Made by a program: the position numbers and the translations under genes. DNA of 64,000 nucleotides from Sulfitobacter mediterraneus (GTDB taxonomy: Bacteria > Pseudomonadota > Alphaproteobacteria > Rhodobacterales > Rhodobacteraceae). The stretch spans positions 3,162,001 to 3,226,000 of the forward strand of contig NZ_CP069004.1 of the NCBI RefSeq assembly GCF_016801775.1, written 5' to 3'. How positions within the stretch are numbered: position 1 is the stretch's first letter; the number at the start of each line of letters is the position of its first letter. Below, piece after piece: positions 1 through 64,000 of the stretch. The notes beneath the pieces were generated by a model. That model had not been told where the DNA came from. It saw only the letters and a list, made by a program, of their open reading frames with translations, and did no database searches.

Positions 1-287
1 GCCAAACCGTCCAACAGGGACGGATTTTTGGAAACAGCTTCCTCGCCGATCACCAGGGCATCGGGAAATGCGATCTTGAGCGCCCGTGTCATCATCGCCT
101 CGGCCTCCAGATCGGCGCGGGTCACCAGATCGTCGGGGCGTGATTTGCTGCTGATATCTGCGGCAGCGAGGGCGCGAAAACGCGGCAGAATTTCTGCCTT
201 GGCGGCGCGGCGGACAATGTTCAGGACGTGCTGCTGCTGCGCGGGGCGCAAGGCGGGGGGCAGGGGGGCCGGCAAGTCCTGGGTCAT
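1..287 (-). CDS. inositol monophosphatase family protein (partial, C-terminus beyond window)
   Basis: The minus strand from an ATG at 285-287 reads open to the window edge, giving the first 95 residues. The stretch RPDDLVTRADLEAEAM followed by FPDALVIGEEAVS is the N-terminal signature of the inositol monophosphatase superfamily: the Lys/Thr-containing strand, then the Glu-Glu pair that binds the first metal. Family members hydrolyse phosphate monoesters such as inositol-1-phosphate, histidinol phosphate or 3'-phosphoadenosine 5'-phosphate; which one cannot be told from this fragment. It lies 14 bases downstream of the ybbP-like gene on the same strand, so it may be the last gene of that transcript. 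The missing part holds the DxDGT motif that would confirm the family. Confidence 0.8.
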   Translation of the reverse strand, partial: MTQDLPAPLPPALRPAQQQHVLNIVRRAAKAEILPRFRALAAADISSKSRPDDLVTRADLEAEAMMTRALKIAFPDALVIGEEAVSKNPSLLDGL

Positions 288-301
288 GTCACATCCGGTT
301 G

Positions 302-2818
302 CTATTCACGGGCACGCAGAACCTGCGCGGGCCGGGCATTGAGAGACCTCAGCGCAAAGCCGAGGCCGGCAAGGACGGTGGCCAACACGCCGCCTGCAAT
401 GATCATCAGGGCCGATGGCCAGATGATTGTAAAGTCGGTTTCCATCACAAATCGGCTTACCGCCCAACCACCCAGCACCCCTGCAAGCAAGGCAACCGCC
501 CCGGCAAACACACCCAAAAGCGCGGCACGCAGCATGAAGCTGGCTGCGATGGCACGGCGTGATGCGCCCAGTGTTTTCAGAAGTGCGGCTTCGTAGGTGC
601 GGGCCTGCGCCCCGGCTGCGGCGGCCCCGATCAACACCAGAAATCCGGTCAGCAGGGTCGCCAAAGCGCCATAGGACGTAGCGGCCGCCAGACCGGCCAG
701 TACAGCAGAGACCCTGTCAATCGCGTCGCGCACCCGAATGGCGGTGATGTTCGGGTAGGCGCTGGCCAGATCGCGCAATATCTGCGCTTCGGCTTCCGCT
801 TCGGCATAGACAGTTGAGATATACGTATGCGGTGCGCCGGACAATGCAGCGGGGTTCATCGTCAGAACAAATCCGATACCAGCGGTGGAAAAATCGACCT
901 CTTGAAAGCTGGCGATGGTGCCCTTGATATCGCGGCCCAGCACATTGATCGTCAGTGTGTCGCCCAAAGACAGGCCAATCTCTTCGGCCTCTTCGGTGGC
1001 AAAGCTGATCAGCGGCGGGCCGGAATAATCCTCGGCCCACCATGAGCCGGCAGTCAAACGGGCATCGGGGTCAGGCGCGGCGGCATAGGTCACGCCGCGG
1101 TCGCCGCGCACCACCCAGTGATCGCCTGCAACCTCGTCGGCGGGCTGTCCATTGATCTTGGTGATAACCCCGCGCAGCATGGGGGCGCTGTCGATGCGGC
1201 TGACGGCAGGGTCATTTTCCAAGCGTTCGGTATAGCCGTCGATCTGATCTTTCTGGATATCGACAAAGAAATACGAGGGCGCAACATCCGGCAAATTGCC
1301 GGAGATCGCATTGCGCAGGTTTCCGTCAATCTGGCCCACAGCGGCCAGCACCGACAGGCCAAGGCCCAGTGACAGAACCACCGCGCCGGCTCCTTCGCCC
1401 TGACCGCTGATCGCGGCGAGGGCCCACCGCAGGCGGGGACGCCCACGTGCCAGCCGCGCCGCACGGCGCGACAACAGGCGCAGCAGACCAGCGGCGAGAA
1501 CCAACAGCAAAAGCGCTCCGGCGATCCCGCCCAATGTCCAGAGTGTGAGCATCCAAGATCCGTTGAACCAGGCCGCCAGCCCGACCAGCGTGGCGACAAT
1601 CAACCCGATCACTGCCAGATACCGGGGCGCAGGAAGGCGCCGGGCGCCTTGCCATGCATCGCGGAACAATGTGGCGGCCCGCACGTCTTCGCTGCGGGCC
1701 AGGGGCCAAAGGGTGAAGGCCAGTGCGGTCAGCAAGCCATAAATTGCGGCCTCGGCCAAAGGCAGTGGGTAAAACGCAAAGCGTGCAGGCACCGGCAGCC
1801 GCGCCTCGATCAGTGGCGACAGCAGCATCGGGGCAACCGCGCCAAGCACCACACCAATCATCACACCCAAGATCGACAGGATGCCGATCTGGAGGAAATA
1901 GGTCTGAAAGATCGTCGCGCGATCCGCCCCAAGGGCGCGCAAGGTGGCGATCACCCCGGTTTTGCCATTCAAGTAAGACCGCACAGCCGCAGACACACCC
2001 ACGCCGCCCACCGCCAGACCGGAAAGTCCGACTAGCACAAGGAACGCCCCAAGACGTTCGACAAAACGGGCCACACCGGGGGCGCCGTTCCGCGCATCCG
2101 TCCAGCGCATTCCGCTGTTTTCAAATTGCTCCAATGAGTCATTCTTCAGCGCGTCAAGATCAGTATCTGGCGGCAAGGTCAGACGGTATTTGGAGTTAAA
2201 CAGCGTCCCCGGCCCCAATAACCCCGAACCATCCAGCGCATCACTGTGCAAAAGGGTGCGCGGACCAAGGGCAAAACCGCTGGCCGCGCTGTCAGGTTCG
2301 CGCAGGATCAGCGCGGACAGGTGGTAGGTCTTGCGTCCAAGCTGGAAAGTGTCACCCGCCGCAATGCCAAGCCGGTCAGACAGCGCCCGTTCCATCACCG
2401 CGCCGGGATGTCCTCCTTGATCGGCCAGCGCTGCATCCAGGGGCATCGCCGGGTCAAGAACCATCTGCCCGACCAAGGGATAGGCATCATCAACGCCTTT
2501 GATCTGCGTCAGTGCCCTTTCGTCGCCCACCACTGCCATGGACCGAAACTCAACAATTTCAGAGACGGACGTTGCGCGGCCCGCGATCCAGTCCTGTTCC
2601 TCGGCGGTTGCAAACCGGTAGGTGAAATCCAGCTCTGCCGCGCCGCCCAGAAGGGCCGCACCTTCGCGCTGCAAACCAGCCTCAATCGCAGCGCGGACTG
2701 ACCCAACGGCGGCAATCGCGGCTACGCCAAGCGCGAGGCAGGCCAGAAACAGACGAAAGCCTTTGAGGCCGCCGCGCATTTCACGGCGGGCAAAGCGGCT
2801 GGCAAGAGACAGGCTCAT
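302..2818 (-). CDS. ybbP: FtsX-like ABC transporter permease (YbbP family)
   Basis: An 838-residue inner-membrane protein and permease partner of the adjacent ATPase. One N-terminal membrane segment (about residues 20-45) is followed by a large periplasmic domain. Then come an FtsX-type segment (about 265-390), a central hydrophobic region (about 400-480), a second periplasmic domain and a C-terminal FtsX segment (about 710-835). This duplicated FtsX layout and length fit YbbP (about 800 residues in Escherichia coli). The start [14 protein letters not shown] is chosen because its ATG overlaps the ATPase stop as ATGA; an in-frame ATG 13 codons upstream would lie inside ybbA. YbbAP with TesA has been linked to release of hydrophobic molecules and lysophospholipid metabolism; the substrate here is inferred. 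Confidence 0.85.
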   Translation of the reverse strand: MSLSLASRFARREMRGGLKGFRLFLACLALGVAAIAAVGSVRAAIEAGLQREGAALLGGAAELDFTYRFATAEEQDWIAGRATSVSEIVEFRSMAVVGDERALTQIKGVDDAYPLVGQMVLDPAMPLDAALADQGGHPGAVMERALSDRLGIAAGDTFQLGRKTYHLSALILREPDSAASGFALGPRTLLHSDALDGSGLLGPGTLFNSKYRLTLPPDTDLDALKNDSLEQFENSGMRWTDARNGAPGVARFVERLGAFLVLVGLSGLAVGGVGVSAAVRSYLNGKTGVIATLRALGADRATIFQTYFLQIGILSILGVMIGVVLGAVAPMLLSPLIEARLPVPARFAFYPLPLAEAAIYGLLTALAFTLWPLARSEDVRAATLFRDAWQGARRLPAPRYLAVIGLIVATLVGLAAWFNGSWMLTLWTLGGIAGALLLLVLAAGLLRLLSRRAARLARGRPRLRWALAAISGQGEGAGAVVLSLGLGLSVLAAVGQIDGNLRNAISGNLPDVAPSYFFVDIQKDQIDGYTERLENDPAVSRIDSAPMLRGVITKINGQPADEVAGDHWVVRGDRGVTYAAAPDPDARLTAGSWWAEDYSGPPLISFATEEAEEIGLSLGDTLTINVLGRDIKGTIASFQEVDFSTAGIGFVLTMNPAALSGAPHTYISTVYAEAEAEAQILRDLASAYPNITAIRVRDAIDRVSAVLAGLAAATSYGALATLLTGFLVLIGAAAAGAQARTYEAALLKTLGASRRAIAASFMLRAALLGVFAGAVALLAGVLGGWAVSRFVMETDFTIIWPSALMIIAGGVLATVLAGLGFALRSLNARPAQVLRARE

Positions 2819-3483
2819 GCGATTTTGCCGTCGGCCAAGGCCACGGACCGGTCGCACCGCTCCGCGAGCGCGGGATCATGCGTCACCAGAACCAGCGTCG
2901 CGCCATAGGTGTCTCGCATCTCAAAGAGCAAATCCATGATCGCGCTGCCGTTTGTGCTGTCCAGATTGCCGGTGGGTTCATCGGCAAGCAAGATCGCCGG
3001 GCGGGGCGCACAGGCTCGCGCAAGGGCGACGCGCTGTTGCTCGCCGCCAGACAATTGGGCGGGGTAGTGATCAACGCGGTGGCCAAGGCCAACCGCCTCC
3101 AACGCCTCACGCGCACGATCAAAGGCATCCGTCTGACCCGAAATTTCCAGAGGCGTGGCAACATTTTCCAAGGCGGTCATGGTCGGGATCAGGTGAAAGG
3201 ATTGAAACACAATCCCCATGCGTCCTTGCCGGAATCGCGCCAGGGCATCCTCGTCCATTGTGCTCAAATCATGGTCTAATGCCTCAACCGTGCCGCCGGT
3301 GGCCTGTTCCAGGCCGCCCATCACCATCAGCAAGGAAGACTTACCAGACCCGGAGGGACCAACCAATGCAACACTTTCGCCGCTGTGGACCTTCAGGGAA
3401 ATTCCGCGCAGGATATCGACCTGTCCGGCATTGCCTCTGAGCGAAAAAGCCACATCTTTAAGCTGGAACACGAGGTCTGTCAT
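2815..3483 (-). CDS. ybbA: ABC transporter ATP-binding protein (YbbA/LolD type)
   Basis: A 222-residue ATPase. Walker A is GPSGSGKSS, the signature is LSGGEQQR, Walker B is [12 protein letters not shown], and the switch His lies in LVTHDP. The TGNLD form is typical of the MacB/LolD/FtsE class that works with FtsX-type permeases, which matches the overlapping downstream permease. The start [10 protein letters not shown] is preferred over a much longer upstream frame: the ATPase fold begins right there, and the upstream part would run through the intergenic region into the opposite-strand tesA gene. Only 48 bases separate it from the divergent tesA. The ybbP-ybbA/tesA divergent arrangement is the same as in enterobacteria. 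Confidence 0.9.
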
Positions 3484-3531
3484 AGGGCCGCCTTTAAATA
3501 GGTATCTGCTGGATATGGAGGTCAGTTTGAA

Positions 3532-4173
3532 ATGCGCAAGGTAATGATTGGATTTCTGGCCTGTTTCGCAGGGACTGCGCAAGCCGATGAGGTGGTTATT
3601 GCCGCCTTGGGCGACAGTCTGACCCAAGGGTATGGCTTGCCCGCCGAACAAGGGTTTGTGCCGCAATTGCAGGCCTGGCTGGATGCGAATGGCGCGGACG
3701 TGCGATTGATCAATGCCGGGGTTTCCGGCGATACCACTGCCGGCGGTTTGTCGCGGGTGGACTGGACCCTGACACCAGATGTGGACGGTATGATCGTGGC
3801 TTTGGGCGGCAATGACGTGCTGCGCGGGCTGCCACCGGAACAAGCGCGGCAGAATCTGACCGGTATCCTGACCGCCGCCCAAGCCGCCGAGGTCGAGGTT
3901 TTGCTGGTTGGTATGCAAGCGCCGGGGAATTATGGCGAAGACTACAAGGCCGATTTTGAGGCGATCTACCCCGACTTGGCCAAGGATTTTGAAACTCTCT
4001 ATCTCGAAAGCTTTTTCGCGGGGCTGACAGAGGGAGAGGAAAACGAGGATCTGAGCGCCTATCGGGCGCTGTTTCAGGGTGACGGGGTCCATCCAAATGC
4101 CGAAGGCGTGGCGATGATCGTGGCCCGGTTCGGGCCGGAGCTGTTGGAGCTGGTCAATCAGATAAAGGGCTAA
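3532..4173 (+). CDS. tesA: arylesterase / multifunctional acyl-CoA thioesterase I, SGNH family
   Basis: A 213-residue periplasmic hydrolase. A short signal peptide (MRKVMIGFLACFAGTAQA) precedes block I, ALGDSLTQGYGLP, with the nucleophile Ser. Block III GGNDVLRG supplies the oxyanion Asn, and block V DGVHPNAEG carries the catalytic Asp and His. Length and order match TesA, which cleaves thioesters, lysophospholipids and aryl esters. GGAG precedes the ATG at a good distance. It is divergent from ybbA-ybbP, a conserved pairing that suggests a shared role in handling lipids leaving the inner membrane. The next gene follows after 3 bases, so both are probably co-transcribed. Confidence 0.9.
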   Translation: MRKVMIGFLACFAGTAQADEVVIAALGDSLTQGYGLPAEQGFVPQLQAWLDANGADVRLINAGVSGDTTAGGLSRVDWTLTPDVDGMIVALGGNDVLRGLPPEQARQNLTGILTAAQAAEVEVLLVGMQAPGNYGEDYKADFEAIYPDLAKDFETLYLESFFAGLTEGEENEDLSAYRALFQGDGVHPNAEGVAMIVARFGPELLELVNQIKG

Positions 4174-4176
4174 CCG

Positions 4177-4794
4177 ATGCCCGGTCGCCTGTTTTTGACA
4201 TCACCCCTTGCGGAGATAAGCGATGTTCTGGGCATCGATACATCAGCGTATGATAATGACCCGCCCCGCCATAACATCGCACCGGGCCAAGAGATTCTCT
4301 GCCTCACCACCAAGGGCGTTTCCCGCATGAGGTGGGGCATCATTCCAGTGGGCCGCGTCAATGCGCGGGGCCGTCCGGTGATGGAAACGCTGATCAACGC
4401 AAGATCAGAGACGGTTTTTGAAAAATCCGCCTATGAAGGCACAGGGCGGGCGGTTGTGCCGGTAGACGGCTGGTATGAGTGGACCGGCGAGAAACGCAAA
4501 AAGACCGCGTGGCGGATAGCGGCAAAGGATGGCGGATTGCTTTTCTTCGCGGCGATCACCGATGTCTGGCGCGGCCCCGGCGGCATCAAGGTGGAGCAGG
4601 TCGCCACAGTGACTTGCCCGCCAAACGCAGATGTTGAACCGATCCATCACCGCATGGGTGTTCTGCTGAGGCCGAGCGATATCGCGCTTTGGCTGCAAGG
4701 GCAGGTCTCAGAGGTGCAGAGGCTCATGGTCCCATGGCCCGAAGGCTTGTTGCGGATCGAGAAAGCGGAAGGCGTTGATTGGTCGGGAGCTTAA
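4177..4794 (+). CDS. SOS response-associated peptidase (SRAP/YedK/HMCES) homologue lacking Cys2
   Basis: A 205-residue SRAP-domain protein. Most catalytic landmarks are visible: Asn33 in HNIAPGQ, Glu101 in DGWYEW, and His157 in IHHRM. In the family, Cys2, exposed after Met removal, forms the thiazolidine cross-link with abasic sites in single-stranded DNA. Here the second codon is CCC, so the protein starts MPGRLF instead of the usual MCGR. The frame is intact and the rest of the N-terminus aligns normally, so this looks like a substitution and not a wrong start. It may bind DNA without cross-linking, or use another residue. It sits 3 bases after tesA. Confidence 0.85.
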   Translation: MPGRLFLTSPLAEISDVLGIDTSAYDNDPPRHNIAPGQEILCLTTKGVSRMRWGIIPVGRVNARGRPVMETLINARSETVFEKSAYEGTGRAVVPVDGWYEWTGEKRKKTAWRIAAKDGGLLFFAAITDVWRGPGGIKVEQVATVTCPPNADVEPIHHRMGVLLRPSDIALWLQGQVSEVQRLMVPWPEGLLRIEKAEGVDWSGA

Positions 4795-4862
4795 GCATCC
4801 TGATCCTTGCACATTTCTTTGGCATCCCGCGCCCATGGTGCATTTTCTTACCCTTTCAATAA

Positions 4863-4880
4863 TTTTACCAGTTGATAAAA
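4863..4880. promoter_or_regulatory. palindromic operator, probable RutR-type site upstream of preT
   Basis: The sequence TTTTACCA-GT-TGATAAAA is an 8-base inverted repeat with a 2-base centre and one mismatch, 53 bases before the preT start. A near-identical palindrome lies at 9662-9677 next to the rutR-like gene. The Escherichia coli RutR box (TTGACCA-N2-TGGTCAA) has the same arm length, spacing and ACCA/TGGT core. Binding by the RutR homologue is inferred. Confidence 0.65.
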
Positions 4881-4933
4881 AAATGAATCCGTGAGACCGT
4901 TTTTAAAAATCAGGTCATTCAGGGGTGTACCAG

Positions 4934-6256
4934 ATGTCATCAGACGTTTTTGCCGAAGGGATCAAGCCGGGCCGGTTGGATCAAGAGAGTTATGAGGCGC
5001 AGTTTTCGGATTTGCATCCGCCACTTGATGCGCATGAAGCGCTGGTGGCGGCTGACCGCTGCTATTTCTGCCATGATGCGCCCTGTATCACGGCCTGCCC
5101 GACGGACATTGATATCCCGCTGTTCATTCGGCAGATCGCCACAGGTACGCCGGACGCGGCGGCCAAAACGATCTTGAGCCAAAACATCATGGGCGGCATG
5201 TGCGCACGTGTCTGTCCGACAGAGACATTGTGCGAAGAGGCCTGTGTGCGTGAATTGGCCGAGGGCAAGCCGGTGCTGATTGGTCAGTTGCAACGCTACG
5301 CCACCGATCATTTGCAAGAACAGGGCGTGCATCCCTTTGAACGAGGCGCCCCTTCGGGCAAGACGGTTGCGGTGGTCGGTGCAGGGCCAGCGGGCCTTTC
5401 TGCGGCGCACCGTTTGGCGATGATGGGGCATGATGTCGTGGTACATGACGCGCGGCCCAAGCCCGGCGGGCTGAACGAATACGGGATCGCCACCTACAAG
5501 ACCCCGGATGGTTTTGCGCAAGGCGAGGTGGATTGGTTGCTGAAAATCGGCGGCATTACCCTGAAACATGACGTGGCCTTGGGGCAGGGGATCACCCTGC
5601 AAGGACTGCGCGATACCTATGATGCGGTTTTTCTCGGGATTGGTCTGGGCGGTGTGAACGCGCTTGGCGCGGATGGCGAGGACAAGGATGGCGTCACCGA
5701 CGCGGTGGATTTCATCGCTGATTTGCGGCAGGCCAGTGATCTGGCCAGCGTACCGATTGGTCGCGATGTTGTGGTGATCGGCGGCGGTATGACCGCTGTT
5801 GATGCCGCCGTGCAGGCCAAGCTGCTGGGCGCATTGAATGTCACTTTGGTCTATCGCCGGGGCCGTGACCGGATGAATGCCAGCGCATTTGAACAAGACC
5901 TCGCAGCCTCAAAGGGCGTGCGGATCGTGACTCATGCAGTGCCAAAGGCGGTGCATGGCAATGGCGCAGTGCGTGAGATCGAATTCGAATACGTAGACGA
6001 GGACATGAACGGCACGGGCCAGACACTGCGCCTTGCGGCGGATCAGGTGTTCAAGGCGATTGGTCAGACCCTTGAGGGGGACGACCTGCCAGAGCTGGAT
6101 GGCCGCAAGATCAAGGTAGATGGCACAGGTCGGACATCGCTTGATCGTGTATGGGCCGGGGGCGATTGTGCGTCAGGCGGTGACGATCTGACAGTGACAG
6201 CAGTTGCCGAAGGCCGCGATGCGGCTATGGATATGCATGAAGTGTTGAGCGCCTAA
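4934..6256 (+). CDS. preT: NAD(P)-dependent dihydropyrimidine dehydrogenase subunit PreT
   Basis: A 440-residue flavoprotein subunit that passes electrons from NAD(P)H to PreA for reduction of uracil or thymine. The N-terminal third carries the Cys clusters CYFCHDAPCITACP and CARVCPTETLCEEAC, the 4Fe-4S ligands of the GltD/DPD N-terminal domain. Two Rossmann motifs follow: AVVGAGPAGLSAAHRL for FAD (about residue 145) and VVVIGGGMTAVDAA for NAD(P) (about 275). The closing FAD contact is WAGGDCASGG. The ATG at 4934 has AGGGG at proper spacing; a GTG three codons earlier overlaps that site. It is the first gene after the palindrome at 4863-4880 and is followed by a methyltransferase gene and preA. 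Confidence 0.92.
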   Translation: MSSDVFAEGIKPGRLDQESYEAQFSDLHPPLDAHEALVAADRCYFCHDAPCITACPTDIDIPLFIRQIATGTPDAAAKTILSQNIMGGMCARVCPTETLCEEACVRELAEGKPVLIGQLQRYATDHLQEQGVHPFERGAPSGKTVAVVGAGPAGLSAAHRLAMMGHDVVVHDARPKPGGLNEYGIATYKTPDGFAQGEVDWLLKIGGITLKHDVALGQGITLQGLRDTYDAVFLGIGLGGVNALGADGEDKDGVTDAVDFIADLRQASDLASVPIGRDVVVIGGGMTAVDAAVQAKLLGALNVTLVYRRGRDRMNASAFEQDLAASKGVRIVTHAVPKAVHGNGAVREIEFEYVDEDMNGTGQTLRLAADQVFKAIGQTLEGDDLPELDGRKIKVDGTGRTSLDRVWAGGDCASGGDDLTVTAVAEGRDAAMDMHEVLSA

Positions 6257-6299
6257 TGCAATATTTTCACACCACCCTGCCTTTGAATGGACGAGGGGA

Positions 6300-7121
6300 A
6301 TGAGCGGCGCTGTCGATCATATCGAACGGCATTATGCGCAGTCGGACCTCTTCGAGAAGATCATCGAAAAGCTTGCTCAGTCAGGGATCGAGGAGGCGCA
6401 GATCACTGCGCAAATCCTCAAGCCGATTGATGAGTTTCATATTGGCGGCATCGCGGCAACCAAGGCTTTGCTTGATCCGCTGGGGCTGACTGCGGACACG
6501 CGGCTGTTGGATATCGGATCGGGGATCGGTGGAACGGCGCGTTTCATTGCCAGTGAATATGGCATCAAGGTCGTCGGCATCGACCTGACGCCGGACTTTG
6601 TAACCTGCGCTGAAAAGCTGAGCGAGATTGTGGGCGCGAAGACGTCCTTTGAGGTGGGCAGCGGAACGCAGTTGCCTTTCGCCGATGCCAGTTTTGACGC
6701 GGCCACGTTGATCCATGTCGGTATGAACATCCAAGATAAGGACAAGCTGTTCGCGGAGGCCGCACGGGTTCTGACCGATGGCGGAGTATTTGCTGTCTAT
6801 GATGTGATGCTGTTCGGCGGGCAGCCGGAATTTCCAGTGCCTTGGGCGACCACGGCAGAGGATTCTTTCCTCGGAACGCCAGCTGACTACCAAACTGCGG
6901 CACAAAAGGCAGGTTTCACCCTTGAGATCCGCAATGACCGGGGTGCGTTTGCAAAACAGTTCTTTGCCGACATGCAGGCCAAGATAGCGGCCTCGGGGCC
7001 GCCGCCGGTAAGCTTGCCAATGCTGATGGGGGACGCAGCCCCAAACAAGATGGCCAACATGATTGGCGCGGTCCAGGCAGACCACATCCAACCCGTAGAA
7101 ATGATTTTTAGAAAGGGCTGA
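6300..7121 (+). CDS. class I SAM-dependent methyltransferase within the pyrimidine operon
   Basis: A 273-residue cytosolic methyltransferase. Motif I LLDIGSGIGGTARF (about residue 70), the acidic VVGIDLTP after strand 2, and motif IV-like PFADASFDAATLIHVGMNI are those of the UbiE/sarcosine-dimethylglycine methyltransferase group. An N-terminal helical region with EFHIGG resembles glycine-betaine-type and small-molecule methyltransferases. The C-terminal region is not distinctive. GAGGGG precedes the ATG. It lies 43 bases after preT and 20 bases before preA, so it is probably co-transcribed with them. No methylation step is known in reductive pyrimidine breakdown, so the substrate is unknown; detoxification or a side branch is possible. 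Confidence 0.8.
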   Translation: MSGAVDHIERHYAQSDLFEKIIEKLAQSGIEEAQITAQILKPIDEFHIGGIAATKALLDPLGLTADTRLLDIGSGIGGTARFIASEYGIKVVGIDLTPDFVTCAEKLSEIVGAKTSFEVGSGTQLPFADASFDAATLIHVGMNIQDKDKLFAEAARVLTDGGVFAVYDVMLFGGQPEFPVPWATTAEDSFLGTPADYQTAAQKAGFTLEIRNDRGAFAKQFFADMQAKIAASGPPPVSLPMLMGDAAPNKMANMIGAVQADHIQPVEMIFRKG

Positions 7122-7141
7122 GGCCCGACAGGAGACGCAAG

Positions 7142-8443
7142 ATGGCAGATCTTTCTTCGAATTTTATCGGGATCAAATCCCCCAACCCGTTCTGGCTGGC
7201 CTCTGCGCCGCCAACGGACAAAGCCTACAATGTGCGCCGCGCATTCGATGCAGGCTGGGGCGGTGTTGTGTGGAAAACCCTTGGGTTAGACCCACATGTC
7301 GTCAACGTGAACGGGCCGCGTTATGGCGCAATTTACGGTGCTGACCGACGACTCTTGGGCTTGAACAACATCGAATTGATCACCGACCGTCCGTTGCAGA
7401 CCAATCTGGACGAAATCAAAGAGGTCAAACGCGACTACCCCGCCCAAGCGATGATCGTGTCGCTCATGGTGCCTTGCGAGGAAGAGCCGTGGAAGATGAT
7501 CCTGCCAATGGTCGAAGAGACAGGCGCGGATGGGGTTGAACTCAACTTTGGCTGCCCACATGGGATGAGTGAACGTGGCATGGGCTCTGCCGTGGGGCAG
7601 GTGCCGGAATACATTGAAATGGTCACGCGCTGGGTCAAGGCGAACACGCGTATGCCAGTGATCGTCAAGTTGACGCCAAACATTACAGACGTGCGCAAGC
7701 CCGCCGAAGCGGCCAAGCGTGGCGGCGCGGATGCGGTGAGCTTGATCAACACAATCAATTCGATCACCTCGGTTGATCTGGACCTTTTTGCGCCGGAGCC
7801 CACCATTGACGGAAAAGGCGCGCATGGCGGCTATTGCGGCCCGGCAGTGAAACCCATTGCCTTGAACATGGTGGCGGAAATCGCCCGCGATCCGGGCCTG
7901 CAAGGCCTGCCGATCAGCGGCATTGGCGGCGTGACAACCTGGAAAGACGCGGCGGAGTTCCTCGCGCTTGGGGCTGGCAACGTGCAGGTCTGCACCGCCG
8001 CGATGACCTATGGCTTTAAGATCGTGCAGGAAATGATCTCGGGTCTGAGCGATTACATGGACAGCAAGGGCATCTCATCCGTTGACGAAATCGTCGGCCG
8101 CGCGGTGCCAAATGTAACGGACTGGAACCAGCTGAACCTGAACTACATCGCCAAGGCGAAAATTAATCAGGATCTGTGCATTTCCTGCGGCCGTTGCTTT
8201 GCCGCTTGCGAGGATACTTCGCACCAGGCGATCGCCATGTCCGAAGACCGCACATTTACAGTGATCGATGAGGAATGCGTGGCTTGCAACCTGTGCGTCA
8301 ACGTTTGCCCCGTCGAAGACTGCATCACGATGGAGGCAATGGCACCGGGCGAGACTGATCCACGGACAGGAAAAGTTGTCCAGCCGGATTATGCCAACTG
8401 GACAACCCATCCCAACAACCCTGCGGCCAACGCTGCAGAATAA
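7142..8443 (+). CDS. preA: NAD-dependent dihydropyrimidine dehydrogenase subunit PreA
   Basis: A 433-residue catalytic subunit that reduces uracil and thymine to the 5,6-dihydro forms, using FMN and electrons from PreT. A dihydroorotate-dehydrogenase-like barrel carries the active-site loop FGCPHGMSERGMG, whose Cys is the proton donor in the family, and the FMN-binding ISGIGGVTTW. The C-terminus has two ferredoxin clusters, CISCGRCFAAC (about residue 345) and CVACNLCVNVC (about 380), followed by CPVEDC. Length matches bacterial PreA. A GGAG site lies 8-11 bases before the ATG. It closes the preT-methyltransferase-preA unit; the next gene is on the opposite strand. Confidence 0.95.
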   Translation: MADLSSNFIGIKSPNPFWLASAPPTDKAYNVRRAFDAGWGGVVWKTLGLDPHVVNVNGPRYGAIYGADRRLLGLNNIELITDRPLQTNLDEIKEVKRDYPAQAMIVSLMVPCEEEPWKMILPMVEETGADGVELNFGCPHGMSERGMGSAVGQVPEYIEMVTRWVKANTRMPVIVKLTPNITDVRKPAEAAKRGGADAVSLINTINSITSVDLDLFAPEPTIDGKGAHGGYCGPAVKPIALNMVAEIARDPGLQGLPISGIGGVTTWKDAAEFLALGAGNVQVCTAAMTYGFKIVQEMISGLSDYMDSKGISSVDEIVGRAVPNVTDWNQLNLNYIAKAKINQDLCISCGRCFAACEDTSHQAIAMSEDRTFTVIDEECVACNLCVNVCPVEDCITMEAMAPGETDPRTGKVVQPDYANWTTHPNNPAANAAE

Positions 8444-8466
8444 CATCTCCTCCCGACCTGTTGACC

Positions 8467-8829
8467 TTACCCTTTCTTGAGAAAGGGCGAGGTTGGCAGC
8501 GGATCGGGCATCGACACTTCAGGAAGGCCGGCACCGGGCAAGGGGGCCGGTTTTTCTGTTTGGGTTTGCGCAGCGACGACCGAACTTCGGGTCGCATCCG
8601 CAGGGCGGGGAAAGGCGCCGCTGATCCTTTTGCGAAACAGCGCTGCATTTGCGCCTTGATCGCTGGTGCCACTGCTGCCAGATCCGGAAAAACCGGTGCT
8701 GTTGCCTGCCGCACGCCCCTGCGCGGCGGCGATGGTCGGCGCGATGACGGGAACAGTGTGGGTATCTGCCGACACACCTGGCGGAGGCGCCTGTGTGACA
8801 AAAGGGTTTGAAAGTAAGATAGAACTCAT
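8467..8829 (-). CDS. small Pro/Ala/Ser-rich hypothetical protein, probably disordered
   Basis: A 120-residue protein starting MSSILLSNPFVTQAPPPG and continuing with low-complexity Ala, Ser, Pro and Gly. A possible short ordered stretch, ANAALFRKRISGAFPRP, lies near the middle. No domain is recognised, and no signal peptide or membrane segment is evident. It is accepted as a gene because GGAG lies 6 bases before the ATG and nothing on the other strand explains the region. It converges with preA, leaving 23 bases between them. Its form (short hydrophobic start, then disordered acidic or Pro/Ala tract) resembles the gene at 51808-52299, but clear homology is not shown. Function unknown. Confidence 0.6.
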   Translation of the reverse strand: MSSILLSNPFVTQAPPPGVSADTHTVPVIAPTIAAAQGRAAGNSTGFSGSGSSGTSDQGANAALFRKRISGAFPRPADATRSSVVAAQTQTEKPAPLPGAGLPEVSMPDPLPTSPFLKKG

Positions 8830-8942
8830 CCTGTGCTCCGATCTTGATCAAGAGGAGCCCGCCACCCGCAATTACCTTGGGGCAAATGTGTAAATGATGT
8901 CCTAATACAATGGACCAGCGTCAATTACGGTAAACCAAAGGT

Positions 8943-9554
8943 TCACGGCGCCAGCAATTTTCGAAACATGGATTGCAGATGGGTGGCAGCGCCGTCAAAA
9001 ACCTCTGCACCGCCCCCCAAAAGCGTATCCACCTGAACTTCGAAATCGGCATAATGCTGGGTTGTTGCCCAGATCGAGAACAGCAAGTGCCGCGGGTCCA
9101 CCGGTGCGAGCTTCCCCGCCTTGACCCAACCCGTGATTACGGCACATTTTTCGTCAAACAATGGTTTCAGCCCATCATGCAATTGCGCCCCCATGCGCGG
9201 TGCGCCTTGCAGGATCTCGTTGGCAAACAAGCGGCTTTCGCGAGGCAAATCGCGGGTCATGTCCAGCTTGCGCTGCACGTAGGCCAGGATTTCCTCCAAT
9301 GGATCGCCGCCCGCGTCCATCTCGACCAAAGGATCAAGCCAGGTTTCCATCAACTGGCTCAGCAGCGTGACGTGGATCTCTTCCTTGCCGTTAAAGTAAT
9401 AAAGGATATTGGGTTTGCTCAGTCCGGCCTCAGTCGCGATCTGGTCAAGAGTCGCGCCGCGATATCCATGGCGGGAAAAGACTTCGAGGGCGGCATCAAG
9501 GATCACGCGGCGATTGCGCATCTGAATGCGACTTGGCTTTTTCGTATCTGGCAC
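8943..9554 (-). CDS. rutR: TetR-family regulator, RutR type
   Basis: A 203-residue repressor. The helix-turn-helix lies at about residues 15-60 (ILDAALEVFSRHGYRGATLD, then AGLSKPNILYYF). The C-terminal ligand domain contains AGWVKAGKLAPVDPRHL-like residues (ITGWVKAGKLAPVDPRHLLF in two parts) and IWATTQHYADF, both closely matching remembered Escherichia coli RutR, which binds uracil and thymine. The start is a GTG at 9554 with a weak GGA upstream; an ATG 11 codons later would remove only the unstructured tail. It is divergent from the carbamoyl-hydrolase gene, and the palindrome at 9662-9677 lies between them, consistent with autoregulation and pyrimidine-responsive control. That regulatory role is inferred. 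Confidence 0.88.
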   Translation of the reverse strand: MPDTKKPSRIQMRNRRVILDAALEVFSRHGYRGATLDQIATEAGLSKPNILYYFNGKEEIHVTLLSQLMETWLDPLVEMDAGGDPLEEILAYVQRKLDMTRDLPRESRLFANEILQGAPRMGAQLHDGLKPLFDEKCAVITGWVKAGKLAPVDPRHLLFSIWATTQHYADFEVQVDTLLGGGAEVFDGAATHLQSMFRKLLAP

Positions 9555-9661
9555 CGTGGCGAAATCCTTGTTGTTGCCGCAAAAACAGGCATCCTAGGTC
9601 TATACCGCCTTTGCAGGTAAAACCAGTTCTTGACAGGGAACATGGTAGACGCAATCGTGTA

Positions 9662-9677
9662 TTTACCAAATGGTAAA
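9662..9677. promoter_or_regulatory. perfect palindromic operator, probable RutR-type site
   Basis: TTTACCA-AA-TGGTAAA is a perfect 7-base inverted repeat with a 2-base centre. It lies 33 bases before the carbamoyl-hydrolase start and 107 bases from the divergent rutR-like start, so it could control both. It matches the site at 4863-4880 in arm sequence and spacing. A possible -35 element TTGACA lies upstream at about 9631, but no good -10 follows it. Confidence 0.7.
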
Positions 9678-9710
9678 ATTTCTGATGATAGCCGATCAAG
9701 GAGCCCGCCC

Positions 9711-10961
9711 ATGCCTGCCCCCGGAGAAAACCTTAAGATCAACCCCGATCGTTTGTGGGACAGTCTGATGGAGATGGCTAAAATCGGGCCGGGCGTGGCA
9801 GGCGGTAACAACCGCCAGACACTCACCGATGAAGATGGTGAAGGCCGGTCGCTCTTTCAAAAATGGTGCGAAGATGCAGGCTGCACCATGGGGTTGGACC
9901 AGATGGGAAACATGTTTGCCCGCCGCGAGGGCACAGATCACGATGCATTGCCCGTCTATGTGGGCAGCCATCTGGACACCCAGCCAACAGGCGGCAAATA
10001 TGATGGCGTTTTGGGGGTTCTGGGCGGGCTTGAGATCCTGCGCACGATGAATGATCTGGGGATCAAGACCAAACATCCGATTGTCGTGACCAATTTTACC
10101 AATGAAGAGGGCACGCGCTATGCGCCCGCGATGCTGTCATCGGGAGTGTTTGCTGGCATTCATACGCAAGACTGGGCTTATGACCGCGAAGATGCCGAAG
10201 GCAAGAAATTTGGCGATGAACTCAAGCGGATTGGCTGGCGCGGCGAAGAAGAAACCGGTGCCCGCAAGATGCACGCCTTTTTCGAACTGCACATTGAGCA
10301 GGGCCCGATCCTTGAGGCGGAGGGCAAGGACATCGGAGTTGTCACGCATGGGCAGGGTCTGAGCTGGACGCAAGTGACGATCCACGGCAAGGACAGCCAC
10401 ACCGGATCAACGCCAATGCCGATGCGCAAGAATGCCGGGCTGGGCATGGCGCGCATTTTGGATAAGGTCGACGAGATTGCATGGTCCCATGCGCCCCATG
10501 CCGTTGGCGCGGCGGGGCATATTGATGTCTTTCCCAACTCACGCAATGTGATCCCGGGCAAGGTGGTATTTACCGTTGATTTCCGGTCGCCGGAATTGAA
10601 CGTGATCGAAGATATGGAGGCGCGCTTGCGTGTCGAGGGTCAGAAGATTGCCGATGACATGGGCCTTAAGATCGAATTTGAGAAGGTCGGCGGATTCGAT
10701 CCGGTGGCCTTTGACGAAGGCTGCGTGACTGCGGTGCGCAATGCGGCGGAGCGTTTGGGCTATTCGCATATGAACCTGATCTCCGGTGCAGGACATGATG
10801 CCTGCTGGATCAATCGTGTTGCACCTACGGCGATGGTTATGTGCCCTTGTGTTGATGGTCTGAGCCACAATGAAGCCGAAGAAATTTCCAAAGAATGGGC
10901 GATGGCCGGGGCGGATGTGCTACTGCATGCGGTGGTAGAAACAGCGGAGGTTGTGGGGTGA
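9711..10961 (+). CDS. Zn-dependent hydrolase, beta-ureidopropionase / N-carbamoyl amino acid hydrolase type (M20 family)
   Basis: A 416-residue amidohydrolase. Metal ligands of the M20 carbamoyl-hydrolase group are visible: His87 in VGSHLDTQ, Asp98 in GGKYDGVLG, the Glu pair in TNEEGTRY, His in FELHIEQGP, and the C-terminal His in GLSHNEAEE. GKDSHTGSTPMPMR lies in the dimer lid. Members include allantoate amidohydrolase and hydantoinase-linked carbamoylases. Position with preTA and dihydropyrimidinase points to beta-ureidopropionase (the pydC role), cleaving N-carbamoyl-beta-alanine to beta-alanine, carbon dioxide and ammonia. The ATG at 9711 has AAGGAG upstream; an earlier ATG at 9630 would place the operator inside the gene. 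GGAGG for the next gene lies inside its 3' end. Confidence 0.88.
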   Translation: MPAPGENLKINPDRLWDSLMEMAKIGPGVAGGNNRQTLTDEDGEGRSLFQKWCEDAGCTMGLDQMGNMFARREGTDHDALPVYVGSHLDTQPTGGKYDGVLGVLGGLEILRTMNDLGIKTKHPIVVTNFTNEEGTRYAPAMLSSGVFAGIHTQDWAYDREDAEGKKFGDELKRIGWRGEEETGARKMHAFFELHIEQGPILEAEGKDIGVVTHGQGLSWTQVTIHGKDSHTGSTPMPMRKNAGLGMARILDKVDEIAWSHAPHAVGAAGHIDVFPNSRNVIPGKVVFTVDFRSPELNVIEDMEARLRVEGQKIADDMGLKIEFEKVGGFDPVAFDEGCVTAVRNAAERLGYSHMNLISGAGHDACWINRVAPTAMVMCPCVDGLSHNEAEEISKEWAMAGADVLLHAVVETAEVVG

Positions 10962-11245
10962 GGATAAGAAAATCGACAAATGATCAGGTTGCGCGAAAGT
11001 ATATCTTGCGGGAGCGAGGGGACGAGGAGCCGATGTACCATATTTGGCCGAACGACCGGCCAATGGATGGTGACGGTCGTAAGAGTAATAAGAGTAAACA
11101 CGCAATCTCTTTTGCGACGGTCGAAGAAGCGGCGACCCATTTGCTGGCAAATCCACTTGACCAAATTCGCATGAACCCGGGCAGCGCGCTCATTAATGTT
11201 GATGTAGTCATCGAAACACGTGGTGATGAGCCGGATCCGATGTGA
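10958..11245 (+). CDS. unknown 95-residue protein translationally coupled in the pyrimidine operon
   Basis: The GTG start at 10958 overlaps the hydrolase stop as GTGA and has GGAGG 7 bases upstream, so translation is probably coupled. The protein begins VRIRKSTNDQVARKY and is polar, with the stretches ISFATVEEAATHLL and SALINVDVVIETRG near its end. The latter could form a helix and strand of a small mixed alpha/beta fold. No signal peptide, membrane segment, Cys cluster or known domain is seen. Both ends overlap neighbours by 4 bases. Location suggests an accessory role in pyrimidine breakdown, such as a regulator or partner of the hydrolase, but that is inference only. Confidence 0.75.
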   Translation: MRIRKSTNDQVARKYILRERGDEEPMYHIWPNDRPMDGDGRKSNKSKHAISFATVEEAATHLLANPLDQIRMNPGSALINVDVVIETRGDEPDPM

Positions 11246-11565
11246 TCAAATTGGAGACTTCAACCGCTCGGCAGATCGATATCCTGCTGGATACCGAACT
11301 GGACGAGGCCGCGAAAAGTCAAGACGCCGTGTTGCGGCGGACCGCGCGGGATTTTGTATCACTGCGGTGCCCGCCAACTGAGATCACGGTAAACTTCTCT
11401 GGCGGGCTGACTCAGCGCTGTTGGTCGGTCAGTCGGGGCGATGGCACCTACCGGGTGGTCTATCTGCCCAAGGCGGGATATTTCTCGCTATGTGTGGAGA
11501 GCGATTTTGGGCCGCTGGATATCGGTGTGCATGGGCCTGCGCTGGGGTGTTTTGGATCGGTTTGA
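11242..11565 (+). CDS. unknown 107-residue protein translationally coupled in the pyrimidine operon
   Basis: A GTG start at 11242 overlaps the previous stop as GTGA. The protein has an N-terminal helix-prone part (TARQIDILLDTELDEAAKSQ), then a strand-rich C-terminal part with CWSVSRGDGTYRVVYLP and GYFSLCVESDFGPLDIG. No known domain is recognised. No strong ribosome-binding site is obvious, which fits coupling to the upstream gene. The GC-rich repeat at 11567 begins right after its stop, and hydA follows 66 bases later. It may act with the 95-residue neighbour as a pair. Function unknown. Confidence 0.7.
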   Translation: MIKLETSTARQIDILLDTELDEAAKSQDAVLRRTARDFVSLRCPPTEITVNFSGGLTQRCWSVSRGDGTYRVVYLPKAGYFSLCVESDFGPLDIGVHGPALGCFGSV

Positions 11566-11566
11566 C

Positions 11567-11617
11567 TTGGGGCGCTGCCCCAAACCCCGGAGTATTTTGG
11601 GGCCAAAAAGAAAGAAG
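11567..11617 (+). repeat. dispersed GC-rich hairpin repeat, copy 1
   Basis: A perfect hairpin TTGGGGC-gct-GCCCCAA (11567-11583) is followed by CCCCGGAGTATTTTGGGGCC and an A/G-rich tail AAAAAGAAAGAAG. The same order (GC-rich hairpin, CCCCGGAG-TATTT-GGCCA, A/G tail) occurs at 36483-36548. Both lie in intergenic DNA. It sits directly after a stop codon and before hydA, where it could act as a weak intercistronic hairpin. Confidence 0.6.
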
Positions 11618-11631
11618 ATGGGAGAAAGACG

Positions 11632-13092
11632 ATGAGCAAGGTGATCAAGGGCGGAATGGTTTGCACGGCAGACCGGACGTGGAAAGCAGATGTGCTGATC
11701 GAGGGAGAAACGATCAAGCAGATCGGTGAGGACCTCAAGGGAGATGAATACATCGATGCCGAAGGCGCCTATGTGATCCCCGGCGGCATTGACCCGCACA
11801 CCCATTTGGAAATGCCCTTCATGGGCACCACGGCGGCAGAGACATTCGAGACCGGCACATGGGCGGCGGCCTGTGGCGGGACCACGATGGTGGTCGATTT
11901 CTGTCTGCCCGGCGCGGATGGGTCGATCAAGAACGCGATCAACGAATGGCACCGCAAGTCGGCGCCGCAGATCTGTTCGGATGTGGGCTATCACATGGCG
12001 ATCACCGGTTGGGACGAGAATGTCTTTAACGAGATGAAAGATGCCGTGGAAATGGGGGTGAACTCCTTCAAACATTTCATGGCCTACAAAGGCGCATTGA
12101 TGATCGAGGATGATGAGATGTTCGCCTCTTTCAAGCGCTGTGCCGAGTTGGGTGCCTTGCCGATGGTGCATGCAGAGAACGGTGATCTGGTCGCCGAGTT
12201 GCAGCAGAAGTATTTCGATCAGGGGATCACCGGTCCGGAGGGGCATGCCTATTCCCGCCCGCCGGAGCTTGAGGGCGAGGCGGCAAACCGCGCGATCACC
12301 ATTGCCGATACTGCAGGTGTGCCCTTGTACATTGTGCATGTGTCCTGCGAGCAGACCCATGAGGCGATCCGCCGGGCGAGGCAGAAGGGGATGCGGGTTT
12401 ATGGCGAGCCGCTGATCCAGTTCCTGACTCTGGACGAGAGCGAGTATTTCAACAAGGATTGGGATCATGCCGCGCGGCGCGTGATGTCGCCTCCGTTCCG
12501 GTCAAAGGACCATCAGGACAGTTTGTGGGCCGGTTTGCAAGCAGGCAGCCTCCAAGTGGTGGCCACGGACCACGCGGCCTTCAACACCGAACAGAAACGC
12601 GCCGGGCGTGATGATTTCCGGATCATTCCAAACGGGTCGAACGGGCTTGAGGAACGTCTGGGCGTGCTTTGGACCGAGGGTGTGGAAACCGGACGCCTGA
12701 CGCCAAATGAATTTGTCGCGGCGACCTCGACCAATGTGGCGAAGATTCTCAACATCTATCCGCGCAAGGGTGCCATCGTTGAGGGGGCCGATGCCGATAT
12801 CGTGGTATGGGATCCCAAGATCACCAAGACCATCAGCCCCGCCAATCATCATTCGATTTTGGATTACAACGTTTTCGAGGGGTTTGAGGTCACGGCCAAC
12901 GCACGCTACACGCTCAGCCGCGGTGATGTGATCTGGGCCTGGGGCCAGAATAGCCAGCCACAACCGGGCCGAGGCAAGTTTATTCCGCGTCCTGCGTTCC
13001 CAAGCGCCAATGTGGCGCTGAGCAAGTGGAAGGCGCTGACCAGCCCGAAGATGATCAAACGAGACCCACTGAACATTCCGGCGGGTATCTGA
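11632..13092 (+). CDS. hydA: dihydropyrimidinase (hydantoinase)
   Basis: A 486-residue amidohydrolase that opens dihydrouracil or dihydrothymine to N-carbamoyl-beta-amino acids. The dinuclear zinc site is visible: GIDPHTHLEMPF gives the HxH pair, Lys153 in FMAYKG is the carboxylated Lys, VHAENG and YIVHVSCEQ give two further His, and ATDHAAFN gives the Asp. Length and motifs fit D-hydantoinase/dihydropyrimidinase. GGGAGAAAG precedes the ATG. Together with PreTA and the carbamoyl hydrolase, this completes the three-step reductive route. A GC-rich hairpin at 13109-13135 separates it from the transporter genes, which follow after 57 bases. Confidence 0.95.
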   Translation: MSKVIKGGMVCTADRTWKADVLIEGETIKQIGEDLKGDEYIDAEGAYVIPGGIDPHTHLEMPFMGTTAAETFETGTWAAACGGTTMVVDFCLPGADGSIKNAINEWHRKSAPQICSDVGYHMAITGWDENVFNEMKDAVEMGVNSFKHFMAYKGALMIEDDEMFASFKRCAELGALPMVHAENGDLVAELQQKYFDQGITGPEGHAYSRPPELEGEAANRAITIADTAGVPLYIVHVSCEQTHEAIRRARQKGMRVYGEPLIQFLTLDESEYFNKDWDHAARRVMSPPFRSKDHQDSLWAGLQAGSLQVVATDHAAFNTEQKRAGRDDFRIIPNGSNGLEERLGVLWTEGVETGRLTPNEFVAATSTNVAKILNIYPRKGAIVEGADADIVVWDPKITKTISPANHHSILDYNVFEGFEVTANARYTLSRGDVIWAWGQNSQPQPGRGKFIPRPAFPSANVALSKWKALTSPKMIKRDPLNIPAGI

Positions 13093-13108
13093 TAGGACAA
13101 GACATTCA

Positions 13109-13135
13109 AAAGGGGTGGCCGGGCGCTGCCCCTTT
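13109..13135 (+). terminator. intercistronic hairpin after hydA (weak terminator or attenuator)
   Basis: AAAGGGG and CCCCTTT form a 7-base stem around a GC-rich inner loop, with the second arm ending in three T. The ribosome-binding site of the next gene follows 3 bases later. It may reduce read-through into the transporter genes or protect the upstream mRNA end. Confidence 0.45.
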
Positions 13136-13149
13136 GCGAGGGACATGAA

Positions 13150-13935
13150 GTGACTGAAAAGCAGAGCGTGATCAGCGCCAAGAACCTAGACCTGACCTTT
13201 CAAACCAATGACGGGCCGGTCCATGCGTTGAAAGACGTGAACCTTGAGATCAAGGACGGCGATTTTGTATCGTTCATTGGCCCGTCAGGCTGTGGCAAGA
13301 CCACATTTTTGCGGGTCATGGCGGATCTGGAGCAGCCCACGGGCGGGACCGTGACCGTGAATGGTGTGAGCCCCGAAGAGGCACGACGCCAGCGGGCCTA
13401 CGGCTATGTGTTTCAGGCGGCGGGGCTTTATCCCTGGCGCACCATTGGTGGCAATATCCGGCTTCCGCTTGAGATCATGGGGGTGCCACGCGCGGAGCAG
13501 GCCGAGCGGGTGCAGCGGGTTTTGGAGCTGGTTGAACTGGCCGGTTTCGAAAAGAAATTCCCTTGGCAGCTGTCGGGCGGGATGCAGCAGCGTGCCTCGA
13601 TTGCGCGGGCGCTGAGTTTTGATGCGGACATTCTGCTGATGGATGAGCCTTTTGGCGCGCTAGATGAGATCGTGCGCGATCACCTGAATGAACAATTGCT
13701 GCATCTGTGGGAACGAACGGGCAAGACCATCGCCTTTGTCACCCATTCAATCCCCGAGGCGGTCTATCTGAGCACAAAGATCGTGGTGATGTCGCCGCGT
13801 CCGGGGCGGATCACGGATGTGATTGACAGCCCGCTGCCCAAGGACCGCCCTTTGGACATCCGCGACACGCCGGAGTTTCTCGAAGTGGCGCACCGGGTGC
13901 GTGAAGGGCTGCGTGCGGGGCATCAAGATGATTGA
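13150..13935 (+). CDS. ABC transporter ATP-binding protein, nitrate/taurine/pyrimidine importer class
   Basis: A 261-residue ATPase with Walker A GPSGCGKTTFLR, signature LSGGMQQRASIARAL, Walker B ILLMDEPFGALDE and switch FVTHSIPEA. The GMQQR signature with FGALDE is typical of the NrtD/TauB/SsuB group that energises NMT1/THI5-type importers, matching the binding protein three genes downstream. The start is GTG at 13150 with GAGGG 7 bases upstream; an ATG 5 bases earlier reads into a stop. It is followed by two permease genes. The likely substrate is a pyrimidine or related ring, from its position beside hydA. Confidence 0.9.
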   Translation: MTEKQSVISAKNLDLTFQTNDGPVHALKDVNLEIKDGDFVSFIGPSGCGKTTFLRVMADLEQPTGGTVTVNGVSPEEARRQRAYGYVFQAAGLYPWRTIGGNIRLPLEIMGVPRAEQAERVQRVLELVELAGFEKKFPWQLSGGMQQRASIARALSFDADILLMDEPFGALDEIVRDHLNEQLLHLWERTGKTIAFVTHSIPEAVYLSTKIVVMSPRPGRITDVIDSPLPKDRPLDIRDTPEFLEVAHRVREGLRAGHQDD

Positions 13936-13998
13936 CCCGCAGTGGACGCAGACAGGTCAGATGAGTTTTTCTAGCCAAATGAAGCAGGGGGGCGGCGC

Positions 13999-14862
13999 AT
14001 GAGGGGATCTGTTGTTCCTGTTTTGAGCGTTGTCGGGTTTTTGCTGGTGATGTGGTACGCGGCTGCGGTCTGGCTGAATGCACCTTGGGCCTATGATAAA
14101 GCCACGCGCAGCGGTGAGGTTCTGACCACCTCGACCTTGATCGCGGATACGTGGTCACAAGAAAAGCCCAAACTGCCTGCGCCACATCAGGTGGGCAAAG
14201 AGATTTGGAAAACCACGGTTGAGAAAAAGATCACCTCCAAACGGTCGTTGATCTATCATTCCTGGGTGACACTCAGCGCGACTTTGCTGGGCTTTGTAAT
14301 GGGCACCGGACTTGGCATTCTGCTGGCGGTCGGGATTGTTTACAACCGGACCATGGATATGAGCGTGATGCCTTGGGTCATTGCCTCACAGACCATTCCC
14401 ATTCTGGCGATCGCGCCTATGATCATCGTGGTGCTCAACGCAGTTGGCATTTCGGGGCTTTTGCCCAAGGCGATGATTTCGATGTATCTGTCGTTTTTCC
14501 CTGTGGTTGTCGGCATGGTCAAAGGCCTGCGCAGCCCCGATCAGATGCAGCTTGATCAGATGCGCACATGGTTTGCGAGCAAATCCCAGACGTTTTGGAA
14601 GCTGCGCCTGCCGGCGTCGATGCCATATCTCTTTACATCGCTCAAGATCGGAATGGCGGCGTCACTCGTCGGGGCCATTGTGGGCGAATTGCCAACAGGC
14701 GCGGTGGCCGGTTTGGGGGCACGTTTGCTCGCTGGTAGCTATTATGGCCAGACAATACAAATCTGGTCTGCTTTGTTGATGGCGGCGGCACTGGCAGCGA
14801 CGCTTGTCGGCATCATCGGGATCATTCAGCGTGTTACGCTGAAACGGATGGGGATGGCGTGA
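13999..14862 (+). CDS. ABC transporter permease 1, NMT1/THI5-linked importer
   Basis: A 287-residue inner-membrane permease. An N-terminal membrane segment (about 5-25) is followed by a roughly 70-residue loop, then the BPD_transp_1 core with GLGILLAVGIV, AIAPMIIVVLNAVGISG and the EAA-like loop LRLPASMPYLFTSLKIGMAAS that contacts the ATPase. The loop between the first and second segments is longer than in SsuC or TauC. The start ATG is preceded by AGGGGGG. The stop overlaps the next ATG by one base (TGATG). It forms the channel together with the second permease. Confidence 0.87.
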   Translation: MRGSVVPVLSVVGFLLVMWYAAAVWLNAPWAYDKATRSGEVLTTSTLIADTWSQEKPKLPAPHQVGKEIWKTTVEKKITSKRSLIYHSWVTLSATLLGFVMGTGLGILLAVGIVYNRTMDMSVMPWVIASQTIPILAIAPMIIVVLNAVGISGLLPKAMISMYLSFFPVVVGMVKGLRSPDQMQLDQMRTWFASKSQTFWKLRLPASMPYLFTSLKIGMAASLVGAIVGELPTGAVAGLGARLLAGSYYGQTIQIWSALLMAAALAATLVGIIGIIQRVTLKRMGMA

Positions 14863-15701
14863 TGGGCTGGCTTGTCTTTGCAGCGGTTGCCTGGATCGCG
14901 GGTTGGATGCTCAACGTCTGGCTGGCGCGGCGCCCGCCGTCGCGGCTCACGGGGCTGGCCTCTCCCATCGTGTTTGGCATCACGTTGATTGCGGTCTGGG
15001 AAGGGGTCGTGAACGGCTTTGAGATCAATCAGGTCTTGTTGCCCGCGCCCAGCGTCATTGCCGTGCGCTTTGCATCCTCCACTGCGATCTTGTGGGTGGA
15101 TTTTATGCAGACGGTCCTCAAAGGCGCACTTTCGGGATATATCATCGGCTGTGGGTCGGCATTCCTGATTGCGGTGGCCATTGACCGGTTCCCGTTTTTG
15201 CAACGCGGGCTGTTGCCGGTCGGCAATTTTGTGGCCGCTTTACCGGTGATCGGGATGGCGCCCATTCTGGTGATGTGGTTCGGGTTTGACTGGCAATCCA
15301 AAGCGGCGGTGGTCGTGGTCATGGTGTTCTTTCCGATGTTGGTGAATACTGTGCAGGGATTGCAATCAACCGATGCGATGCAGCGCGACCTGATGCGGAC
15401 CTATGCGGCGGGCTATTGGAAGACCTTGCTGAAGCTGCGGTTGCCTGCTGCAATGCCGTTTGTGTTCAACGGCCTCAAGATCGGGACAACGCTGGCGTTG
15501 ATCGGGGCGATTGTTGCCGAATTTTTCGGCTCTCCGGTCAAAGGCATGGGGTTTCGCATTTCAACATCGGTCGGACAGCTTGCGCTTGATCTGGTCTGGG
15601 CCGAGATTGTGGTGGCGGCGATTGTCGGATCAGCCTTTTATGGGTTGATGGCGCTGGTCGAAAAACATGTGACATTCTGGCATCCAAGCCAGCGGAAATA
15701 A
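14862..15701 (+). CDS. ABC transporter permease 2, NMT1/THI5-linked importer
   Basis: A 279-residue inner-membrane permease, the partner of the preceding gene. It has two N-terminal membrane segments (about 3-20 and 33-52), then the BPD_transp_1 core with AALPVIGMAPILVMWFGF and the EAA-like loop LRLPAAMPFVFNGLKIGTTLA. The ATG is taken as the start; a GTG one codon earlier overlaps the previous stop as GTGA and would change only one residue. Two different permeases imply a heterodimeric channel. Confidence 0.87.
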   Translation: MGWLVFAAVAWIAGWMLNVWLARRPPSRLTGLASPIVFGITLIAVWEGVVNGFEINQVLLPAPSVIAVRFASSTAILWVDFMQTVLKGALSGYIIGCGSAFLIAVAIDRFPFLQRGLLPVGNFVAALPVIGMAPILVMWFGFDWQSKAAVVVVMVFFPMLVNTVQGLQSTDAMQRDLMRTYAAGYWKTLLKLRLPAAMPFVFNGLKIGTTLALIGAIVAEFFGSPVKGMGFRISTSVGQLALDLVWAEIVVAAIVGSAFYGLMALVEKHVTFWHPSQRK

Positions 15702-15738
15702 CTACGATATGAAGACCAACCAAGAGGGAGATAACAAA

Positions 15739-16728
15739 ATGAAAAAATTTACAAAATTGGCAGCCGGTGCGGCGCTGGGTCTATGGGGGACCATGGCGCA
15801 GGCGGCAGACGATGTCACATTGCAGCTGAAATGGGTCACGCAGGCCCAGTTCGCGGGCTACTACGTGGCTTTGGACAAGGGCTTTTACGAAGAAGAAGGC
15901 CTCAACGTTACAATCAAACCGGGCGGCCCTGACATTGCGCCCACACAGGTTCTGGCTGGCGGCGGCGCAGATGTAACCGTTGACTGGATGCCATCTGCAT
16001 TGTCAGCACGCGAAAAAGGCTTGCCGATGGTGAACATCGCCCAGCCGTTCAAAAGCTCTGGCATGATGTTGACCTGCCGCAAAGATGCAGGCGTGACCAG
16101 CACAGACGATTTCAAAGGCAAAACGCTGGGCGTATGGTTCTTTGGCAACGAATTCCCGTTCCTGAGCTGGATGAGCAAACTGGGCATTTCGACCGATGGC
16201 GGCGATGATGGCGTCACGGTGCTCAAGCAGGGTTTCAACGTGGATCCGCTTTTGCAGAAACAGGCCGCTTGCGTGTCCACCATGACCTACAACGAATACT
16301 GGCAGGTGATTGATGCGGGTCTGACACCGGACGATCTGCAGGTGTTCAAATACGAAGACCAAGGCGTCGCGACGCTGGAGGATGGCCTGTATGTTCTCGA
16401 AGACAAACTGTCTGATCCGGCGTTTGAAGACAAAATGGTCCGCTTTGTACGGGCGTCCATGAAGGGCTGGAAATATGCGGAATCCAATCCGGATGAAGCC
16501 GCGGAAATCGTTCTGGACAACGATGCATCCGGCGCACAGACGGAAATGCACCAAAAGCGCATGATGGGCGAAGTGGCCAAGCTGACCGCGGGCAGCAACG
16601 GCGCACTTGATCCGGCCGATTATGAGCGCACGGTGGCATCCTTGCTGTCTGGTGGTTCCGATCCGGTGATCTCCAAAGCGCCTGAAGGGGCCTGGACACA
16701 TCAGATTACGGACAAAGCGCTGAACTAA
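15739..16728 (+). CDS. NMT1/THI5-like substrate-binding protein, probable pyrimidine importer
   Basis: A 329-residue periplasmic protein. The signal peptide MKKFTKLAAGAALGLWGTMA ends at AQA, followed by LQLKWVTQAQFAGYYVALDK, the start of the NMT1/THI5-like fold known from hydroxymethylpyrimidine-type binding proteins. GVWFFGNEFPFLSWM lies at the domain crossover. GAGGGAG lies 8 bases before the ATG; a longer upstream frame adds 10 residues before the signal peptide and is rejected. The last gene of the transporter operon, it is followed by a strong terminator. Substrate (uracil, thymine or a related pyrimidine) is inferred from context. Confidence 0.88.
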   Translation: MKKFTKLAAGAALGLWGTMAQAADDVTLQLKWVTQAQFAGYYVALDKGFYEEEGLNVTIKPGGPDIAPTQVLAGGGADVTVDWMPSALSAREKGLPMVNIAQPFKSSGMMLTCRKDAGVTSTDDFKGKTLGVWFFGNEFPFLSWMSKLGISTDGGDDGVTVLKQGFNVDPLLQKQAACVSTMTYNEYWQVIDAGLTPDDLQVFKYEDQGVATLEDGLYVLEDKLSDPAFEDKMVRFVRASMKGWKYAESNPDEAAEIVLDNDASGAQTEMHQKRMMGEVAKLTAGSNGALDPADYERTVASLLSGGSDPVISKAPEGAWTHQITDKALN

Positions 16729-16752
16729 AACGACCTTGTATTGAGACGCGAG

Positions 16753-16778
16753 AGGGCTGGCCACTCGCCGGCCCTTTT
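16753..16778 (+). terminator. rho-independent terminator of the pyrimidine transporter operon
   Basis: AGGGCTGGC and GCCGGCCCT form a 9-base stem with one G-T wobble and a 5-base loop, followed by TTTT. It lies 24 bases after the binding-protein stop. Confidence 0.8.
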
Positions 16779-16796
16779 CATTTTGAGGAATAACCG

Positions 16797-17252
16797 ATGA
16801 AAAAGGTAAAGGGCGATTTGATCGCCTTGGCACAGGCCGGTGCTTTTGATGTGATCGTGCATGGCTGCAACTGCTTTTGCACCATGGGCGCAGGAATCGC
16901 ACGAGGAATAGCGAAGACATTCCCCGAAGCGCTGGCGGAAGACAAAAGAACGGGTAAGGGGGATCGCGGCAAGTTGGGCCAGATCTCGGTTGCCGAGATT
17001 GCACAGGGTGATCTTCGGCTGACGGTGGTCAATGCCTACACCCAGTTTGATTGGCGCGGGCAGGGGCGGAAGGCAGACTATGATGCAATTCGCAGCAGCT
17101 TTTCCATCATTGCAGATCGGTTTGCCGGAAAGCGGATCGGCTTTCCGATGATCGGCGCAGGGCTGGCGGGCGGAGACTGGCAGGTGATCGAAGGCATTAT
17201 CGAAGCTGAGTTGGCCGGGCTCGATTACACATTGGTTGTCTTTGACAGCTAG
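16797..17252 (+). CDS. macro domain protein (ADP-ribose binding/hydrolase)
   Basis: A 151-residue single macro domain. KGDLIALAQAGAFDVIVHGC is the first strand region, followed by NCFCTMGAGIARGIAKTFPE, where the substrate-contacting Asn and the Gly-rich loop lie. The second phosphate-binding loop is PMIGAGLAGGDW. The NCxxxMGAGIA form resembles the ALC1/TARG1/Poa1 group, which removes ADP-ribose from proteins, DNA or ADP-ribose-1''-phosphate. GAGG precedes the ATG. It stands alone between two terminators, so no partner is indicated; no DarT-like toxin gene is next to it. Confidence 0.85.
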   Translation: MKKVKGDLIALAQAGAFDVIVHGCNCFCTMGAGIARGIAKTFPEALAEDKRTGKGDRGKLGQISVAEIAQGDLRLTVVNAYTQFDWRGQGRKADYDAIRSSFSIIADRFAGKRIGFPMIGAGLAGGDWQVIEGIIEAELAGLDYTLVVFDS

Positions 17253-17270
17253 TATCCTGAGCCTAAGTAA

Positions 17271-17297
17271 AAAGGGCCGGCGCAACGCCAGCCCTTT
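17271..17297. terminator. bidirectional terminator between macro-domain and L,D-transpeptidase genes
   Basis: AAAGGGCCGGCG and CGCCAGCCCTTT-like arms around a short loop form a long stem, with A-rich and T-rich flanks usable from both strands. It lies between two convergent genes. Confidence 0.75.
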
Positions 17298-17322
17298 CCA
17301 TCAAACGAATACGCGGCAGGTC

Positions 17323-17874
17323 TTATAGAACTGTCACAACTGTCCCGACGGGCACACGTTCGTACAGGTCTTTCACGTGCTCATTCAGCATCCGGATACA
17401 GCCGTTGGACACCGAGCGGCCGATGGAATTGGGCTGGGTGGTGCCATGGATGCGGAAATATGTGTCTTTGCCGTTCTGGAACAGATACAGCGCCCGTGCG
17501 CCCAAGGGATTGTCAGGGCCGCCGGGCTGGGCTTCGGTGTTGCCGATGAACCGCTTGTAGGCTTTGGGGTCGCGTTCGATCATCTCGTCGGTCGGGCGCC
17601 ATGTGGGCCATTCTTTCTTGAGCGCGATCGTCGCCGTGCCGGTAAATTCAAGGCCGGCCTTGCCGACACCAACGCCATAGCGGATGGCTTTGCCCGGTGC
17701 GGTGACGAAGTACAGGTAATGGCTGCGCGGCAGAATCAGCAGTTGACCGGGCTGATACTGGCGTTTGATGCGCACCTCTTGCGGAGTGGGATCATAGGCG
17801 GCGGACTCTGCCATGGCGAGTTGTGGAAGGGCGGTGGCGGCCAGCGTGCTGGCCAAAAATGTGCGGCGGCGCAT
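17323..17874 (-). CDS. L,D-transpeptidase (YkuD/ErfK family)
   Basis: A 183-residue envelope enzyme. A twin-arginine-like signal (MRRRTFLASTLAATALPQLA) is followed by the YkuD domain. The catalytic region reads RIHGTTQPNSIGRSVSNGCI, with the nucleophilic Cys in SNGCIRM and the His in RIHGT. Such enzymes form 3-3 peptidoglycan cross-links or attach lipoproteins to the wall. The start at 17874 has GGAG 6 bases upstream; an ATG four codons earlier contains that GGAG and has no site of its own. It faces the macro-domain gene across a shared terminator. Confidence 0.9.
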   Translation of the reverse strand: MRRRTFLASTLAATALPQLAMAESAAYDPTPQEVRIKRQYQPGQLLILPRSHYLYFVTAPGKAIRYGVGVGKAGLEFTGTATIALKKEWPTWRPTDEMIERDPKAYKRFIGNTEAQPGGPDNPLGARALYLFQNGKDTYFRIHGTTQPNSIGRSVSNGCIRMLNEHVKDLYERVPVGTVVTVL

Positions 17875-17949
17875 AGGTCGCTCCATGTTCGTTATGTAAA
17901 ACCAATTTTATTGTCGCAAACTCAGGCGCGTTGGCAACCCTAAGGCAAC

Positions 17950-17982
17950 AAAAAACCGGCCTACTGTTGCCAGTAGACCGGT
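17950..17982 (-). terminator. terminator of the cold-shock gene
   Basis: ACCGGCCTACTG and CAGTAGACCGGT form a 12-base stem with one mismatch and a 4-base loop. The plus-strand A run at 17950-17955 gives a T run on the minus strand after the stem. Confidence 0.8.
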
Positions 17983-18014
17983 CAATTTTGCGTGTGGGCA
18001 AATGCCCCCAGCCC

Positions 18015-18221
18015 TTAGGCCAGTGCGATGTTTGTCGCGCTTTCGCGGCCGTCACGGCCTGCTTCGACGTCGAATGTCACTTTTTGGTTGTCGGCCAGAC
18101 CTGTCAGGCCTGCGCGCTCAACAGCAGAAATGTGAACGAAAACGTCCTTGCTGCCGCCATCGGGTGCGATAAAGCCGAAGCCTTTAGTTGTGTTGAACCA
18201 TTTTACGGTGCCAGTGGCCAT
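18015..18221 (-). CDS. cold-shock protein, CspA family
   Basis: A 68-residue single cold-shock domain. RNP1 is KGFGFIAPD and RNP2 is VFVHISAVE, both intact, so it should bind single-stranded RNA and DNA and loosen mRNA structure. The start MATGTVKWF is chosen because GGAG lies 9 bases upstream and the length then matches CspA; an ATG five codons earlier overlaps that site. The gene has its own terminator and a long upstream region, consistent with a single-gene transcript and a leader. Confidence 0.93.
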   Translation of the reverse strand: MATGTVKWFNTTKGFGFIAPDGGSKDVFVHISAVERAGLTGLADNQKVTFDVEAGRDGRESATNIALA

Positions 18222-18626
18222 ATCCGTATTCTCCATTTTAGTGCCATCCGCGTAGATGCGATGGCCCGGCTCTGTTGGTCTGGATCGAAACTGAGCGCCG
18301 TAAAAGGAGACAGGGGTCGAAATAGAATAACGTTTGCAACCCGCCTTATGGCAGTTTGATCAGATTCGCACAAGAGGGCGTAACAGGGCGGGCGAAAGCT
18401 TGCCCATGTGACAGTTCTCGTCCCTTTTTGCCTTATTCTCGGCCAAGTTAAGGCGAACAAACCCAATATATTAAGGAATACCCTGAAAAGACTGGAAAAC
18501 ACCAAGACCTAGAATTGTCTTAAATCGGTCGCAAAGAAGCCCGCAATAGGGGGATAACTTGGCCATATGCCAGAAGGTTGTGCCGATGGGGGTCGGTACC
18601 AAAATCTTGAACGAGAGGGAATAGAA
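18222..18626. other. 405-base region between divergent cold-shock and response-regulator genes
   Basis: No convincing coding frame. It must hold the promoter and probably a long leader of the cold-shock gene, and the promoter of the response regulator. An AT-rich AATATATTAAGG at about 18464-18475 is a possible -10 area for the plus-strand gene, but no clear -35 matches it. The ribosome-binding site GAGGGA of the regulator lies at the end. Confidence 0.5.
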
Positions 18627-19589
18627 ATGCGCATACTTGCAGTTGATGACGATCCAATTATCCTTGATCTGCTCAAGGGTTCACTGAACAAAGACAACAG
18701 CGGCGATCTGATCTGCTGCGAAACGGCGGAAGCCGCGCTGGAGGTTCTGCAAGCTCAGACCACTCCGATTGACTGCTTCCTGCTGGATATCATGCTGCCG
18801 GGTATCGACGGGATCGAGCTGTGTGAGCAGATCCGCGCGATGAAATCATATCGCACCACACCCATTATCATGATCACCGCCAGCCGCGAAGCTGATCTGA
18901 TGGGCCGGGCATTCCATGCGGGGGCAACTGATTTTGTGTCCAAACCGCTTGATGGGATCGAACTTGGCGCGCGGATCAATAGTGCGGGCATGCTCAATGA
19001 CAGCCTGCACCGTGAGCGCCATGCGCAACACACGCTGGCGGAACTGACCGAAAAGACCAAGATCCGGTTTGATCAAGCCGTGTCACTGGACACCGGCGGT
19101 GTCACCGATCTGCTGGCGCTTGAAAATGAATTGCTGCGGATGCCGGCGGGTGTCTATGCGATGAACCTTGTTGCCATCGACGTGATGGGCCTGCGCGGTG
19201 TATTGCGCGCTGCGGGCAGCCCCGCATTCCGCCGGAACCTCGAACAGGTCGCCGAGGCTGCCAAAGAGGCACTTGATGGCCGGGTCTGGAAGATGGGCTA
19301 TGCAGGCAGTGGCCGTTTCCTTGCTGTGGTCATGGGCCGTGCGCGGTTGAACCACGCAGATTTGCAGGAACATATGAACGAGGCGCTGACCAGTGGTTGG
19401 AATATGGAAACCAACGGCACGCCAATGCCACCGGAAATTCAGGTCACGCCAATGACTGACAAACGTCTGTGGACAGGGTTGAGCGCCAGCGACATGCTGC
19501 GCGAGCATCTCCAGAACAAGGACATGATGCAGGAACTGGCCGCCGACCGTGAGAACGAGCTGTTTGAACCGCTCGAGAACGCGGCCTGA
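18627..19589 (+). CDS. response regulator with degenerate GGDEF-like C-terminal domain
   Basis: A 320-residue cytosolic protein. The receiver domain (1-120) has the acidic pair in VDDDP, phosphoacceptor Asp54 in LLDIMLPG, Thr in MITAS and Lys in VSKPLDG. After a helical linker, the C-terminal half has LLALENELLRM, NLVAIDVMGLRGVLRAAGSP and MGYAGSGRFLAVVMG. These align in order with the start, metal-binding strand and GGDEF hairpin of diguanylate cyclases, but GSGRF replaces GG(D/E)EF. Cyclase activity is therefore unlikely. The start with GAGGGA upstream is preferred over a longer frame. No kinase is adjacent. It has the same architecture as the protein at 48655-49593. Confidence 0.8.
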   Translation: MRILAVDDDPIILDLLKGSLNKDNSGDLICCETAEAALEVLQAQTTPIDCFLLDIMLPGIDGIELCEQIRAMKSYRTTPIIMITASREADLMGRAFHAGATDFVSKPLDGIELGARINSAGMLNDSLHRERHAQHTLAELTEKTKIRFDQAVSLDTGGVTDLLALENELLRMPAGVYAMNLVAIDVMGLRGVLRAAGSPAFRRNLEQVAEAAKEALDGRVWKMGYAGSGRFLAVVMGRARLNHADLQEHMNEALTSGWNMETNGTPMPPEIQVTPMTDKRLWTGLSASDMLREHLQNKDMMQELAADRENELFEPLENAA

Positions 19590-19609
19590 ACCTAGACCTC
19601 TTTTAATTC

Positions 19610-19646
19610 AAAAGGCGGGGCATGATCATCTCATGCCCCGCCTTTT
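19610..19646. terminator. bidirectional terminator between response regulator and ettA
   Basis: A perfect 16-base stem (AAAAGGCGGGGCATGA with TCATGCCCCGCCTTTT) and a 5-base loop, with A and T tracts on both sides. It lies between two convergent genes. Confidence 0.9.
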
Positions 19647-19673
19647 GTTTGTTCCGAAGTGTCCAGATCGCGA

Positions 19674-21329
19674 TTAACGCACGAACTTTTTATGCTTCAA
19701 GCGCTTTGGCTCAAGGGCGTCGGCGCCCAGACGCCGCTTCTTGTCTTCTTCATAGTCTTCAAAGTTGCCTTCGAACCATTCGACGTGCGCCTCGCCTTCA
19801 AAGGCGAGGATGTGTGTGCAGATCCGGTCGAGGAAAAAGCGGTCGTGGGAGATGACCACGGCGCAGCCGGCAAAATCGACCAGCGCATCTTCGAGGGCAC
19901 GCAGGGTTTCGACATCAAGGTCGTTGGTCGGTTCATCGAGCAGCAGGACGTTGCCACCTTCTTTGAGCAGACGCGCCATGTGGACACGGTTGCGTTCCCC
20001 ACCCGAGAGCAGGCCAACCTTCTTCTGCTGATCGCCGCCCTTGAAGTTGAAGGAGGAACAATAGGCGCGGGAGTTCACCTCGGCGTCCCCCAGTTTGATC
20101 AGTTCGGCACCGCCGGTGATTGCCTGCCATACAGTATCATCATCGGCCAAGTCATCACGGGACTGATCAACATAGGAGAGATCAACGGTTTCACCATATT
20201 CGATGGTGCCTGCATCGGGTTTTTCCTGACCGGTCAGCATCTTGAACAGTGTTGATTTACCCGCGCCGTTGGGGCCGATCACGCCGACGATGCCACCGGG
20301 GGGCAGATCAAAGCTGAGGTCTTCGACCAGCAGTTTGTCGCCCATGGCTTTGTTCAGGTTCGCCACCTCGATCACCTTGTTACCAAGGCGGGGGCCATTG
20401 GGGATGACGATCTGGGCACGGGTCAGTTTCTCGCGCTCTGACTGGTCGGCCATTTCGTTATAGGCGTTGATACGGGCCTTGGACTTGGCCTGACGGGCCT
20501 TGGCGCCCTGGCGCATCCACTCAAGTTCGCGTTCAAGCGTTTTCTGTTTGGACTTATCTTCACGGGCTTCTTGCGCCAGACGTTTGGCTTTCTGCTCAAG
20601 CCAGTCAGAATAGTTGCCCTCGTAAGGTACACCTTTGCCGCGGTCGAGTTCCAGAATCCAGCTGGTGATGTCATCAAGGAAATAACGGTCGTGGGTAACG
20701 ATCAGGATGGTGCCTTTGTAGTCCATCAGGTGCTGTTGCAGCCATGCGATGGTTTCGGCGTCAAGGTGGTTGGTCGGTTCGTCAAGCAGCAGCATGTCAG
20801 GCGCTTCAAGCAGCAGTTTACACAGCGCGACGCGGCGGGCTTCGCCGCCCGAGAGGTCTTTGATGTTGGCGTCATCGGGCGGACAGCGCAGGGCCTCCAT
20901 CGAAACATCGATCTGGCTGTCCAGATCCCAAAGGTTCTGCGCGTCAATGTCATCTTGCAACTTGGCCATCTCGTCGGCGGTTTCATCCGAGTAGTTCATG
21001 GCCAGCTCGTTGTAGCGATCAAGGATCGCCTTTTTGTCGGCCACGCCCAGCATGACGTTTTCGCGCACGGTCAGGCTTTCATCCAGCTTGGGTTCCTGCG
21101 GCAGGTAGCCCACTTTGGCCCCCTCGGCGGCCCATGCCTCGCCCTGAAAGTCCTTGTCCAGACCGGCCATGATCTTCAGCAGGGTCGATTTACCCGCACC
21201 GTTTACACCGACGACGCCGATCTTCACGCCCGGCAAAAAGTTCAGGTGGATATTCTCAAAGGTTTTCTTACCGCCCGGATAGGTCTTGGAGACGCCGGAC
21301 ATGTGATAAACGAATTGATAGGCGGCCAT
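19674..21329 (-). CDS. ettA: energy-dependent translational throttle protein EttA (ABC-F)
   Basis: A 551-residue cytosolic ABC-F protein with two ATPase domains: Walker A GVNGAGKSTLLK (about residue 35) and GPNGAGKSTLFK (about 350), signatures DLSGGEARRVAL and LLSGGERNRVHM, and Walker B LLLDEPTNHLD and LLLDEPTNDLD. The linker between them carries the arm and the basic REDKSKQKTLERELEWMRQG region. EttA binds the ribosomal E site and gates translation by ATP/ADP ratio. Length matches (555 in Escherichia coli). The start MAAYQFVYHM with AGGA upstream is preferred over an ATG seven codons earlier. It faces the response regulator across a shared terminator. Confidence 0.95.
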   Translation of the reverse strand: MAAYQFVYHMSGVSKTYPGGKKTFENIHLNFLPGVKIGVVGVNGAGKSTLLKIMAGLDKDFQGEAWAAEGAKVGYLPQEPKLDESLTVRENVMLGVADKKAILDRYNELAMNYSDETADEMAKLQDDIDAQNLWDLDSQIDVSMEALRCPPDDANIKDLSGGEARRVALCKLLLEAPDMLLLDEPTNHLDAETIAWLQQHLMDYKGTILIVTHDRYFLDDITSWILELDRGKGVPYEGNYSDWLEQKAKRLAQEAREDKSKQKTLERELEWMRQGAKARQAKSKARINAYNEMADQSEREKLTRAQIVIPNGPRLGNKVIEVANLNKAMGDKLLVEDLSFDLPPGGIVGVIGPNGAGKSTLFKMLTGQEKPDAGTIEYGETVDLSYVDQSRDDLADDDTVWQAITGGAELIKLGDAEVNSRAYCSSFNFKGGDQQKKVGLLSGGERNRVHMARLLKEGGNVLLLDEPTNDLDVETLRALEDALVDFAGCAVVISHDRFFLDRICTHILAFEGEAHVEWFEGNFEDYEEDKKRRLGADALEPKRLKHKKFVR

Positions 21330-21379
21330 GAGGGATTCCTGTCTGGTCAAAAGTGGATTCAGACCGCAATATCCCGCGG

Positions 21380-22690
21380 ATGGGGCAAGATCAACGCAGA
21401 CATGTCGGGTTGAAGCTATGCAGATGGCTGTTGGTGCTGGTTCTTGCGGGATGCAGTGCCGCGATTGAGCTGTCGCAGCCGCCCAACCTGTACCTTGATG
21501 GCCGGAACTATCCAGAACAGTTGGTGCCGATTGCCCTGCGTGTTGTGGATCCGCCGATCTTTTTCATGACGGACAGGGAGCCGGTGTATGAAAATGGCGT
21601 CGTAACAGATTATGGCACGGGCCGGTCCAATGCGATGGCCTTTGGCGCGACAGAGGTACGGTTTGGTGCGGTAGACTGGCCCGATCTTGTGGCACGTACC
21701 CATCTAGGCCAAGGCGGCCGGATTTCGCGGCTTGAGGTGCAAGAATTGCGCGAGATTGTCCGGTTTCCCGATATTCCACTTGAGGCGGAGCGAAAGGATG
21801 GCCGGTTTGAAGTTCTGCGAACGGCACAGGCGGATTACGACCGACATGCAAAAACGTTCCAAGACGCCATTCGGGAAGAGGTGCGCCGGACGGGCAATGG
21901 ACGCATCTTGATTTTTGTGCATGGGGTACGCAACGAGTTTGACGCCTCGCTGCAAACACTGGCAAACATTTGGCATTTCACAGGGCGGAGGTCCGTGCCC
22001 ATCGTGTTTTCCTGGCCCGCAGGCAACAATGGCGTCCTTGGATATTTCCGGGACCGCGAATCCGGTGACTTTAGCGTTTACCACGCCAAGGAATTCCTGC
22101 GCCTGCTCGCCGAGATTCCGGAGGTCGAAGATATTGATATCGTCACCCATTCCCGCGGCACATCGGTCATGACGCAAGCACTGCGAGAGTTGGTGATCCA
22201 TCACCGTGCCAAGGGACGCGCGCCCAAGGCGGCGATGAAAACCGGCACGCTGATCCTTGCCGCGCCGGATTTGGACACCGGCATCGTGCGGCAGCGGCTT
22301 TTGTCAGAGCGCGTTTCAGAGGCGTTCGAGCAGATCAATATCTACGTGAACCCTGATGATGTGGCCTTGCGTTTGTCTTCGATCCTGACCAACGCCCCGC
22401 GCATCGGCGCGGCAACGGACAAGGACTTCGAAGAAGGCGAATTGAGGTATTTGCGCAAACAAGCGTTGATCCATTTTATCCGGGTCGAGAAATCCATTGG
22501 GTCTGACAGCCATTCATACTTTCGCGCCAATCCCGCGGTTTTGTCCGATATCGTGCTGGCCCTGCGCACCCGGGCCTTTCCCGGTGGTGAATTACGCCCG
22601 CTTGAAGAAGATCCGGATCTGATCTGGCGTTTGCATCCCGACTATCCATTGGACCGTTTGCCCGATTTGAAGGTGGATGTGGGCCGCTAA
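21380..22690 (+). CDS. alpha/beta hydrolase of the DUF900 family, probable lipoprotein
   Basis: About 436 residues. A hydrophobic N-terminus ends in LVLAGCSAA, a lipobox with the acylated Cys. The hydrolase core has [16 protein letters not shown] (oxyanion region), VFSWPAG, and the nucleophile elbow [14 protein letters not shown] downstream HSY region could supply the catalytic His. DUF900 proteins are uncharacterised esterase-like enzymes. The start is uncertain: ATG at 21380 lacks a good ribosome-binding site, and a GTG at 21353 is possible. It is divergent from ettA with only about 50 bases between them. Confidence 0.8.
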
Positions 22691-22770
22691 GGCGGCACCT
22701 TCCTCGTGGTGGCCCGATTGACAACAGCAGGCAAACACCGTTGAACCTGTGGGAAAATTACGGGGGCCGC

Positions 22771-23385
22771 ATGTTGCGCCATCAATTTCCTTATGCCGCG
22801 CCGGGACAGGTTGTTGGTCTATTGGGCGGATCGTTTGATCCGGCTCATGCAGGACATGTGCATATCACCCGTGAGGCGCTCAAACGGTTTGGTCTTGATC
22901 AGGTGTGGTGGCTGGTCAGCCCCGGAAACCCGCTTAAGGAACGGGGGCCAGCGCCCTTGGGCAAACGGATGGAACGAGCGCGGCAAGTGATGCAGCATCC
23001 GCGTGTGCAGGTCACCGATATCGAGGCCGCGCTGGGCACCCGCTACACCGCTCAGACCCTTGCAAAGTTGCGTCAGAGTTATCCCAAGGTTCGGTTTGTC
23101 TGGTTGATGGGGGCTGATAATCTGGCGCAATTCCACCTTTGGCAGGACTGGCGTCAAATTGCCCAGACCGTTCCGATGGGCATCCTGGCCCGCCCCGGAC
23201 AACGTATTTCGGCCCGGATGAGCCGCGCCTCGGCGCTTTTTGCGCCCTACCGGATTCCGGGGCGTTATTCGCAATTGCTTGCCCAGTCGGAAGCGCCAGC
23301 GTGGTGCTTTGTGAATGTGCCGATGCATGACGCCTCGTCGACGGAAATCCGTGCGAGGGGTGGCTGGTCAGCGCAAACGGGTTGA
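22771..23385 (+). CDS. nadD: nicotinate-nucleotide adenylyltransferase
   Basis: A 204-residue enzyme that adenylates nicotinate mononucleotide to deamido-NAD in NAD synthesis. The nucleotidyltransferase motif [14 protein letters not shown] (HxGH type) lies near the N-terminus, and SSTEIRARG near the C-terminus is the usual second motif (ISSTxIR). [12 protein letters not shown] and [14 protein letters not shown] are typical NadD blocks. The ATG at 22771 has GGGGG at good spacing; a TTG 10 codons earlier is less likely. Its last 18 bases overlap the convergent EamA gene. Confidence 0.93.
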
Positions 23386-24192
23386 GGCTAGGCCAGCGCC
23401 GATGATCAATACCAGACCTGCCCATGTGAGGGCATCGGGCAGTGTGTTGAACAGGGCCCAGCCAAGAAGAACCGCAGCAATCAGTTGGAAATAGACCAAC
23501 GGGGCCAGCCGCGTGGCCGGTGCCAAACCATATGCATAAAGCAACAGCAGATTTCCCAGCATCGAAAACAACGCCGAGGCCAGTGTCATTGACGCCATTG
23601 GCAGGCTCGCCTCTGGCAGATTGGTCAGCCCGAATGGCAGCAGCAAGACCATGCTGATCGCCAATTGGGTAAAGGTCAGCGCCAAAGGTTTTCCCAGATG
23701 CGCAAGCCAGCGTGACATGGTCAGAAATGCGCCATAGAACAGCCCCGCAGCGACGGCCCAAAACACATCGGCATCGCCGCCGGTTCCCGGCCGAACCACC
23801 AGTAAAACCCCACCAAAGCCGAGCAGGATCAAAGTCGTGCGCACCACAGTGACCTGTTCACGCAGGAATAGGGTGGCCAGTACATAGCTGAACATCGGTC
23901 CGATAAAGAAGGCAGCAAAAACCGTGGCGATATCAACCGTGCGCAACGCGAACTGGATGCAGGTGATCCCGCCGCACAGCATCGAGGCGCGCAGCCAAAT
24001 GCGCCAATTGCCAAGCAGGGCAAAGCTGCCTTTGGGCAGGAACGGCAAGACCAGCACCGTGCCGAGCGCAAACCGCGACCACGCCACAAAGACAGGCTGC
24101 GCACCCAGCCCTGAGGTCAGGATCTTGCCAGCGCTGTCCCCGACGGGGATCAGCGACATGGCCACCAGCATAATAAGAACCGCGCGTTGCAT
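23368..24192 (-). CDS. EamA-family (DMT superfamily) membrane transporter
   Basis: A 274-residue protein with about ten membrane segments in two EamA repeats. The first repeat contains [15 protein letters not shown] and the second [18 protein letters not shown] followed by [15 protein letters not shown]. Such carriers move amino acids, nucleotides or other metabolites, usually outward; no substrate is indicated. Its 3' end overlaps nadD by 18 bases in the opposite direction, and its start is 86 bases from the divergent dacB-like gene. Confidence 0.9.
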
Positions 24193-24278
24193 GGCACGCG
24201 CTTAACATGCGCACAGGGGATTGAAAATCTGCTCCTCAGGTTCTTGTGGCGGACGCCGGACTGCGGTTTAACCGGACC

Positions 24279-25772
24279 ATGGGTAACGATTTTTCAAGAC
24301 GTGGTTTTTTGGGCTGTCTGGCCGGGTTCGGGATTGCTGGCACCGGTGCATTGGCCGCGCCGCCCGCCACCAGTTTGCGGCCGCATCTGCGCGGTGAGGG
24401 CTTTTACAAACGCGCCGTTCCACGCGCACAAGAAATTATCAGCGGCGAAAAGCTTTCGGGCCGGGTGGCCTTTGCGGTGGCGGATGCACAATCCGGCAAA
24501 TGGCTGGAATGCGAGAACGAACAGACCGGCACCGCGCCTGCCAGCGTGGCCAAAGCCCTTACCGCGCTTTATGCGCTTGGGACATTGGGCGCGGCGCATC
24601 AATTTGAAACAACGCTCGTGGCAACAGGCGGTGTGGTGAATGGCGAAGTGCAGGGCGATCTGGTTTTGGTGGGCGGCGGCGATCCGACCCTTGATACCGA
24701 CGGTTTGGCACAGATGGCGGCACAGCTGAAAGAGGCAGGCATCATCGGGATCAAGGGCGGCTTCAAGGTGTTTGAAGCGGCCCTTCCGGTGTTGCGCCAA
24801 ATCGACCCGGCGCAGCCCGATCAGGTTGGCTATAATCCTGCGGTCTCGGGTTTGGCGCTGAATTTCAATCGTGTGCATTTCGAATGGAAGCGGGGCAGCA
24901 ATGGCTATGCCATCACGATGGAAGGGCGCAGCGAACGTTACCGTCCTGCCGTGACCATGGCGTCCATGCAAATCCGCGACCGCCGCGCCCCGATCTATAC
25001 CTATGAAGACCAGCCGCAGCGCGACAGCTGGACCGTCGCCAAAGGCGCATTGGGCAAGAACGGTGCGCGTTGGTTGCCGGTGCGCAAGCCAGGGCTATAT
25101 GCGGGGGATGTATTTGCCACTTTGGCTGGGGCGCAGGGTATCCGGTTGGCCAAGCCGGAGGTGATTGATGCGCTGCCACAGGGCGAGACCATCGTCACCC
25201 ACCAAAGCGGCCCGTTGCTCGGTATTTTGCAGGATATGCTGAAGTATTCCACCAACCTCACGGCTGAAATGATCGGCCTTGCCGCGACGAAAAAGCGGAT
25301 CGGTTTGGTAGCGGATTTGCAATCTTCGGCGGCCGAGATGAACCGTTGGGCGATCAATGATCTGGGGCTGAGTGCACCCAAGCTTGTGGACCATTCCGGC
25401 CTGGGCGATGCCAGCCGCATGACTGCGCAGGATATGGCGCTTGCCTTGGTCAAAGTGCATGGCAGCACGCTGCGGAGCATTCTAAAGCCTTTCAAAATGC
25501 GCGACGAAAAAGGGCGGCCAATCAAGGATCACCCGATCACGGTCGAGGCCAAAACCGGCACCTTGAATTTTGTCTCTGGTCTGGCGGGATATTTCACGGC
25601 GGAGGATGGGCGGGTCTTGGCCTTTGCCATATTCGCAGCGGACGAAGACGCCCGCGCCAAGATCAGGCCTGAAGAACGCGAACGCGCGCCGGGTGCAAAA
25701 ACATGGAACAGGCGTGCCAAGCGCGTGCAGCAAGGGCTGATCGAACGCTGGGCGGCTCTCTATGGCACTTGA
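24279..25772 (+). CDS. dacB: D-alanyl-D-alanine carboxypeptidase/endopeptidase (PBP4, S13 family)
   Basis: A 497-residue periplasmic penicillin-binding protein. A twin-arginine-type signal (SRRGFLGCLAGFGIAGTGA) precedes the S13 domain. Catalytic motifs are SVAK in PASVAKALTALYAL, the SxN motif in KYSTNLTAEMIG and KTG in EAKTGTLNFVSG. The long insertion between SxxK and SxN, typical of S13, includes GDLVLVGGGDPTLDT. It trims or cuts peptidoglycan cross-links. The start MGNDFSRRGF is chosen because it puts the signal at the N-terminus. The last 11 bases overlap the next gene, starting a three-gene unit. Confidence 0.92.
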   Translation: MGNDFSRRGFLGCLAGFGIAGTGALAAPPATSLRPHLRGEGFYKRAVPRAQEIISGEKLSGRVAFAVADAQSGKWLECENEQTGTAPASVAKALTALYALGTLGAAHQFETTLVATGGVVNGEVQGDLVLVGGGDPTLDTDGLAQMAAQLKEAGIIGIKGGFKVFEAALPVLRQIDPAQPDQVGYNPAVSGLALNFNRVHFEWKRGSNGYAITMEGRSERYRPAVTMASMQIRDRRAPIYTYEDQPQRDSWTVAKGALGKNGARWLPVRKPGLYAGDVFATLAGAQGIRLAKPEVIDALPQGETIVTHQSGPLLGILQDMLKYSTNLTAEMIGLAATKKRIGLVADLQSSAAEMNRWAINDLGLSAPKLVDHSGLGDASRMTAQDMALALVKVHGSTLRSILKPFKMRDEKGRPIKDHPITVEAKTGTLNFVSGLAGYFTAEDGRVLAFAIFAADEDARAKIRPEERERAPGAKTWNRRAKRVQQGLIERWAALYGT

Positions 25773-26556
25773 AGCGGATCTGACCGGCTGGGCCGCGCTG
25801 GAGCGGGAGCTTTCTCTATGGAAGCAAGCCGGAGAGATCCCGACATTCTGGTGGCGCGACGACGATACGCAGGGGCCGACAGCGGCGCTTGATCAATTGA
25901 TCGGGCTATCGGATCGTTTTGGTGCGCCCTTGCATCTGGCTGCGGTGCCAAAGGGGGTTGAACCTGCCCTGGCGGCGCGTCTTGAGCCTTGTGACCAAGT
26001 TTTTGTGGTGCAGCATGGCTTTGCCCACATCAATCATGAACCTAAAGGCAAACGTGCCTCGGAGATTGGCGAAAGCCGTGATCTGTCGTTGCAGATTGCT
26101 GATCTGCGGGCGGGCTGGGAGATGTTGTTGGCTGCAGAGCTGCCCAATCTTTTGCCTATCGTCGCGCCGCCATGGAACCGCATTGGACCGCGCACCGTGC
26201 AGGCGCTTCCGCAGGTTGGTTACAAGATGCTGACTGCATTCGATCCCCGCCTGAGCGCCAAGACGCCAGAGGGGCTGTTGCAGGTCAATTGCCATATTGA
26301 TCCGGTGCGCTGGAAAGAAGGCGCGGCGTTTCGCGGAACCGACAAGACCTTGCAGCAAGTCGTATCCCACCTTGCCGCGCGGCGGACAGGACAGGCGGAC
26401 CGGCAGGAGCCCACGGGGCTATTGACCCACCATCTGCAAACCGACACTGCGACCTGGGATTTTGTAGAGGCGCTTTTGGATCGGTTGACCGGGGAAGGAG
26501 GCGGCGCCTGGATCACGTTGGCGTCCCTGTTGAAGCAAGGGCAGGCCAATGGTTGA
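25762..26556 (+). CDS. polysaccharide deacetylase-like protein
   Basis: A 264-residue divergent member of the carbohydrate esterase 4-like group. WWRDDDTQGPT carries the metal/base Asp cluster, VVQHGFAHINHEP supplies the two metal His, and VAPPWNRIGP is the conserved Pro-Trp-Asn block. A C-terminal LLTHHLQTD gives a further His. No signal peptide is seen, so it may act in the cytosol on a sugar intermediate. The start overlaps dacB by 11 bases and the end overlaps the GNAT gene by 8 bases, so the three are probably translated together. Confidence 0.82.
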   Translation: MALEADLTGWAALERELSLWKQAGEIPTFWWRDDDTQGPTAALDQLIGLSDRFGAPLHLAAVPKGVEPALAARLEPCDQVFVVQHGFAHINHEPKGKRASEIGESRDLSLQIADLRAGWEMLLAAELPNLLPIVAPPWNRIGPRTVQALPQVGYKMLTAFDPRLSAKTPEGLLQVNCHIDPVRWKEGAAFRGTDKTLQQVVSHLAARRTGQADRQEPTGLLTHHLQTDTATWDFVEALLDRLTGEGGGAWITLASLLKQGQANG

Positions 26557-27406
26557 GATCCGTTTTGCCAGACCGGATGAACGCGAAGATGTGGTGCAGT
26601 TCATGCATCAAAGTTTCCCCCGCGCGAAATGGTCCATCGACGGTTGGCGCAAGCTTCTTTCCGGGCGCTGGGCGCAGGAAGATGACCCCTTTGCCGTGGT
26701 CGTGCGCGATCAAGGCAGGATGATTGGCGTGCTGGGCCTTGTGATGTCACGGCGGCAGATGGATTTTGGCACGGCCCGCCTATGCAACCTGACCTCATGG
26801 TATGTCGATAAGGCCTATCGCGGGCAAGGGATCGGGCAAAGGGTGATGCAATTGGTCACGGCAGATCCTGCGCTGACCTGTACCAACCTAAGCAGCGCGC
26901 GCGGGGCGTTGGGCGTGGTCGCCAATGTCGGGTTGCAGGTGCTCGACGATACCCGATTTATCTGGGAACGGTCGGGGCCATCAAGATTGCTGGTTCACGA
27001 TGATCTGGATGGCACTGAAGGCGTGCTCTCAGAACAGGAGCAGCAAATTTTGAAGGATCACGCTGACCTGAAACTGTGTCCCTTGGTGATCGAAACATCT
27101 GGCGGGCCGTGCTTTATGATGATCTCGGTCCAGCAAAAGGTCGATGCATATATCACGCACGAGGTGATGTACCTAGGGGACCGCGCTCTCTTTGCCCGCT
27201 ATGCCCGTGAAATTGCCGATGCGGTATTGCCGGAAGGTCACGCGGCGGTACTGTCGGTCGATAGCCGGTTTGTTGCGGAGGGGGTCGTGCCCGACCGCAC
27301 AGAGCCGATCCCGGTGCCGCGATTCTATAGTCCGGGAAACCTGTCTCCGGAAGCCATTGATCACCTCTATACCGAGATCGTCTTGCTGGGGATGAAGCTA
27401 TATTAA
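26549..27406 (+). CDS. GNAT-family N-acetyltransferase
   Basis: A 285-residue protein. The N-terminal half is a GNAT fold: IRFARPDEREDVVQFMHQSF at the start and the acetyl-CoA-binding VDKAYRGQGIGQRVMQL in motif A. The C-terminal half (about 160-285) is extra, with no recognised domain, and may add substrate specificity. The overlap with the deacetylase gene suggests a paired deacetylation and acetylation role on a sugar or wall precursor, which is inference. No clear terminator follows; the next gene is on the other strand 14 bases away. Confidence 0.82.
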   Translation: MVEIRFARPDEREDVVQFMHQSFPRAKWSIDGWRKLLSGRWAQEDDPFAVVVRDQGRMIGVLGLVMSRRQMDFGTARLCNLTSWYVDKAYRGQGIGQRVMQLVTADPALTCTNLSSARGALGVVANVGLQVLDDTRFIWERSGPSRLLVHDDLDGTEGVLSEQEQQILKDHADLKLCPLVIETSGGPCFMMISVQQKVDAYITHEVMYLGDRALFARYAREIADAVLPEGHAAVLSVDSRFVAEGVVPDRTEPIPVPRFYSPGNLSPEAIDHLYTEIVLLGMKLY

Positions 27407-27420
27407 GGGTACGGCTGCCT

Positions 27421-27843
27421 TTAAATCAGGTGCCGCGCACGTGCCCCGCGCTCAATCGCGGCGGCGTGCAAGCGGTCGATGTTAAGCTCATACCGGATTT
27501 CTTCGAGCAGGCGCAGCTCTGTTTCTTCGAGCGTCCCGTCCGCCGCCGCCACATCACAGGACAGCGCATAGGCGGTTTCATAGAGACGCTCAGGCAGGCC
27601 GCCGCGGATCAGCCCAAACAGCGCATCGAGGCCATCTTCTTGATCAAAAAGGTCAAAAACCGTTTTGCTGATGATGCTGAGGCGATCAATGTCAAAGCCT
27701 GCAAAGATCGGCAGGATATTCACTGCCGTCTGAATCTTGATCAGCTCAGTGGTACCGACATCCTCATCTGAGGCGGAAACAGCAACCATGAGAGCGATCA
27801 GGCAATCTTGAGGGCTGAGCGGGGAAGGGAGAGTATCCGGCAT
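27421..27843 (-). CDS. TerB-family (tellurite resistance-type) protein
   Basis: A 140-residue all-helical protein. The two metal-binding acidic loops of the TerB fold are visible: SASDEDVGTTE in the first half and AAADGTLEETEL in the second. Such stand-alone TerB proteins are common in alphaproteobacteria and are thought to sense metals or membrane stress; no other ter gene is nearby, so tellurite resistance is not implied. It is divergent from the lysyl-tRNA synthetase gene. Confidence 0.8.
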   Translation of the reverse strand: MPDTLPSPLSPQDCLIALMVAVSASDEDVGTTELIKIQTAVNILPIFAGFDIDRLSIISKTVFDLFDQEDGLDALFGLIRGGLPERLYETAYALSCDVAAADGTLEETELRLLEEIRYELNIDRLHAAAIERGARARHLI

Positions 27844-27965
27844 CGTGCTGCATCCTTTGCGGGGTCATGTTGCAGTGCAGAATATTGACGCTTCGACAGT
27901 GACGCAATAGGTAGACCCGCAGTCCTGCGCAAAGTGTGCGGGACAATATGAAATGGATGACCCCT

Positions 27966-29546
27966 ATGTCCGAGACGCGTGACGCTGCAATGACAAGCAA
28001 AGCCTGGCCTTTTGAAGAAGCGCGCCGGGTGCTCAAACGCTATCATAAGGCGGCGCCGGAAAAGGGATATGTGCTGTTTGAGACTGGCTATGGTCCGTCT
28101 GGTCTGCCGCATATCGGCACCTTTGGCGAAGTGTTGCGCACCACGATGATCAAACGGGCGTTCGAAGAAATTTCGGACATTCCGACCAAGCTGATCTGTT
28201 TCTCCGATGATCTCGACGGTATGCGCAAGGTGCCGGGCAACGTGCCCCAGCAAGAGATGCTGGCCGAACATATGCACAAGCCGCTGACTTCGGTGCCGGA
28301 TCCCTTTGGCACGCACGAAAGTTTTGGCCATCACAACAACGCCATGCTGCGCCGGTTCCTCGATACCTTTGGTTTTGAGTATGAGTTTTATTCGGCACGT
28401 GAGTTTTACCGCACCGGCCAGTTTGACAAGATCCTGCTGCGGGCGGCGGAAAAATACGATGAGATCATGGCGGTGATGCTGAAATCCCTGCGCGAGGAGC
28501 GCCGCCAGACCTATTCGATCTTCCTGCCGATCCATCCCGAAACCGGGCGGGTGATGTATGTGCCGATGAAAGAGGTAAATGCCAAAGAGGGCACCATCAC
28601 CTTTGACACCGAAGAGGGCGAGGAAATGACCCTGCCTGTCACTGGCGGCAATGTGAAGCTGCAATGGAAGCCGGATTTTGGCGCGCGCTGGGCGGCGCTG
28701 GATGTGGATTTCGAGATGTATGGCAAGGAACATGCCACCAACACGGCGATTTATGACCGGATTTGCGAGATCCTGGGCGGCAAAAAGCCAGAGCATTTCA
28801 GCTATGAGCTGTTTCTGGATGAGAACGGGCAGAAAATCTCCAAATCTTCGGGCAATGGGATCTCCATTGATCAGTGGCTGACCTATGCGAGCACCGAAAG
28901 CCTGTCGTATTTCATGTTCCTCAAGCCCAAAACCGCCAAGCGGATGTATTTTGATGTGATCCCCAAGGCGGTGGATGAATATCACCAACAGCTTAAGGCG
29001 TATGAGACGCAAGACACCAAAGCGCGGCTCAATAACCCTGTTTGGCATATTCACGGCGGCGATGTTCCGACCTCGGATATGGTCGTTCCGTTTTCGATGT
29101 TGTTGAATCTTGCTTCTGTTTCCAGCGCCGAGGACAAGTCGCAACTGTGGGGCTTTATCCAGCGATATGCACCCGAAGCGACACCGGAAACCAACCCCGG
29201 AATGGACGCGGCGGCGGGTCATGCGGTGGCCTATTACAACGACTTTGTGAAGCCAAACAAAACTTTCCGTGCGCCCAGTGATCTGGAGCGGACCGCGTTG
29301 GAAGAGCTGCGCGACAATCTCAAATCCTGGGATGGTGGATTGGATGCCGAGGCGCTGCAAAGCATGGTCTTTGCCGTTGGCAAACCAAAGTTCGAGCCGC
29401 TGCGCGATTGGTTCACGGCCCTTTACGAGGTGTTGCTGGGTGCCAGCCAAGGCCCGCGCTTCGGTGGATTTATCGCGCTTTATGGCGTGGATGAAACTGT
29501 CGCGCTGATTGATGATGCGCTGGCGGGAAAACTGACAGAAGGCTGA
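27966..29546 (+). CDS. lysK: lysyl-tRNA synthetase, class I
   Basis: A 526-residue class I (archaeal-type) LysRS. The HIGH motif is [13 protein letters not shown] and the KMSKS motif is [10 protein letters not shown], both in the Rossmann-fold class I core; class II LysRS has neither. [16 protein letters not shown] is another conserved block. Some alphaproteobacteria use this form as their only LysRS. The start [16 protein letters not shown] follows remembered Roseobacter homologues; in-frame ATGs 10 and 6 codons upstream exist, so the start is not certain. Confidence 0.93.
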
Positions 29547-29607
29547 AACTCTTGCCTCGGTGCTGCCGTGACTTAGCTTAAGTCATGTCAGCAAGGGAGC
29601 GAGAGAG

Positions 29608-30021
29608 ATGCGAAGCTTTATTACATCTGTGTTCGGAGGGCTGGTTTTGTCGGCCCTCCTTGTCTTTGGTGCGGCGGCGCAGGTGCCCGAGGTGGAAGAC
29701 ACCATCAACCGCCAGATTGAGGCGTTCAAAGCGGATGATTTCGCTGAGGCCTTCACCTTTGCCACGCCGACCTTGCAACGGCTGTTCCAATCACCACAGA
29801 ACTTTGAGCGGATGGTGATCAATGGCTATCCAATGGTCTGGAGACCTGCCGAAGTGCGATATCTTGAACAGGTGCAAGATGGGCCGGTGGTCTATCAAAA
29901 GGTACAGATCACAGATGCCAAAGGGTTCACGCATCTGCTTCTTTACCGGATGCAGCAGACCGCCGAAGGGTGGCGCATTGGCGGCGTTCAGTTGATGGCC
30001 GCACCGGGCGGCACTGCCTGA
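29608..30021 (+). CDS. DUF4864 domain protein, exported
   Basis: A 137-residue protein. A signal peptide (MRSFITSVFGG to AAAQ) is followed by a DUF4864 domain with INRQIEAFKADDFAEAFTFA, FERMVINGYPMVWRP and LYRMQQTAEGWRIGGVQL. The layout resembles an NTF2-like cone fold. Function is unknown. GGGAGCGAGAGAG precedes the ATG. It lies 61 bases after the LysRS gene. Confidence 0.82.
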   Translation: MRSFITSVFGGLVLSALLVFGAAAQVPEVEDTINRQIEAFKADDFAEAFTFATPTLQRLFQSPQNFERMVINGYPMVWRPAEVRYLEQVQDGPVVYQKVQITDAKGFTHLLLYRMQQTAEGWRIGGVQLMAAPGGTA

Positions 30022-30175
30022 TCGCATGATCCATGGGGTGTTGCACCTGCGCCGGACGATCCCGCACGGCACAGTTAACCCTTGCCCGATACTTCCCTGA
30101 GCCGACCCGGCAATGCCGGGAGATGCGGCAATCTGGCGGTCCGTGATTTGCGGCCCCGAACAAAGGGAAAATGCG

Positions 30176-32464
30176 ATGAACAAGGCAATTACCGAGGGTC
30201 TGGTGTTGGCTCCGACCCCCTATGCGAATGGTTTGGATGTCTATTCAAGCGGCGATGGGACAGCCGGATCTGATACCTACGACAACGATCCCAACGCCTT
30301 GTTTGTACCTGCAGATCAGGATTTTGGCGGCGCGCTGGAAATTCTGAAAACCCAAGGCGTCCAGAAGATCCGGTTTATGGGGCAAACGCCGATCCTGCCG
30401 GGCTGCTATTTGCAAATCCGTGTGCGGGTTAAGGCGATCAGTGGCAATCTGCCGTCGGTGCGAATTGCGGGGTATCCGGCACTGGGTAATGGCAGCCGTG
30501 TGACTGGCTTGACTGAGTTTTCGGCCGCCGTTGATTTGACAAGCTATGGCGAAGTGGTCGAGGTGCGGGCCATTGTTGGCACCGGCACGCGCGGCGGGGT
30601 CGATATGCCATGGGGCAATGAGCCGGTTTACGGACATTTTGGTTTGGATCTGATCGGGCCTAATGGCGGCATTGTGCGGGTCGATGATATCGAGATTGAA
30701 GATGTCACTGCCGTGTTCCTGCGCGGGATGATCTCAACAGTTGATGTGACGGACTACGGCGCCATCGGCGACGGCACCACCGACAATACCGCAGCATTTG
30801 AGGCCGCCAATGCGGCGGCCAACGGGCGCGAGGTGTTTGTGCCAGCAGGTGTCTTTCATCTGGAAAACGATGTGACTTTCGACACGGCGGTCAAGTTCGA
30901 AGGGCGGGTGACAATGCCTGTTGCCGCCAAACTGCTGCTGCGCCGCAGCTTTGATCTGCCCAGCTATATCGAGGCCTTTGAAGATGAGGCAGAGGCGTTT
31001 CGCAAAGCGTTTCAGGCATTGCTGAGCAACTCGGATCACGAAACGCTGGATTTGGGCGGGCGTAAGGTCACGATTACCGGACCACTGGATATGCAGGCTG
31101 CGGTTCCGGATCGCGACAGCTATGCCACGCGCCGGGTGATCCGCAACGGCCAGCTTGAGGCGGAAAACTCTGCCGCTTGGGACACTGACACCGTGACTTC
31201 CCAAGCGACTTATGATGCTGGCAGCAACCGCGTGCTGACCAATGTGGCGAATGTGGCGAATGTGCAGGTGGGGGCGCTGGTCGAAGGCACGGGCGTGGGA
31301 CGCGAGGTCTATGTCGAGGACAAAAACGAAGCGACACAGCAAGTGACCCTGACGCAGCCGCTTTTTGATGCGGAAGGCACCCAGACATTCACGTTCAGGC
31401 GGTTCAAATACCTTGTAGACTTCAGCGGCTTTAACCAGCTCAGCAAATTCGTGATGGCGGATATCGAGTTTCAATGTAACGACCGGTGCAGCGGCATCAT
31501 GTTGGCCCGGTCAGGCATCTCATTTCATCTGCGTGACTGTTTCATCAGCCGCCCGATGGATCGGGGGATCACCTCGGCAGGCACAGGGTGTCAGGGGATG
31601 TTGGTGGATCGATGTCAGTTCCTGTCTGCCGAAGATCCGCTGGACGTCCCGAACCGCAAAAGCATCGGTTTCAATGCCAACACCAACGATGTGAAAATCC
31701 GCAACAACCGGGCGACCAAATTCCGGCATTTCGGGTTGCTTGCTGGGGCCAACAACATCGTGACGGGCAACCACTTTTTCCAAGGTGATACGGTGCAAGA
31801 CGGTGTGCGATCCGCAGGGATTGTCCTGGCCAATACCCATGTCAGCAGCGTGATTTCAGGCAATTACATCGACAACTGCTTTATCGAGTGGACCAATGAG
31901 CATGATTCCGCGCCAGAGTTCAATTCGGAGTTTTCCTTTAGCGCACTCAGCATCACCGACAACATCTTTCTGTCCGGCGAAGTGGCACCATGGTTCAGCT
32001 ATATCATTGTCAAACCACATGGCGCGGGGCACTTCCTGAGCGGAGTCACAATCACCGGGAACAGGTTCCGCAGCTTGAATGGTTCGATTGACCGGGTTGA
32101 GCGGGTCGATGACAGCTTTGCCGCTTTGGACATGTCGCGGTGCAAAAATCTGGTGATGGCGGCCAACTCGTTTCACGCTGTGTCAAACCCTGTTGAGAAC
32201 CCGGCCTATGTGGAATTTGACCAGAACCAGCCGTCCACTGCGTGGGATATTGATGCCGGCCCTCAATTGCCGTTTTCCGGACAGGCCTTGCAGGTGGACA
32301 GCGTGATGCCATTTGGCCCGATCCGAAATGACAACAATGTTCGCCAATATGACATGCCCTATGTCGATCTGCAGCATGGGGCCCAGGGTGATCATATCCA
32401 ACTGGTTTGGCCGACGCCTGTGAAAGGGACAGTGCAGGCCATGGTCCGTATGGACAAACGTTAA
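30176..32464 (+). CDS. large right-handed beta-helix protein (pectate-lyase-superfamily/GH28-related)
   Basis: A 762-residue protein without an obvious signal peptide. The N-terminal part (about 1-185) is strand-rich and may be a binding domain. VTDYGAIGDGTTDNTAAFE (about 195) is the hallmark start of the pectate-lyase-3/GH28-related beta-helix. The remainder contains many short turns such as LVDRCQF, ISGNYIDN and ITGNRFRS, typical of parallel beta-helix coils. Proteins of this type act on polysaccharides or serve as tailspike-like adhesins. AAAGGGA precedes the ATG; a longer frame lacks a site. It stands alone, facing an outer-membrane protein gene. Confidence 0.8.
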   Translation: MNKAITEGLVLAPTPYANGLDVYSSGDGTAGSDTYDNDPNALFVPADQDFGGALEILKTQGVQKIRFMGQTPILPGCYLQIRVRVKAISGNLPSVRIAGYPALGNGSRVTGLTEFSAAVDLTSYGEVVEVRAIVGTGTRGGVDMPWGNEPVYGHFGLDLIGPNGGIVRVDDIEIEDVTAVFLRGMISTVDVTDYGAIGDGTTDNTAAFEAANAAANGREVFVPAGVFHLENDVTFDTAVKFEGRVTMPVAAKLLLRRSFDLPSYIEAFEDEAEAFRKAFQALLSNSDHETLDLGGRKVTITGPLDMQAAVPDRDSYATRRVIRNGQLEAENSAAWDTDTVTSQATYDAGSNRVLTNVANVANVQVGALVEGTGVGREVYVEDKNEATQQVTLTQPLFDAEGTQTFTFRRFKYLVDFSGFNQLSKFVMADIEFQCNDRCSGIMLARSGISFHLRDCFISRPMDRGITSAGTGCQGMLVDRCQFLSAEDPLDVPNRKSIGFNANTNDVKIRNNRATKFRHFGLLAGANNIVTGNHFFQGDTVQDGVRSAGIVLANTHVSSVISGNYIDNCFIEWTNEHDSAPEFNSEFSFSALSITDNIFLSGEVAPWFSYIIVKPHGAGHFLSGVTITGNRFRSLNGSIDRVERVDDSFAALDMSRCKNLVMAANSFHAVSNPVENPAYVEFDQNQPSTAWDIDAGPQLPFSGQALQVDSVMPFGPIRNDNNVRQYDMPYVDLQHGAQGDHIQLVWPTPVKGTVQAMVRMDKR

Positions 32465-32465
32465 A

Positions 32466-32508
32466 GGGATCGCTCGGAACTCGCGAAGGGGATCGCTCAG
32501 AACTCGCG
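32466..32508. repeat. imperfect 20-base tandem repeat at the 3' end of an outer-membrane protein gene
   Basis: GGGATCGCTCGGAACTCGCG (32466-32485) is repeated as the same sequence with one change at 32489-32508. The second copy contains the stop and last codons of the minus-strand gene; the first copy lies just past the stop and has TCG instead of TCA. This looks like a recent small duplication of the gene's end. Confidence 0.75.
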
Positions 32509-33165
32509 CCACAAGCCAATTTTGATGCGGTTTGTGGCGATGCCTTTAAGCGGTGCCTCAATCCCAAGCTGGATTTGAAAATCAGTAACGGGTGGGCGGA
32601 TCACCAACGATGGAACGAAGGTGGCATAGGTGCTGCCATCGGCATGGCCGAGGTTCAGTTCGAGAATGCCTTTGGTGGTATCCCCCAGATCAACGCCAAA
32701 CGTCCCATCCAGCTTGGCGCGGTAGTCTTTGGTTTTGATGTCCCAAAGCAGCGACCCGTCCACGGTGACCCATCCGCCCTTCGCGCCCATCTGCATGCCG
32801 CGGCCCCAGGTCAGCCCGGTTTTAACCATAGGGCGGGTGCCGTAGCTGCCCCAATCTGCGCCGATGCCAACCTCATAGGCAAGTTTGTTCTCCCCTTCCG
32901 CAGGACCAAGGGCGCGGCGAAAGAACAAAACAGCGCTTCCGTTCTTGCCAGAAGGATCGCTTGCCGTCAGGTTCAGGTCGGCGACCAGCGTTGTCTCCCT
33001 AGACAGGCCAAACTCCAGATAGGTGCTGCTTTGGGTTTCGAACGTCCGGGTGCTGCTGACGGAGGTCGACAGAAAGGTCTTACCCTCTTCACGCAGCCAT
33101 GGGCCAGCGGCCAATGGGGCAGCGAGGCAGTGCAGGATCGCGGTAATCAAGAGAAAATAACGCAT
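32497..33165 (-). CDS. outer-membrane beta-barrel-type hypothetical protein
   Basis: A 222-residue protein. A signal peptide (MRYFLLITAILHCLAAPLAA) is followed by a mature part rich in alternating hydrophobic/polar strands, such as STYLEFGLSRETTLVADLNL. It ends in IKIGLWREF, where a terminal Phe is the usual outer-membrane assembly signal. No family is recognised. It converges with the beta-helix gene, and the tandem repeat at 32466-32508 lies at its 3' end. An upstream region of 125 bases holds the terminator of the next minus-strand gene. Confidence 0.7.
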   Translation of the reverse strand: MRYFLLITAILHCLAAPLAAGPWLREEGKTFLSTSVSSTRTFETQSSTYLEFGLSRETTLVADLNLTASDPSGKNGSAVLFFRRALGPAEGENKLAYEVGIGADWGSYGTRPMVKTGLTWGRGMQMGAKGGWVTVDGSLLWDIKTKDYRAKLDGTFGVDLGDTTKGILELNLGHADGSTYATFVPSLVIRPPVTDFQIQLGIEAPLKGIATNRIKIGLWREF

Positions 33166-33236
33166 CGGGCCCTCCGGCCCTGATCGTCCTAAACGAAGGT
33201 TAACAAATCCTTACGAAACCGGCGTGCCGAAAAGAC

Positions 33237-33270
33237 AAAAGGCCCGGAGCGACGAACGCTCCGGGCCTCC
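33237..33270 (-). terminator. terminator of the PLDNc-domain gene
   Basis: GGCCCGGAGCG and CGCTCCGGGCC form a perfect 11-base stem with a 5-base loop. AAAA on the plus strand before the stem gives the T run on the minus strand. Confidence 0.85.
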
Positions 33271-33290
33271 TTTGGGTCAGTGATCGGGTC

Positions 33291-33476
33291 TTACACGCGG
33301 ACGGAACCGCCACGGGGACCGGCGATCAGCCAGACGATCAAGCCGACAACTGGCAACAGCAGGATGCCGAGTGTCCAGAGGATCTTGCTCAGCGTCGAGG
33401 TGCTGGAGGTCAGAACCTGATAGATGGCGTAAATGTCAGCGATCAGGATGATCAGTCCAAGAAGTCCGTATTCCAT
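33291..33476 (-). CDS. small PLDNc-domain membrane protein
   Basis: A 61-residue protein with two membrane segments (about 3-22 and 32-52). The sequence SKILWTLGILLLPVVGLIVW followed by LIAGPRG is the phospholipase D-nuclease N-terminal (PLDNc) domain; no catalytic domain is attached. Such proteins are common stand-alone membrane peptides of unknown role, often stress-induced. A GGAG site (AACGGAGAAATAC on the minus strand) lies upstream, and a possible ECF-type promoter is at 33518-33543. Confidence 0.85.
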   Translation of the reverse strand: MEYGLLGLIILIADIYAIYQVLTSSTSTLSKILWTLGILLLPVVGLIVWLIAGPRGGSVRV

Positions 33477-33517
33477 TGTATTTCTCCGTTTGTGATTAGC
33501 AGGTGGTCTGCCGAATT

Positions 33518-33543
33518 AACCGCGATAGGACCCGATCGGTTCC
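33518..33543 (-). promoter_or_regulatory. possible ECF-sigma promoter of the PLDNc gene
   Basis: On the minus strand, GGAAC is followed after 17 bases by GGTT, close to the GGAAC-N16/17-CGTT pattern of alphaproteobacterial EcfG-type promoters. It would give a leader of roughly 35 bases. A similar element points the other way at 33728-33752. Confidence 0.35.
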
Positions 33544-33727
33544 AATTCCGCCGAAATAATTCCGTCCAACGTGCCTGCCCTATTAGAAATCCTAAATTGA
33601 AGGCCGCGCGGCGCGAGGGGTGGAATGGTTTCTAAGCGAATTCCAAATTCCCCTTGAAAACATAGGTTTGACTGCCGTCTGCCGACCATAAAGGATACCG
33701 ATCTAAAACAATCATGTCATATTTTCG

Positions 33728-33752
33728 GGAACCAAATCGCGGGACGACTGTT
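33728..33752 (+). promoter_or_regulatory. possible ECF-sigma promoter of the gene at 33799
   Basis: GGAAC is followed after 16 bases by TGTT, three of four matches to CGTT. It would give a leader of about 40 bases before the ATG at 33799. It pairs with the opposing element at 33518-33543. Confidence 0.35.
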
Positions 33753-33798
33753 CTTTCCCCATGACGTTCAAACGCAACGGACTTGAAAGGAAAAGACA

Positions 33799-34080
33799 AT
33801 GAAGTCGACCACAGCAATTATTGGCGGTGCAGCCGCCGCAGTCGTTATCGCCGCCGGTATCTACATGATTGATATCGACCAGACACAAGAGACCCGCATG
33901 CCTGACGTGGACGTTTCTGTTAACGGCGGACAGCTGCCAGAGTTTGAAGCAGAGGTCGGGTCTGTTTCCGTTGAGCAAGAAGATGTGACCGTCGAAGTTC
34001 CAGATGTGGAGGTTACGATGGAAGAGAAGCGCCTCTCCGTGCCGACTCTGGAAATCACGCCGCCATCAGACGACAGCTGA
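33799..34080 (+). CDS. small acidic membrane-anchored protein of unknown function
   Basis: A 93-residue protein. One N-terminal membrane segment (about 5-27, IIGGAAAAVVIAAGIYMI) is followed by a very acidic Val-rich tail with repeating VxVxxxxLPE and VEVPDVEVT units, presumably periplasmic. No known domain. AAAGGAAAAG precedes the ATG. It has a strong terminator downstream shared with uvrB. Its divergent neighbour is also a small membrane protein, and both have similar promoter-like elements, suggesting joint stress control. Confidence 0.75.
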   Translation: MKSTTAIIGGAAAAVVIAAGIYMIDIDQTQETRMPDVDVSVNGGQLPEFEAEVGSVSVEQEDVTVEVPDVEVTMEEKRLSVPTLEITPPSDDS

Positions 34081-34096
34081 TTGAGCAATACGAATG

Positions 34097-34127
34097 AAAA
34101 AGCCCCGCAGTCGTGCGGGGCTTTTTT
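34097..34127. terminator. bidirectional terminator between the small membrane protein gene and uvrB
   Basis: AAAAAGCCCCGCA and TGCGGGGCTTTTTT form a long perfect stem with a 4-base loop and A/T tracts on both sides. Confidence 0.92.
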
Positions 34128-34143
34128 CGTTTAGACTTCGGCA

Positions 34144-36360
34144 TCAGCGGCCCTTGCGACGCTTCACCCCGCCGCGCATTCCCCCGCGGCCCATCGTGCT
34201 GCGACCGGAGGCCTTTTGCGCATCATCTACCGCCTTGTCGACCATATATTGCCGCGCCATCGGATCATCGGCAATCGCCAGATCAACCGCCTCAAGCCGT
34301 CTCACCTCGTCGCGCAGCCGCGCGGCCTCCTCGAATTCGAGGTTTTCCGCCGCCTTGCGCATATCCGTCCGAAGACCATCCAGCACCGCTTGCATGTTGC
34401 CGCCGGCCAGATTTTTGTCGATCTGCGTGGTGACGCGGTTCATGTCCACATCGCCTTTGTAGAGGCCAGACAGAATGTCCTCGACGTTCTTTTTGACCGT
34501 TGCCGGAGTGATCCCGTGTTTCTCGTTATAGGCAATCTGCTTGGCGCGCCGCCGGTCGGTTTCGGCCAGCGCCCGTTCCATTGATCCGGTGATCCTGTCC
34601 GCATACATGATCACCCGCCCTTCGGCATTACGGGCGGCGCGGCCGATGGTCTGGATCAATGAGGTTTCCGAGCGAAGGAAGCCTTCCTTGTCGGCATCGA
34701 GAATGGCCACCAATCCGCATTCGGGGATATCGAGCCCTTCGCGCAGCAAGTTGATCCCGATCAGTACGTCAAACGCCCCAAGTCGCAGATCGCGCAAGAT
34801 CTCGATCCGTTCGATGGTGTCGATGTCGCTGTGCATATAACGGACACGAATACCCTGTTCGTGCATGTATTCGGTCAGATCTTCGGCCATGCGTTTGGTC
34901 AGTGTGGTACACAGCGTGCGATAGCCGCCAGCGGCCATCAAACGCACCTCATCCAAAAGATCATCGACCTGCATCTCAACCGGACGTATTTCCACCTGCG
35001 GATCAAGCAGGCCCGTGGGGCGGATCACCTGTTCCGTGAACACGCCGCCGGTTTGCTCGATCTCCCAAGAGGCGGGCGTGGCCGAGACAAAGACCGACTG
35101 CGGGCGCATCGCATCCCATTCTTCGAACTTCAGCGGACGGTTGTCCATGCACGACGGCAGCCGGAAACCGTGTTCGGCCAAGGTAAACTTGCGCCGATAG
35201 TCACCCTTGTACATCGCGCCGATCTGCGGCACCGACACGTGGCTTTCATCGGCAAAGACAATTGCATTGTCCGGAATGAATTCAAAAAGCGTGGGTGGCG
35301 GCTCCCCCGGCGCGCGACCTGTCAGATAACGAGAATAGTTTTCAATCCCGTTGCACACGCCGGTGGCCTCCAGCATCTCAAGATCGAAATTTGTACGCTG
35401 TTCAAGCCGTTGCGCCTCTAGCAATTTCCCATCGGCGACCAGCTGATCCAGCCGCGTGCGCAGCTCTTTCTTGATGCCGATCACGGCCTGCTGCATCGTC
35501 GGCTTTGGGGTGACATAGTGACTGTTGGCATAGACGCGGATCTGGTCGAAAGTGTCGGTCTTTTCGCCTGTGAGAGGGTCGAACTCGGTAATGCTTTCCA
35601 GCTCTTCGCCAAAGAAGGACAGACGCCAGGCGCGGTCCTCAAGGTGGGCCGGGAAGATTTCAAGCGAATCGCCGCGCACGCGGAAAGACCCGCGCTGGAA
35701 CGCGGCATCGTTGCGGCGGTATTGCTGGGCGACAAGATCCGCGATCACCTGCCGTTGGTCATAGCTGGTTCCGGCCTTGAGATCCTGCGTCATCGCGCCA
35801 TAGGTTTCGACCGAACCGATGCCGTAAATACAAGAGACCGAGGCCACGATGATCACATCGTCCCGCTCGAGCAGCGCCCGCGTGGCCGAGTGGCGCATGC
35901 GGTCGATCTGTTCGTTGATCTGGCTTTCTTTCTCAATATAGGTGTCGGACCGCGCCACATAGGCTTCGGGCTGGTAGTAGTCATAGTAGCTGACGAAATA
36001 TTCCACCGCATTGTCTGGAAAGAAGCCCTTGAATTCGCCATATAGCTGAGCCGCGAGGGTCTTGTTCGGGGCGAGAATGATCGCGGGGCGCTGGGTCTCC
36101 TCAATCACCTTGGCCATGGTAAAGGTCTTGCCTGTGCCCGTCGCACCCAACAGAACCTGATCGCGGTCGCCGTCAAAGATGCCTGTAGACAACTCCTTGA
36201 TGGCGGTGGGTTGATCGCCCGCGGGTTCAAATTCCGTATGCAGGACAAATTTGCGACCACCTTCCAGTTTGGGACGGCTGCGCACATCCGGTGCCGGATT
36301 GGCCATGATCGGCATGGAATCGGGATTGCCGCCGGATTTGTCGGTTTGTGCGTAGGGCAT
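34144..36360 (-). CDS. uvrB: excinuclease ABC subunit UvrB
   Basis: A 738-residue DNA repair helicase-like protein. Walker A is [10 protein letters not shown], the damage-verifying beta-hairpin is [12 protein letters not shown], motif II is VFADESHVS, and motif VI lies in [13 protein letters not shown]. The C-terminal UVR domain ([20 protein letters not shown]) contacts UvrC, followed by a Gly/Arg-rich tail MGRGGMRGG that is longer than in enterobacteria. UvrB is loaded by UvrA and recruits UvrC in nucleotide excision repair. The start [10 protein letters not shown] matches remembered Rhodobacteraceae homologues; a start 9 codons earlier is also possible. Confidence 0.96.
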
Positions 36361-36680
36361 GAAGGGGTCCTTGCGAGGGTCAGACACATAGGTGACGTCT
36401 TTTGCCGCAGGATCAAGAGGCCGGAGCGGATTGCTGCCACAAACTGACAGGGGAGGTGACCCATATTAGGCATTTGGTCCCGCGGCAAACCCCGGGGGGC
36501 CAGCCCCCCGGACCCCCCGGAGGTATTTAAGGCCAGAAAGGGAGAGGAGCGGTTTTGTTGCGGATGGTGTGCCTATTGGATCAAATGCGGGATTTGTTAC
36601 AGTGAAAGCCCGACGCTGTCTCTTGCCCCGCGCCCGCGAATATCGGATAAGCCCATAACGCTAGCAGCAAAGAGGCCGAT
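36361..36680. other. 320-base region between divergent uvrB and NDUFS4-type gene
   Basis: No coding frame. It holds a copy of the GC-rich hairpin repeat at 36483-36548. No clear LexA-type (GAAC/GTTC) box was seen for uvrB by eye. The rest must carry the promoters for both genes. Confidence 0.5.
36483..36548 (+). repeat. dispersed GC-rich hairpin repeat, copy 2
   Basis: A perfect hairpin CGGGGGGC-CA-GCCCCCCG (36493-36510) is followed by GACCCCCCGGAGGTATTTAA, GGCCAGAAAGGGAG and more A/G-rich sequence. The order and core match copy 1 at 11567-11617. This type of element is common between genes of Roseobacter-clade genomes, from memory. Confidence 0.65.
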
Positions 36681-36992
36681 ATGCGCGCACGTATCTACCA
36701 ACCCGCACGCACCGCGATGTCATCGGGCACCGCTAAAACCCGCGTCTGGCTGCTTGAGTTTGCCCCCTCCGAGGCACGTGAGGTGGATCCGTTGATGGGG
36801 TGGACCTCATCGTCCGATACGCAGTCGCAGGTACGTTTGCAATTCTCCACCAAGGAAGAGGCTGTCGAATATGCCCGCGAGCATGGCATCGATGCGCAGG
36901 TGCAGGATCCGAACAAGCGCAAGCCAAACATTCGCGCGGGTGGCTATGGTGAGAACTTTGCCACCGGACGCCGCGGCGCATGGACCCACTGA
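36681..36992 (+). CDS. ETC complex I subunit, NDUFS4-type
   Basis: A 103-residue protein of the NADH dehydrogenase 18-kDa (AQDQ) family. [16 protein letters not shown] at the start and [11 protein letters not shown], then [22 protein letters not shown] residues and [11 protein letters not shown], are the conserved blocks. It is an accessory subunit of respiratory complex I in alphaproteobacteria and mitochondria, binding at the peripheral arm. The main nuo genes are not in this window. Its last 13 bases overlap the GNAT gene. Confidence 0.93.
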
Positions 36993-37444
36993 GCGTCACA
37001 TTCGAGCAGCCAAACACCGCTGATGTCCGCGCCTTGCTGGAGCGGCATTTTGCGTTGATGCGTTCCTTGTCGCCTGCGGAAAGCTGTCACGTGATGGCAC
37101 CCGAGACATTGCTGGACGCCGGCGCGACCCTGCTGGGCGTGCGAGAAGCTGGCGTTTTATTGGGTGTAGGTGCGTTGACACGCATTGGCGATGACGCAGG
37201 CGAGTTGAAGTCCATGCACACGGCGCAAGAGGCCCGCGGCAAGGGTGTTGCGCGGCGATTGTTGCAGGCACTTTTGCAAGAGGCACGCGACCGAGGGATG
37301 ACCCAGATCAGTCTGGAAACCGGCAGCGCGGCAGAGTTTCAGGCGGCGCGGAGCCTCTATGAATCCGAGGGCTTTGAAGAATGCCCGCCATTTGGTGCCT
37401 ATCAGCTTGATCCACTCAGTACTTTTATGACACTTCGGCTTTGA
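36980..37444 (+). CDS. GNAT-family N-acetyltransferase
   Basis: A 154-residue enzyme. Acetyl-CoA binding is shown by [20 protein letters not shown] (motif A), and [20 protein letters not shown] is motif B. The form resembles YafP/PA4866-like small acetyltransferases. Overlap with the NDUFS4-type gene (13 bases) makes co-translation likely, though no functional link is known. Substrate unknown. Confidence 0.87.
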
Positions 37445-37501
37445 TTTCTCCTGACGATCAGGCTTGCCAAGCCATGCCTGATGTTGGACAACCCCGCCAG
37501 C

Positions 37502-37578
37502 GGTCCCTTAGCTCAACTGGATAGAGCAGCTGACTTCTAATCAGCAGGTTGAGGGTTCGAGTCCTTCAGGGATCGCCA
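37502..37578 (+). tRNA. tRNA-Arg (anticodon TCT)
   Basis: A 77-base cloverleaf. Acceptor arm GGTCCCT pairs with AGGGATC (one G-T wobble), the D-arm contains TTAGCTCAACTGGATAGAGC, the anticodon stem GCTGA/TCAGC encloses CTTCTAA with anticodon TCT, and the T-arm contains GGTTCGAGTCC. CCA is encoded. It reads AGA codons. No integrase or attachment-site duplication is seen beside it. Confidence 0.95.
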
Positions 37579-37634
37579 GTTTCTTCTTGATTAAACCGCG
37601 AATTTGCCGCTCCTTTTTTACAGGGGAGTGACAG

Positions 37635-38786
37635 ATGACCAATCGTGGATTCGAGCAGGCTGAGTTTGAGGCGCGGTTGACCCGGGCGCAAATGGCCATG
37701 GCCAAGGCGGATTTGGATGCCTTGCTTTTGACGACCGAAGCGCAAGTTCGCTATTTCACCGGTTATCTGACGCGATTTTGGGAAAGTCCAACGCGGCCTT
37801 GGTTCTTGATAGTGCCAGCCAGTGGCAAACCCGTTGCAGTGATCCCTTCTATCGGTGCGGCGCTCATGGGGCAAACCTGGGTGGAGGATATCCGCAGTTG
37901 GAGCGCGCCGGATCTGGCCGATGATGGCGTGAGCCTTCTGGGTGAGGCCTTGCGGGAATTGACGCCGGATCGCGGGCGGATTGGTGTGCCGGACGGGCAT
38001 GAAACCCATCTGCGCATGCCTTTGGCTGATTTGCGCCGGCTTGAGGATCTGTTGCCGGCCCGGCAGATCGTTGGAGATGCGGGGATCATACGCGGTTTGC
38101 GGATGGTCAAATCGACGGCCGAGATCGCCAAAATCGAAAACGCCTGTGCCATTGCAGGCCGCGCCTTTGGCCGGGTGCCGGAGATTGCCGCTGCAGGGGT
38201 GCCACTGGACGACGTGTTTCGCCGGTTTCAAATGCTGTGTCTGGAGGAAGGTGCCGATTGGGTGCCGTATCTGGCAGGCGGGGCGGAGCAGGGCGGCTAT
38301 ACCGATGTGATCTCTCCCGCGCGGGCCGTGCCTTTGGTGGCAGGGGATGTTCTGATGCTCGACACCGGCATGGTATGGGACGGGTATTTCTGCGATTATG
38401 ATCGCAATTGGTCGGTTGGCCCCGCTTCAACAGCCGTAAAATCCGCCCATGCACAATTGATCGAGGCATCAGATGCGGCCTTTGATATTGCCCGTCCGGG
38501 CGCGACGGCGGCAGATCTTTTCCACGCGATGAATGATGTTCTCACACGGGGCGCTGGCGCAACAGAGGCCGGGCGATTGGGGCATGGCTTGGGCATGTCC
38601 CTAACAGAATGGCCGTCGCTGATTGCGCAAGATCACACGCCGCTGGAGGCGGGCATGGTTCTAACGCTTGAGCCGGGGATCGCCGTTGGGGGAAAGATCA
38701 TTGTGCATGAGGAAAACATCGTGATCACGGATGGCGCGCCGCGTTTCATTTCGCCGCGGATTGGACCGGAGATTTCCACGCTGTGA
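37635..38786 (+). CDS. M24-family metallopeptidase (Xaa-Pro dipeptidase-like)
   Basis: A 383-residue two-domain protein: an N-terminal creatinase-like domain (about 1-150) and a C-terminal pita-bread domain. Metal ligands are the Asp in MLDTGMVWDGYFCDYDRNW, the His in GHGLGMSLTEWPS, and the two Glu in LTLEPGIA and VHEENIVIT. Members include proline dipeptidases, creatinase, ectoine hydrolase and DMSP lyase DddP; none of the last three matches closely. AGGGGAG precedes the ATG. It overlaps the following racemase-family gene by GTGA, so the two probably act on the same compound. Confidence 0.85.
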   Translation: MTNRGFEQAEFEARLTRAQMAMAKADLDALLLTTEAQVRYFTGYLTRFWESPTRPWFLIVPASGKPVAVIPSIGAALMGQTWVEDIRSWSAPDLADDGVSLLGEALRELTPDRGRIGVPDGHETHLRMPLADLRRLEDLLPARQIVGDAGIIRGLRMVKSTAEIAKIENACAIAGRAFGRVPEIAAAGVPLDDVFRRFQMLCLEEGADWVPYLAGGAEQGGYTDVISPARAVPLVAGDVLMLDTGMVWDGYFCDYDRNWSVGPASTAVKSAHAQLIEASDAAFDIARPGATAADLFHAMNDVLTRGAGATEAGRLGHGLGMSLTEWPSLIAQDHTPLEAGMVLTLEPGIAVGGKIIVHEENIVITDGAPRFISPRIGPEISTL

Positions 38787-39493
38787 CGCATCTCAATTAT
38801 GCCCTTGATGCGGATGACCCTTCCGCGCCGCCGATGGGTCTGATCGTGCTTCAGACCGACGAGACCCTTGAGGGCGACATGCGTCACTATTTTGCAAAAG
38901 ACCCAAGTCCGATCTATGTGACCCGCATCGCCAGCGCGCCGGAGGTCTCGCAAGACAGTCTGGCCGCGATGAAGGGAGACATATCCGCCGCCGCCGACCT
39001 TCTGCCCAAGGCACGGCCTTACCGGGTGGTGGGGTATGGATGCACCTCCGCCAGTTCGGTGATCGGATCGCAAGCGGTGGCAGAGCAGGTGCAAAAGACC
39101 TGCAAAGCGGCAGAGGTGACCAATCCGCTGCGAGCGGCGGTAGCCTATGCGGCGCACAAGGGCATCTCCCGGCTGGCCTTGCTGTCGCCCTATGTGGCTG
39201 AGGTCAATGAAACCCTGCGCGGGGCCTTCGCGGCGCAGGGGGTTGAGACGCCGGTTTTTGGCAGTTTTGGCGTCGCCGAAGAGGAAAAAGTGGTCCGAAT
39301 CTCTGCGCGGTCTTTGATTGACGGGGCAATTAACCTTGGCCGTGATGGATCGGTCGAAGGTGTGTTCATGAGCTGCACAAATTTGCGAACACTGGGCGTA
39401 ATTGATGAGGTTTCTCAGGCACTTGGAAAACCCGTTTTGTCCAGCAATCAGGCTTTGGCGTGGCATATGGCCCAGCTCAACAGCGCCGAGTAA
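38783..39493 (+). CDS. Asp/Glu racemase-superfamily protein (maleate isomerase/arylmalonate decarboxylase-like)
   Basis: A 236-residue cytosolic enzyme. The two catalytic Cys of the superfamily are present: VGYGCTSASSVIG (about residue 84) and VFMSCTNLRTLGVID (about 191). The form is close to maleate isomerase and EutA-like proteins. The GTG start overlaps the M24 stop (GTGA). Pairing of an M24 enzyme with a racemase-family enzyme recalls ectoine breakdown (EutD with EutA), but none of the other ectoine genes are present. Substrate unknown. Confidence 0.82.
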   Translation: MTHLNYALDADDPSAPPMGLIVLQTDETLEGDMRHYFAKDPSPIYVTRIASAPEVSQDSLAAMKGDISAAADLLPKARPYRVVGYGCTSASSVIGSQAVAEQVQKTCKAAEVTNPLRAAVAYAAHKGISRLALLSPYVAEVNETLRGAFAAQGVETPVFGSFGVAEEEKVVRISARSLIDGAINLGRDGSVEGVFMSCTNLRTLGVIDEVSQALGKPVLSSNQALAWHMAQLNSAE

Positions 39494-39534
39494 CCCGAAT
39501 ACTTGGTGCCAAATCAAGTTTCTAGTTGCGTATT

Positions 39535-39546
39535 GGACAGTGGTCC
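39535..39546. promoter_or_regulatory. short palindrome upstream of the PotA-like gene
   Basis: GGAC-AGTG-GTCC is a 4-base inverted repeat within TTGGACAGTGGTCC, 73 bases before the GTG start. It could be a regulator site for the transporter operon; no regulator gene is adjacent, so confidence is low. Confidence 0.25.
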
Positions 39547-39618
39547 GTTTGAATTGGGATCGTTCAAATGTGACAGCGGGATGAACCTGCTGCGGTCAGA
39601 ACGGGGAAGGGAGACGAC

Positions 39619-40719
39619 GTGAATACATCGTCAAACGACGCGGCTTTCGTCGAGTTCGAACGCGTGCAAAAATCTTATGATGGCGAAGCTCTGGTTGTGA
39701 AGGATCTCAATCTTTCTTTGCCCAAGGGCGAGTTTCTGACCATGCTTGGGCCATCGGGCTCTGGGAAAACCACTTGCCTGATGATGCTGGCCGGATTCGA
39801 GACAGCCACCCATGGCGACATCCGGCTTGATGGCAAATCGATCAACAATATCCCGCCGCACAAACGCGGCATTGGCATGGTGTTCCAGAACTACGCGCTA
39901 TTCCCTCATATGACAGTGGCTGAAAACCTGTCTTTCCCTTTGGAAGTGCGCAAGATCGGGAAATCCGAGCGTGAAGAAAAAGTCAAACGGGCGCTGGATA
40001 TGGTGCAGATGGGCGATTTCGCCGGTCGCCGTCCGGCGCAATTGTCCGGTGGTCAGCAGCAGCGGATCGCCCTGTCGCGGGCTTTGGTATTTGAACCTGA
40101 GCTGGTGTTGATGGACGAACCACTGGGCGCACTCGACAAACAGCTGCGCGAAACGCTGCAGTTTGAAATCACCAATCTGGCACATGATTTGGGGATTACC
40201 ACGGTTTACGTGACCCACGACCAGACCGAAGCGCTGACCATGTCAGACCGTGTCGCGGTGTTTGATGATGGCCGCATTCAACAGCTTGCTCCGCCAGATC
40301 AGCTTTACGAAGCGCCGGAAAACAGCTTCGTTGCGCAGTTTATTGGTGAGAACAACACGCTTGAGGGTGTGGTCAAGGAGATCAACAATGACCGCGCCCT
40401 GGTGCAGCTTGATGGCGGCGGATTGATTGATGCCAAGCCGGTAAACGTCAGCAAAGTGGGCGAACGTACACGCGTGTCAATCCGGCCAGAGCGGGTGGAA
40501 TACAACAAGGACCGGCTGAGCGCGGATGCACATACGCTGAACGCCGAAGTGCTAGAATTTATTTATATGGGTGACATCTTCCGCACCCGTCTTCGAGTTG
40601 CAGGGCGGGACGATTTTGTCATCAAGACACGGAACGCACCTGATCAGGTGCGTCTGAAGCCGGGTCAGCAGATCGAAATCGGCTGGCTTGCAGAGGACTG
40701 CCGTGCGCTGGACGCCTAA
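39619..40719 (+). CDS. ABC transporter ATP-binding protein, spermidine/putrescine (PotA) class
   Basis: A 366-residue ATPase. Walker A GPSGSGKTTCLMML, signature LSGGQQQRIALSRAL, Walker B LVLMDEPLGALDKQL and VYVTHDQTEAL are in the first 240 residues. A C-terminal TOBE domain (about 280-366) has VSIRPERVEY. This class imports polyamines, glycine-betaine-like or other cationic compounds. The start is GTG at 39619 with AAGGGAGA upstream. It begins the operon with a binding protein, a DUF1330 gene, two permeases and creatinase. Confidence 0.9.
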   Translation: MNTSSNDAAFVEFERVQKSYDGEALVVKDLNLSLPKGEFLTMLGPSGSGKTTCLMMLAGFETATHGDIRLDGKSINNIPPHKRGIGMVFQNYALFPHMTVAENLSFPLEVRKIGKSEREEKVKRALDMVQMGDFAGRRPAQLSGGQQQRIALSRALVFEPELVLMDEPLGALDKQLRETLQFEITNLAHDLGITTVYVTHDQTEALTMSDRVAVFDDGRIQQLAPPDQLYEAPENSFVAQFIGENNTLEGVVKEINNDRALVQLDGGGLIDAKPVNVSKVGERTRVSIRPERVEYNKDRLSADAHTLNAEVLEFIYMGDIFRTRLRVAGRDDFVIKTRNAPDQVRLKPGQQIEIGWLAEDCRALDA

Positions 40720-40839
40720 GGGCAGGTGCATGGGGTTTGTCGTGGTCCAATACGTTGGTCCACGCACACAAAGGCGCGTCGGCCAAGCCCGTTGCCGTCA
40801 CGCCAAGCATTCAACGGGTACATAACTGGGAGACTATCA

Positions 40840-41946
40840 ATGAAAATGACCAAAGCTCTTTTGGCCACGACCGCACTGACTGTTGCGGCAAGCATGGCCT
40901 CTGCTGATGGCCACATGGCCAGCGAGATGACCATCGTAAGCTGGGGGGGCGCATACTCCAACTCACAGCAAAAAGCCTACCACGACCCCTATATGGAAAA
41001 GACCGGCGTCAAGATCATCAACGATGAATCTTCTGCCGAAGCGGTGGCCAAGCTGCGTGCGATGAACGAAGCGGGCAACGTGACATGGGATGTTGTTGAC
41101 GTTGTTGCGGCGGATGCGATCCGTCTGTGCGACGAAGGTCTGGCCATGGAAATCGACCCTGATGAGCATCTGGCGGCTGCGCCCGATGGCACATCTGCGG
41201 CGGACGACTTCGGCGACCTGCTGGTTTCCGACTGCTTTATCCCGCAGATCGTCTATTCCACGACATTCGGCTATCGCACAGACATGGTCGGTGACACGCC
41301 GCCAACATCCGTTTGCGCGGTCTTCGACACCGAAGCCTACCCAGGCAAGCGGTCCCTGGAAAAGCGTCCGATCAACAACATGGAATGGGCTTTGATCTGT
41401 GACGGTGTGGCCAAGGATGAAGTCTATGACGTTCTGGAAACAGCCGAAGGTCAGCAGCGCGCGCTGGACAAGCTGGGCACGATCAAAGACGACGTGATCT
41501 GGTGGTCCGCTGGTGCCGATACACCTCAGCTTCTGGCTGATGGCGAAGTTGTGATGGGCTCCACTTACAATGGCCGTCTGTTCTCGGTCATCGAAGAGCA
41601 AAAGCAACCGGTTGCCATGCTTTGGGACGCGCAGGTGTTTGACCTTGACGGTTGGATCATTCCGGCAGGTCTGAGCGACGAACGTAAAGCCCGTGCGCTG
41701 GACTACATCATGTTCGCGACGGACACGCAGCGTCTGGCCGATCAGGCCAAGTACATCAGCTATGGCCCGGCACGTGCATCCTCTGCACCGCTGGTCGGTC
41801 AGCACGCGGATCTGGGTATCGATATGGCACCACACATGCCAACAGATCCCGAAAACGCCAAGAACACCTTCCTCTACAACTACGAGTTCTGGGCTGACTA
41901 CCGCGATGACATCGACGCGAAATTCCAGGCGTGGTTGGCACAATAA
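40840..41946 (+). CDS. extracellular substrate-binding protein, PotD/SBP_bac family
   Basis: A 368-residue periplasmic protein. The signal peptide MKMTKALLATTALTVAASMA ends at ASA; the mature part starts MTIVSWGGAYSNSQQKAYHD, the usual opening of the PotD-like group. GSTYNGRLFSV lies in the hinge area. GGGAG lies 7 bases before the ATG; a longer frame is rejected because it would hide the signal peptide. A strong hairpin after the stop probably stabilises this part of the mRNA. From the operon, the ligand may be creatine or another guanidino compound. Confidence 0.9.
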   Translation: MKMTKALLATTALTVAASMASADGHMASEMTIVSWGGAYSNSQQKAYHDPYMEKTGVKIINDESSAEAVAKLRAMNEAGNVTWDVVDVVAADAIRLCDEGLAMEIDPDEHLAAAPDGTSAADDFGDLLVSDCFIPQIVYSTTFGYRTDMVGDTPPTSVCAVFDTEAYPGKRSLEKRPINNMEWALICDGVAKDEVYDVLETAEGQQRALDKLGTIKDDVIWWSAGADTPQLLADGEVVMGSTYNGRLFSVIEEQKQPVAMLWDAQVFDLDGWIIPAGLSDERKARALDYIMFATDTQRLADQAKYISYGPARASSAPLVGQHADLGIDMAPHMPTDPENAKNTFLYNYEFWADYRDDIDAKFQAWLAQ

Positions 41947-41971
41947 GCCAGCCTTGAATGGCTAAGCTATC

Positions 41972-41997
41972 ATCAGGGGCCGCCATTGGCCCCTGAT
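41972..41997 (+). terminator. intercistronic hairpin after the binding-protein gene
   Basis: ATCAGGGGCC and GGCCCCTGAT form a perfect 10-base stem with a 6-base loop and no T run. Such hairpins often raise the mRNA level of a binding protein relative to the downstream permeases by blocking exonucleases. Confidence 0.7.
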
Positions 41998-42021
41998 CCC
42001 CTACGATAGGAGAACACCTCG

Positions 42022-42312
42022 ATGCCCAAGGGATATATCATTGGCCATATTACGGTCAGAGACCCCGAAGCCTACAAGGAGTATGTGGAGCGCGACACGC
42101 CGATCCTCAAACGTCTTGGTGGCAAATTCCTTGTGCGCGGCGGGCAAAGCCAGCTGATGGAAGGTGACGCATTCGAGCGGCACGTGGTGCTGGAGTTCCC
42201 ATCGTATCAAGAGGCGCTCGCCGCCTATAACGATCCTGAATATCAAGAGGTTGCCAAAATCCGGCAACGCACCGCCGACAGCACGATCCTTGTCGTGGAG
42301 GGCGCAGAATGA
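42022..42312 (+). CDS. DUF1330 domain protein
   Basis: A 96-residue protein with the DUF1330 ferredoxin-like fold: MPKGYIIGHITVRDPEAYKE, GGKFLVRGGQ, HVVLEFPSYQEALAAYNDPE and a C-terminal strand STILVVEG. AGGAGA precedes the ATG. The stop overlaps the permease start as ATGA. DUF1330 proteins are small dimeric proteins of unknown role; one between transporter genes is unusual and suggests a role in the same pathway. Confidence 0.88.
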   Translation: MPKGYIIGHITVRDPEAYKEYVERDTPILKRLGGKFLVRGGQSQLMEGDAFERHVVLEFPSYQEALAAYNDPEYQEVAKIRQRTADSTILVVEGAE

Positions 42313-43958
42313 CCGACAAAACCGCAACTACCGCATCCGATGGCCCCATGTTGGCCGCCGATGGCACAACATTAAAATCCAGCCTGAACCGCGCCCTGCG
42401 CCGCCAGAAACTGCGGGCGCTGATGTTGATCGCGCCGCTTTTGATCTTTGTGCTTTTGACCTTTATCGCGCCGATCGCCGATATGCTGTTCCGCTCTGTC
42501 GAGAACCAGATCGTATCGGAAACCCTGCCGCGCACCACGGCTGCGCTGGCCGATTGGGACGCAAAGGGTGAAACGCCCCCGCCAGAGCCCGTGTTCAAGA
42601 ACCTCTATGAGGACATGTTTATCGCCAAGGAACGCAAACTGCACACGCGACTTGGCTCCCGCCTCAACTACGAATTGACGGGCGTTTCCAGCCTGTTCCG
42701 CAAATCGGGTCGCAAGGTCGAAGACATGGGCGAGGTCTATCAAGACCAGTTCGAAGACCTCAACAAGTACTGGAAGAAGGGCGAGAACTGGAACGTGCTG
42801 ATGGGTACCTCCAGCTGGCTGGCTGCGCAGAACGCATGGGACAAGAAATCAGAGGAGCCACAGCCACGGCTTGAAATCAAACCAGAGATAGTCGCGCTGC
42901 TGCCGCAGACATCCGAAAAGTTCAGCCTGTTCGCCGAGTTTGTGCAGGTGGATGAAAACGACAATCTGGCCAAAGAAGATCCATGGGCGATTGTCTATTC
43001 CGCACTTTATGATGATTTGACTGCGGGCGCGAATGTCGCCGGCTATTCCGGTGAGGGGGCCGCAGAGTTGCAAGAAGCCGCCGCAGCGGTTTCTGGTTTT
43101 GAAACCGTGAATTTCACCGAGGCCTTTACCAAGATCGACAAGGATTGGGCCAGCATTGACGTCTGGCGCACCTTGCAGGTTTACAGCCCCGAATTCACCG
43201 CCGGATATTTTCTGAATGCGGTGGATATGCAGAAAACCATCGACGGCCCCGAAATGCGCCCCGAAAATGAACAGCTTTATCTCAAGTTGTTTGTGCGGAC
43301 GCTGTTCATGTCCATGGTGATCACCGGCAGCTGTATCCTGCTGGGCTATCCCGTTGGATTTATCCTCGCCAACCTGCCCGCGCGGACGGCAAACCTGTTG
43401 ATGATCCTCGTGCTGCTGCCGTTCTGGACCTCTCTTCTGGTGCGGACATCGGCATGGAAGGTGATGTTGCAACAACAAGGTGTGGTGAATGACACCTTGG
43501 TCTGGCTGGGCGTTGTGGCCGATGACAGCCGGCTTGCGCTGATCAATAACCAAACAGGCACGATCATCGCGATGACACATATCCTGCTGCCGTTTATGAT
43601 TTTGCCGCTGTATTCGGTGATGAAGACGATACCGCCAAGCTATCTACGTGCGGCCAAATCGCTGGGCGCAACCAACTGGACCGCCTTCTGGCGGGTCTAT
43701 TTCCCACAATCGGTGCCGGGCATCGGCGCGGGGTCGATCCTCGTGTTCATCCTGTCCATCGGCTACTACATCACACCCGAGATCGTGGGCGGCACGACCG
43801 GCACGTTCATCTCGAACCGGATTGCCTATCACATTTCCAGCTCGCTCAACTGGGGCCTTGCGGCTGCATTGGGTGCGATCCTGCTGGCCGTGGTTCTGGG
43901 GCTGTATTGGGCCTATGACCGCATCGTCGGCATCGACAACGTAAAATTGGGGGGCTGA
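42309..43958 (+). CDS. ABC transporter permease (PotB-like) with large periplasmic insertion
   Basis: A 549-residue permease, nearly twice the usual PotB length of about 285. The first membrane segment (about 36-58, LMLIAPLLIFVLLTFIAPI) is followed by about 270 mainly hydrophilic residues (about 60-330), including helix-rich parts such as YQDQFEDLNKYWKKGE and EGAAELQEAAAAVSGF. The remaining core (about 330-545) has the EAA-like loop YLRAAKSLGATNWTAFWRVY. The insertion should lie in the periplasm and may contact the binding protein or the substrate. The ATG overlaps the DUF1330 stop. Three bases separate it from the second permease. Confidence 0.87.
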   Translation: MTDKTATTASDGPMLAADGTTLKSSLNRALRRQKLRALMLIAPLLIFVLLTFIAPIADMLFRSVENQIVSETLPRTTAALADWDAKGETPPPEPVFKNLYEDMFIAKERKLHTRLGSRLNYELTGVSSLFRKSGRKVEDMGEVYQDQFEDLNKYWKKGENWNVLMGTSSWLAAQNAWDKKSEEPQPRLEIKPEIVALLPQTSEKFSLFAEFVQVDENDNLAKEDPWAIVYSALYDDLTAGANVAGYSGEGAAELQEAAAAVSGFETVNFTEAFTKIDKDWASIDVWRTLQVYSPEFTAGYFLNAVDMQKTIDGPEMRPENEQLYLKLFVRTLFMSMVITGSCILLGYPVGFILANLPARTANLLMILVLLPFWTSLLVRTSAWKVMLQQQGVVNDTLVWLGVVADDSRLALINNQTGTIIAMTHILLPFMILPLYSVMKTIPPSYLRAAKSLGATNWTAFWRVYFPQSVPGIGAGSILVFILSIGYYITPEIVGGTTGTFISNRIAYHISSSLNWGLAAALGAILLAVVLGLYWAYDRIVGIDNVKLGG

Positions 43959-43961
43959 TCC

Positions 43962-45140
43962 ATGGCTGCTTTGACACCTATCTCCCGCACGCCTGTTTCC
44001 TTCTATGTGCCCGTGGTTGCCGCCGCTGGCGCTGTGGCGGGACTTTTTGTCGGGACTGCGCAGGGCGCCAGCCTGCTGGGCGTGGTTCTGGGGGCGGTCC
44101 TGCTGGCCGCCGCTGCGTTCGTGATGACCCAGATCATTAAGGCGGAAAGCCCGAGCCGCTGGGGTCTTGTGGTGATCCTCGCCATCGTCGGGTTTTTCCT
44201 TGGCGGCCTTCCGGCGATGATCATCGGTGCGGCCTTTGGCTGGTTCTTTGGCTGGTTCAGCTTCTGGCTCTATGAGGGACGATACCGCGCACGGGTTGCG
44301 CCCTATCTGACCCCTGGTCAGGTTCTGTGGCATTTCACCTTCCGGGTGATCTGCGGCGCAATCCTTGTGTTCCTGATCACGCCCATCCTTGTGGTTATGC
44401 CGCTCAGCTTTAACGCCGAGGATTTCTTTACCTTCACGCCCGAAATGCTGCGCTTTGATCCTGAAGGCTACTCGCTCAAGCATTACCGCGACTTCCTGAC
44501 CAACTCTGACTGGCAGAATGCACTGAAGAACTCCGTTCAGATCGCGCCAATGGCGACCCTTCTATCGGTGAGCTTTGGCACCCTGGCCGCCATTGGCCTG
44601 AGCCAGCCGCACGTGCCGTTCCGCCGGGCGATCATGGCGATCCTGATCTCGCCGATGATTGTACCGCTGATCATCTCGGCCGCAGGCATGTACTTCTTCT
44701 ATAGCCGGATTGGCCTGCAAGGCACCTATATCGGTGTGGTCCTCGCGCACGCAGCGCTTGGCATTCCGTTCGTGATCATCACCGTGACGGCCACGCTTGT
44801 GGGCTTTGACAACTCGCTGACCCGTGCCGCAGCCAACATGGGGGCAGGGCCGGTGACGACCTTCTTCCGGGTGCAGATGCCGCTGATCTTGCCGGGTGTA
44901 ATCTCGGGGGGTCTTTTTGCCTTTATCACCTCGTTTGACGAAGTGGTCGTGGTGCTCTTTGTTGGGTCTGCTGGTCAGAAAACACTGCCATGGCAGATGT
45001 TCACGGGCCTGCGGGAACAGATCAGCCCGACCATTCTGGCGGTTGCAACGATCCTTGTTGTGGTCTCCATCGCGCTGTTGACCGTGGTCGAGGTTCTGCG
45101 CCGCCGGTCCGAGCGGCTTCGCGGCATGTCACCGGCTTAA
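43962..45140 (+). CDS. ABC transporter permease (PotC-like) with N-terminal membrane extension
   Basis: A 392-residue permease. The usual PotC core (about 130-392) has SLTRAAANMGAGPVTTFFRV, the EAA-like loop. It is preceded by about 120 extra residues with three to four predicted membrane segments (AGAVAGLFVGTAQGASLLGV, LVVILAIVGFFLGGLPAMII and others). Ordinary PotC is about 265 residues. The start ATG lies 3 bases after the upstream permease stop. Both permeases of this transporter thus carry lineage-specific additions. Confidence 0.87.
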   Translation: MAALTPISRTPVSFYVPVVAAAGAVAGLFVGTAQGASLLGVVLGAVLLAAAAFVMTQIIKAESPSRWGLVVILAIVGFFLGGLPAMIIGAAFGWFFGWFSFWLYEGRYRARVAPYLTPGQVLWHFTFRVICGAILVFLITPILVVMPLSFNAEDFFTFTPEMLRFDPEGYSLKHYRDFLTNSDWQNALKNSVQIAPMATLLSVSFGTLAAIGLSQPHVPFRRAIMAILISPMIVPLIISAAGMYFFYSRIGLQGTYIGVVLAHAALGIPFVIITVTATLVGFDNSLTRAAANMGAGPVTTFFRVQMPLILPGVISGGLFAFITSFDEVVVVLFVGSAGQKTLPWQMFTGLREQISPTILAVATILVVVSIALLTVVEVLRRRSERLRGMSPA

Positions 45141-45324
45141 CCAGCTTAAAAACTGTTGACGAAAATTGGCAAGGGGAGTAGCAAACCCCTTGCGCAGCTT
45201 GCCCGCGATGGCGTCGTGGACCCTGCTTGCCGCGCGGCCATCGTCCTACGATGCCTCCCCCGTTCTGAACGCCGGAACGTGTGGTCGGGCGTCTTCTGTC
45301 CGACCTTGAGACAGGAGACCCACC

Positions 45325-46545
45325 ATGGTCGATATCGCAAACCGCCCTGAATTTTTCACGTCCCACAATGGCGACAAAGCCCCATTGCCGTTTTCCAAGG
45401 CAGAATACGCCCGCCGTCTGGCCAAGCTGCGCAGCATCATGGCCGCACGGGACATTCCAGTTGTGCTGCTGACCTCGATGCACAACATCGCCTATTACTC
45501 CGGCTTTCTTTACTGCTCCTTCGGGCGGCCTTATGGCTGTGTGGTGACGCAAGAGGCCTGCACAACCGTCTCGGCCAACATTGACGCAGGGCAGCCGTGG
45601 CGCCGGTCTGTAGAGGACAATGTGATCTACACCGATTGGAAGCGTGACAACTACTGGCGGGCAGTGGCGGGGCTTACCGGCGGGGCCAAGCGGATTGGCA
45701 TCGAAGGGGATCACCTGACGCTGGCGATGCGCGACAAGGCAACCGAAATGCTGGGCGCAACCGAACTGCCGGACATCGCACCTGACACCATGACCGCCCG
45801 GATGATCAAGTCAGATGAAGAGATTGCACTGATCAAGGGCGGCGCACGTACCGCTGATGTTGGCGGCGCGGCCATCCACGCGGCGATCCGCGAAGGGGCA
45901 ACCGAGATCGAGATCGCGATGGCGGGCCGTGACGCCATGGAGGCCGAAATCGCCCGCGCCTACCCCGATGCCGAATATCGCGACACCTGGGTGTGGTTCC
46001 AATCGGGGCTGAACACAGATGGCGCACACAACCCCGTCACCAAGCGCGCCCTGCAAAAAGGCGATATCCTGTCTCTGAATACCTTCCCGATGATCTCTGG
46101 CTACTATACCGCGCTGGAACGCACATTGTTCCTCGGCCAGCCAGACGCCGAAAGCCTGCGTCTGTGGGAGGCCAACGTGGCCGCACACGAACTGGGCATC
46201 AGCCTGATCAAACAGGGCGCGACGTGCAGCGGCATTACCGAAGAGATCAACCGCTTTTTCGCGCAGGAGAACCTGCTGCAATACCGGTCGTTTGGGTATG
46301 GCCATTCCTTTGGCATTCTCAGCCACTACTATGGCCGCGAGGCCGGTCTGGAGTTGCGCGAGGATATCGACACCGTTCTGGAACCGGGCATGGTTGTCTC
46401 GATGGAGCCGATGCTTTGGGTGCCGGAAGGAACCGCGGGGGCGGGTGGCTACCGCGAGCATGATATTCTGGTGATCAGCGAGGATGGCGTGGAGAATATC
46501 ACCGGGTTCCCCTATGGGCCTGGTCACAACATCATCGACAGCTGA
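45325..46545 (+). CDS. creatinase (creatine amidinohydrolase)
   Basis: A 406-residue M24-fold enzyme that hydrolyses creatine to sarcosine and urea. It closely follows remembered Pseudomonas putida creatinase: HNIAYYSGFLYCSFGRPYGC, SANIDAGQPWRRSVEDNVIY, WFQSGLNTDGAHNPVT with the active-site His, FPMISGYYTALERTLFL and FGYGHSFGILSHYYGREAGL. Like that enzyme, it lacks the metal-ligand set of true M24 peptidases. AGGAGA precedes the ATG. It lies 184 bases after the transporter genes, so it may share their transcript or have its own promoter. Urease and sarcosine oxidase genes are not in the window. Confidence 0.92.
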   Translation: MVDIANRPEFFTSHNGDKAPLPFSKAEYARRLAKLRSIMAARDIPVVLLTSMHNIAYYSGFLYCSFGRPYGCVVTQEACTTVSANIDAGQPWRRSVEDNVIYTDWKRDNYWRAVAGLTGGAKRIGIEGDHLTLAMRDKATEMLGATELPDIAPDTMTARMIKSDEEIALIKGGARTADVGGAAIHAAIREGATEIEIAMAGRDAMEAEIARAYPDAEYRDTWVWFQSGLNTDGAHNPVTKRALQKGDILSLNTFPMISGYYTALERTLFLGQPDAESLRLWEANVAAHELGISLIKQGATCSGITEEINRFFAQENLLQYRSFGYGHSFGILSHYYGREAGLELREDIDTVLEPGMVVSMEPMLWVPEGTAGAGGYREHDILVISEDGVENITGFPYGPGHNIIDS

Positions 46546-46587
46546 GAACAAGATGGAACCGGGGGCAAGGGGGCTGCGTTTGTTTAC

Positions 46588-47049
46588 ATGACTTTCAAAC
46601 GCATCCTTGCCCCCGCTATCGCCTGTGCCCTGTCCATGCCCGCCTTCGCTGACGTTGTGGGCAACGTCGACGTGGACTGGCTTGGCAATGACATCGTTGT
46701 CGAGGCGGTGCAGGATCCCAAGGTCAAGGGTGTCACCTGCCATCTGTCCTATTTTGAACGCGGTCTGATCGATCGGTTGCAAAAGGGCAATTGGTTCGAG
46801 GACCCTTCGAACTCTTCGATATCCTGTCGCCAGACCGGACCCATTGAAATTGGAGATATCGAGCGTGACAACGAAGGCGAGAATGTCTTTAGCGAGCGCC
46901 GTTCGATCATCTTCAAAACGCTTCGGGTCAAACGGATATTTGATGCGAAGAACAATACCCTGATTTACATCAGTCACGCGCGGGATGTGCAAAACGGCTC
47001 TGCCAAGATGTCGATGTCTACCGTCCCGTTGTATCAACCGACGCAATAG
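46588..47049 (+). CDS. creA: CreA-family exported protein
   Basis: A 153-residue protein. A signal peptide (MTFKRILAPAIACALSMPAFA) precedes the CreA domain: VGNVDVDWLGNDIVVEAVQD, VKGVTCHLSYFERG, SISCRQTGPIEI and SIIFKTLRVKRIFDAKNNTL, the two Cys probably forming a disulphide. It matches Escherichia coli CreA in length and motifs. The name refers to the cre locus of enteric bacteria and has nothing to do with creatine, so its place next to creatinase is likely coincidence. Role unknown. Confidence 0.9.
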   Translation: MTFKRILAPAIACALSMPAFADVVGNVDVDWLGNDIVVEAVQDPKVKGVTCHLSYFERGLIDRLQKGNWFEDPSNSSISCRQTGPIEIGDIERDNEGENVFSERRSIIFKTLRVKRIFDAKNNTLIYISHARDVQNGSAKMSMSTVPLYQPTQ

Positions 47050-47158
47050 CAGGATCTCGCGCCAAGATCCGCTGATCTTTGCTTGGGCCGCAGGTACCCG
47101 CTATGCGCGTGTCTCAACCTGTTCTATACTGATGGAAAACAAACAGGGCAGCAGGCAC

Positions 47159-48304
47159 ATGGAAATTTCACGCAGAACAATGATTGCTGGTTTGGGCGCG
47201 TTTGGCCTTTCAGCTTGTTCCAATGGCGGGCGCAGCGTCGTCCCGGTACAGACAGGCGGCTTGCCCGCTGATCTGCGACCGCAGTTCAACACCGGATACA
47301 ATGCTTGGGTCGCCGCCTTTCGCGGTCGTGCCGAGGCGCAAGGCATCTCCACCTCGGTCCTGAACAGCGCGTTTCGCGGCGCGGGGTATTTGCCCGGCGT
47401 GGTCAAAAGGGACCGCAATCAGACCGAATTTACCCGCACTCTGGAAGACTACCTTGCTATCGCAGCCTCGGATGAACGGGTGTCTAAGGGCCGCGCCGCC
47501 TATGCCCGCCACCGCGGCACACTGGCGGCGATCGAAGCACGCTATGGCGTGGCCGCCGAGATCGTCGCGGCGGTCTGGGGCTTGGAAAGCTACTACGGCG
47601 AACGGCGCGGCGATGTGCCGGTGATCTCGGCCACATCCACATTGGCCTTTGACGGGCGCCGCGGCGCGTTCTTTGAAAAACAGCTCGTTGCCGCTCTCAA
47701 GATTTTGCAGAACGGCGATATCAGCCCCGCGCGCATGACTGGGTCATGGGCAGGTGCAATGGGGCATACCCAGTTCATCCCGACTTCTTATCAAGCCTTC
47801 GCTGTCGATTTCACGGGGGACGGACGGCGCGATATCTGGTCCGAAGATCCGTCTGACGCATTGGCCTCAACGGCGGCGTATCTGTCACGCAACGGATGGA
47901 CACGGGGGCGCAAATGGGGCGGCGAAGCGGGCACCCTGCCTGCAAGCGCCGGATCGGTGATCCAGCCACAACCGGGCGGGCCAAAATTTGTCGTGACCTC
48001 GAATTTCCGAGTGATCAAACGCTACAACAATTCCGACAGCTATGCGATTGGTGTGGGGCATCTGGCAGACCGGATCGCCGGTGGAGGCCCGATCAAAGGC
48101 AGCTTTCCACCCGATAAATATGGGCTGACCAAAGCGGACCGGCAGCGCCTGCAGGAACGGCTCACGGCGCGGGGCTTTGACACCGATGGTGCGGATGGGG
48201 TGATCGGTCCGAACAGCCGCAAGGCGATTGCGGCCTATCAATCGAGCATTGGCCAAACACCGACGGGCGACCCCTCAATCGCGTTGCTTCGGACGCTTGG
48301 CTGA
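47159..48304 (+). CDS. lytic murein transglycosylase (MltB type) with peptidoglycan-binding domain
   Basis: A 381-residue lipoprotein. A signal with SRRTMIAGLGAFGLSACSNG gives a lipobox (LSAC) and a twin-arginine-like pair. The catalytic domain (about 40-310) has the Glu in VWGLESYYGERRG, then GSWAGAMGHTQFIPTSYQ and GDGRRDIW, the MltB/SltB signature. The C-terminus (about 325-381) is a PG_binding_1 domain with LQERLTARGFDTDGADGVIG. It cuts glycan strands forming 1,6-anhydro ends. An ATG nine codons upstream is possible; the chosen start gives the compact signal. Confidence 0.9.
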   Translation: MEISRRTMIAGLGAFGLSACSNGGRSVVPVQTGGLPADLRPQFNTGYNAWVAAFRGRAEAQGISTSVLNSAFRGAGYLPGVVKRDRNQTEFTRTLEDYLAIAASDERVSKGRAAYARHRGTLAAIEARYGVAAEIVAAVWGLESYYGERRGDVPVISATSTLAFDGRRGAFFEKQLVAALKILQNGDISPARMTGSWAGAMGHTQFIPTSYQAFAVDFTGDGRRDIWSEDPSDALASTAAYLSRNGWTRGRKWGGEAGTLPASAGSVIQPQPGGPKFVVTSNFRVIKRYNNSDSYAIGVGHLADRIAGGGPIKGSFPPDKYGLTKADRQRLQERLTARGFDTDGADGVIGPNSRKAIAAYQSSIGQTPTGDPSIALLRTLG

Positions 48305-48654
48305 GAGCGGCGAAAACCCGTTAATATTTGAAAAAGTATCCCGCCCGCCGGGTGGAGGATTTGGCGAGTTTAAGCCCGATTAAAGATATGGCGACAAGTT
48401 TTGCCAATCTCAGGCAAATATGGTGGGAAGTTTTCCACCTCGATCTGCTGCCTTGTGGAAGTGGTGGATGTTGTCCACTATTTGTTTGGAGAATACTCCC
48501 TTTATGGTAGAATATCTGCACCCAAACTCATGGGATGAAGTTTGATGCAGAAGCACACCTCAGGCACTTTCCCGCAAGGCGGTCAGTGTAAGCACGCGCT
48601 TTCGGACGCTCCGGACGGCCAAATGGGAAGGCGAGAAGCCAAAGGATACTAACC
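48305..48654. other. 350-base intergenic region upstream of the response regulator/kinase pair
   Basis: AT-richer than the surroundings and without a coding frame. It contains a possible promoter at 48486-48513 and short inverted repeats around GTGGA/TCCAC (48455-48480). The regulator's site AAAGGA lies at the end. Confidence 0.5.
48486..48513 (+). promoter_or_regulatory. possible sigma70-type promoter for the response regulator
   Basis: TTGGAG is followed after 16 bases by TAGAAT, near the -35 and -10 consensus. It would leave a leader of about 135 bases. No experimental support. Confidence 0.35.
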
Positions 48655-49593
48655 ATGAAGATCCTAGTCGTTGATGACGATATCCTAATCCTTGAAATTC
48701 TAGAACTGTTCCTATCCTCGATTGACTACGAGAATGTCCAATTCGCCAAATCCGGCGAAGAGGCATTACAATTGATCGAGGCGTCAAGCACACCTTTTGA
48801 GTGCATCTTGCTTGATATCAATATGCCGGTTCAGACCGGGATCGAATTGATCCCGATGATCCGGCGGCACAACGGGTATGAATTTGTACCGATCATCATG
48901 CTTACCGCGCAGCATGACAAAAAGAACATCGCCGAGGCATTTGTGGCGGGTGCATGGGATTATGTCACCAAGCCGTTCGAGTTCTTTGAACTGGAGACAC
49001 GTCTATACGGTGTCGAAACGCGGATGGTCGAATTGGCCCGCCGTTCGCAAGACGTGTCAGAGGATGCTGGCAACGGTGACACAACACTCAAACGGTTCTG
49101 TGCCTTGCACCGCCCTGTAACACCTGCACAGATCACTGAAAGTGGCCTGGTTGGGCTGGGCGCCTTTGAAAACTGCTTTGCCCGGATCAGCAACACCCTA
49201 CACGGCAACGTCAGCCTTATGGCGCTGAGACTGAACAATTTGCCAGAGGTGACGCAATCGCTGCAGGAACCGCAGACACATCAATACCTGGTGAAACTTG
49301 CCTCTGTGATCGCTTCGCACGCTCAACCCTGGCAGGGGATCGTCACGTATTTGGGCAAAGGTGCATTCCTGATCCTGTCCTTTGCGCCGGTGCGCAGGCC
49401 GGCAATGACCCTCAAAGATGCGATCACGACTGCGATTGGTGAAGTGGACAGCCAGCTTTTGAGTGCGCAGGATTTGCGCACTGATTACAGCAGCTGGCAA
49501 ATCCATGGCAATGAAGTGCCGGAAGGGGTTGAGCCTTCTTACCTTTTGTACGCAGTGAAAAATCATCTGGATCAGAGCGTCAGACTGCAGTAA
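48655..49593 (+). CDS. response regulator with degenerate GGDEF-like C-terminal domain
   Basis: A 312-residue protein. The receiver domain (1-120) has VDDDILIL, phosphoacceptor Asp54 in LLDINMPV, Thr in MLTAQ and Lys in VTKPFEF. The C-terminal half has LVGLGAFENCFARI, NVSLMALRLNNLPEV and VTYLGKGAFLILSF. These fall at the positions of the GGDEF start, metal strand and active hairpin, but GKGAF replaces GG(D/E)EF and the metal Asp is lost. It should not make cyclic di-GMP. AAAGGA precedes the ATG. A histidine kinase gene follows 131 bases later, the likely partner. Its architecture matches the regulator at 18627-19589. Confidence 0.8.
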   Translation: MKILVVDDDILILEILELFLSSIDYENVQFAKSGEEALQLIEASSTPFECILLDINMPVQTGIELIPMIRRHNGYEFVPIIMLTAQHDKKNIAEAFVAGAWDYVTKPFEFFELETRLYGVETRMVELARRSQDVSEDAGNGDTTLKRFCALHRPVTPAQITESGLVGLGAFENCFARISNTLHGNVSLMALRLNNLPEVTQSLQEPQTHQYLVKLASVIASHAQPWQGIVTYLGKGAFLILSFAPVRRPAMTLKDAITTAIGEVDSQLLSAQDLRTDYSSWQIHGNEVPEGVEPSYLLYAVKNHLDQSVRLQ

Positions 49594-49724
49594 CAGGCCT
49601 TTACAACCATACGTGGCGGAACATCCCCCTTAGGATGTGTTGCGGTGTCGACTTCAAGTTGACACCACCCTCCTGTTTGGTTTTGCTGAAGTAAAGATTA
49701 ACCAATGAAGAGACTGACCCTGCA

Positions 49725-51749
49725 ATGAGCGGCGGAATTACCCTGTTTTCAAATATCAGAATGGTTGGGGTTCTAAGTATTGCCGCATTGATAGGCATCC
49801 TGATTGCAGGGCGGCTCGAAAAGCTGGGCGATAATGCGTATCTGAATGACAACAAGTTGCAGACAACGCTGCAACTGGTCGAGCTGCGCGAGAACATCCG
49901 CAAAGAGATCATCGACCGTATCCTCAAGTTGAGCGAACTCGCCACGATTGTCGGTCAAAATCCGTCTATGGAGGGTGATCAGCTGTCTGCCCGCGCAGAG
50001 CAATTGATCGAGACAACACCGGATTTGATTTCTATTGGGATTGCGCCGGATCTTGTCGTTACAAGAGTGATCCCGGCCGAGGGCAACGAACGCGCGATTG
50101 GTCTCGATTATCGCAGTAACAAGCAACAATACCCAATGGTGAAACAGGCCATGGAGACCGGCAAGGGATTGATCACCGGGCCGGTCAACCTCGTGCAGGG
50201 TGGACGGGGCCTCATTCTGCGCCAACCGGTCTATGTCGGGGATGGGGTAGATAAATCTCCCTGGGGTATCATCTCCGTTGTGCTGGACTATGAAAAGTTT
50301 CTCACCAACCTGGGCTTGCCGGACATCGGCCAAGACTATGAGATCATGATCCAGGATACGACCAATGGCGGGGCGTCTGATCACGTTCTCTTTGGGGATC
50401 AGGACATTCTGGGCCAAGACCCTGTGCTTTTGACGCTGGATTTCCCTTATGGTGTTTGGCAATTGGCGGCCGTCCCCGTTGGCGGTTGGCCCCTGCACAA
50501 ACCCGATCACAATTCTGATCGTCTTCTTGCCTTTATCGCCATTGGTCTTGCGCTGTTCTTGCTGTGGTACGTCATCCGGCTGGCGGACAACCGTCGTATC
50601 GCCGAGGTGCGGCTGTCGAATGCCATCGATGCACTGGATCACGGGTTCATCATGTTCGACCCCAATGACCGATTGGTGCTGAACAACAAGAAATACCTCG
50701 ACATCTACAACCTGAACCGCGACGCAATCGAGCCGGGCGCATCATACGAAGATTTGGTGTTGCGCGGCCTCAAGCGCGGGATTTTTCCATCGGCTGTTGG
50801 CCGCGAAGAAGAATGGCTTGCCGAATGGAACGCAAAGCGCGGGGGTGATTTCGATGCAGAACATTTCCTGTCAGATGGCCGCGTGATCAAAGCCTCGGAC
50901 CGGACCATGCCTGACGGCAGCATAGTCGGCCTGCGCATTGATGTCTCCGAGTTGAAAGAGGCTCAATTGGGGGCGGAGGCGGCGAACAAAGCCAAATCGG
51001 ACTTTATGGCCGTCCTCAGCCACGAATTGCGCACGCCGCTGACCGTGATCCTCGGCACAGCCCGCCTGTCCAAACAGGTGGAGCGTCTGCCCAAGGCCAA
51101 GGAGCTGACCGCGTCGATTGATGCGTTGCCGGATAGTGAAGGCGCGGCGCTCAAGACCCAACTGTCCGGGGTCTACGAGATGATCTCTGGCATGATGGAA
51201 AAGCTGGAGCGGTCCGGCGAGCATCTGCTGTTCTTGGTGAACGAAATTCTGGATTTTGCCAAGATCGAGGCCAGCGGCCTGTCCCTTGATATTCAGCCCA
51301 ATGACATTGGCGAGATCATCCAAACGGCGGCTGGCCAGATGGCCCCGATGGTTGAACAGAAGGGTCTGGAGCTAAACGTCCAACCTGTGTCTGCGACTTT
51401 GGATCTTGATGCCAAGCGGATCCAGCAGGTTTTGATGAACCTTCTGGGCAACGCCACAAAATTCACCGAAACAGGCAGCGTTTCCCTGATCGCAGAGATC
51501 GTCAGAGACCAGATCGAAATCAGGGTCAAAGACACCGGCATGGGCATTCCGCCCGATCAGGTCGAGAGGGTGTTTGAGCCATTTCATCAAGTGGATTCGT
51601 CCAACAAGCGGGGCATCGGCGGCACCGGTCTTGGCCTCGCCATCTCGCGCGAGATTGTCGAGGCGCATGGCGGAACGCTCACTGCAACAAGTGTCGAAGG
51701 TGAAGGCAGCGTGTTCAAGGTGACATTGCCGCTTCAGAGCGCTGAATGA
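49725..51749 (+). CDS. membrane sensor histidine kinase with periplasmic sensor and PAS domain
   Basis: A 674-residue kinase. A first membrane segment (about 14-30), a periplasmic CHASE-like sensor region (about 31-260), a second segment (about 267-287), then a PAS domain (about 300-410, LDHGFIMFDPNDRLVLNN). The HisKA domain has His433 in LSHELRTPL, and the ATPase domain has NLLGNATKFTETG, DTGMGIPPD and GGTGLGLAISRE. No receiver is attached. About 45 residues longer than usual between the HisKA helices (LPDSEGAALKTQLSGVYE). It probably signals to the upstream response regulator. Confidence 0.9.
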   Translation: MSGGITLFSNIRMVGVLSIAALIGILIAGRLEKLGDNAYLNDNKLQTTLQLVELRENIRKEIIDRILKLSELATIVGQNPSMEGDQLSARAEQLIETTPDLISIGIAPDLVVTRVIPAEGNERAIGLDYRSNKQQYPMVKQAMETGKGLITGPVNLVQGGRGLILRQPVYVGDGVDKSPWGIISVVLDYEKFLTNLGLPDIGQDYEIMIQDTTNGGASDHVLFGDQDILGQDPVLLTLDFPYGVWQLAAVPVGGWPLHKPDHNSDRLLAFIAIGLALFLLWYVIRLADNRRIAEVRLSNAIDALDHGFIMFDPNDRLVLNNKKYLDIYNLNRDAIEPGASYEDLVLRGLKRGIFPSAVGREEEWLAEWNAKRGGDFDAEHFLSDGRVIKASDRTMPDGSIVGLRIDVSELKEAQLGAEAANKAKSDFMAVLSHELRTPLTVILGTARLSKQVERLPKAKELTASIDALPDSEGAALKTQLSGVYEMISGMMEKLERSGEHLLFLVNEILDFAKIEASGLSLDIQPNDIGEIIQTAAGQMAPMVEQKGLELNVQPVSATLDLDAKRIQQVLMNLLGNATKFTETGSVSLIAEIVRDQIEIRVKDTGMGIPPDQVERVFEPFHQVDSSNKRGIGGTGLGLAISREIVEAHGGTLTATSVEGEGSVFKVTLPLQSAE

Positions 51750-51807
51750 GCCCTCCGGATAGCCCCGACAATCGCGGGCCGTTCCAGAAGGCTCAAACAT
51801 CGTGATA

Positions 51808-52299
51808 CTAGGCCGCGGCGTCGGCCTTTGGGGCTGCTGCAGTCTCAGGCGCAGCGGTCGTCTCCGCCGCAGGCTTGGACGTTAGCAGCGTTTCCATATA
51901 GGATTTGCTACCCTGAGCGGGTGAATTTGCAACAGGCGCAATGCTGTCGATCAACGCACGTGTGCGTGCCTGTTCAATCCGGTTCTCCGCTGCGCGGCGG
52001 TCGGCCGCGATCTTGGCCGCATCATCATCCAGAGCGGAAACAGATGCGCGAGATGGCGCGCCATCGCTGGCTGCAGCCGGACCTTTATCCGCAACCGGTT
52101 TGGCTTGCTCTGCCTTTGAGGGCGGGTTGGAATTATCAACTTCAGTCGTCTGGTCTGCCGCTTTCTGCTCAGAGGGTTTTGGCTCTTGCTTGTCCTGACC
52201 GTCAGACACTTCCGCCTTCTTGGGCGATTTGTCCTCTGGCTCAGAGTTGGCCGATGATGTGCCTTGCGGCGCACCGATGAGTGGCGAGATTAAGTTCAT
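51808..52299 (-). CDS. Ala/Glu/Lys-rich disordered hypothetical protein
   Basis: A 163-residue protein. A short hydrophobic start (MNLISPLIGAPQG) leads into a charged, Pro/Ala/Ser-rich tract, and then a helix-prone stretch (AAKIAADRRAAENRIEQART, then RALIDSIAP) with SKSYMETLL near the end. No domain is recognised; no cleavable signal is evident. AAGGAGG lies upstream of the ATG, a near-perfect site that supports the gene. It converges with the kinase gene. It resembles the gene at 8467-8829 in form only. Function unknown. Confidence 0.65.
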   Translation of the reverse strand: MNLISPLIGAPQGTSSANSEPEDKSPKKAEVSDGQDKQEPKPSEQKAADQTTEVDNSNPPSKAEQAKPVADKGPAAASDGAPSRASVSALDDDAAKIAADRRAAENRIEQARTRALIDSIAPVANSPAQGSKSYMETLLTSKPAAETTAAPETAAAPKADAAA

Positions 52300-52448
52300 A
52301 CTTGGCCTCCTTAACTTTGAGATGGCTCTCGTGGAGCGCCGGTTAAAGTCGGAAACTGGCAGAACTATGGTAATTTCATGATGGGAAACCAGCGGGGCGC
52401 CAAATTTTGAACAGCGGCGGATCAGAAGGCTGCGGAGACCACAGGCGG

Positions 52449-52985
52449 TTAAGCATCCAAAAAGGCGCTGACCTCAGCACGCAGTCTGTCCCAATCCGTG
52501 AATTCGCGAACGCCGTCCACCAGATCGACCTCCCGCCCGTCCAAGAGAACATTCTGCACGATCTGGCTTTCGAAATAGCCGTAGCTGCTGGCGCGAACAG
52601 CACCGGCAAGCAGAAGCTCGCGGTTGGGTTCAAACCGTGTGCGCATTTCCATCTCGGTCAGATATTCCTGCGCTTCTTCAAGCCCGTCAGGGAATGCAGC
52701 CTTTAGGCTGACAGAAATGATCATGGTTTGCAGGGCTTGCAGATCTTCCCGACTGGCAGATACCAGGACTTCAAAGCCTTGCGGGTGACGTCGCTCATGC
52801 ACCGGTGCGGCCAGGATGACCTTGTCGATACCTTCAAAAGAAATGGGCGCCAATCTGTCCGATGTGTTGAACAGCCGCACGCCGTGTCCCGCCGCACGTA
52901 TCTGTGCCTCCACGGCGTCAACAATCTTGCGCGTTTGTCCTTCGACGGTTTCGTAAATAATGAGCAATTCCATTGTGCACCCCAT
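52449..52985 (-). CDS. flavodoxin-domain protein, HemG-like
   Basis: A 178-residue protein with a flavodoxin fold. LLIIYETVEGQTRKIVDAVE is the FMN phosphate loop, KVILAAPVHERRHPQGFEVL the second loop, and FTDWDRLRAEVSAF the C-terminus, which in order resembles HemG, the menaquinone-dependent protoporphyrinogen oxidase. The long HemG-specific loop seems to be present (about 100-150) but diverged. GGAGG lies 5 bases before the ATG at 52985; MELLIIYE four codons later is also possible. No haem genes are nearby, so the role may be another FMN reduction. Confidence 0.78.
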   Translation of the reverse strand: MGCTMELLIIYETVEGQTRKIVDAVEAQIRAAGHGVRLFNTSDRLAPISFEGIDKVILAAPVHERRHPQGFEVLVSASREDLQALQTMIISVSLKAAFPDGLEEAQEYLTEMEMRTRFEPNRELLLAGAVRASSYGYFESQIVQNVLLDGREVDLVDGVREFTDWDRLRAEVSAFLDA

Positions 52986-53194
52986 CTCTTCCTCCGCCAG
53001 AAGGGCAGAGGTCCATCGCTGCTCAACTGACCTGCAAGGTTATTTTCTACATGTCTCGGGCGGACGGGCTTTGTTCTAGATCAAAGCGGCGGATTTATTC
53101 GGGCCCCACGTGTGCCGGTCGGCGTTTCATCTGCTAGGGTGTCTCAATATTTCGATATTTTGGTCCAACGATGAGTGATGCCCAGAGGTGCGAG

Positions 53195-54409
53195 ATGAAA
53201 AATTCACAATATCTTCTTCCGGCCAATGCGGACGACCCTTGGAGCCTGCTTGATCCAGCCAAGGTCAAGAAAGCTATCTCCATTCGCGATTACATGTTGG
53301 GAGAGGGCAGGTTCAATGCCGACGCAAACGACACGCTCACCGCCTTGGCAGAGCAACTTGTATCTGCGGGGCTGCCATTACACCGATGCGTGACCATTGT
53401 CCGCATCTTGCACGCAATAAATTCCGCATCTTATCGGGTTTGGGAGCAAGGGCGAGGAGCTATCGCAAACGTCTTTCCATACATTGGAACGGCGTCAACC
53501 GAATATGAGACATCGCCCTCAGCCCTCGCGCATGAAACAGGGCGGTGGGTCCGGTTCAACCCTCAAGACCTACAGGAGACAGACTTCAACCTCGTGCCAG
53601 AACTCAAACAAGCCGGGCTAACGGACTACATCTGTGCGCCGACGCTCATGGCCAATGGAATGCAGAATATTTTCTCCTTTGCAACGCAGGCGGAGGCCGG
53701 CTTTAGCGACGTGGATGTCGCCCTTTTACGGGCAACCTTTCCGGCAATCGAAGCCTGTCAGGAAATTCTTGTGATGCACCGGATCTTGAAAGAGGTCACA
53801 CGGATGTACGTGGGCGAAGAGCCGCATGAGAGGATACTTGCGGGCGATGTGCATCGCGGCGAGGTGACCCGGCTCAGATCTGCAATCCTGTTTGCGGATA
53901 TGCGTGAATTCACGCTGTTGACCTCTGATCTGTCAGCCGAAAGTGCGACAGCCCTTCTAAATGAATACTATGATTGCGTGGTTCCCGCTGTCGAAAACAA
54001 TGGCGGCGAGGTTCTCAAATTCATCGGCGATGGTGTATTGGCCATTTTCCGTGCCGGGCAGGAGGATGCGAAGGCTTGTGCCAAAGCGCTGTGCGCGGCC
54101 CGCCAGGGGCGTCTGGCTGTGGCGGACCGGCGCAAGAGCGCGGAGATACAGTTTGACGTAGGTGTTGCGCTGCATTTTGGCGAAGTTGCATACGGCAACA
54201 TCGGCTCCGGTGCCCGGCTCGACTACACTGTGATCGGGCGCGACGTTAATCTGGCCAGCCGCTTGGCCGACATGTGCGGAACACTGGGCAAAGCGATCTT
54301 GGTTTCAGAGGAAATTCGCCAACATCTGAGTGACGAAGCCTTTGAAAATTGCGGCTCCTACGAACTGAAAGGGCTTGCTGGCAAGATCCCGGTCTTTTCG
54401 GAAGGCTAG
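53195..54409 (+). CDS. class III adenylate/guanylate cyclase
   Basis: A 404-residue cytosolic protein. The N-terminal 225 residues are helical with no named domain but could sense a signal. The catalytic domain (about 230-400) has the metal Asp in ILFADMREFTLLT, the second in VLKFIGDGVLAIF, the purine-selecting Lys just before it, Asp in RLDYTVIGRDVNLASRL and the transition-state Asn and Arg in the same stretch. All key residues of an active adenylate cyclase are present. The ATG at 53195 has AGAGG 6 bases upstream; an ATG eight codons earlier has none. It converges with a second cyclase gene 26 bases away. Confidence 0.9.
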   Translation: MKNSQYLLPANADDPWSLLDPAKVKKAISIRDYMLGEGRFNADANDTLTALAEQLVSAGLPLHRCVTIVRILHAINSASYRVWEQGRGAIANVFPYIGTASTEYETSPSALAHETGRWVRFNPQDLQETDFNLVPELKQAGLTDYICAPTLMANGMQNIFSFATQAEAGFSDVDVALLRATFPAIEACQEILVMHRILKEVTRMYVGEEPHERILAGDVHRGEVTRLRSAILFADMREFTLLTSDLSAESATALLNEYYDCVVPAVENNGGEVLKFIGDGVLAIFRAGQEDAKACAKALCAARQGRLAVADRRKSAEIQFDVGVALHFGEVAYGNIGSGARLDYTVIGRDVNLASRLADMCGTLGKAILVSEEIRQHLSDEAFENCGSYELKGLAGKIPVFSEG

Positions 54410-54435
54410 GGGCTTGATCCTAGGATCCGGAACAG

Positions 54436-55323
54436 TCAGTCCGAGGCAAATTCGATCTTCATCTTCTTCGTGTCGAAAGACAGCGCATTCGCTTTTTCGG
54501 CCTTTTCATCCGCCCCCAGAAAAATCAGACCGCTGCCATTCAGCAGGGTGGTCCTTCGATGGATTGAGATCGCTTTGCCGTCATCGGTTTGAATGACGCT
54601 ACCGGTGGAGCTGATGTCCGAAAATTCCAGCTCCCCTTGCCGCATCGAAACAACCGCATGTTTGCGCGAGACCCAAGCGTGGCCCAAGACGATGTCATTG
54701 TCGATGGCGCGCCCGATGGACAGTTTTTCCCCCTCACCAACCTGCCAACTTCTGTCGGCATAGGCCAAACGGGCAAAGTCTGTGCCGTTGGCCTGGGCCT
54801 TCTTGGGTTTTACAACTGTGGCCGTCTGCAAAGATACATCGCTGGCAGAGCAGGAATAGACTCTGGTCGTCGTTTGTTTGCCCTTGAGCTGTAAATCACC
54901 AATCAGCGTCAGTTGCTGTTTTGATATTGGCATCAAGCCGTCAAAACATGCATCGCCCAGCAATATCTCCCCCGGCTTGGCTATGGATGCCAAACGGGCC
55001 GCTGTGTTCACAGGCGTGCCGTAAATATCCCCGTCGTGGGTCAGAATCTCGCCTACGTACATGCCAACATGGACCGCCAAGTCGGCGTGCCAATCTTCAT
55101 GGATCATCTTCATTGCGGCCTGAAACGCGCTGTCGGACTGGTCGAAGTAGCTCAGCACATCGTCACCCTGCGATTTAACGCAATGCCCGCCGTGCTGCTC
55201 AATGATTTGGCGCATTCTCGTCAGGACATCCGTAATCTGCTCCAGGGCAAGCGCATCGCCTACAGCTTCATAAAGCTGCGTGCTGCCAGTGACGTCGGAT
55301 ATCAGAACGCAAGCAAATGGCAT
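54436..55323 (-). CDS. class III nucleotide cyclase fused to a C-terminal FHA domain
   Basis: A 295-residue protein. The cyclase domain (about 1-165) has the metal Asp in VLISDVTGSTQLYEAVG, the second in CVKSQGDDVLSYF, and Asn and Arg in YGTPVNTAARLAS. A linker of about 25 residues leads to an FHA domain (about 200-275): LSIGRAIDNDIVLGHAWVSR then KHAVVSM, with the Arg, Ser and His of phosphothreonine binding. The order suggests that binding of a phosphoprotein controls cyclase output. It converges with the cyclase at 53195-54409. Confidence 0.88.
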   Translation of the reverse strand: MPFACVLISDVTGSTQLYEAVGDALALEQITDVLTRMRQIIEQHGGHCVKSQGDDVLSYFDQSDSAFQAAMKMIHEDWHADLAVHVGMYVGEILTHDGDIYGTPVNTAARLASIAKPGEILLGDACFDGLMPISKQQLTLIGDLQLKGKQTTTRVYSCSASDVSLQTATVVKPKKAQANGTDFARLAYADRSWQVGEGEKLSIGRAIDNDIVLGHAWVSRKHAVVSMRQGELEFSDISSTGSVIQTDDGKAISIHRRTTLLNGSGLIFLGADEKAEKANALSFDTKKMKIEFASD

Positions 55324-55645
55324 CGCAATTGGTCACCGGAAATCAATTGATAGGTTCGTTGGGGCAGGGAACGAGGGTAATTTTTTGAGGATACCGCGGC
55401 GTGGTTGGAAATAGCAACATTAACGATTTGGGGATCAGGACACCAGAATGGTTGGCTCCCGGACTGCGAAAGCAACGGATATCAGCCGTTGTCTTCGGGC
55501 TTGTGGCCGTCAGAACGCTGTTCGCTAATTTCAGTTTTGTCTCAAATTCTGCTATATTGGTCGCTTCTTCTCACGATCTTGAGCGCGAACCACAGCTACG
55601 GGTAGTGGGCCTGAGCCAAACGATCCCCTTGATAGGAAACCTGCC
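55324..55645. other. 322-base region upstream of the HisA-like gene
   Basis: A frame of 82 codons at 55401-55649 has no ribosome-binding site and no family features, and is not accepted. An AT-rich stretch with CTATATT at about 55551 could be a -10 element for the HisA-like gene, with no clear -35. Nothing else is visible. Confidence 0.45.
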
Positions 55646-56389
55646 ATGATTCTCTACCCCATGATTGAACTGCTCGAAGGTCGCTGTGTCAGCCTTTTCC
55701 GCGGGCGTACGGAAGAGCCCCAGATTTGGCATATCGACCCAATAGAAAAGGCCAAAAGCTTTGCCGAGGCGGGCGCGGAATGGCTTCACATCACCGACTT
55801 TGATGCGATGTCGGGTGATGAGCGGAATTCCGATCTCATCAGGGAGATCATTCGCGTTGTTGGAATCCCTGTTCAATTGGGCGGTGGTTTTCGAAGCGTC
55901 GAGCGCATCGCAGAGTGGGTCGACCACGGTGTGGGGCGCGTTGTCGTTGGCACGCTGGCATTGCGGCAGCCCGATCTGGTGAAGGAGGCGGCCAAGCTCT
56001 TTCCTGATCAAATTGTGCTCGCAGTGGATGTATTTGAAGGCCATGTGGTCAGCGACGGCTGGAAAGAGAAAAGCGCGTTTACGCCATCGGCATTTCTGGA
56101 GGCGTTCCAGAGCGATCCATTTGCCGCGATCATTGTGACCGACATCGGGGCGGAAATAGGGGATGCAGAAGACAGTGTTGCCCTGATCTCCCAACTGGCG
56201 AGCGAGGCCAATTCTCCGGTTGTGGCCAGAGGGCTGATCCGTTCCCTTGACGATTTGTCTCGGTTGAAATTTGTGCCGCAAGTTTCGGGTGCATTGATCG
56301 GGCGGGCTTTGTTCGATCGTAGCATCGAGATAGAGGATGCGCTTCAAATCGCACGCCCGGAAATCGGCAGCCGCGCCGAATTTATCTAG
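55646..56389 (+). CDS. HisA-like TIM-barrel protein with altered active site
   Basis: A 247-residue homologue of HisA, which isomerises ProFAR in histidine synthesis. The order of strands is kept: MILYPMIELLEGRCVSLFRG, IDPIEKAKSFAEAGAEWLHI then TDFDAM, PVQLGGGFRSVE, and VVVGTLALRQPDLV. However, catalytic Asp8 (AIDL in HisA) is Glu, the second phosphate loop has ARGLIRS instead of AGGI-S, and the TD-x4-DG region reads VTDIGAEIGDAED. The Asp in LAVDVFEG is kept. GATAGGAAACC precedes the ATG. It is not near other his genes. It may act on another phosphosugar or have no isomerase activity. Confidence 0.8.
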   Translation: MILYPMIELLEGRCVSLFRGRTEEPQIWHIDPIEKAKSFAEAGAEWLHITDFDAMSGDERNSDLIREIIRVVGIPVQLGGGFRSVERIAEWVDHGVGRVVVGTLALRQPDLVKEAAKLFPDQIVLAVDVFEGHVVSDGWKEKSAFTPSAFLEAFQSDPFAAIIVTDIGAEIGDAEDSVALISQLASEANSPVVARGLIRSLDDLSRLKFVPQVSGALIGRALFDRSIEIEDALQIARPEIGSRAEFI

Positions 56390-56582
56390 CAGACCGACCA
56401 AGACCACCAGACTGTCACCCCAATTGTCTGGTGGCCCGCCAGCCCGCTGGCTGTCCTGCCCATAAGCGGGTTGTCGGGGCAACCTCGGGAAGGGGGTACA
56501 GTACCTATGCCAAAGCTGGTTTGCCAAAAATTCCTAATTTTGCTAAAGTCAGGCTCCACATTCTCCTAGATTATGGGCCTTT

Positions 56583-57293
56583 ATGGGACAGGTTCCACAG
56601 ATAATCCATGTCACAAGACGGTGGCTACTGTCTGGTTTGAGTGCTTCATTGGCAATGGTTTCCTCTCATGGCGTTGCCAACGCAGAAGGAGGCGGAGGAT
56701 CGGACGAGCGCCCGTCTTCATCCCACAATATCGATAAGAACCCACCAAAGAAGAGGTCGAAAAAAATAAGTGTAATCTACACGCAGAAAAACCTCAAAAA
56801 CGTCAAAGACAGAGATCTCAGGACCGCGATCCGTGGCAACAAGGAGGGTCATAGTATTGTGATCGAAGGTTTCTCAAAAAAGATGTCATCGGTCATATTC
56901 GAGATGATGTTGGTTTGGCGAGAAACAACGCTTACACATTTCAATGACCTGACCAAACTTAGGACAAAAAAGAGCAGGAAAAGACGCCTGGAACATTGGC
57001 TTGTGCTGGCAGAAGACAGGGTTTCAGTGCTCGAACACATTGCGAGATCGCAAAAATCAATTGATCCTAATAACCCCGAACTCAGAAGAGTGAAGCGAAT
57101 GTCAGAACTGATCCGTATCTGGTATCGCAATCCCATGGAAGGGGCGCTGAACAAGCCCCAGAAAAAGCCCGCAAAGAAAACACCCCAAAAGAGTACCCCA
57201 AAAAAGTCAGACACCAATGCTGTGACAGACTTCTTCACAAAACTCACCGGGAAAGAGGCGCCACAGAACGAGGAGGCTGCGGGCTCACGATGA
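56583..57293 (+). CDS. Lys-rich, AT-rich exported hypothetical protein
   Basis: A 236-residue protein. A twin-arginine-like signal (TRRWLLSGLSASLAMVSS, then HGVANA) is followed by a Gly/Ser-rich stretch and two basic tracts: PPKKRSKKISVIY near residue 60 and KPQKKPAKKTPQKSTPKK near 205. Between them is a helical part with a possible coiled form (RKRRLEHWLVLAEDRVSVLE). No domain is recognised. Codon use is AT-rich compared with its neighbours, suggesting transfer. No clear ribosome-binding site precedes the ATG, so the start is uncertain. Confidence 0.6.
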   Translation: MGQVPQIIHVTRRWLLSGLSASLAMVSSHGVANAEGGGGSDERPSSSHNIDKNPPKKRSKKISVIYTQKNLKNVKDRDLRTAIRGNKEGHSIVIEGFSKKMSSVIFEMMLVWRETTLTHFNDLTKLRTKKSRKRRLEHWLVLAEDRVSVLEHIARSQKSIDPNNPELRRVKRMSELIRIWYRNPMEGALNKPQKKPAKKTPQKSTPKKSDTNAVTDFFTKLTGKEAPQNEEAAGSR

Positions 57294-57295
57294 GT

Positions 57296-58042
57296 TCAGC
57301 TGGCCCAATAATCGTCCCCGAACTGCTGTCCAATCGTTTGCAGTTCCTTTTCTAATATAGGGTCAAGATCCGCCGCATTTTTCTGCTGCGCTTGGTACGA
57401 CATGCTGATGCCGATTGGATAATCGTTGGCGACGCCCATGATCGCCCCTGCGACGGAAACAATGCCGGGAAATGCTTCCTGGCGTGAATAGGCCAAACGG
57501 GTTTGCCTGATCTCATCTAGTTCTGTAATCAATTCGGTGCGCGTCTGAAGGCTCCGCCCCGTCAAACTTGGCAGGGTTTCATCATACAATTCTTTGATGG
57601 TGCGATCTGACAAACGACTTAACAGCGCTTTGCCCATCGCTGTTGTATGCGCAGGTAGGCGTTGCCCCAGACGTACGGATATCAATATGGGTGTCGATCC
57701 CTGATGGTGACGCAACAGTATGATTTCACGTTTGTCCAATACAGCAAGCCATGTGGAAAGACCCGTTAGAAGTGAGATATGGGCCAAACTTTCCGCGATG
57801 GCATCCAGATTGAAATTTAGCGGACGATATTGAACACCCAGTTCCCAGGCTAGTGGCCCAGCCACGTATTGGCGTGACCTGGGCACTTGTTCAATCAGTC
57901 CACTGTCACGTAGTGACGCCATCAGACGAGAGGCGCTGCTTCGTGGCAGGTCAAGCGCCGTGCAAATCTCGCTCACCGATATCGGCTTTGGTGATGCCGC
58001 AACAAGCTTCAAAGCCTTTGTCATGTTGTTGAGGGTCTTCAT
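57296..58042 (-). CDS. IclR-family transcriptional regulator
   Basis: A 248-residue regulator. The winged helix-turn-helix (about 1-70) contains ISVSEICTALDLPRSSASRL, and the effector-binding domain follows with LAVLDKREIILLRHHQG, RLPAHTTAMGKALLS and SRQEAFPGIVSVAGAI. It is the last gene of the minus-strand module with the ABC importer and ThDP enzyme, 16 bases after the ATPase gene, and is presumably its ligand-responsive regulator. The 3' end abuts the plus-strand hypothetical gene by 2 bases. Confidence 0.9.
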   Translation of the reverse strand: MKTLNNMTKALKLVAASPKPISVSEICTALDLPRSSASRLMASLRDSGLIEQVPRSRQYVAGPLAWELGVQYRPLNFNLDAIAESLAHISLLTGLSTWLAVLDKREIILLRHHQGSTPILISVRLGQRLPAHTTAMGKALLSRLSDRTIKELYDETLPSLTGRSLQTRTELITELDEIRQTRLAYSRQEAFPGIVSVAGAIMGVANDYPIGISMSYQAQQKNAADLDPILEKELQTIGQQFGDDYWAS

Positions 58043-58058
58043 ATGGTTTTGCTCGACT

Positions 58059-58808
58059 TCAGGCGTTTACAATCGCATTCAAAAACTCTTTGGTGCGTTG
58101 AGATTTTGGTGTGCTGAAAAAATCTGTTGATGGTTCGAATTCGACCACTTTGCCAGCATCGAGCAACATGGCCCAATCAGACACGGTTTTTCCAAATCCG
58201 ATTTCATGTGTGACGACGATCATCGTAACATTCTTAATGCTCTTGAGTTCGCGGATCACCCCAAGAACCTCTTCTTTCTTTTCCGGGTCAAGGGCGGATG
58301 TGGGTTCATCAAACATCAACAGCTCCGGGTTCATGGCCAGTGCCCGCGCAATTGCAACCCTTTGGCGTTGACCGCCGGATAATTCGCAAGGGTAGGCTTG
58401 CATTCGGTCGGTGAGCCCAATGAGGTCCAGCAAGTCTTTCGCCTCATCTTCAGCCCTGGATTTGGGCGTTTTCATAACGCGTCGCGGGGCCAGCGTGATG
58501 TTATCCAACACGGACATATGGGGAAACAGGTTGAAGTTTTGAAATACCAGACCCGTACCCTGCCGTGCCGACTCGCGTTGATTGGGATCGCTCAAATCAA
58601 CGTGCCGGTCGCCGATCGTGAGCGAGCCAGCTTCAACCTGCTCTAATCCGTTCAGGCATCGCAGGAGGGTGCTTTTGCCACAACCACTTGGCCCACATAT
58701 CATCAGCGTATCGCCTTTATTGATGCTTAAATCAATATCGCTAAGAATGGTCGTGTCCCCATATTTCTTAGTCAGGCCGCTAATATTAAGAAAAGGTTTC
58801 TCGGACAT
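58059..58808 (-). CDS. amino-acid-type ABC transporter ATP-binding protein
   Basis: A 249-residue ATPase. Walker A GPSGCGKSTLLRCLNGLE, signature LSGGQRQRVAIARAL, Walker B LLMFDEPTSALDP and VVTHEIGFG identify the GlnQ/HisP class, which imports polar amino acids. The ATG overlaps the permease stop (TGATG) and has GGAGAG upstream, preferred over an ATG five codons earlier. The substrate is probably an amino acid or related acid handled by the ThDP enzyme of the same unit. Confidence 0.92.
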   Translation of the reverse strand: MSEKPFLNISGLTKKYGDTTILSDIDLSINKGDTLMICGPSGCGKSTLLRCLNGLEQVEAGSLTIGDRHVDLSDPNQRESARQGTGLVFQNFNLFPHMSVLDNITLAPRRVMKTPKSRAEDEAKDLLDLIGLTDRMQAYPCELSGGQRQRVAIARALAMNPELLMFDEPTSALDPEKKEEVLGVIRELKSIKNVTMIVVTHEIGFGKTVSDWAMLLDAGKVVEFEPSTDFFSTPKSQRTKEFLNAIVNA

Positions 58809-59476
58809 CAGACGCTCTCCCATTTGCGAAGTTTCTCGAGGCGACGCATTGCCACAGTGAAAGACAGGATGAGTGCCACATAAACAACGGCAGCCCCCGT
58901 GTAGAGTTCGAGAGGACGAAAGAATTGAACAGTCAGTTCCTGTGCGCGGAACATCACTTCGGGCACAGCAATCAGCACGGTGACAGTGACGTTCTTGATT
59001 ATCGTAATATGCACATTTGTCAGTGCGGGGAGGGTTGAGAAGAAGCCTTGGGGGATGATCACAAACCTCAAAGTGTCCATTTTCGACAACCCGAGTGACC
59101 AGGCCGCCTGGCGCTGCGTTCCGGGAATTGCTTGCAAACCACCACGGAATGCCTCACAGGCCAGCGCACTGCCGTTCAAGGACAAGGCAAGTATGCTGCT
59201 TTGTGTCGGGCTCATTGATAGGCCGGTGAGAATTGGAAATACATAATGAATCCAGATCAACAGGACCACAACCGGCAAGGTGCGAAATACATCTACGACG
59301 ACAGAGCTGGCCATGCTGAAAATACGGATGGGAGAAAGATGTGCCGCCGCCAATATCATGCCGACAATTGTCGCTATTAAGATGCTTGGAAAGGCGATGA
59401 TGACCGCATACCAAACACCCCCGGCAAGGTAATCCCCGTATTGGAATAGAATTCCAAATTCAAAATTGTAGTTCAT
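58808..59476 (-). CDS. amino-acid-type ABC transporter permease
   Basis: A 222-residue inner-membrane protein of the HisM/GlnP class with about five membrane segments. The EAA-like loop is QRQAAWSLGLSKMDTLRFVI, then PALTNVHITIIKNVTVTVLI. A single permease is present, so it is probably a homodimer. Its stop overlaps the ATPase start by one base; a 103-base gap with a hairpin separates it from the binding-protein gene. Confidence 0.92.
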   Translation of the reverse strand: MNYNFEFGILFQYGDYLAGGVWYAVIIAFPSILIATIVGMILAAAHLSPIRIFSMASSVVVDVFRTLPVVVLLIWIHYVFPILTGLSMSPTQSSILALSLNGSALACEAFRGGLQAIPGTQRQAAWSLGLSKMDTLRFVIIPQGFFSTLPALTNVHITIIKNVTVTVLIAVPEVMFRAQELTVQFFRPLELYTGAAVVYVALILSFTVAMRRLEKLRKWESV

Positions 59477-59526
59477 GCCGCCCTCTCCATCATATGATCC
59501 TCAGTTTATCTAGGGTCTTGATCCTA

Positions 59527-59551
59527 GGCCGAAGCCTGTAAAGCTCCGGCC
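59527..59551 (-). terminator. intercistronic hairpin after the binding-protein gene
   Basis: GGCCGAAGC and GCTCCGGCC form a 9-base stem with one mismatch and a 7-base loop, with no T run. It may stabilise the upstream binding-protein mRNA. Confidence 0.55.
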
Positions 59552-59579
59552 CAGTTAAATTGCAGTCAGCCAATGGCGT

Positions 59580-60377
59580 TTAGTTCGGGCCAGTCGCCAA
59601 GCTAGCAGGCATGCCCCAGCGTTCGGCAAGTTCAACATACCATCCACGCAATTGCATCGTGTGGATATAGGTATTCAAGAACACCAGAAGCTCCGGATCG
59701 TCATATCGCACAGCATGATTCAGGCTATTCCATTCAATGACAGAAGGATCAAACTCGAGCGCCCGAAGTTCAGAGCGTTCTTCGGCGCGTTTCGTGTTGG
59801 AAATTGAATCGCCAATATAAGCAGCCGCTTGGCCCTGCATCACTTCAAGTACGGCAGCACCCGTATCTGAATAGGACGCCACCTCTGCCTTGTCGAACAC
59901 ACGTGCCGCCAGCCGGTGCGCGCTTGTACCCGAAACGACTGTAATTTTATTTCCCTCTTGGTTCAGGTCTTCGCTTGTTTGAAAGGGGCTGTCAGTGCCG
60001 ACCAGCGCCAGAGGGGATAGGAAGCCCCAACCATCGGTAAACGCGACGGCTTTTGAGCGTTCAGGCGTTGCGCCCATGCCCGTCATGATAACGTCCCATT
60101 TGCCGGCCTGAAGACCAGCAATCAGCCCGCTCCAGGTGGTGTTGATCAGTTCGATCTCGATGCCCGTCAGCTCTGAAAGCATTGCAATATCGTCAACGAT
60201 CAGGCCTTCAAATTCCCCGCTGGATGGGTTTTTTGCAACAAACCCATTCCAAGGGGCAACACCAACGGTCATCTTGTTTGACGACATGATCCGGTCAAAT
60301 GTTTCCCCGGCCCAAGCGGTCGTGGAAATTGTACATACCGCAGCAACGACAATACTTTTAATCAGTGAATACACCAT
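59580..60377 (-). CDS. periplasmic amino-acid-type substrate-binding protein
   Basis: A 265-residue SBP_bac_3 protein. The signal peptide MVYSLIKSIVVAAVCTISTT ends at AWA. Then MTVGVAPWNGFVAKN opens lobe 1, and DVIMTGMGATPERSKAVAFT is the hinge signature of the family, with the Arg that binds the ligand carboxylate. GGAGGAC precedes the ATG. No ligand class is indicated beyond a small polar acid. Confidence 0.92.
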   Translation of the reverse strand: MVYSLIKSIVVAAVCTISTTAWAGETFDRIMSSNKMTVGVAPWNGFVAKNPSSGEFEGLIVDDIAMLSELTGIEIELINTTWSGLIAGLQAGKWDVIMTGMGATPERSKAVAFTDGWGFLSPLALVGTDSPFQTSEDLNQEGNKITVVSGTSAHRLAARVFDKAEVASYSDTGAAVLEVMQGQAAAYIGDSISNTKRAEERSELRALEFDPSVIEWNSLNHAVRYDDPELLVFLNTYIHTMQLRGWYVELAERWGMPASLATGPN

Positions 60378-60412
60378 GTTTTAGTCCTCCATGTATTGGT
60401 TTCTTGTTCTGT

Positions 60413-62137
60413 TTAGTGACTTGTTGGGGCATCTCCGTCGCGATCCAGCCCCAGGATCGGCGCCATGGCACGATTGTCCACGACGACATCTATGAGGTAG
60501 AGTTTCTTGCTTTTCAGACCGCGATCGACGGCGGCTGGTATCTCGGCTGGATCTTCAACACGCTCCCCGTCACAATGAAGTGCCTTGGCAAGAACCGCGT
60601 GATCGATATCCGAAAGATCGCACTCTCCGTATTCATCGAACAACTTTTGCTCAAAGTGCTTTTGGAAGCCTAGGGTTGCGTTGTTGATAACAACAACAAC
60701 GACGGGAATATCGCACCTCGCAGCAGTCTCCATCTCGGCCATGACATAACCGAAAGCCCCGTCCCCTGTCAGGCAGACAACCTTCGCACTCGGGTCAGCT
60801 AGCTTAGCGCCGAGGGCCGCTGGCAAAGACCACCCGATACCGCCCGTGCCACGGGGCGACAGGATGCGCCCGCCGACGGATACATTATCGATATGGCTGA
60901 ACGCCCAGCCGGTAACATAGCTTGCATCCGTCACCAAAATGGTCTGGGGATCCATCCGATTGGATATTTCGCCAAGGACGCATTCAGGACGCATTGGAAT
61001 CGCCGTTGAGGTAGAAATTTCCTTGAATGAAGCTTTCCACTCGTTGTTCTTCGCAACAAGCGCCTCGCCAATGGCACCGGACCGGCCGGGTTTGTTGGTG
61101 ACGGGCGATGCTATAAGCTCAGCCAGTGTCTCGCGGGCGTCGCCGATCAATGTCACATCCGTCCGGAAATTCCGCCCCGGTTCCTCGGGATCAATATCAA
61201 GATGGATGATACGTGTTTCAGGTCCCGGCTGTTGCCAGTTCATGTAGCAAATCTGGCCTGTTCGCGACCCAACGATCAGGACGACATCAGCATTGCTCAC
61301 GGCCTCATTCGAAATATGGCCACGTCCATATATGCCACTGGTTGACGATCCCAACGTACCCGCCGAAAGCGGGTGACTGTCGGGTATTGTGCCGCGTCCG
61401 TTCATTGTCGTTGCAACCGGAGCACCAAGGCGCTCGGCTAGGTCGATTACCTCTTGCGAGGCCCCTGACAGGATGCTGCCGCCGCCGGCAATTATGACCG
61501 GCCGCTCAGCACTTGCCAACAACCCTGCTGCCATCTCGATTTCAGCTTTGGCCGCTCTGGGCCGTGAGGCTGGGAACGTCGCGAACTCCGGTTCGGCATA
61601 TGTATCCGCTGTCGTTTCGATATTCATAATATCAGCCGGGCACAATATTGCGACCGGGCCAGGGCGACCGCTGGTGGCGCTGCGAAATGCTCGTCGAATT
61701 ACTTCGCAACAACGTTCTGGCGTATCAATCCGCAAGACCTTCTTGGTAAAGGGAGTGAGCGCTGCAATATGGTCAATCTCGCTGCTCGCATTGCGTTCAC
61801 GCTGGTTTGCAGGGATCTCTTGAATCAAGGCGATGACAGGGATCGAGCTTTTCTGTGACTCGAGCAAACCGGTAATCAAATTGGTGGCACCTGGCCCGAA
61901 AGTGGATGTGCAAATGCCCGGACGCTTGGACATTTTGGCATAGCCATGCGCCATGATCGCCCCGTGTTTCTCGTCCCGGATGGTGATCGGTCTGATCTTT
62001 GTCCGATCTAGATGGTGATAAAGATAAACCGGATCCTCCATACCAAAGAGAAACTCGACGCCATACAAGGCCAGTGTATCAGCCATCAACTGGGCCACTT
62101 TGGCGGTTCTCGTCTGGCTCGATAGTCTTTCGTGCAT
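60413..62137 (-). CDS. thiamine-diphosphate-dependent enzyme, acetolactate-synthase-like
   Basis: A 574-residue ThDP enzyme. The N-terminal domain has the activating Glu in IRDEKHGAIMAHGYA; GPGATNLITGLLES is next. The central domain has PVIIAGGGSILSGAS. The C-terminal domain binds cofactor through LTGDGAFGYVMAEMETA and VVVVINNATLG. It acts on 2-oxo acids; the exact reaction cannot be told. Sulfoacetaldehyde acetyltransferase does not match by memory. The start MHERLSSQTR has GGAG upstream; a GTG 12 codons earlier is less likely. It is the first gene of the unit with the ABC importer and IclR regulator. Confidence 0.88.
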   Translation of the reverse strand: MHERLSSQTRTAKVAQLMADTLALYGVEFLFGMEDPVYLYHHLDRTKIRPITIRDEKHGAIMAHGYAKMSKRPGICTSTFGPGATNLITGLLESQKSSIPVIALIQEIPANQRERNASSEIDHIAALTPFTKKVLRIDTPERCCEVIRRAFRSATSGRPGPVAILCPADIMNIETTADTYAEPEFATFPASRPRAAKAEIEMAAGLLASAERPVIIAGGGSILSGASQEVIDLAERLGAPVATTMNGRGTIPDSHPLSAGTLGSSTSGIYGRGHISNEAVSNADVVLIVGSRTGQICYMNWQQPGPETRIIHLDIDPEEPGRNFRTDVTLIGDARETLAELIASPVTNKPGRSGAIGEALVAKNNEWKASFKEISTSTAIPMRPECVLGEISNRMDPQTILVTDASYVTGWAFSHIDNVSVGGRILSPRGTGGIGWSLPAALGAKLADPSAKVVCLTGDGAFGYVMAEMETAARCDIPVVVVVINNATLGFQKHFEQKLFDEYGECDLSDIDHAVLAKALHCDGERVEDPAEIPAAVDRGLKSKKLYLIDVVVDNRAMAPILGLDRDGDAPTSH

Positions 62138-62329
62138 CTCGAATAAGCTCCATATAGCGGGATTTATTTTCACCTAAAGCGAAGCATCTGGATGTTTTCC
62201 TGTCAAAATATTATTGAAATAACGCCAATATTAAGCATCGACGTTAGCCAATTATCCCACTATATGAGAAGTTGTAGTTCTAACTTTGCCAATTTCTCGG
62301 TGCGCGTGCATCGAATCAACATATTCGAC
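62138..62329. other. AT-rich intergenic stretch upstream of the ThDP-enzyme operon
   Basis: No accepted coding frame. It should carry the promoter for the minus-strand operon. The IS110 remnant begins at its right edge. AT content is higher than the flanks. Confidence 0.4.
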
Positions 62330-62690
62330 GACCGGCTCCCGATGTCCTCAGCCAAGTTGACGGGTCACGGATCAGCATAGATGTTTTTGCTTCGCGCAGC
62401 GCCCATCTGAGGTTGACATCACGGGCGTTGACGATGTTGGCAGGACTTGTTTTTCACCAAACTTGCGGCGCGAAGGGGTTAAGCCGACCCATGGTTCCGC
62501 CTCTTTAGACGAGGTGAAGCGGTCAGGATCATCGACAGCGAAGTGGTAACTGAGCGCTGCAAATGGACCACTCGCCGCTATTGCTATCGGCAAGCTCGCG
62601 GGTCATCGACGCGAGGTTTGCCATGCGCCTTGTCAATGATCTGGGAAAGGCCTGCGGGAAGCTTGCCTAATTGTGCTGCCGTGATCCAGG
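62330..62690 (-). pseudogene. IS110-family transposase remnant (truncated, frameshifted)
   Basis: On the minus strand, FAALSYHFAVDDPDRFTSSK and AEPWVGLTPSRRKFGEKQ match the IS110-type C-terminal domain (the DD.RF.SS...GLTP..Y.SGE pattern). An upstream frame gives KLPAGLSQIIDKAHGKPR, and a downstream frame ALREAKTSMLIRDPSTWLRT, both also IS110-like but out of phase. The fragments are separated by frameshifts and the catalytic N-terminal part is missing. The flanks show no intact ends. It lies between the ThDP enzyme and an esterase gene. Confidence 0.7.
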
Positions 62691-62696
62691 AAGAGC

Positions 62697-63455
62697 CTAC
62701 CCCAAGGCCAACGACTGAAGCCAGCGCCCGGCGGTCAGCACGGCCTGTGTTGCCGGAGCCTCTTTGCCAGCATCACGCAAGAAGCCGTGCCCTGCACCCG
62801 GCGTCACATGGACGTCGAAGGTTCCAAGTCCATGCAGTATATTGCGGTCATCGGCCAAAGGCTCGCGATCCCCGGTGAGGACAAGGCAGGGTGGTAACCC
62901 TTGCTCCCAACGCGCCGAAAGATCAGGAGCGCCAAGACGCGCATACATCTTTTTGACCGCTGCGGCATCGAGACCGTTTTCCTGGCTTCCCCATTGCTCA
63001 ACAGACGCCCCCGGCGCTGCGCCAAGTGCGGGATAACCCAGCACCAGGGCCTCCGCCAGATCGGAGCAAGCCAAAGCAAGCGCACCACCGGCGCTGTCTC
63101 CGCCGACATAGACTGGTCCTGTTATCCGGCGACACCAGTTGCGGGCATGTCGGGCCTGCGCGGGCCATTTTGTCTCGGGCGCAAGTGGCCAGAGTGGCAG
63201 TATGCAGGTCATTCCGGCGGTCTCAGCGATCCATGCGGCCGGGGCCAGCGCCCGCAAAGGGTGACCGGCGACAAATCCACCGCCATGCCACCAAAGCAGC
63301 GTTGCTGCATTCATGGACGAATGCGAAGGATCAACGATCAATGCACCCTTCACCCGCCGCACGGTAACGCCAGGCGGCAAACAACCGCGCTTCCGCCCTT
63401 CGATCCGGTGAGCGCGTCGTAATGTTTCGGAAGATGCCGTTGCCCAATTCGTCAT
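62697..63455 (-). CDS. alpha/beta hydrolase, hormone-sensitive-lipase-type esterase
   Basis: A 252-residue cytosolic esterase. The oxyanion motif HGGGF appears in WWHGGGFVAGHP, the nucleophile elbow is GGDSAGGALALA, and the catalytic His is in PGAGHGFLRD. The Asp lies in LTGDREPLADD. It belongs to the HSL (bacterial type IV) group acting on short-chain esters. Its 3' end is next to the IS110 remnant, and it is divergent from the GlxA-type regulator, 71 bases away. Confidence 0.88.
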   Translation of the reverse strand: MTNWATASSETLRRAHRIEGRKRGCLPPGVTVRRVKGALIVDPSHSSMNAATLLWWHGGGFVAGHPLRALAPAAWIAETAGMTCILPLWPLAPETKWPAQARHARNWCRRITGPVYVGGDSAGGALALACSDLAEALVLGYPALGAAPGASVEQWGSQENGLDAAAVKKMYARLGAPDLSARWEQGLPPCLVLTGDREPLADDRNILHGLGTFDVHVTPGAGHGFLRDAGKEAPATQAVLTAGRWLQSLALG

Positions 63456-63526
63456 TCGGGACTACTAACCCGACATTGGTCTAGGATGCCAGTAATGACA
63501 GGCACTGTAGGTTTGCTTTTTGCTTT

Positions 63527-64000
63527 ATGATGTCCGTAGATCGCAACAGATATCCCCAGTTCGTTCTAAAACACCCCCCCCGCAAACCTAAGCGAGTGGG
63601 CGTGGTCGTGCTGCGCGGGTTCCCTGCCATGGCATTCGCTGCGTTGATCGAGCCAATTCGCGCGGTAAATGGAATGACGGGACAACCCTTCTACGACCTG
63701 AAGGTGATCGGATGTGACCCCGTTGTTCCATCCTCGGGGGTGCTGTCTGCGCGGCCCGATCTCATCGCGCCGGCGTTGCCAGATATGGATCGTATCATTT
63801 TGTTATCTGGAGGCGATGCAGCAACGGTCGATCTTGCCCCGCTTTTGCCTTGGCTTCGAAAAATGGACAGAATGGGGGCTGAGATAGGGGCCGCCGCAGA
63901 TGGTGCCTTTGCGCTCGCTCGGGCGGGATTGTTGAACAGTCGGCGCTGCGCCGTGCATTGGACCGCGCGCGCCGCTTTTGCGACGCGGTTTCCGGAAATC
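63527..64000 (+). CDS. GlxA-family (DJ-1/PfpI plus AraC) regulator, N-terminal part, cut by window end
   Basis: The reading frame is open from the ATG at 63527 to the window edge, giving 158 residues. VGVVVLRGFPAMAFAALIEP followed by IRAVN is the start of the DJ-1/PfpI-like domain of GlxA-type regulators, with IILLSGGDAAT and GAEIGAAADGAFALARAGLL further on. The usual Cys of active DJ-1 proteins is replaced (AAADGAF), as expected for regulators. The C-terminal AraC helix-turn-helix should lie past the window. It is divergent from the esterase gene. Confidence 0.85.
   Translation, partial: MMSVDRNRYPQFVLKHPPRKPKRVGVVVLRGFPAMAFAALIEPIRAVNGMTGQPFYDLKVIGCDPVVPSSGVLSARPDLIAPALPDMDRIILLSGGDAATVDLAPLLPWLRKMDRMGAEIGAAADGAFALARAGLLNSRRCAVHWTARAAFATRFPEI

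What the first reader, a model, noticed from the sequence alone, without database searches (positions are those of the whole stretch)
4863..9677. Two matching palindromes define a local RutR-type regulon for pyrimidine breakdown
TTTTACCA-GT-TGATAAAA before preT and TTTACCA-AA-TGGTAAA between rutR and the carbamoyl hydrolase share arm sequence and 2-base spacing. No third copy was noticed elsewhere in the window. The core resembles the Escherichia coli RutR box but with T in place of G near the ends. This suggests a direct operator for a RutR homologue controlling the reductive pathway; in Escherichia coli, RutR controls the unrelated Rut route.
Basis: partly seen in the sequence, partly recalled or inferred. 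Interest (0 to 1): 0.7.

Follow-up and report, generated by a model that had tools for sequence, protein, structure and literature searches.

The report
RutR-type switch for pyrimidine breakdown genes
Two matching DNA palindromes here are very probably the landing sites of a uracil-sensing repressor that turns pyrimidine-breakdown genes on and off: a known kind of switch, with a lineage-specific version of the landing site.

Summary
TTTACCAGTTGATAAA (4864-4879) and TTTACCAAATGGTAAA (9662-9677) are the only places in the 4.21 Mb genome matching TTTACCANNTGRTAAA with at most one mismatch. Related loci carry such boxes at the same promoters: upstream of preT in 97 of 100 testable loci and of rutR in 130 of 156, against 0-1 hits at each control gene. 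The adjacent TetR-type regulator keeps the five uracil-contact residues reported for E. coli RutR.

Pseudomonas putida PydR is named in a cited title as a RutR-like repressor of dihydropyrimidine dehydrogenase, and RutR regulons with taxon-specific motif changes were predicted across Proteobacteria.

Added detail: (1) the 'T in place of G' operator between rutR and the carbamoylase gene marks one clade of RutR proteins. (2) The lopsided preT box probably doubles as the -35 element: 93 of 100 boxes contain TTGATA, and 86 of those 93 have an extended -10 motif 16-17 bp further on, with none at ten other spacings. Binding, ligand and promoters remain untested experimentally.

The parts
4864..4879 (+). 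operator 1, TTTACCA-GT-TGATAAA, starts 70 bp before the preT ATG
4872..4877 (+). predicted -35 hexamer TTGATA of the preT promoter, inside operator 1
   Evidence: inferred, not mapped
4892..4900 (+). predicted extended -10 (TGa-GACCGT) of the preT promoter, 17 bp spacer
   Evidence: inferred, not mapped
4934..6256 (+). preT, flavoprotein subunit of dihydropyrimidine dehydrogenase (GltD-like); in-frame GTG at 4925 is an alternative start
   Evidence: (passes no curated cut-off), position next to preA
6300..7121 (+). SAM-dependent methyltransferase gene lying between preT and preA; role unknown
7142..8443 (+). preA, dihydropyrimidine dehydrogenase subunit
   Evidence: NF006183, 727 bits, cut-off 335
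8943..9554 (-). RutR/PydR-like TetR-family regulator, 203 aa
9630..9635 (+). predicted -35 TTGACA of the carbamoylase-operon promoter
   Evidence: inferred, not mapped
9653..9658 (+). predicted -10 AATCGT of the carbamoylase-operon promoter, 17 bp spacer
   Evidence: inferred, not mapped
9662..9677 (.). operator 2, TTTACCA-AA-TGGTAAA, between rutR and the carbamoylase gene, would cover the predicted start site of the carbamoylase operon
9664..9669 (-). possible -35 TTGGTA of a rutR promoter, inside operator 2
   Evidence: weak inference
9642..9647 (-). possible -10 TACCAT of a rutR promoter, 16 bp spacer
   Evidence: weak inference
9711..10961 (+). hydantoinase/carbamoylase family amidase (probable beta-ureidopropionase)
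   Evidence: TIGR01879, 397 bits, cut-off 204; substrate inferred from context
11632..13092 (+). dihydropyrimidinase
   Evidence: TIGR02033, 582 bits, cut-off 393
13150..16728 (+). ABC transporter: ATPase 13150-13935, permeases 13999-14862 and 14859-15701, NMT1-type binding protein 15709-16728; pyrimidine uptake is inferred

Best explanation
The regulator at 8943-9554 is a RutR/PydR-type repressor that binds both palindromes as a dimer and lets go when uracil or thymine fills its pocket. At preT the operator covers the -35 hexamer TTGATA; at the carbamoylase-dihydropyrimidinase-transporter operon it covers the predicted start site. Bound repressor blocks RNA polymerase at both promoters, so pyrimidines switch on uptake and the reductive route together. 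The regulator may also control its own gene through operator 2. Shown here by computation: the sites, their rarity and conservation, gene content, pocket conservation and the promoter-like spacing. Inferred: binding, ligand, repression (rather than activation) and start sites.
For: Only two places in the genome at 0-1 mismatch. A box upstream of preT in 97 of 100 and of rutR in 130 of 156 loci; controls preA 0/106, dihydropyrimidinase 1/108, ATPase 1/111, permeases 0/109 and 0/108, binding protein 0/85, reversed pattern 1/100 at preT and 0/156 at rutR. One TetR_C_3 protein in the genome. Counterparts of the five E. coli RutR uracil-contact residues kept in 154-155 of 155 rows (residues, counts). 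TTGATA in 93 of 100 preT boxes, extended -10 at 16-17 bp in 86 of 93, none at ten other spacings. No RutA over the cut-off in the genome. Precedent: P. putida PydR (title only).
Against: No binding, expression or start-site data. The regulator misses the curated RutR cut-offs (231 of 368 bits; 202 of 230). 26 of 156 loci have no box scoring 15 or more within 350 bp of rutR, in part because the box lies upstream of the carbamoylase gene instead (12 loci so classed). The proposed -10 hexamers fit TATAAT poorly and a general promoter scan listed none of them. The box pattern was written after seeing sites, and loci are related by descent.
Confidence: 0.87

Rival explanations
1. The regulator works as an activator or dual regulator at one of the promoters: binding near -35 helps polymerase, and the ligand tunes this instead of simply releasing repression.
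For: E. coli RutR is described as an indirect activator of carAB as well as a repressor of rut genes (passage in PMC10891134).
Against: Operator 1 overlaps the predicted -35 itself and operator 2 the predicted start site, positions that usually block polymerase; PydR is named a repressor (title).
Confidence: 0.08
2. The sites are read by a different regulator and merely lie next to rutR.
For: The preT box differs from the E. coli-type box and no binding test was done.
Against: The boxes go with rutR-like genes in 157 loci chosen for having one (this choice cannot show loci without rutR); one genome with a divergent RutR (G031, 54-55% identical) also has a different divergent operator.
Confidence: 0.04
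3. The palindromes are chance or serve only as promoter or structural sequence.
For: Part of each site coincides with promoter-like hexamers.
Against: Conserved two-fold symmetric arms beyond the hexamers, genome-wide rarity and recurrence at two unlinked promoters in many genera with controls near zero.
Confidence: 0.01

Closest known systems
Pseudomonas putida PydR (Hidese et al. 2012; only the title seen, in the reference list of PMC7332683)
   Same: RutR-like regulator acting on the dihydropyrimidine dehydrogenase gene of the reductive pyrimidine pathway.
   Different: Different class of Proteobacteria; its operator sequence and promoter layout were not available to compare.
Escherichia coli RutR (PMC10891134, passages read; PDB 3loc, 4jyk)
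   Same: TetR_N + TetR_C_3 protein; uracil-contact residues and DNA-contact lysines conserved; about 16-bp palindromic operator next to its own gene.
   Different: E. coli RutR controls the oxidative Rut genes and carAB; here the targets are the reductive route and a transporter. The outer operator base is T instead of the G of the E. coli consensus TTGACCANNTGGTCAA (consensus letters recalled, not read in a paper here).
Predicted RutR regulons of Proteobacteria, Leyn et al. 2016 / RegPrecise (PMC5343134; section 8 and found passages read)
   Same: RutR regulons predicted in 68 genomes of 13 taxa, with taxon-specific motif substitutions stated for RutR.
   Different: The passages read give no motif letters or target genes for RutR; supplements could not be read, so the preT site or the T-type operator may already be listed there.

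Membership tests
RutR (NCBIfam equivalogs TIGR03613 and NF011584) | score over the curated cut-off | tested here: not met
   231.2 of 368 bits and 202 of 230 bits
RutR/YcdC-like TetR regulators (Pfam TetR_N + TetR_C_3) | both domains over the gathering score | tested here: met
   TetR_C_3 161.9 bits (cut-off 25), TetR_N 54.9 (24)
RutR-type regulation (works like RutR) | uracil pocket residues of E. coli RutR (W77, Y97, W167, Q171, Q179) | tested here: met
   window W72, Y92, W162, Q166, Q174; kept in 155, 154, 155, 155, 154 of 155 rows, one of which is E. coli itself
RutR-type regulation (works like RutR) | 16-bp palindromic operator with ACCA-N2-TGGT core beside the regulator gene | tested here: met
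   9662-9677 and 130 of 156 related loci
RutR-type regulation (works like RutR) | operator binding released by uracil or thymine | not testable with these tools
   needs purified protein
E. coli Rut regulon | controls rutA-G | tested here: not met
   best RutA match in the genome 22 bits, cut-off 498.3
PydR-type regulation of the reductive pathway | direct repression of the dihydropyrimidine dehydrogenase gene | not testable with these tools
   site upstream of preT found; repression not measured

The most novel reading that the evidence does not exclude
In one Rhodobacteraceae lineage (with members labelled Sulfitobacter, Planktotalea, Lutimaribacter and Rhodosalinus) the RutR operator was re-coded symmetrically from TTGACC-GGTCAA to TTTACC-GGTAAA together with regulator changes just behind the recognition helix (positions 55-56, mostly D/E/N/Q-G instead of P-S or R-R), and the operator arm was later taken over as the -35 element of the regulator's own promoter. 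Operator and core promoter would then evolve as one shared sequence at preT and, later, at rutR.
Probability: 0.3. Interest if true: 0.5.

Novelty: new member of a known kind. Interest (0 to 1): 0.32.

Why it matters
It gives a concrete, well-conserved model of how many Alphaproteobacteria could switch on the use of uracil and thymine. It also offers a natural series of G-type, hybrid and T-type operators with their regulators, in which one can test how a repressor and its operator change together and how an operator can double as part of a promoter.

Tried and rejected
A third target in the own genome: a G-type palindrome (genome C1:1619406) lies upstream of an 8-oxoguanine deaminase gene (683.7 bits, cut-off 532). 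It is shared by the nearest relative G035 (L225), but the best box in 24 other congeneric genomes with the gene scores 13 of 16 or less. The exact G-type pattern occurs in 11 of 42 congeneric genomes and the reversed control also in 11 of 42. Rejected as a conserved target.

Extra exact T-type sites in two relatives: in G049 beside a 963-codon ORF that looks like a transposase (my reading, no family scan), in G019 contig 15 between ORFs without evident link to pyrimidines. Rejected.

Regulator residues tracking the operator: G at position 56 agrees with a T half-site in 127 of 132 rows, but only 4-5 independent pairs exist on the tree and the sign test cannot reach 0.05. Left as a hypothesis.

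The idea that a rutR promoter drove the operator change: 20 of 65 T-type loci lack the TANNNT hexamer at 16 bp, so the T-type operator is wider than that promoter. Rejected as a cause.

The general promoter scan found 5 promoter-like sites (6.1 expected) and none of those proposed here; terminator-like sites 17 (12.4 expected). Two RutR papers, PMC2952853 and PMC4325133, are not held.
Full report
OBSERVATION. Operator 1, TTTACCAGTTGATAAA at 4864-4879, starts 70 bp before the preT ATG (4934). Operator 2, TTTACCAAATGGTAAA at 9662-9677, lies between the GTG of the regulator gene (9554, minus strand) and the ATG of the carbamoylase gene (9711). In the window every other match to TTTACCANNTGRTAAA has 3 mismatches. 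In the whole genome (4,211,149 bases, 5 contigs) these are the only two places with 0-1 mismatch; with up to 2 mismatches there are 34 hits against 31 for the reversed pattern.

GENES. PreA, dihydropyrimidinase and a hydantoinase/carbamoylase-type amidase pass curated cut-offs; PreT is GltD-like and passes none. An ABC transporter with an NMT1-type binding protein follows. The regulator has TetR_N and TetR_C_3 domains and is the only TetR_C_3 match in the genome. It scores 231 of 368 bits for one RutR equivalog model and 202 of 230 for another: RutR-like, not filed as RutR. The best RutA match in the genome is 22 bits against a cut-off of 498.3, so the Rut route was not found.

CONSERVATION. 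The exact pattern occurs in 67 of 118 related genomes: 60 of 62 of the same genus, 4 of 8 of the same family, 3 of 48 others of the class; the reversed pattern in 3 of 62, 2 of 8 and 3 of 48. A box of at least 15 of 16 lies within 350 bp upstream of preT in 97 of 100 loci with enough sequence, of rutR in 130 of 156 and of the carbamoylase gene in 113 of 143 (often the same box as for rutR). Controls: preA 0/106, dihydropyrimidinase 1/108, ATPase 1/111, permeases 0/109 and 0/108, binding protein 0/85, the gene before preT 0/5; reversed pattern 1/100, 0/156, 0/143. Of 100 preT boxes scoring 15 or more (out of 103 loci with at least 120 bp upstream), 96 start 55-80 bp before preT. Limits: the pattern was written after seeing sites, all loci were chosen for having rutR, and they are related by descent.

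TWO OPERATOR TYPES. At the rutR side I classed 65 loci T/T (TTTACC-GGTAAA), 43 G/G (TTGACC-GGTCAA, first base T or C), 11 G/G by a box found only upstream of the carbamoylase gene, 15 TTGACC-GGACAA (Rhizobiales), 3 hybrids, 10 without a site and 10 others. On a maximum-likelihood tree of 155 rows (E. coli and 154 distinct proteins; one short and two identical proteins of the 157 loci have no row of their own), the 62 T/T rows lie in one 65-row clade supported 100/99, together with two rows that are G/G by the carbamoylase box (L092 Roseovarius gaetbuli, L095) and one hybrid (L185). The label T/T needs 3 changes; T against G alone needs 2. One congeneric genome, G031 (L073), has a RutR only 54-55% identical that falls outside this clade, and a hybrid operator TTGACCAACTGGTAAA. 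The preT box behaves differently: in most Rhodobacteraceae loci of both types it reads TTTACC-TGATAAA. With T/T at rutR the left arm is T-type in 29 and G-type in 5 loci; with G/G it is T-type in 29, with a few other variants. In the Rhizobiales loci it reads TTGACC-TGATAAA.

WHY THE preT BOX IS LOPSIDED. In the 100 preT boxes the second spacer base is T in 99, and positions 9-14 read TTGATA, one base from TTGACA, in 93. In those 93, TGn followed by a hexamer with A at position 2 and T at position 6 lies 16 bp (42 loci) or 17 bp (44 loci) further on, 86 in all; at the ten other spacings from 12 to 23 no locus has both features. After thinning to 64 loci under 65% identical downstream of the box, 57 have TTGATA and 56 have the extended -10, against 0-2 at seven shifted spacing pairs. 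In the window this gives -35 at 4872-4877 and TGa-GACCGT at 4892-4900. I read the conserved A of the right arm and T of the spacer as promoter constraint on an operator that doubles as a -35 element. The hexamers fit TATAAT poorly and the general scan did not list them, so start sites must be mapped.

THE DIVERGENT REGION. Towards the carbamoylase gene, TTGAY starts exactly 32 bp before the box in 94 of 130 loci (65 T/T, 28 G/G, 1 hybrid), with an A2/T6 hexamer at spacer 17 in 66 and at spacer 16 in 29. In the window TTGACA 9630-9635 and AATCGT 9653-9658 would place the start inside operator 2. Towards rutR, the T-type operator carries TTGGTA in 64 of 65 loci and TANNNT follows at 16 bp in 45 of 65 (16 of 26 after thinning; the next best offset has 9 of 65); of 41 G/G loci none has an A2/T6 hexamer there. 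Twenty T-type loci lack it, so this promoter does not explain the operator change.

SIGNAL. PMC10891134 (passages read) reports uracil held by Q171, W167, W77, Y97 through a water, and Q179 of the partner chain. The counterparts here, Q166, W162, W72, Y92 and Q174, are kept in 155, 155, 155, 154 and 154 of 155 rows; the lysines K52 and K62 correspond to K47 and K57, kept in 154 and 155. Uracil or thymine is the likely ligand; this is inference.

COMPARISON. A RutR-like repressor of dihydropyrimidine dehydrogenase in the reductive route is known from P. putida (PydR, Hidese et al. 2012; only the title seen). Leyn et al. 2016 (PMC5343134; section 8 and passages read) predicted RutR regulons in 68 genomes of 13 taxa and state taxon-specific substitutions in RutR motifs. 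Eight literature searches listed no paper that, from title or abstract, treats this operator in Rhodobacterales; the library lacks most subscription journals. I file this as a new member of a known kind, with two details I did not see described: a clade-specific operator and the operator/-35 overlap.

VERDICT. Observation confirmed, interpretation supported, binding untested. Ordinary in kind, informative in detail.

Noticed in passing
6300-7121: A methyltransferase gene separates preT from preA. Homologues (41-55% identical) sit in the same slot in 12 other of 106 loci with both genes (Mesorhizobium, Ruegeria, Roseovarius and others), but not in the closest relative G035 (L194); several loci have a different insert of about 800 bp there.
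   Followed up: partly
L067, L098, L107, L110, L114, L119, L122, L124, L154 (upstream of preT): A second box lies exactly 17 bp upstream of the preT box in 9 of 100 loci at 15 of 16 or better, mostly Ruegeria: a possible tandem operator.
   Followed up: partly
L202:1501-1516 (own genome C1:1619406-1619421): A perfect G-type palindrome about 100 bp upstream of an 8-oxoguanine deaminase gene, shared only with the nearest relative among those checked.
   Followed up: yes
G019:C7:91864-92456 (L074): The rutR homologue of this relative is split over two reading frames although exact T-type sites are still beside the locus.
   Followed up: no
L073 (G031): A congeneric genome with a divergent RutR (54-55% identical, grouping outside the T clade) and a hybrid operator: looks like replacement of regulator and operator together.
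   Followed up: partly
8467-8829, minus strand: A 120-codon ORF between preA and rutR without a Pfam match.
   Followed up: no
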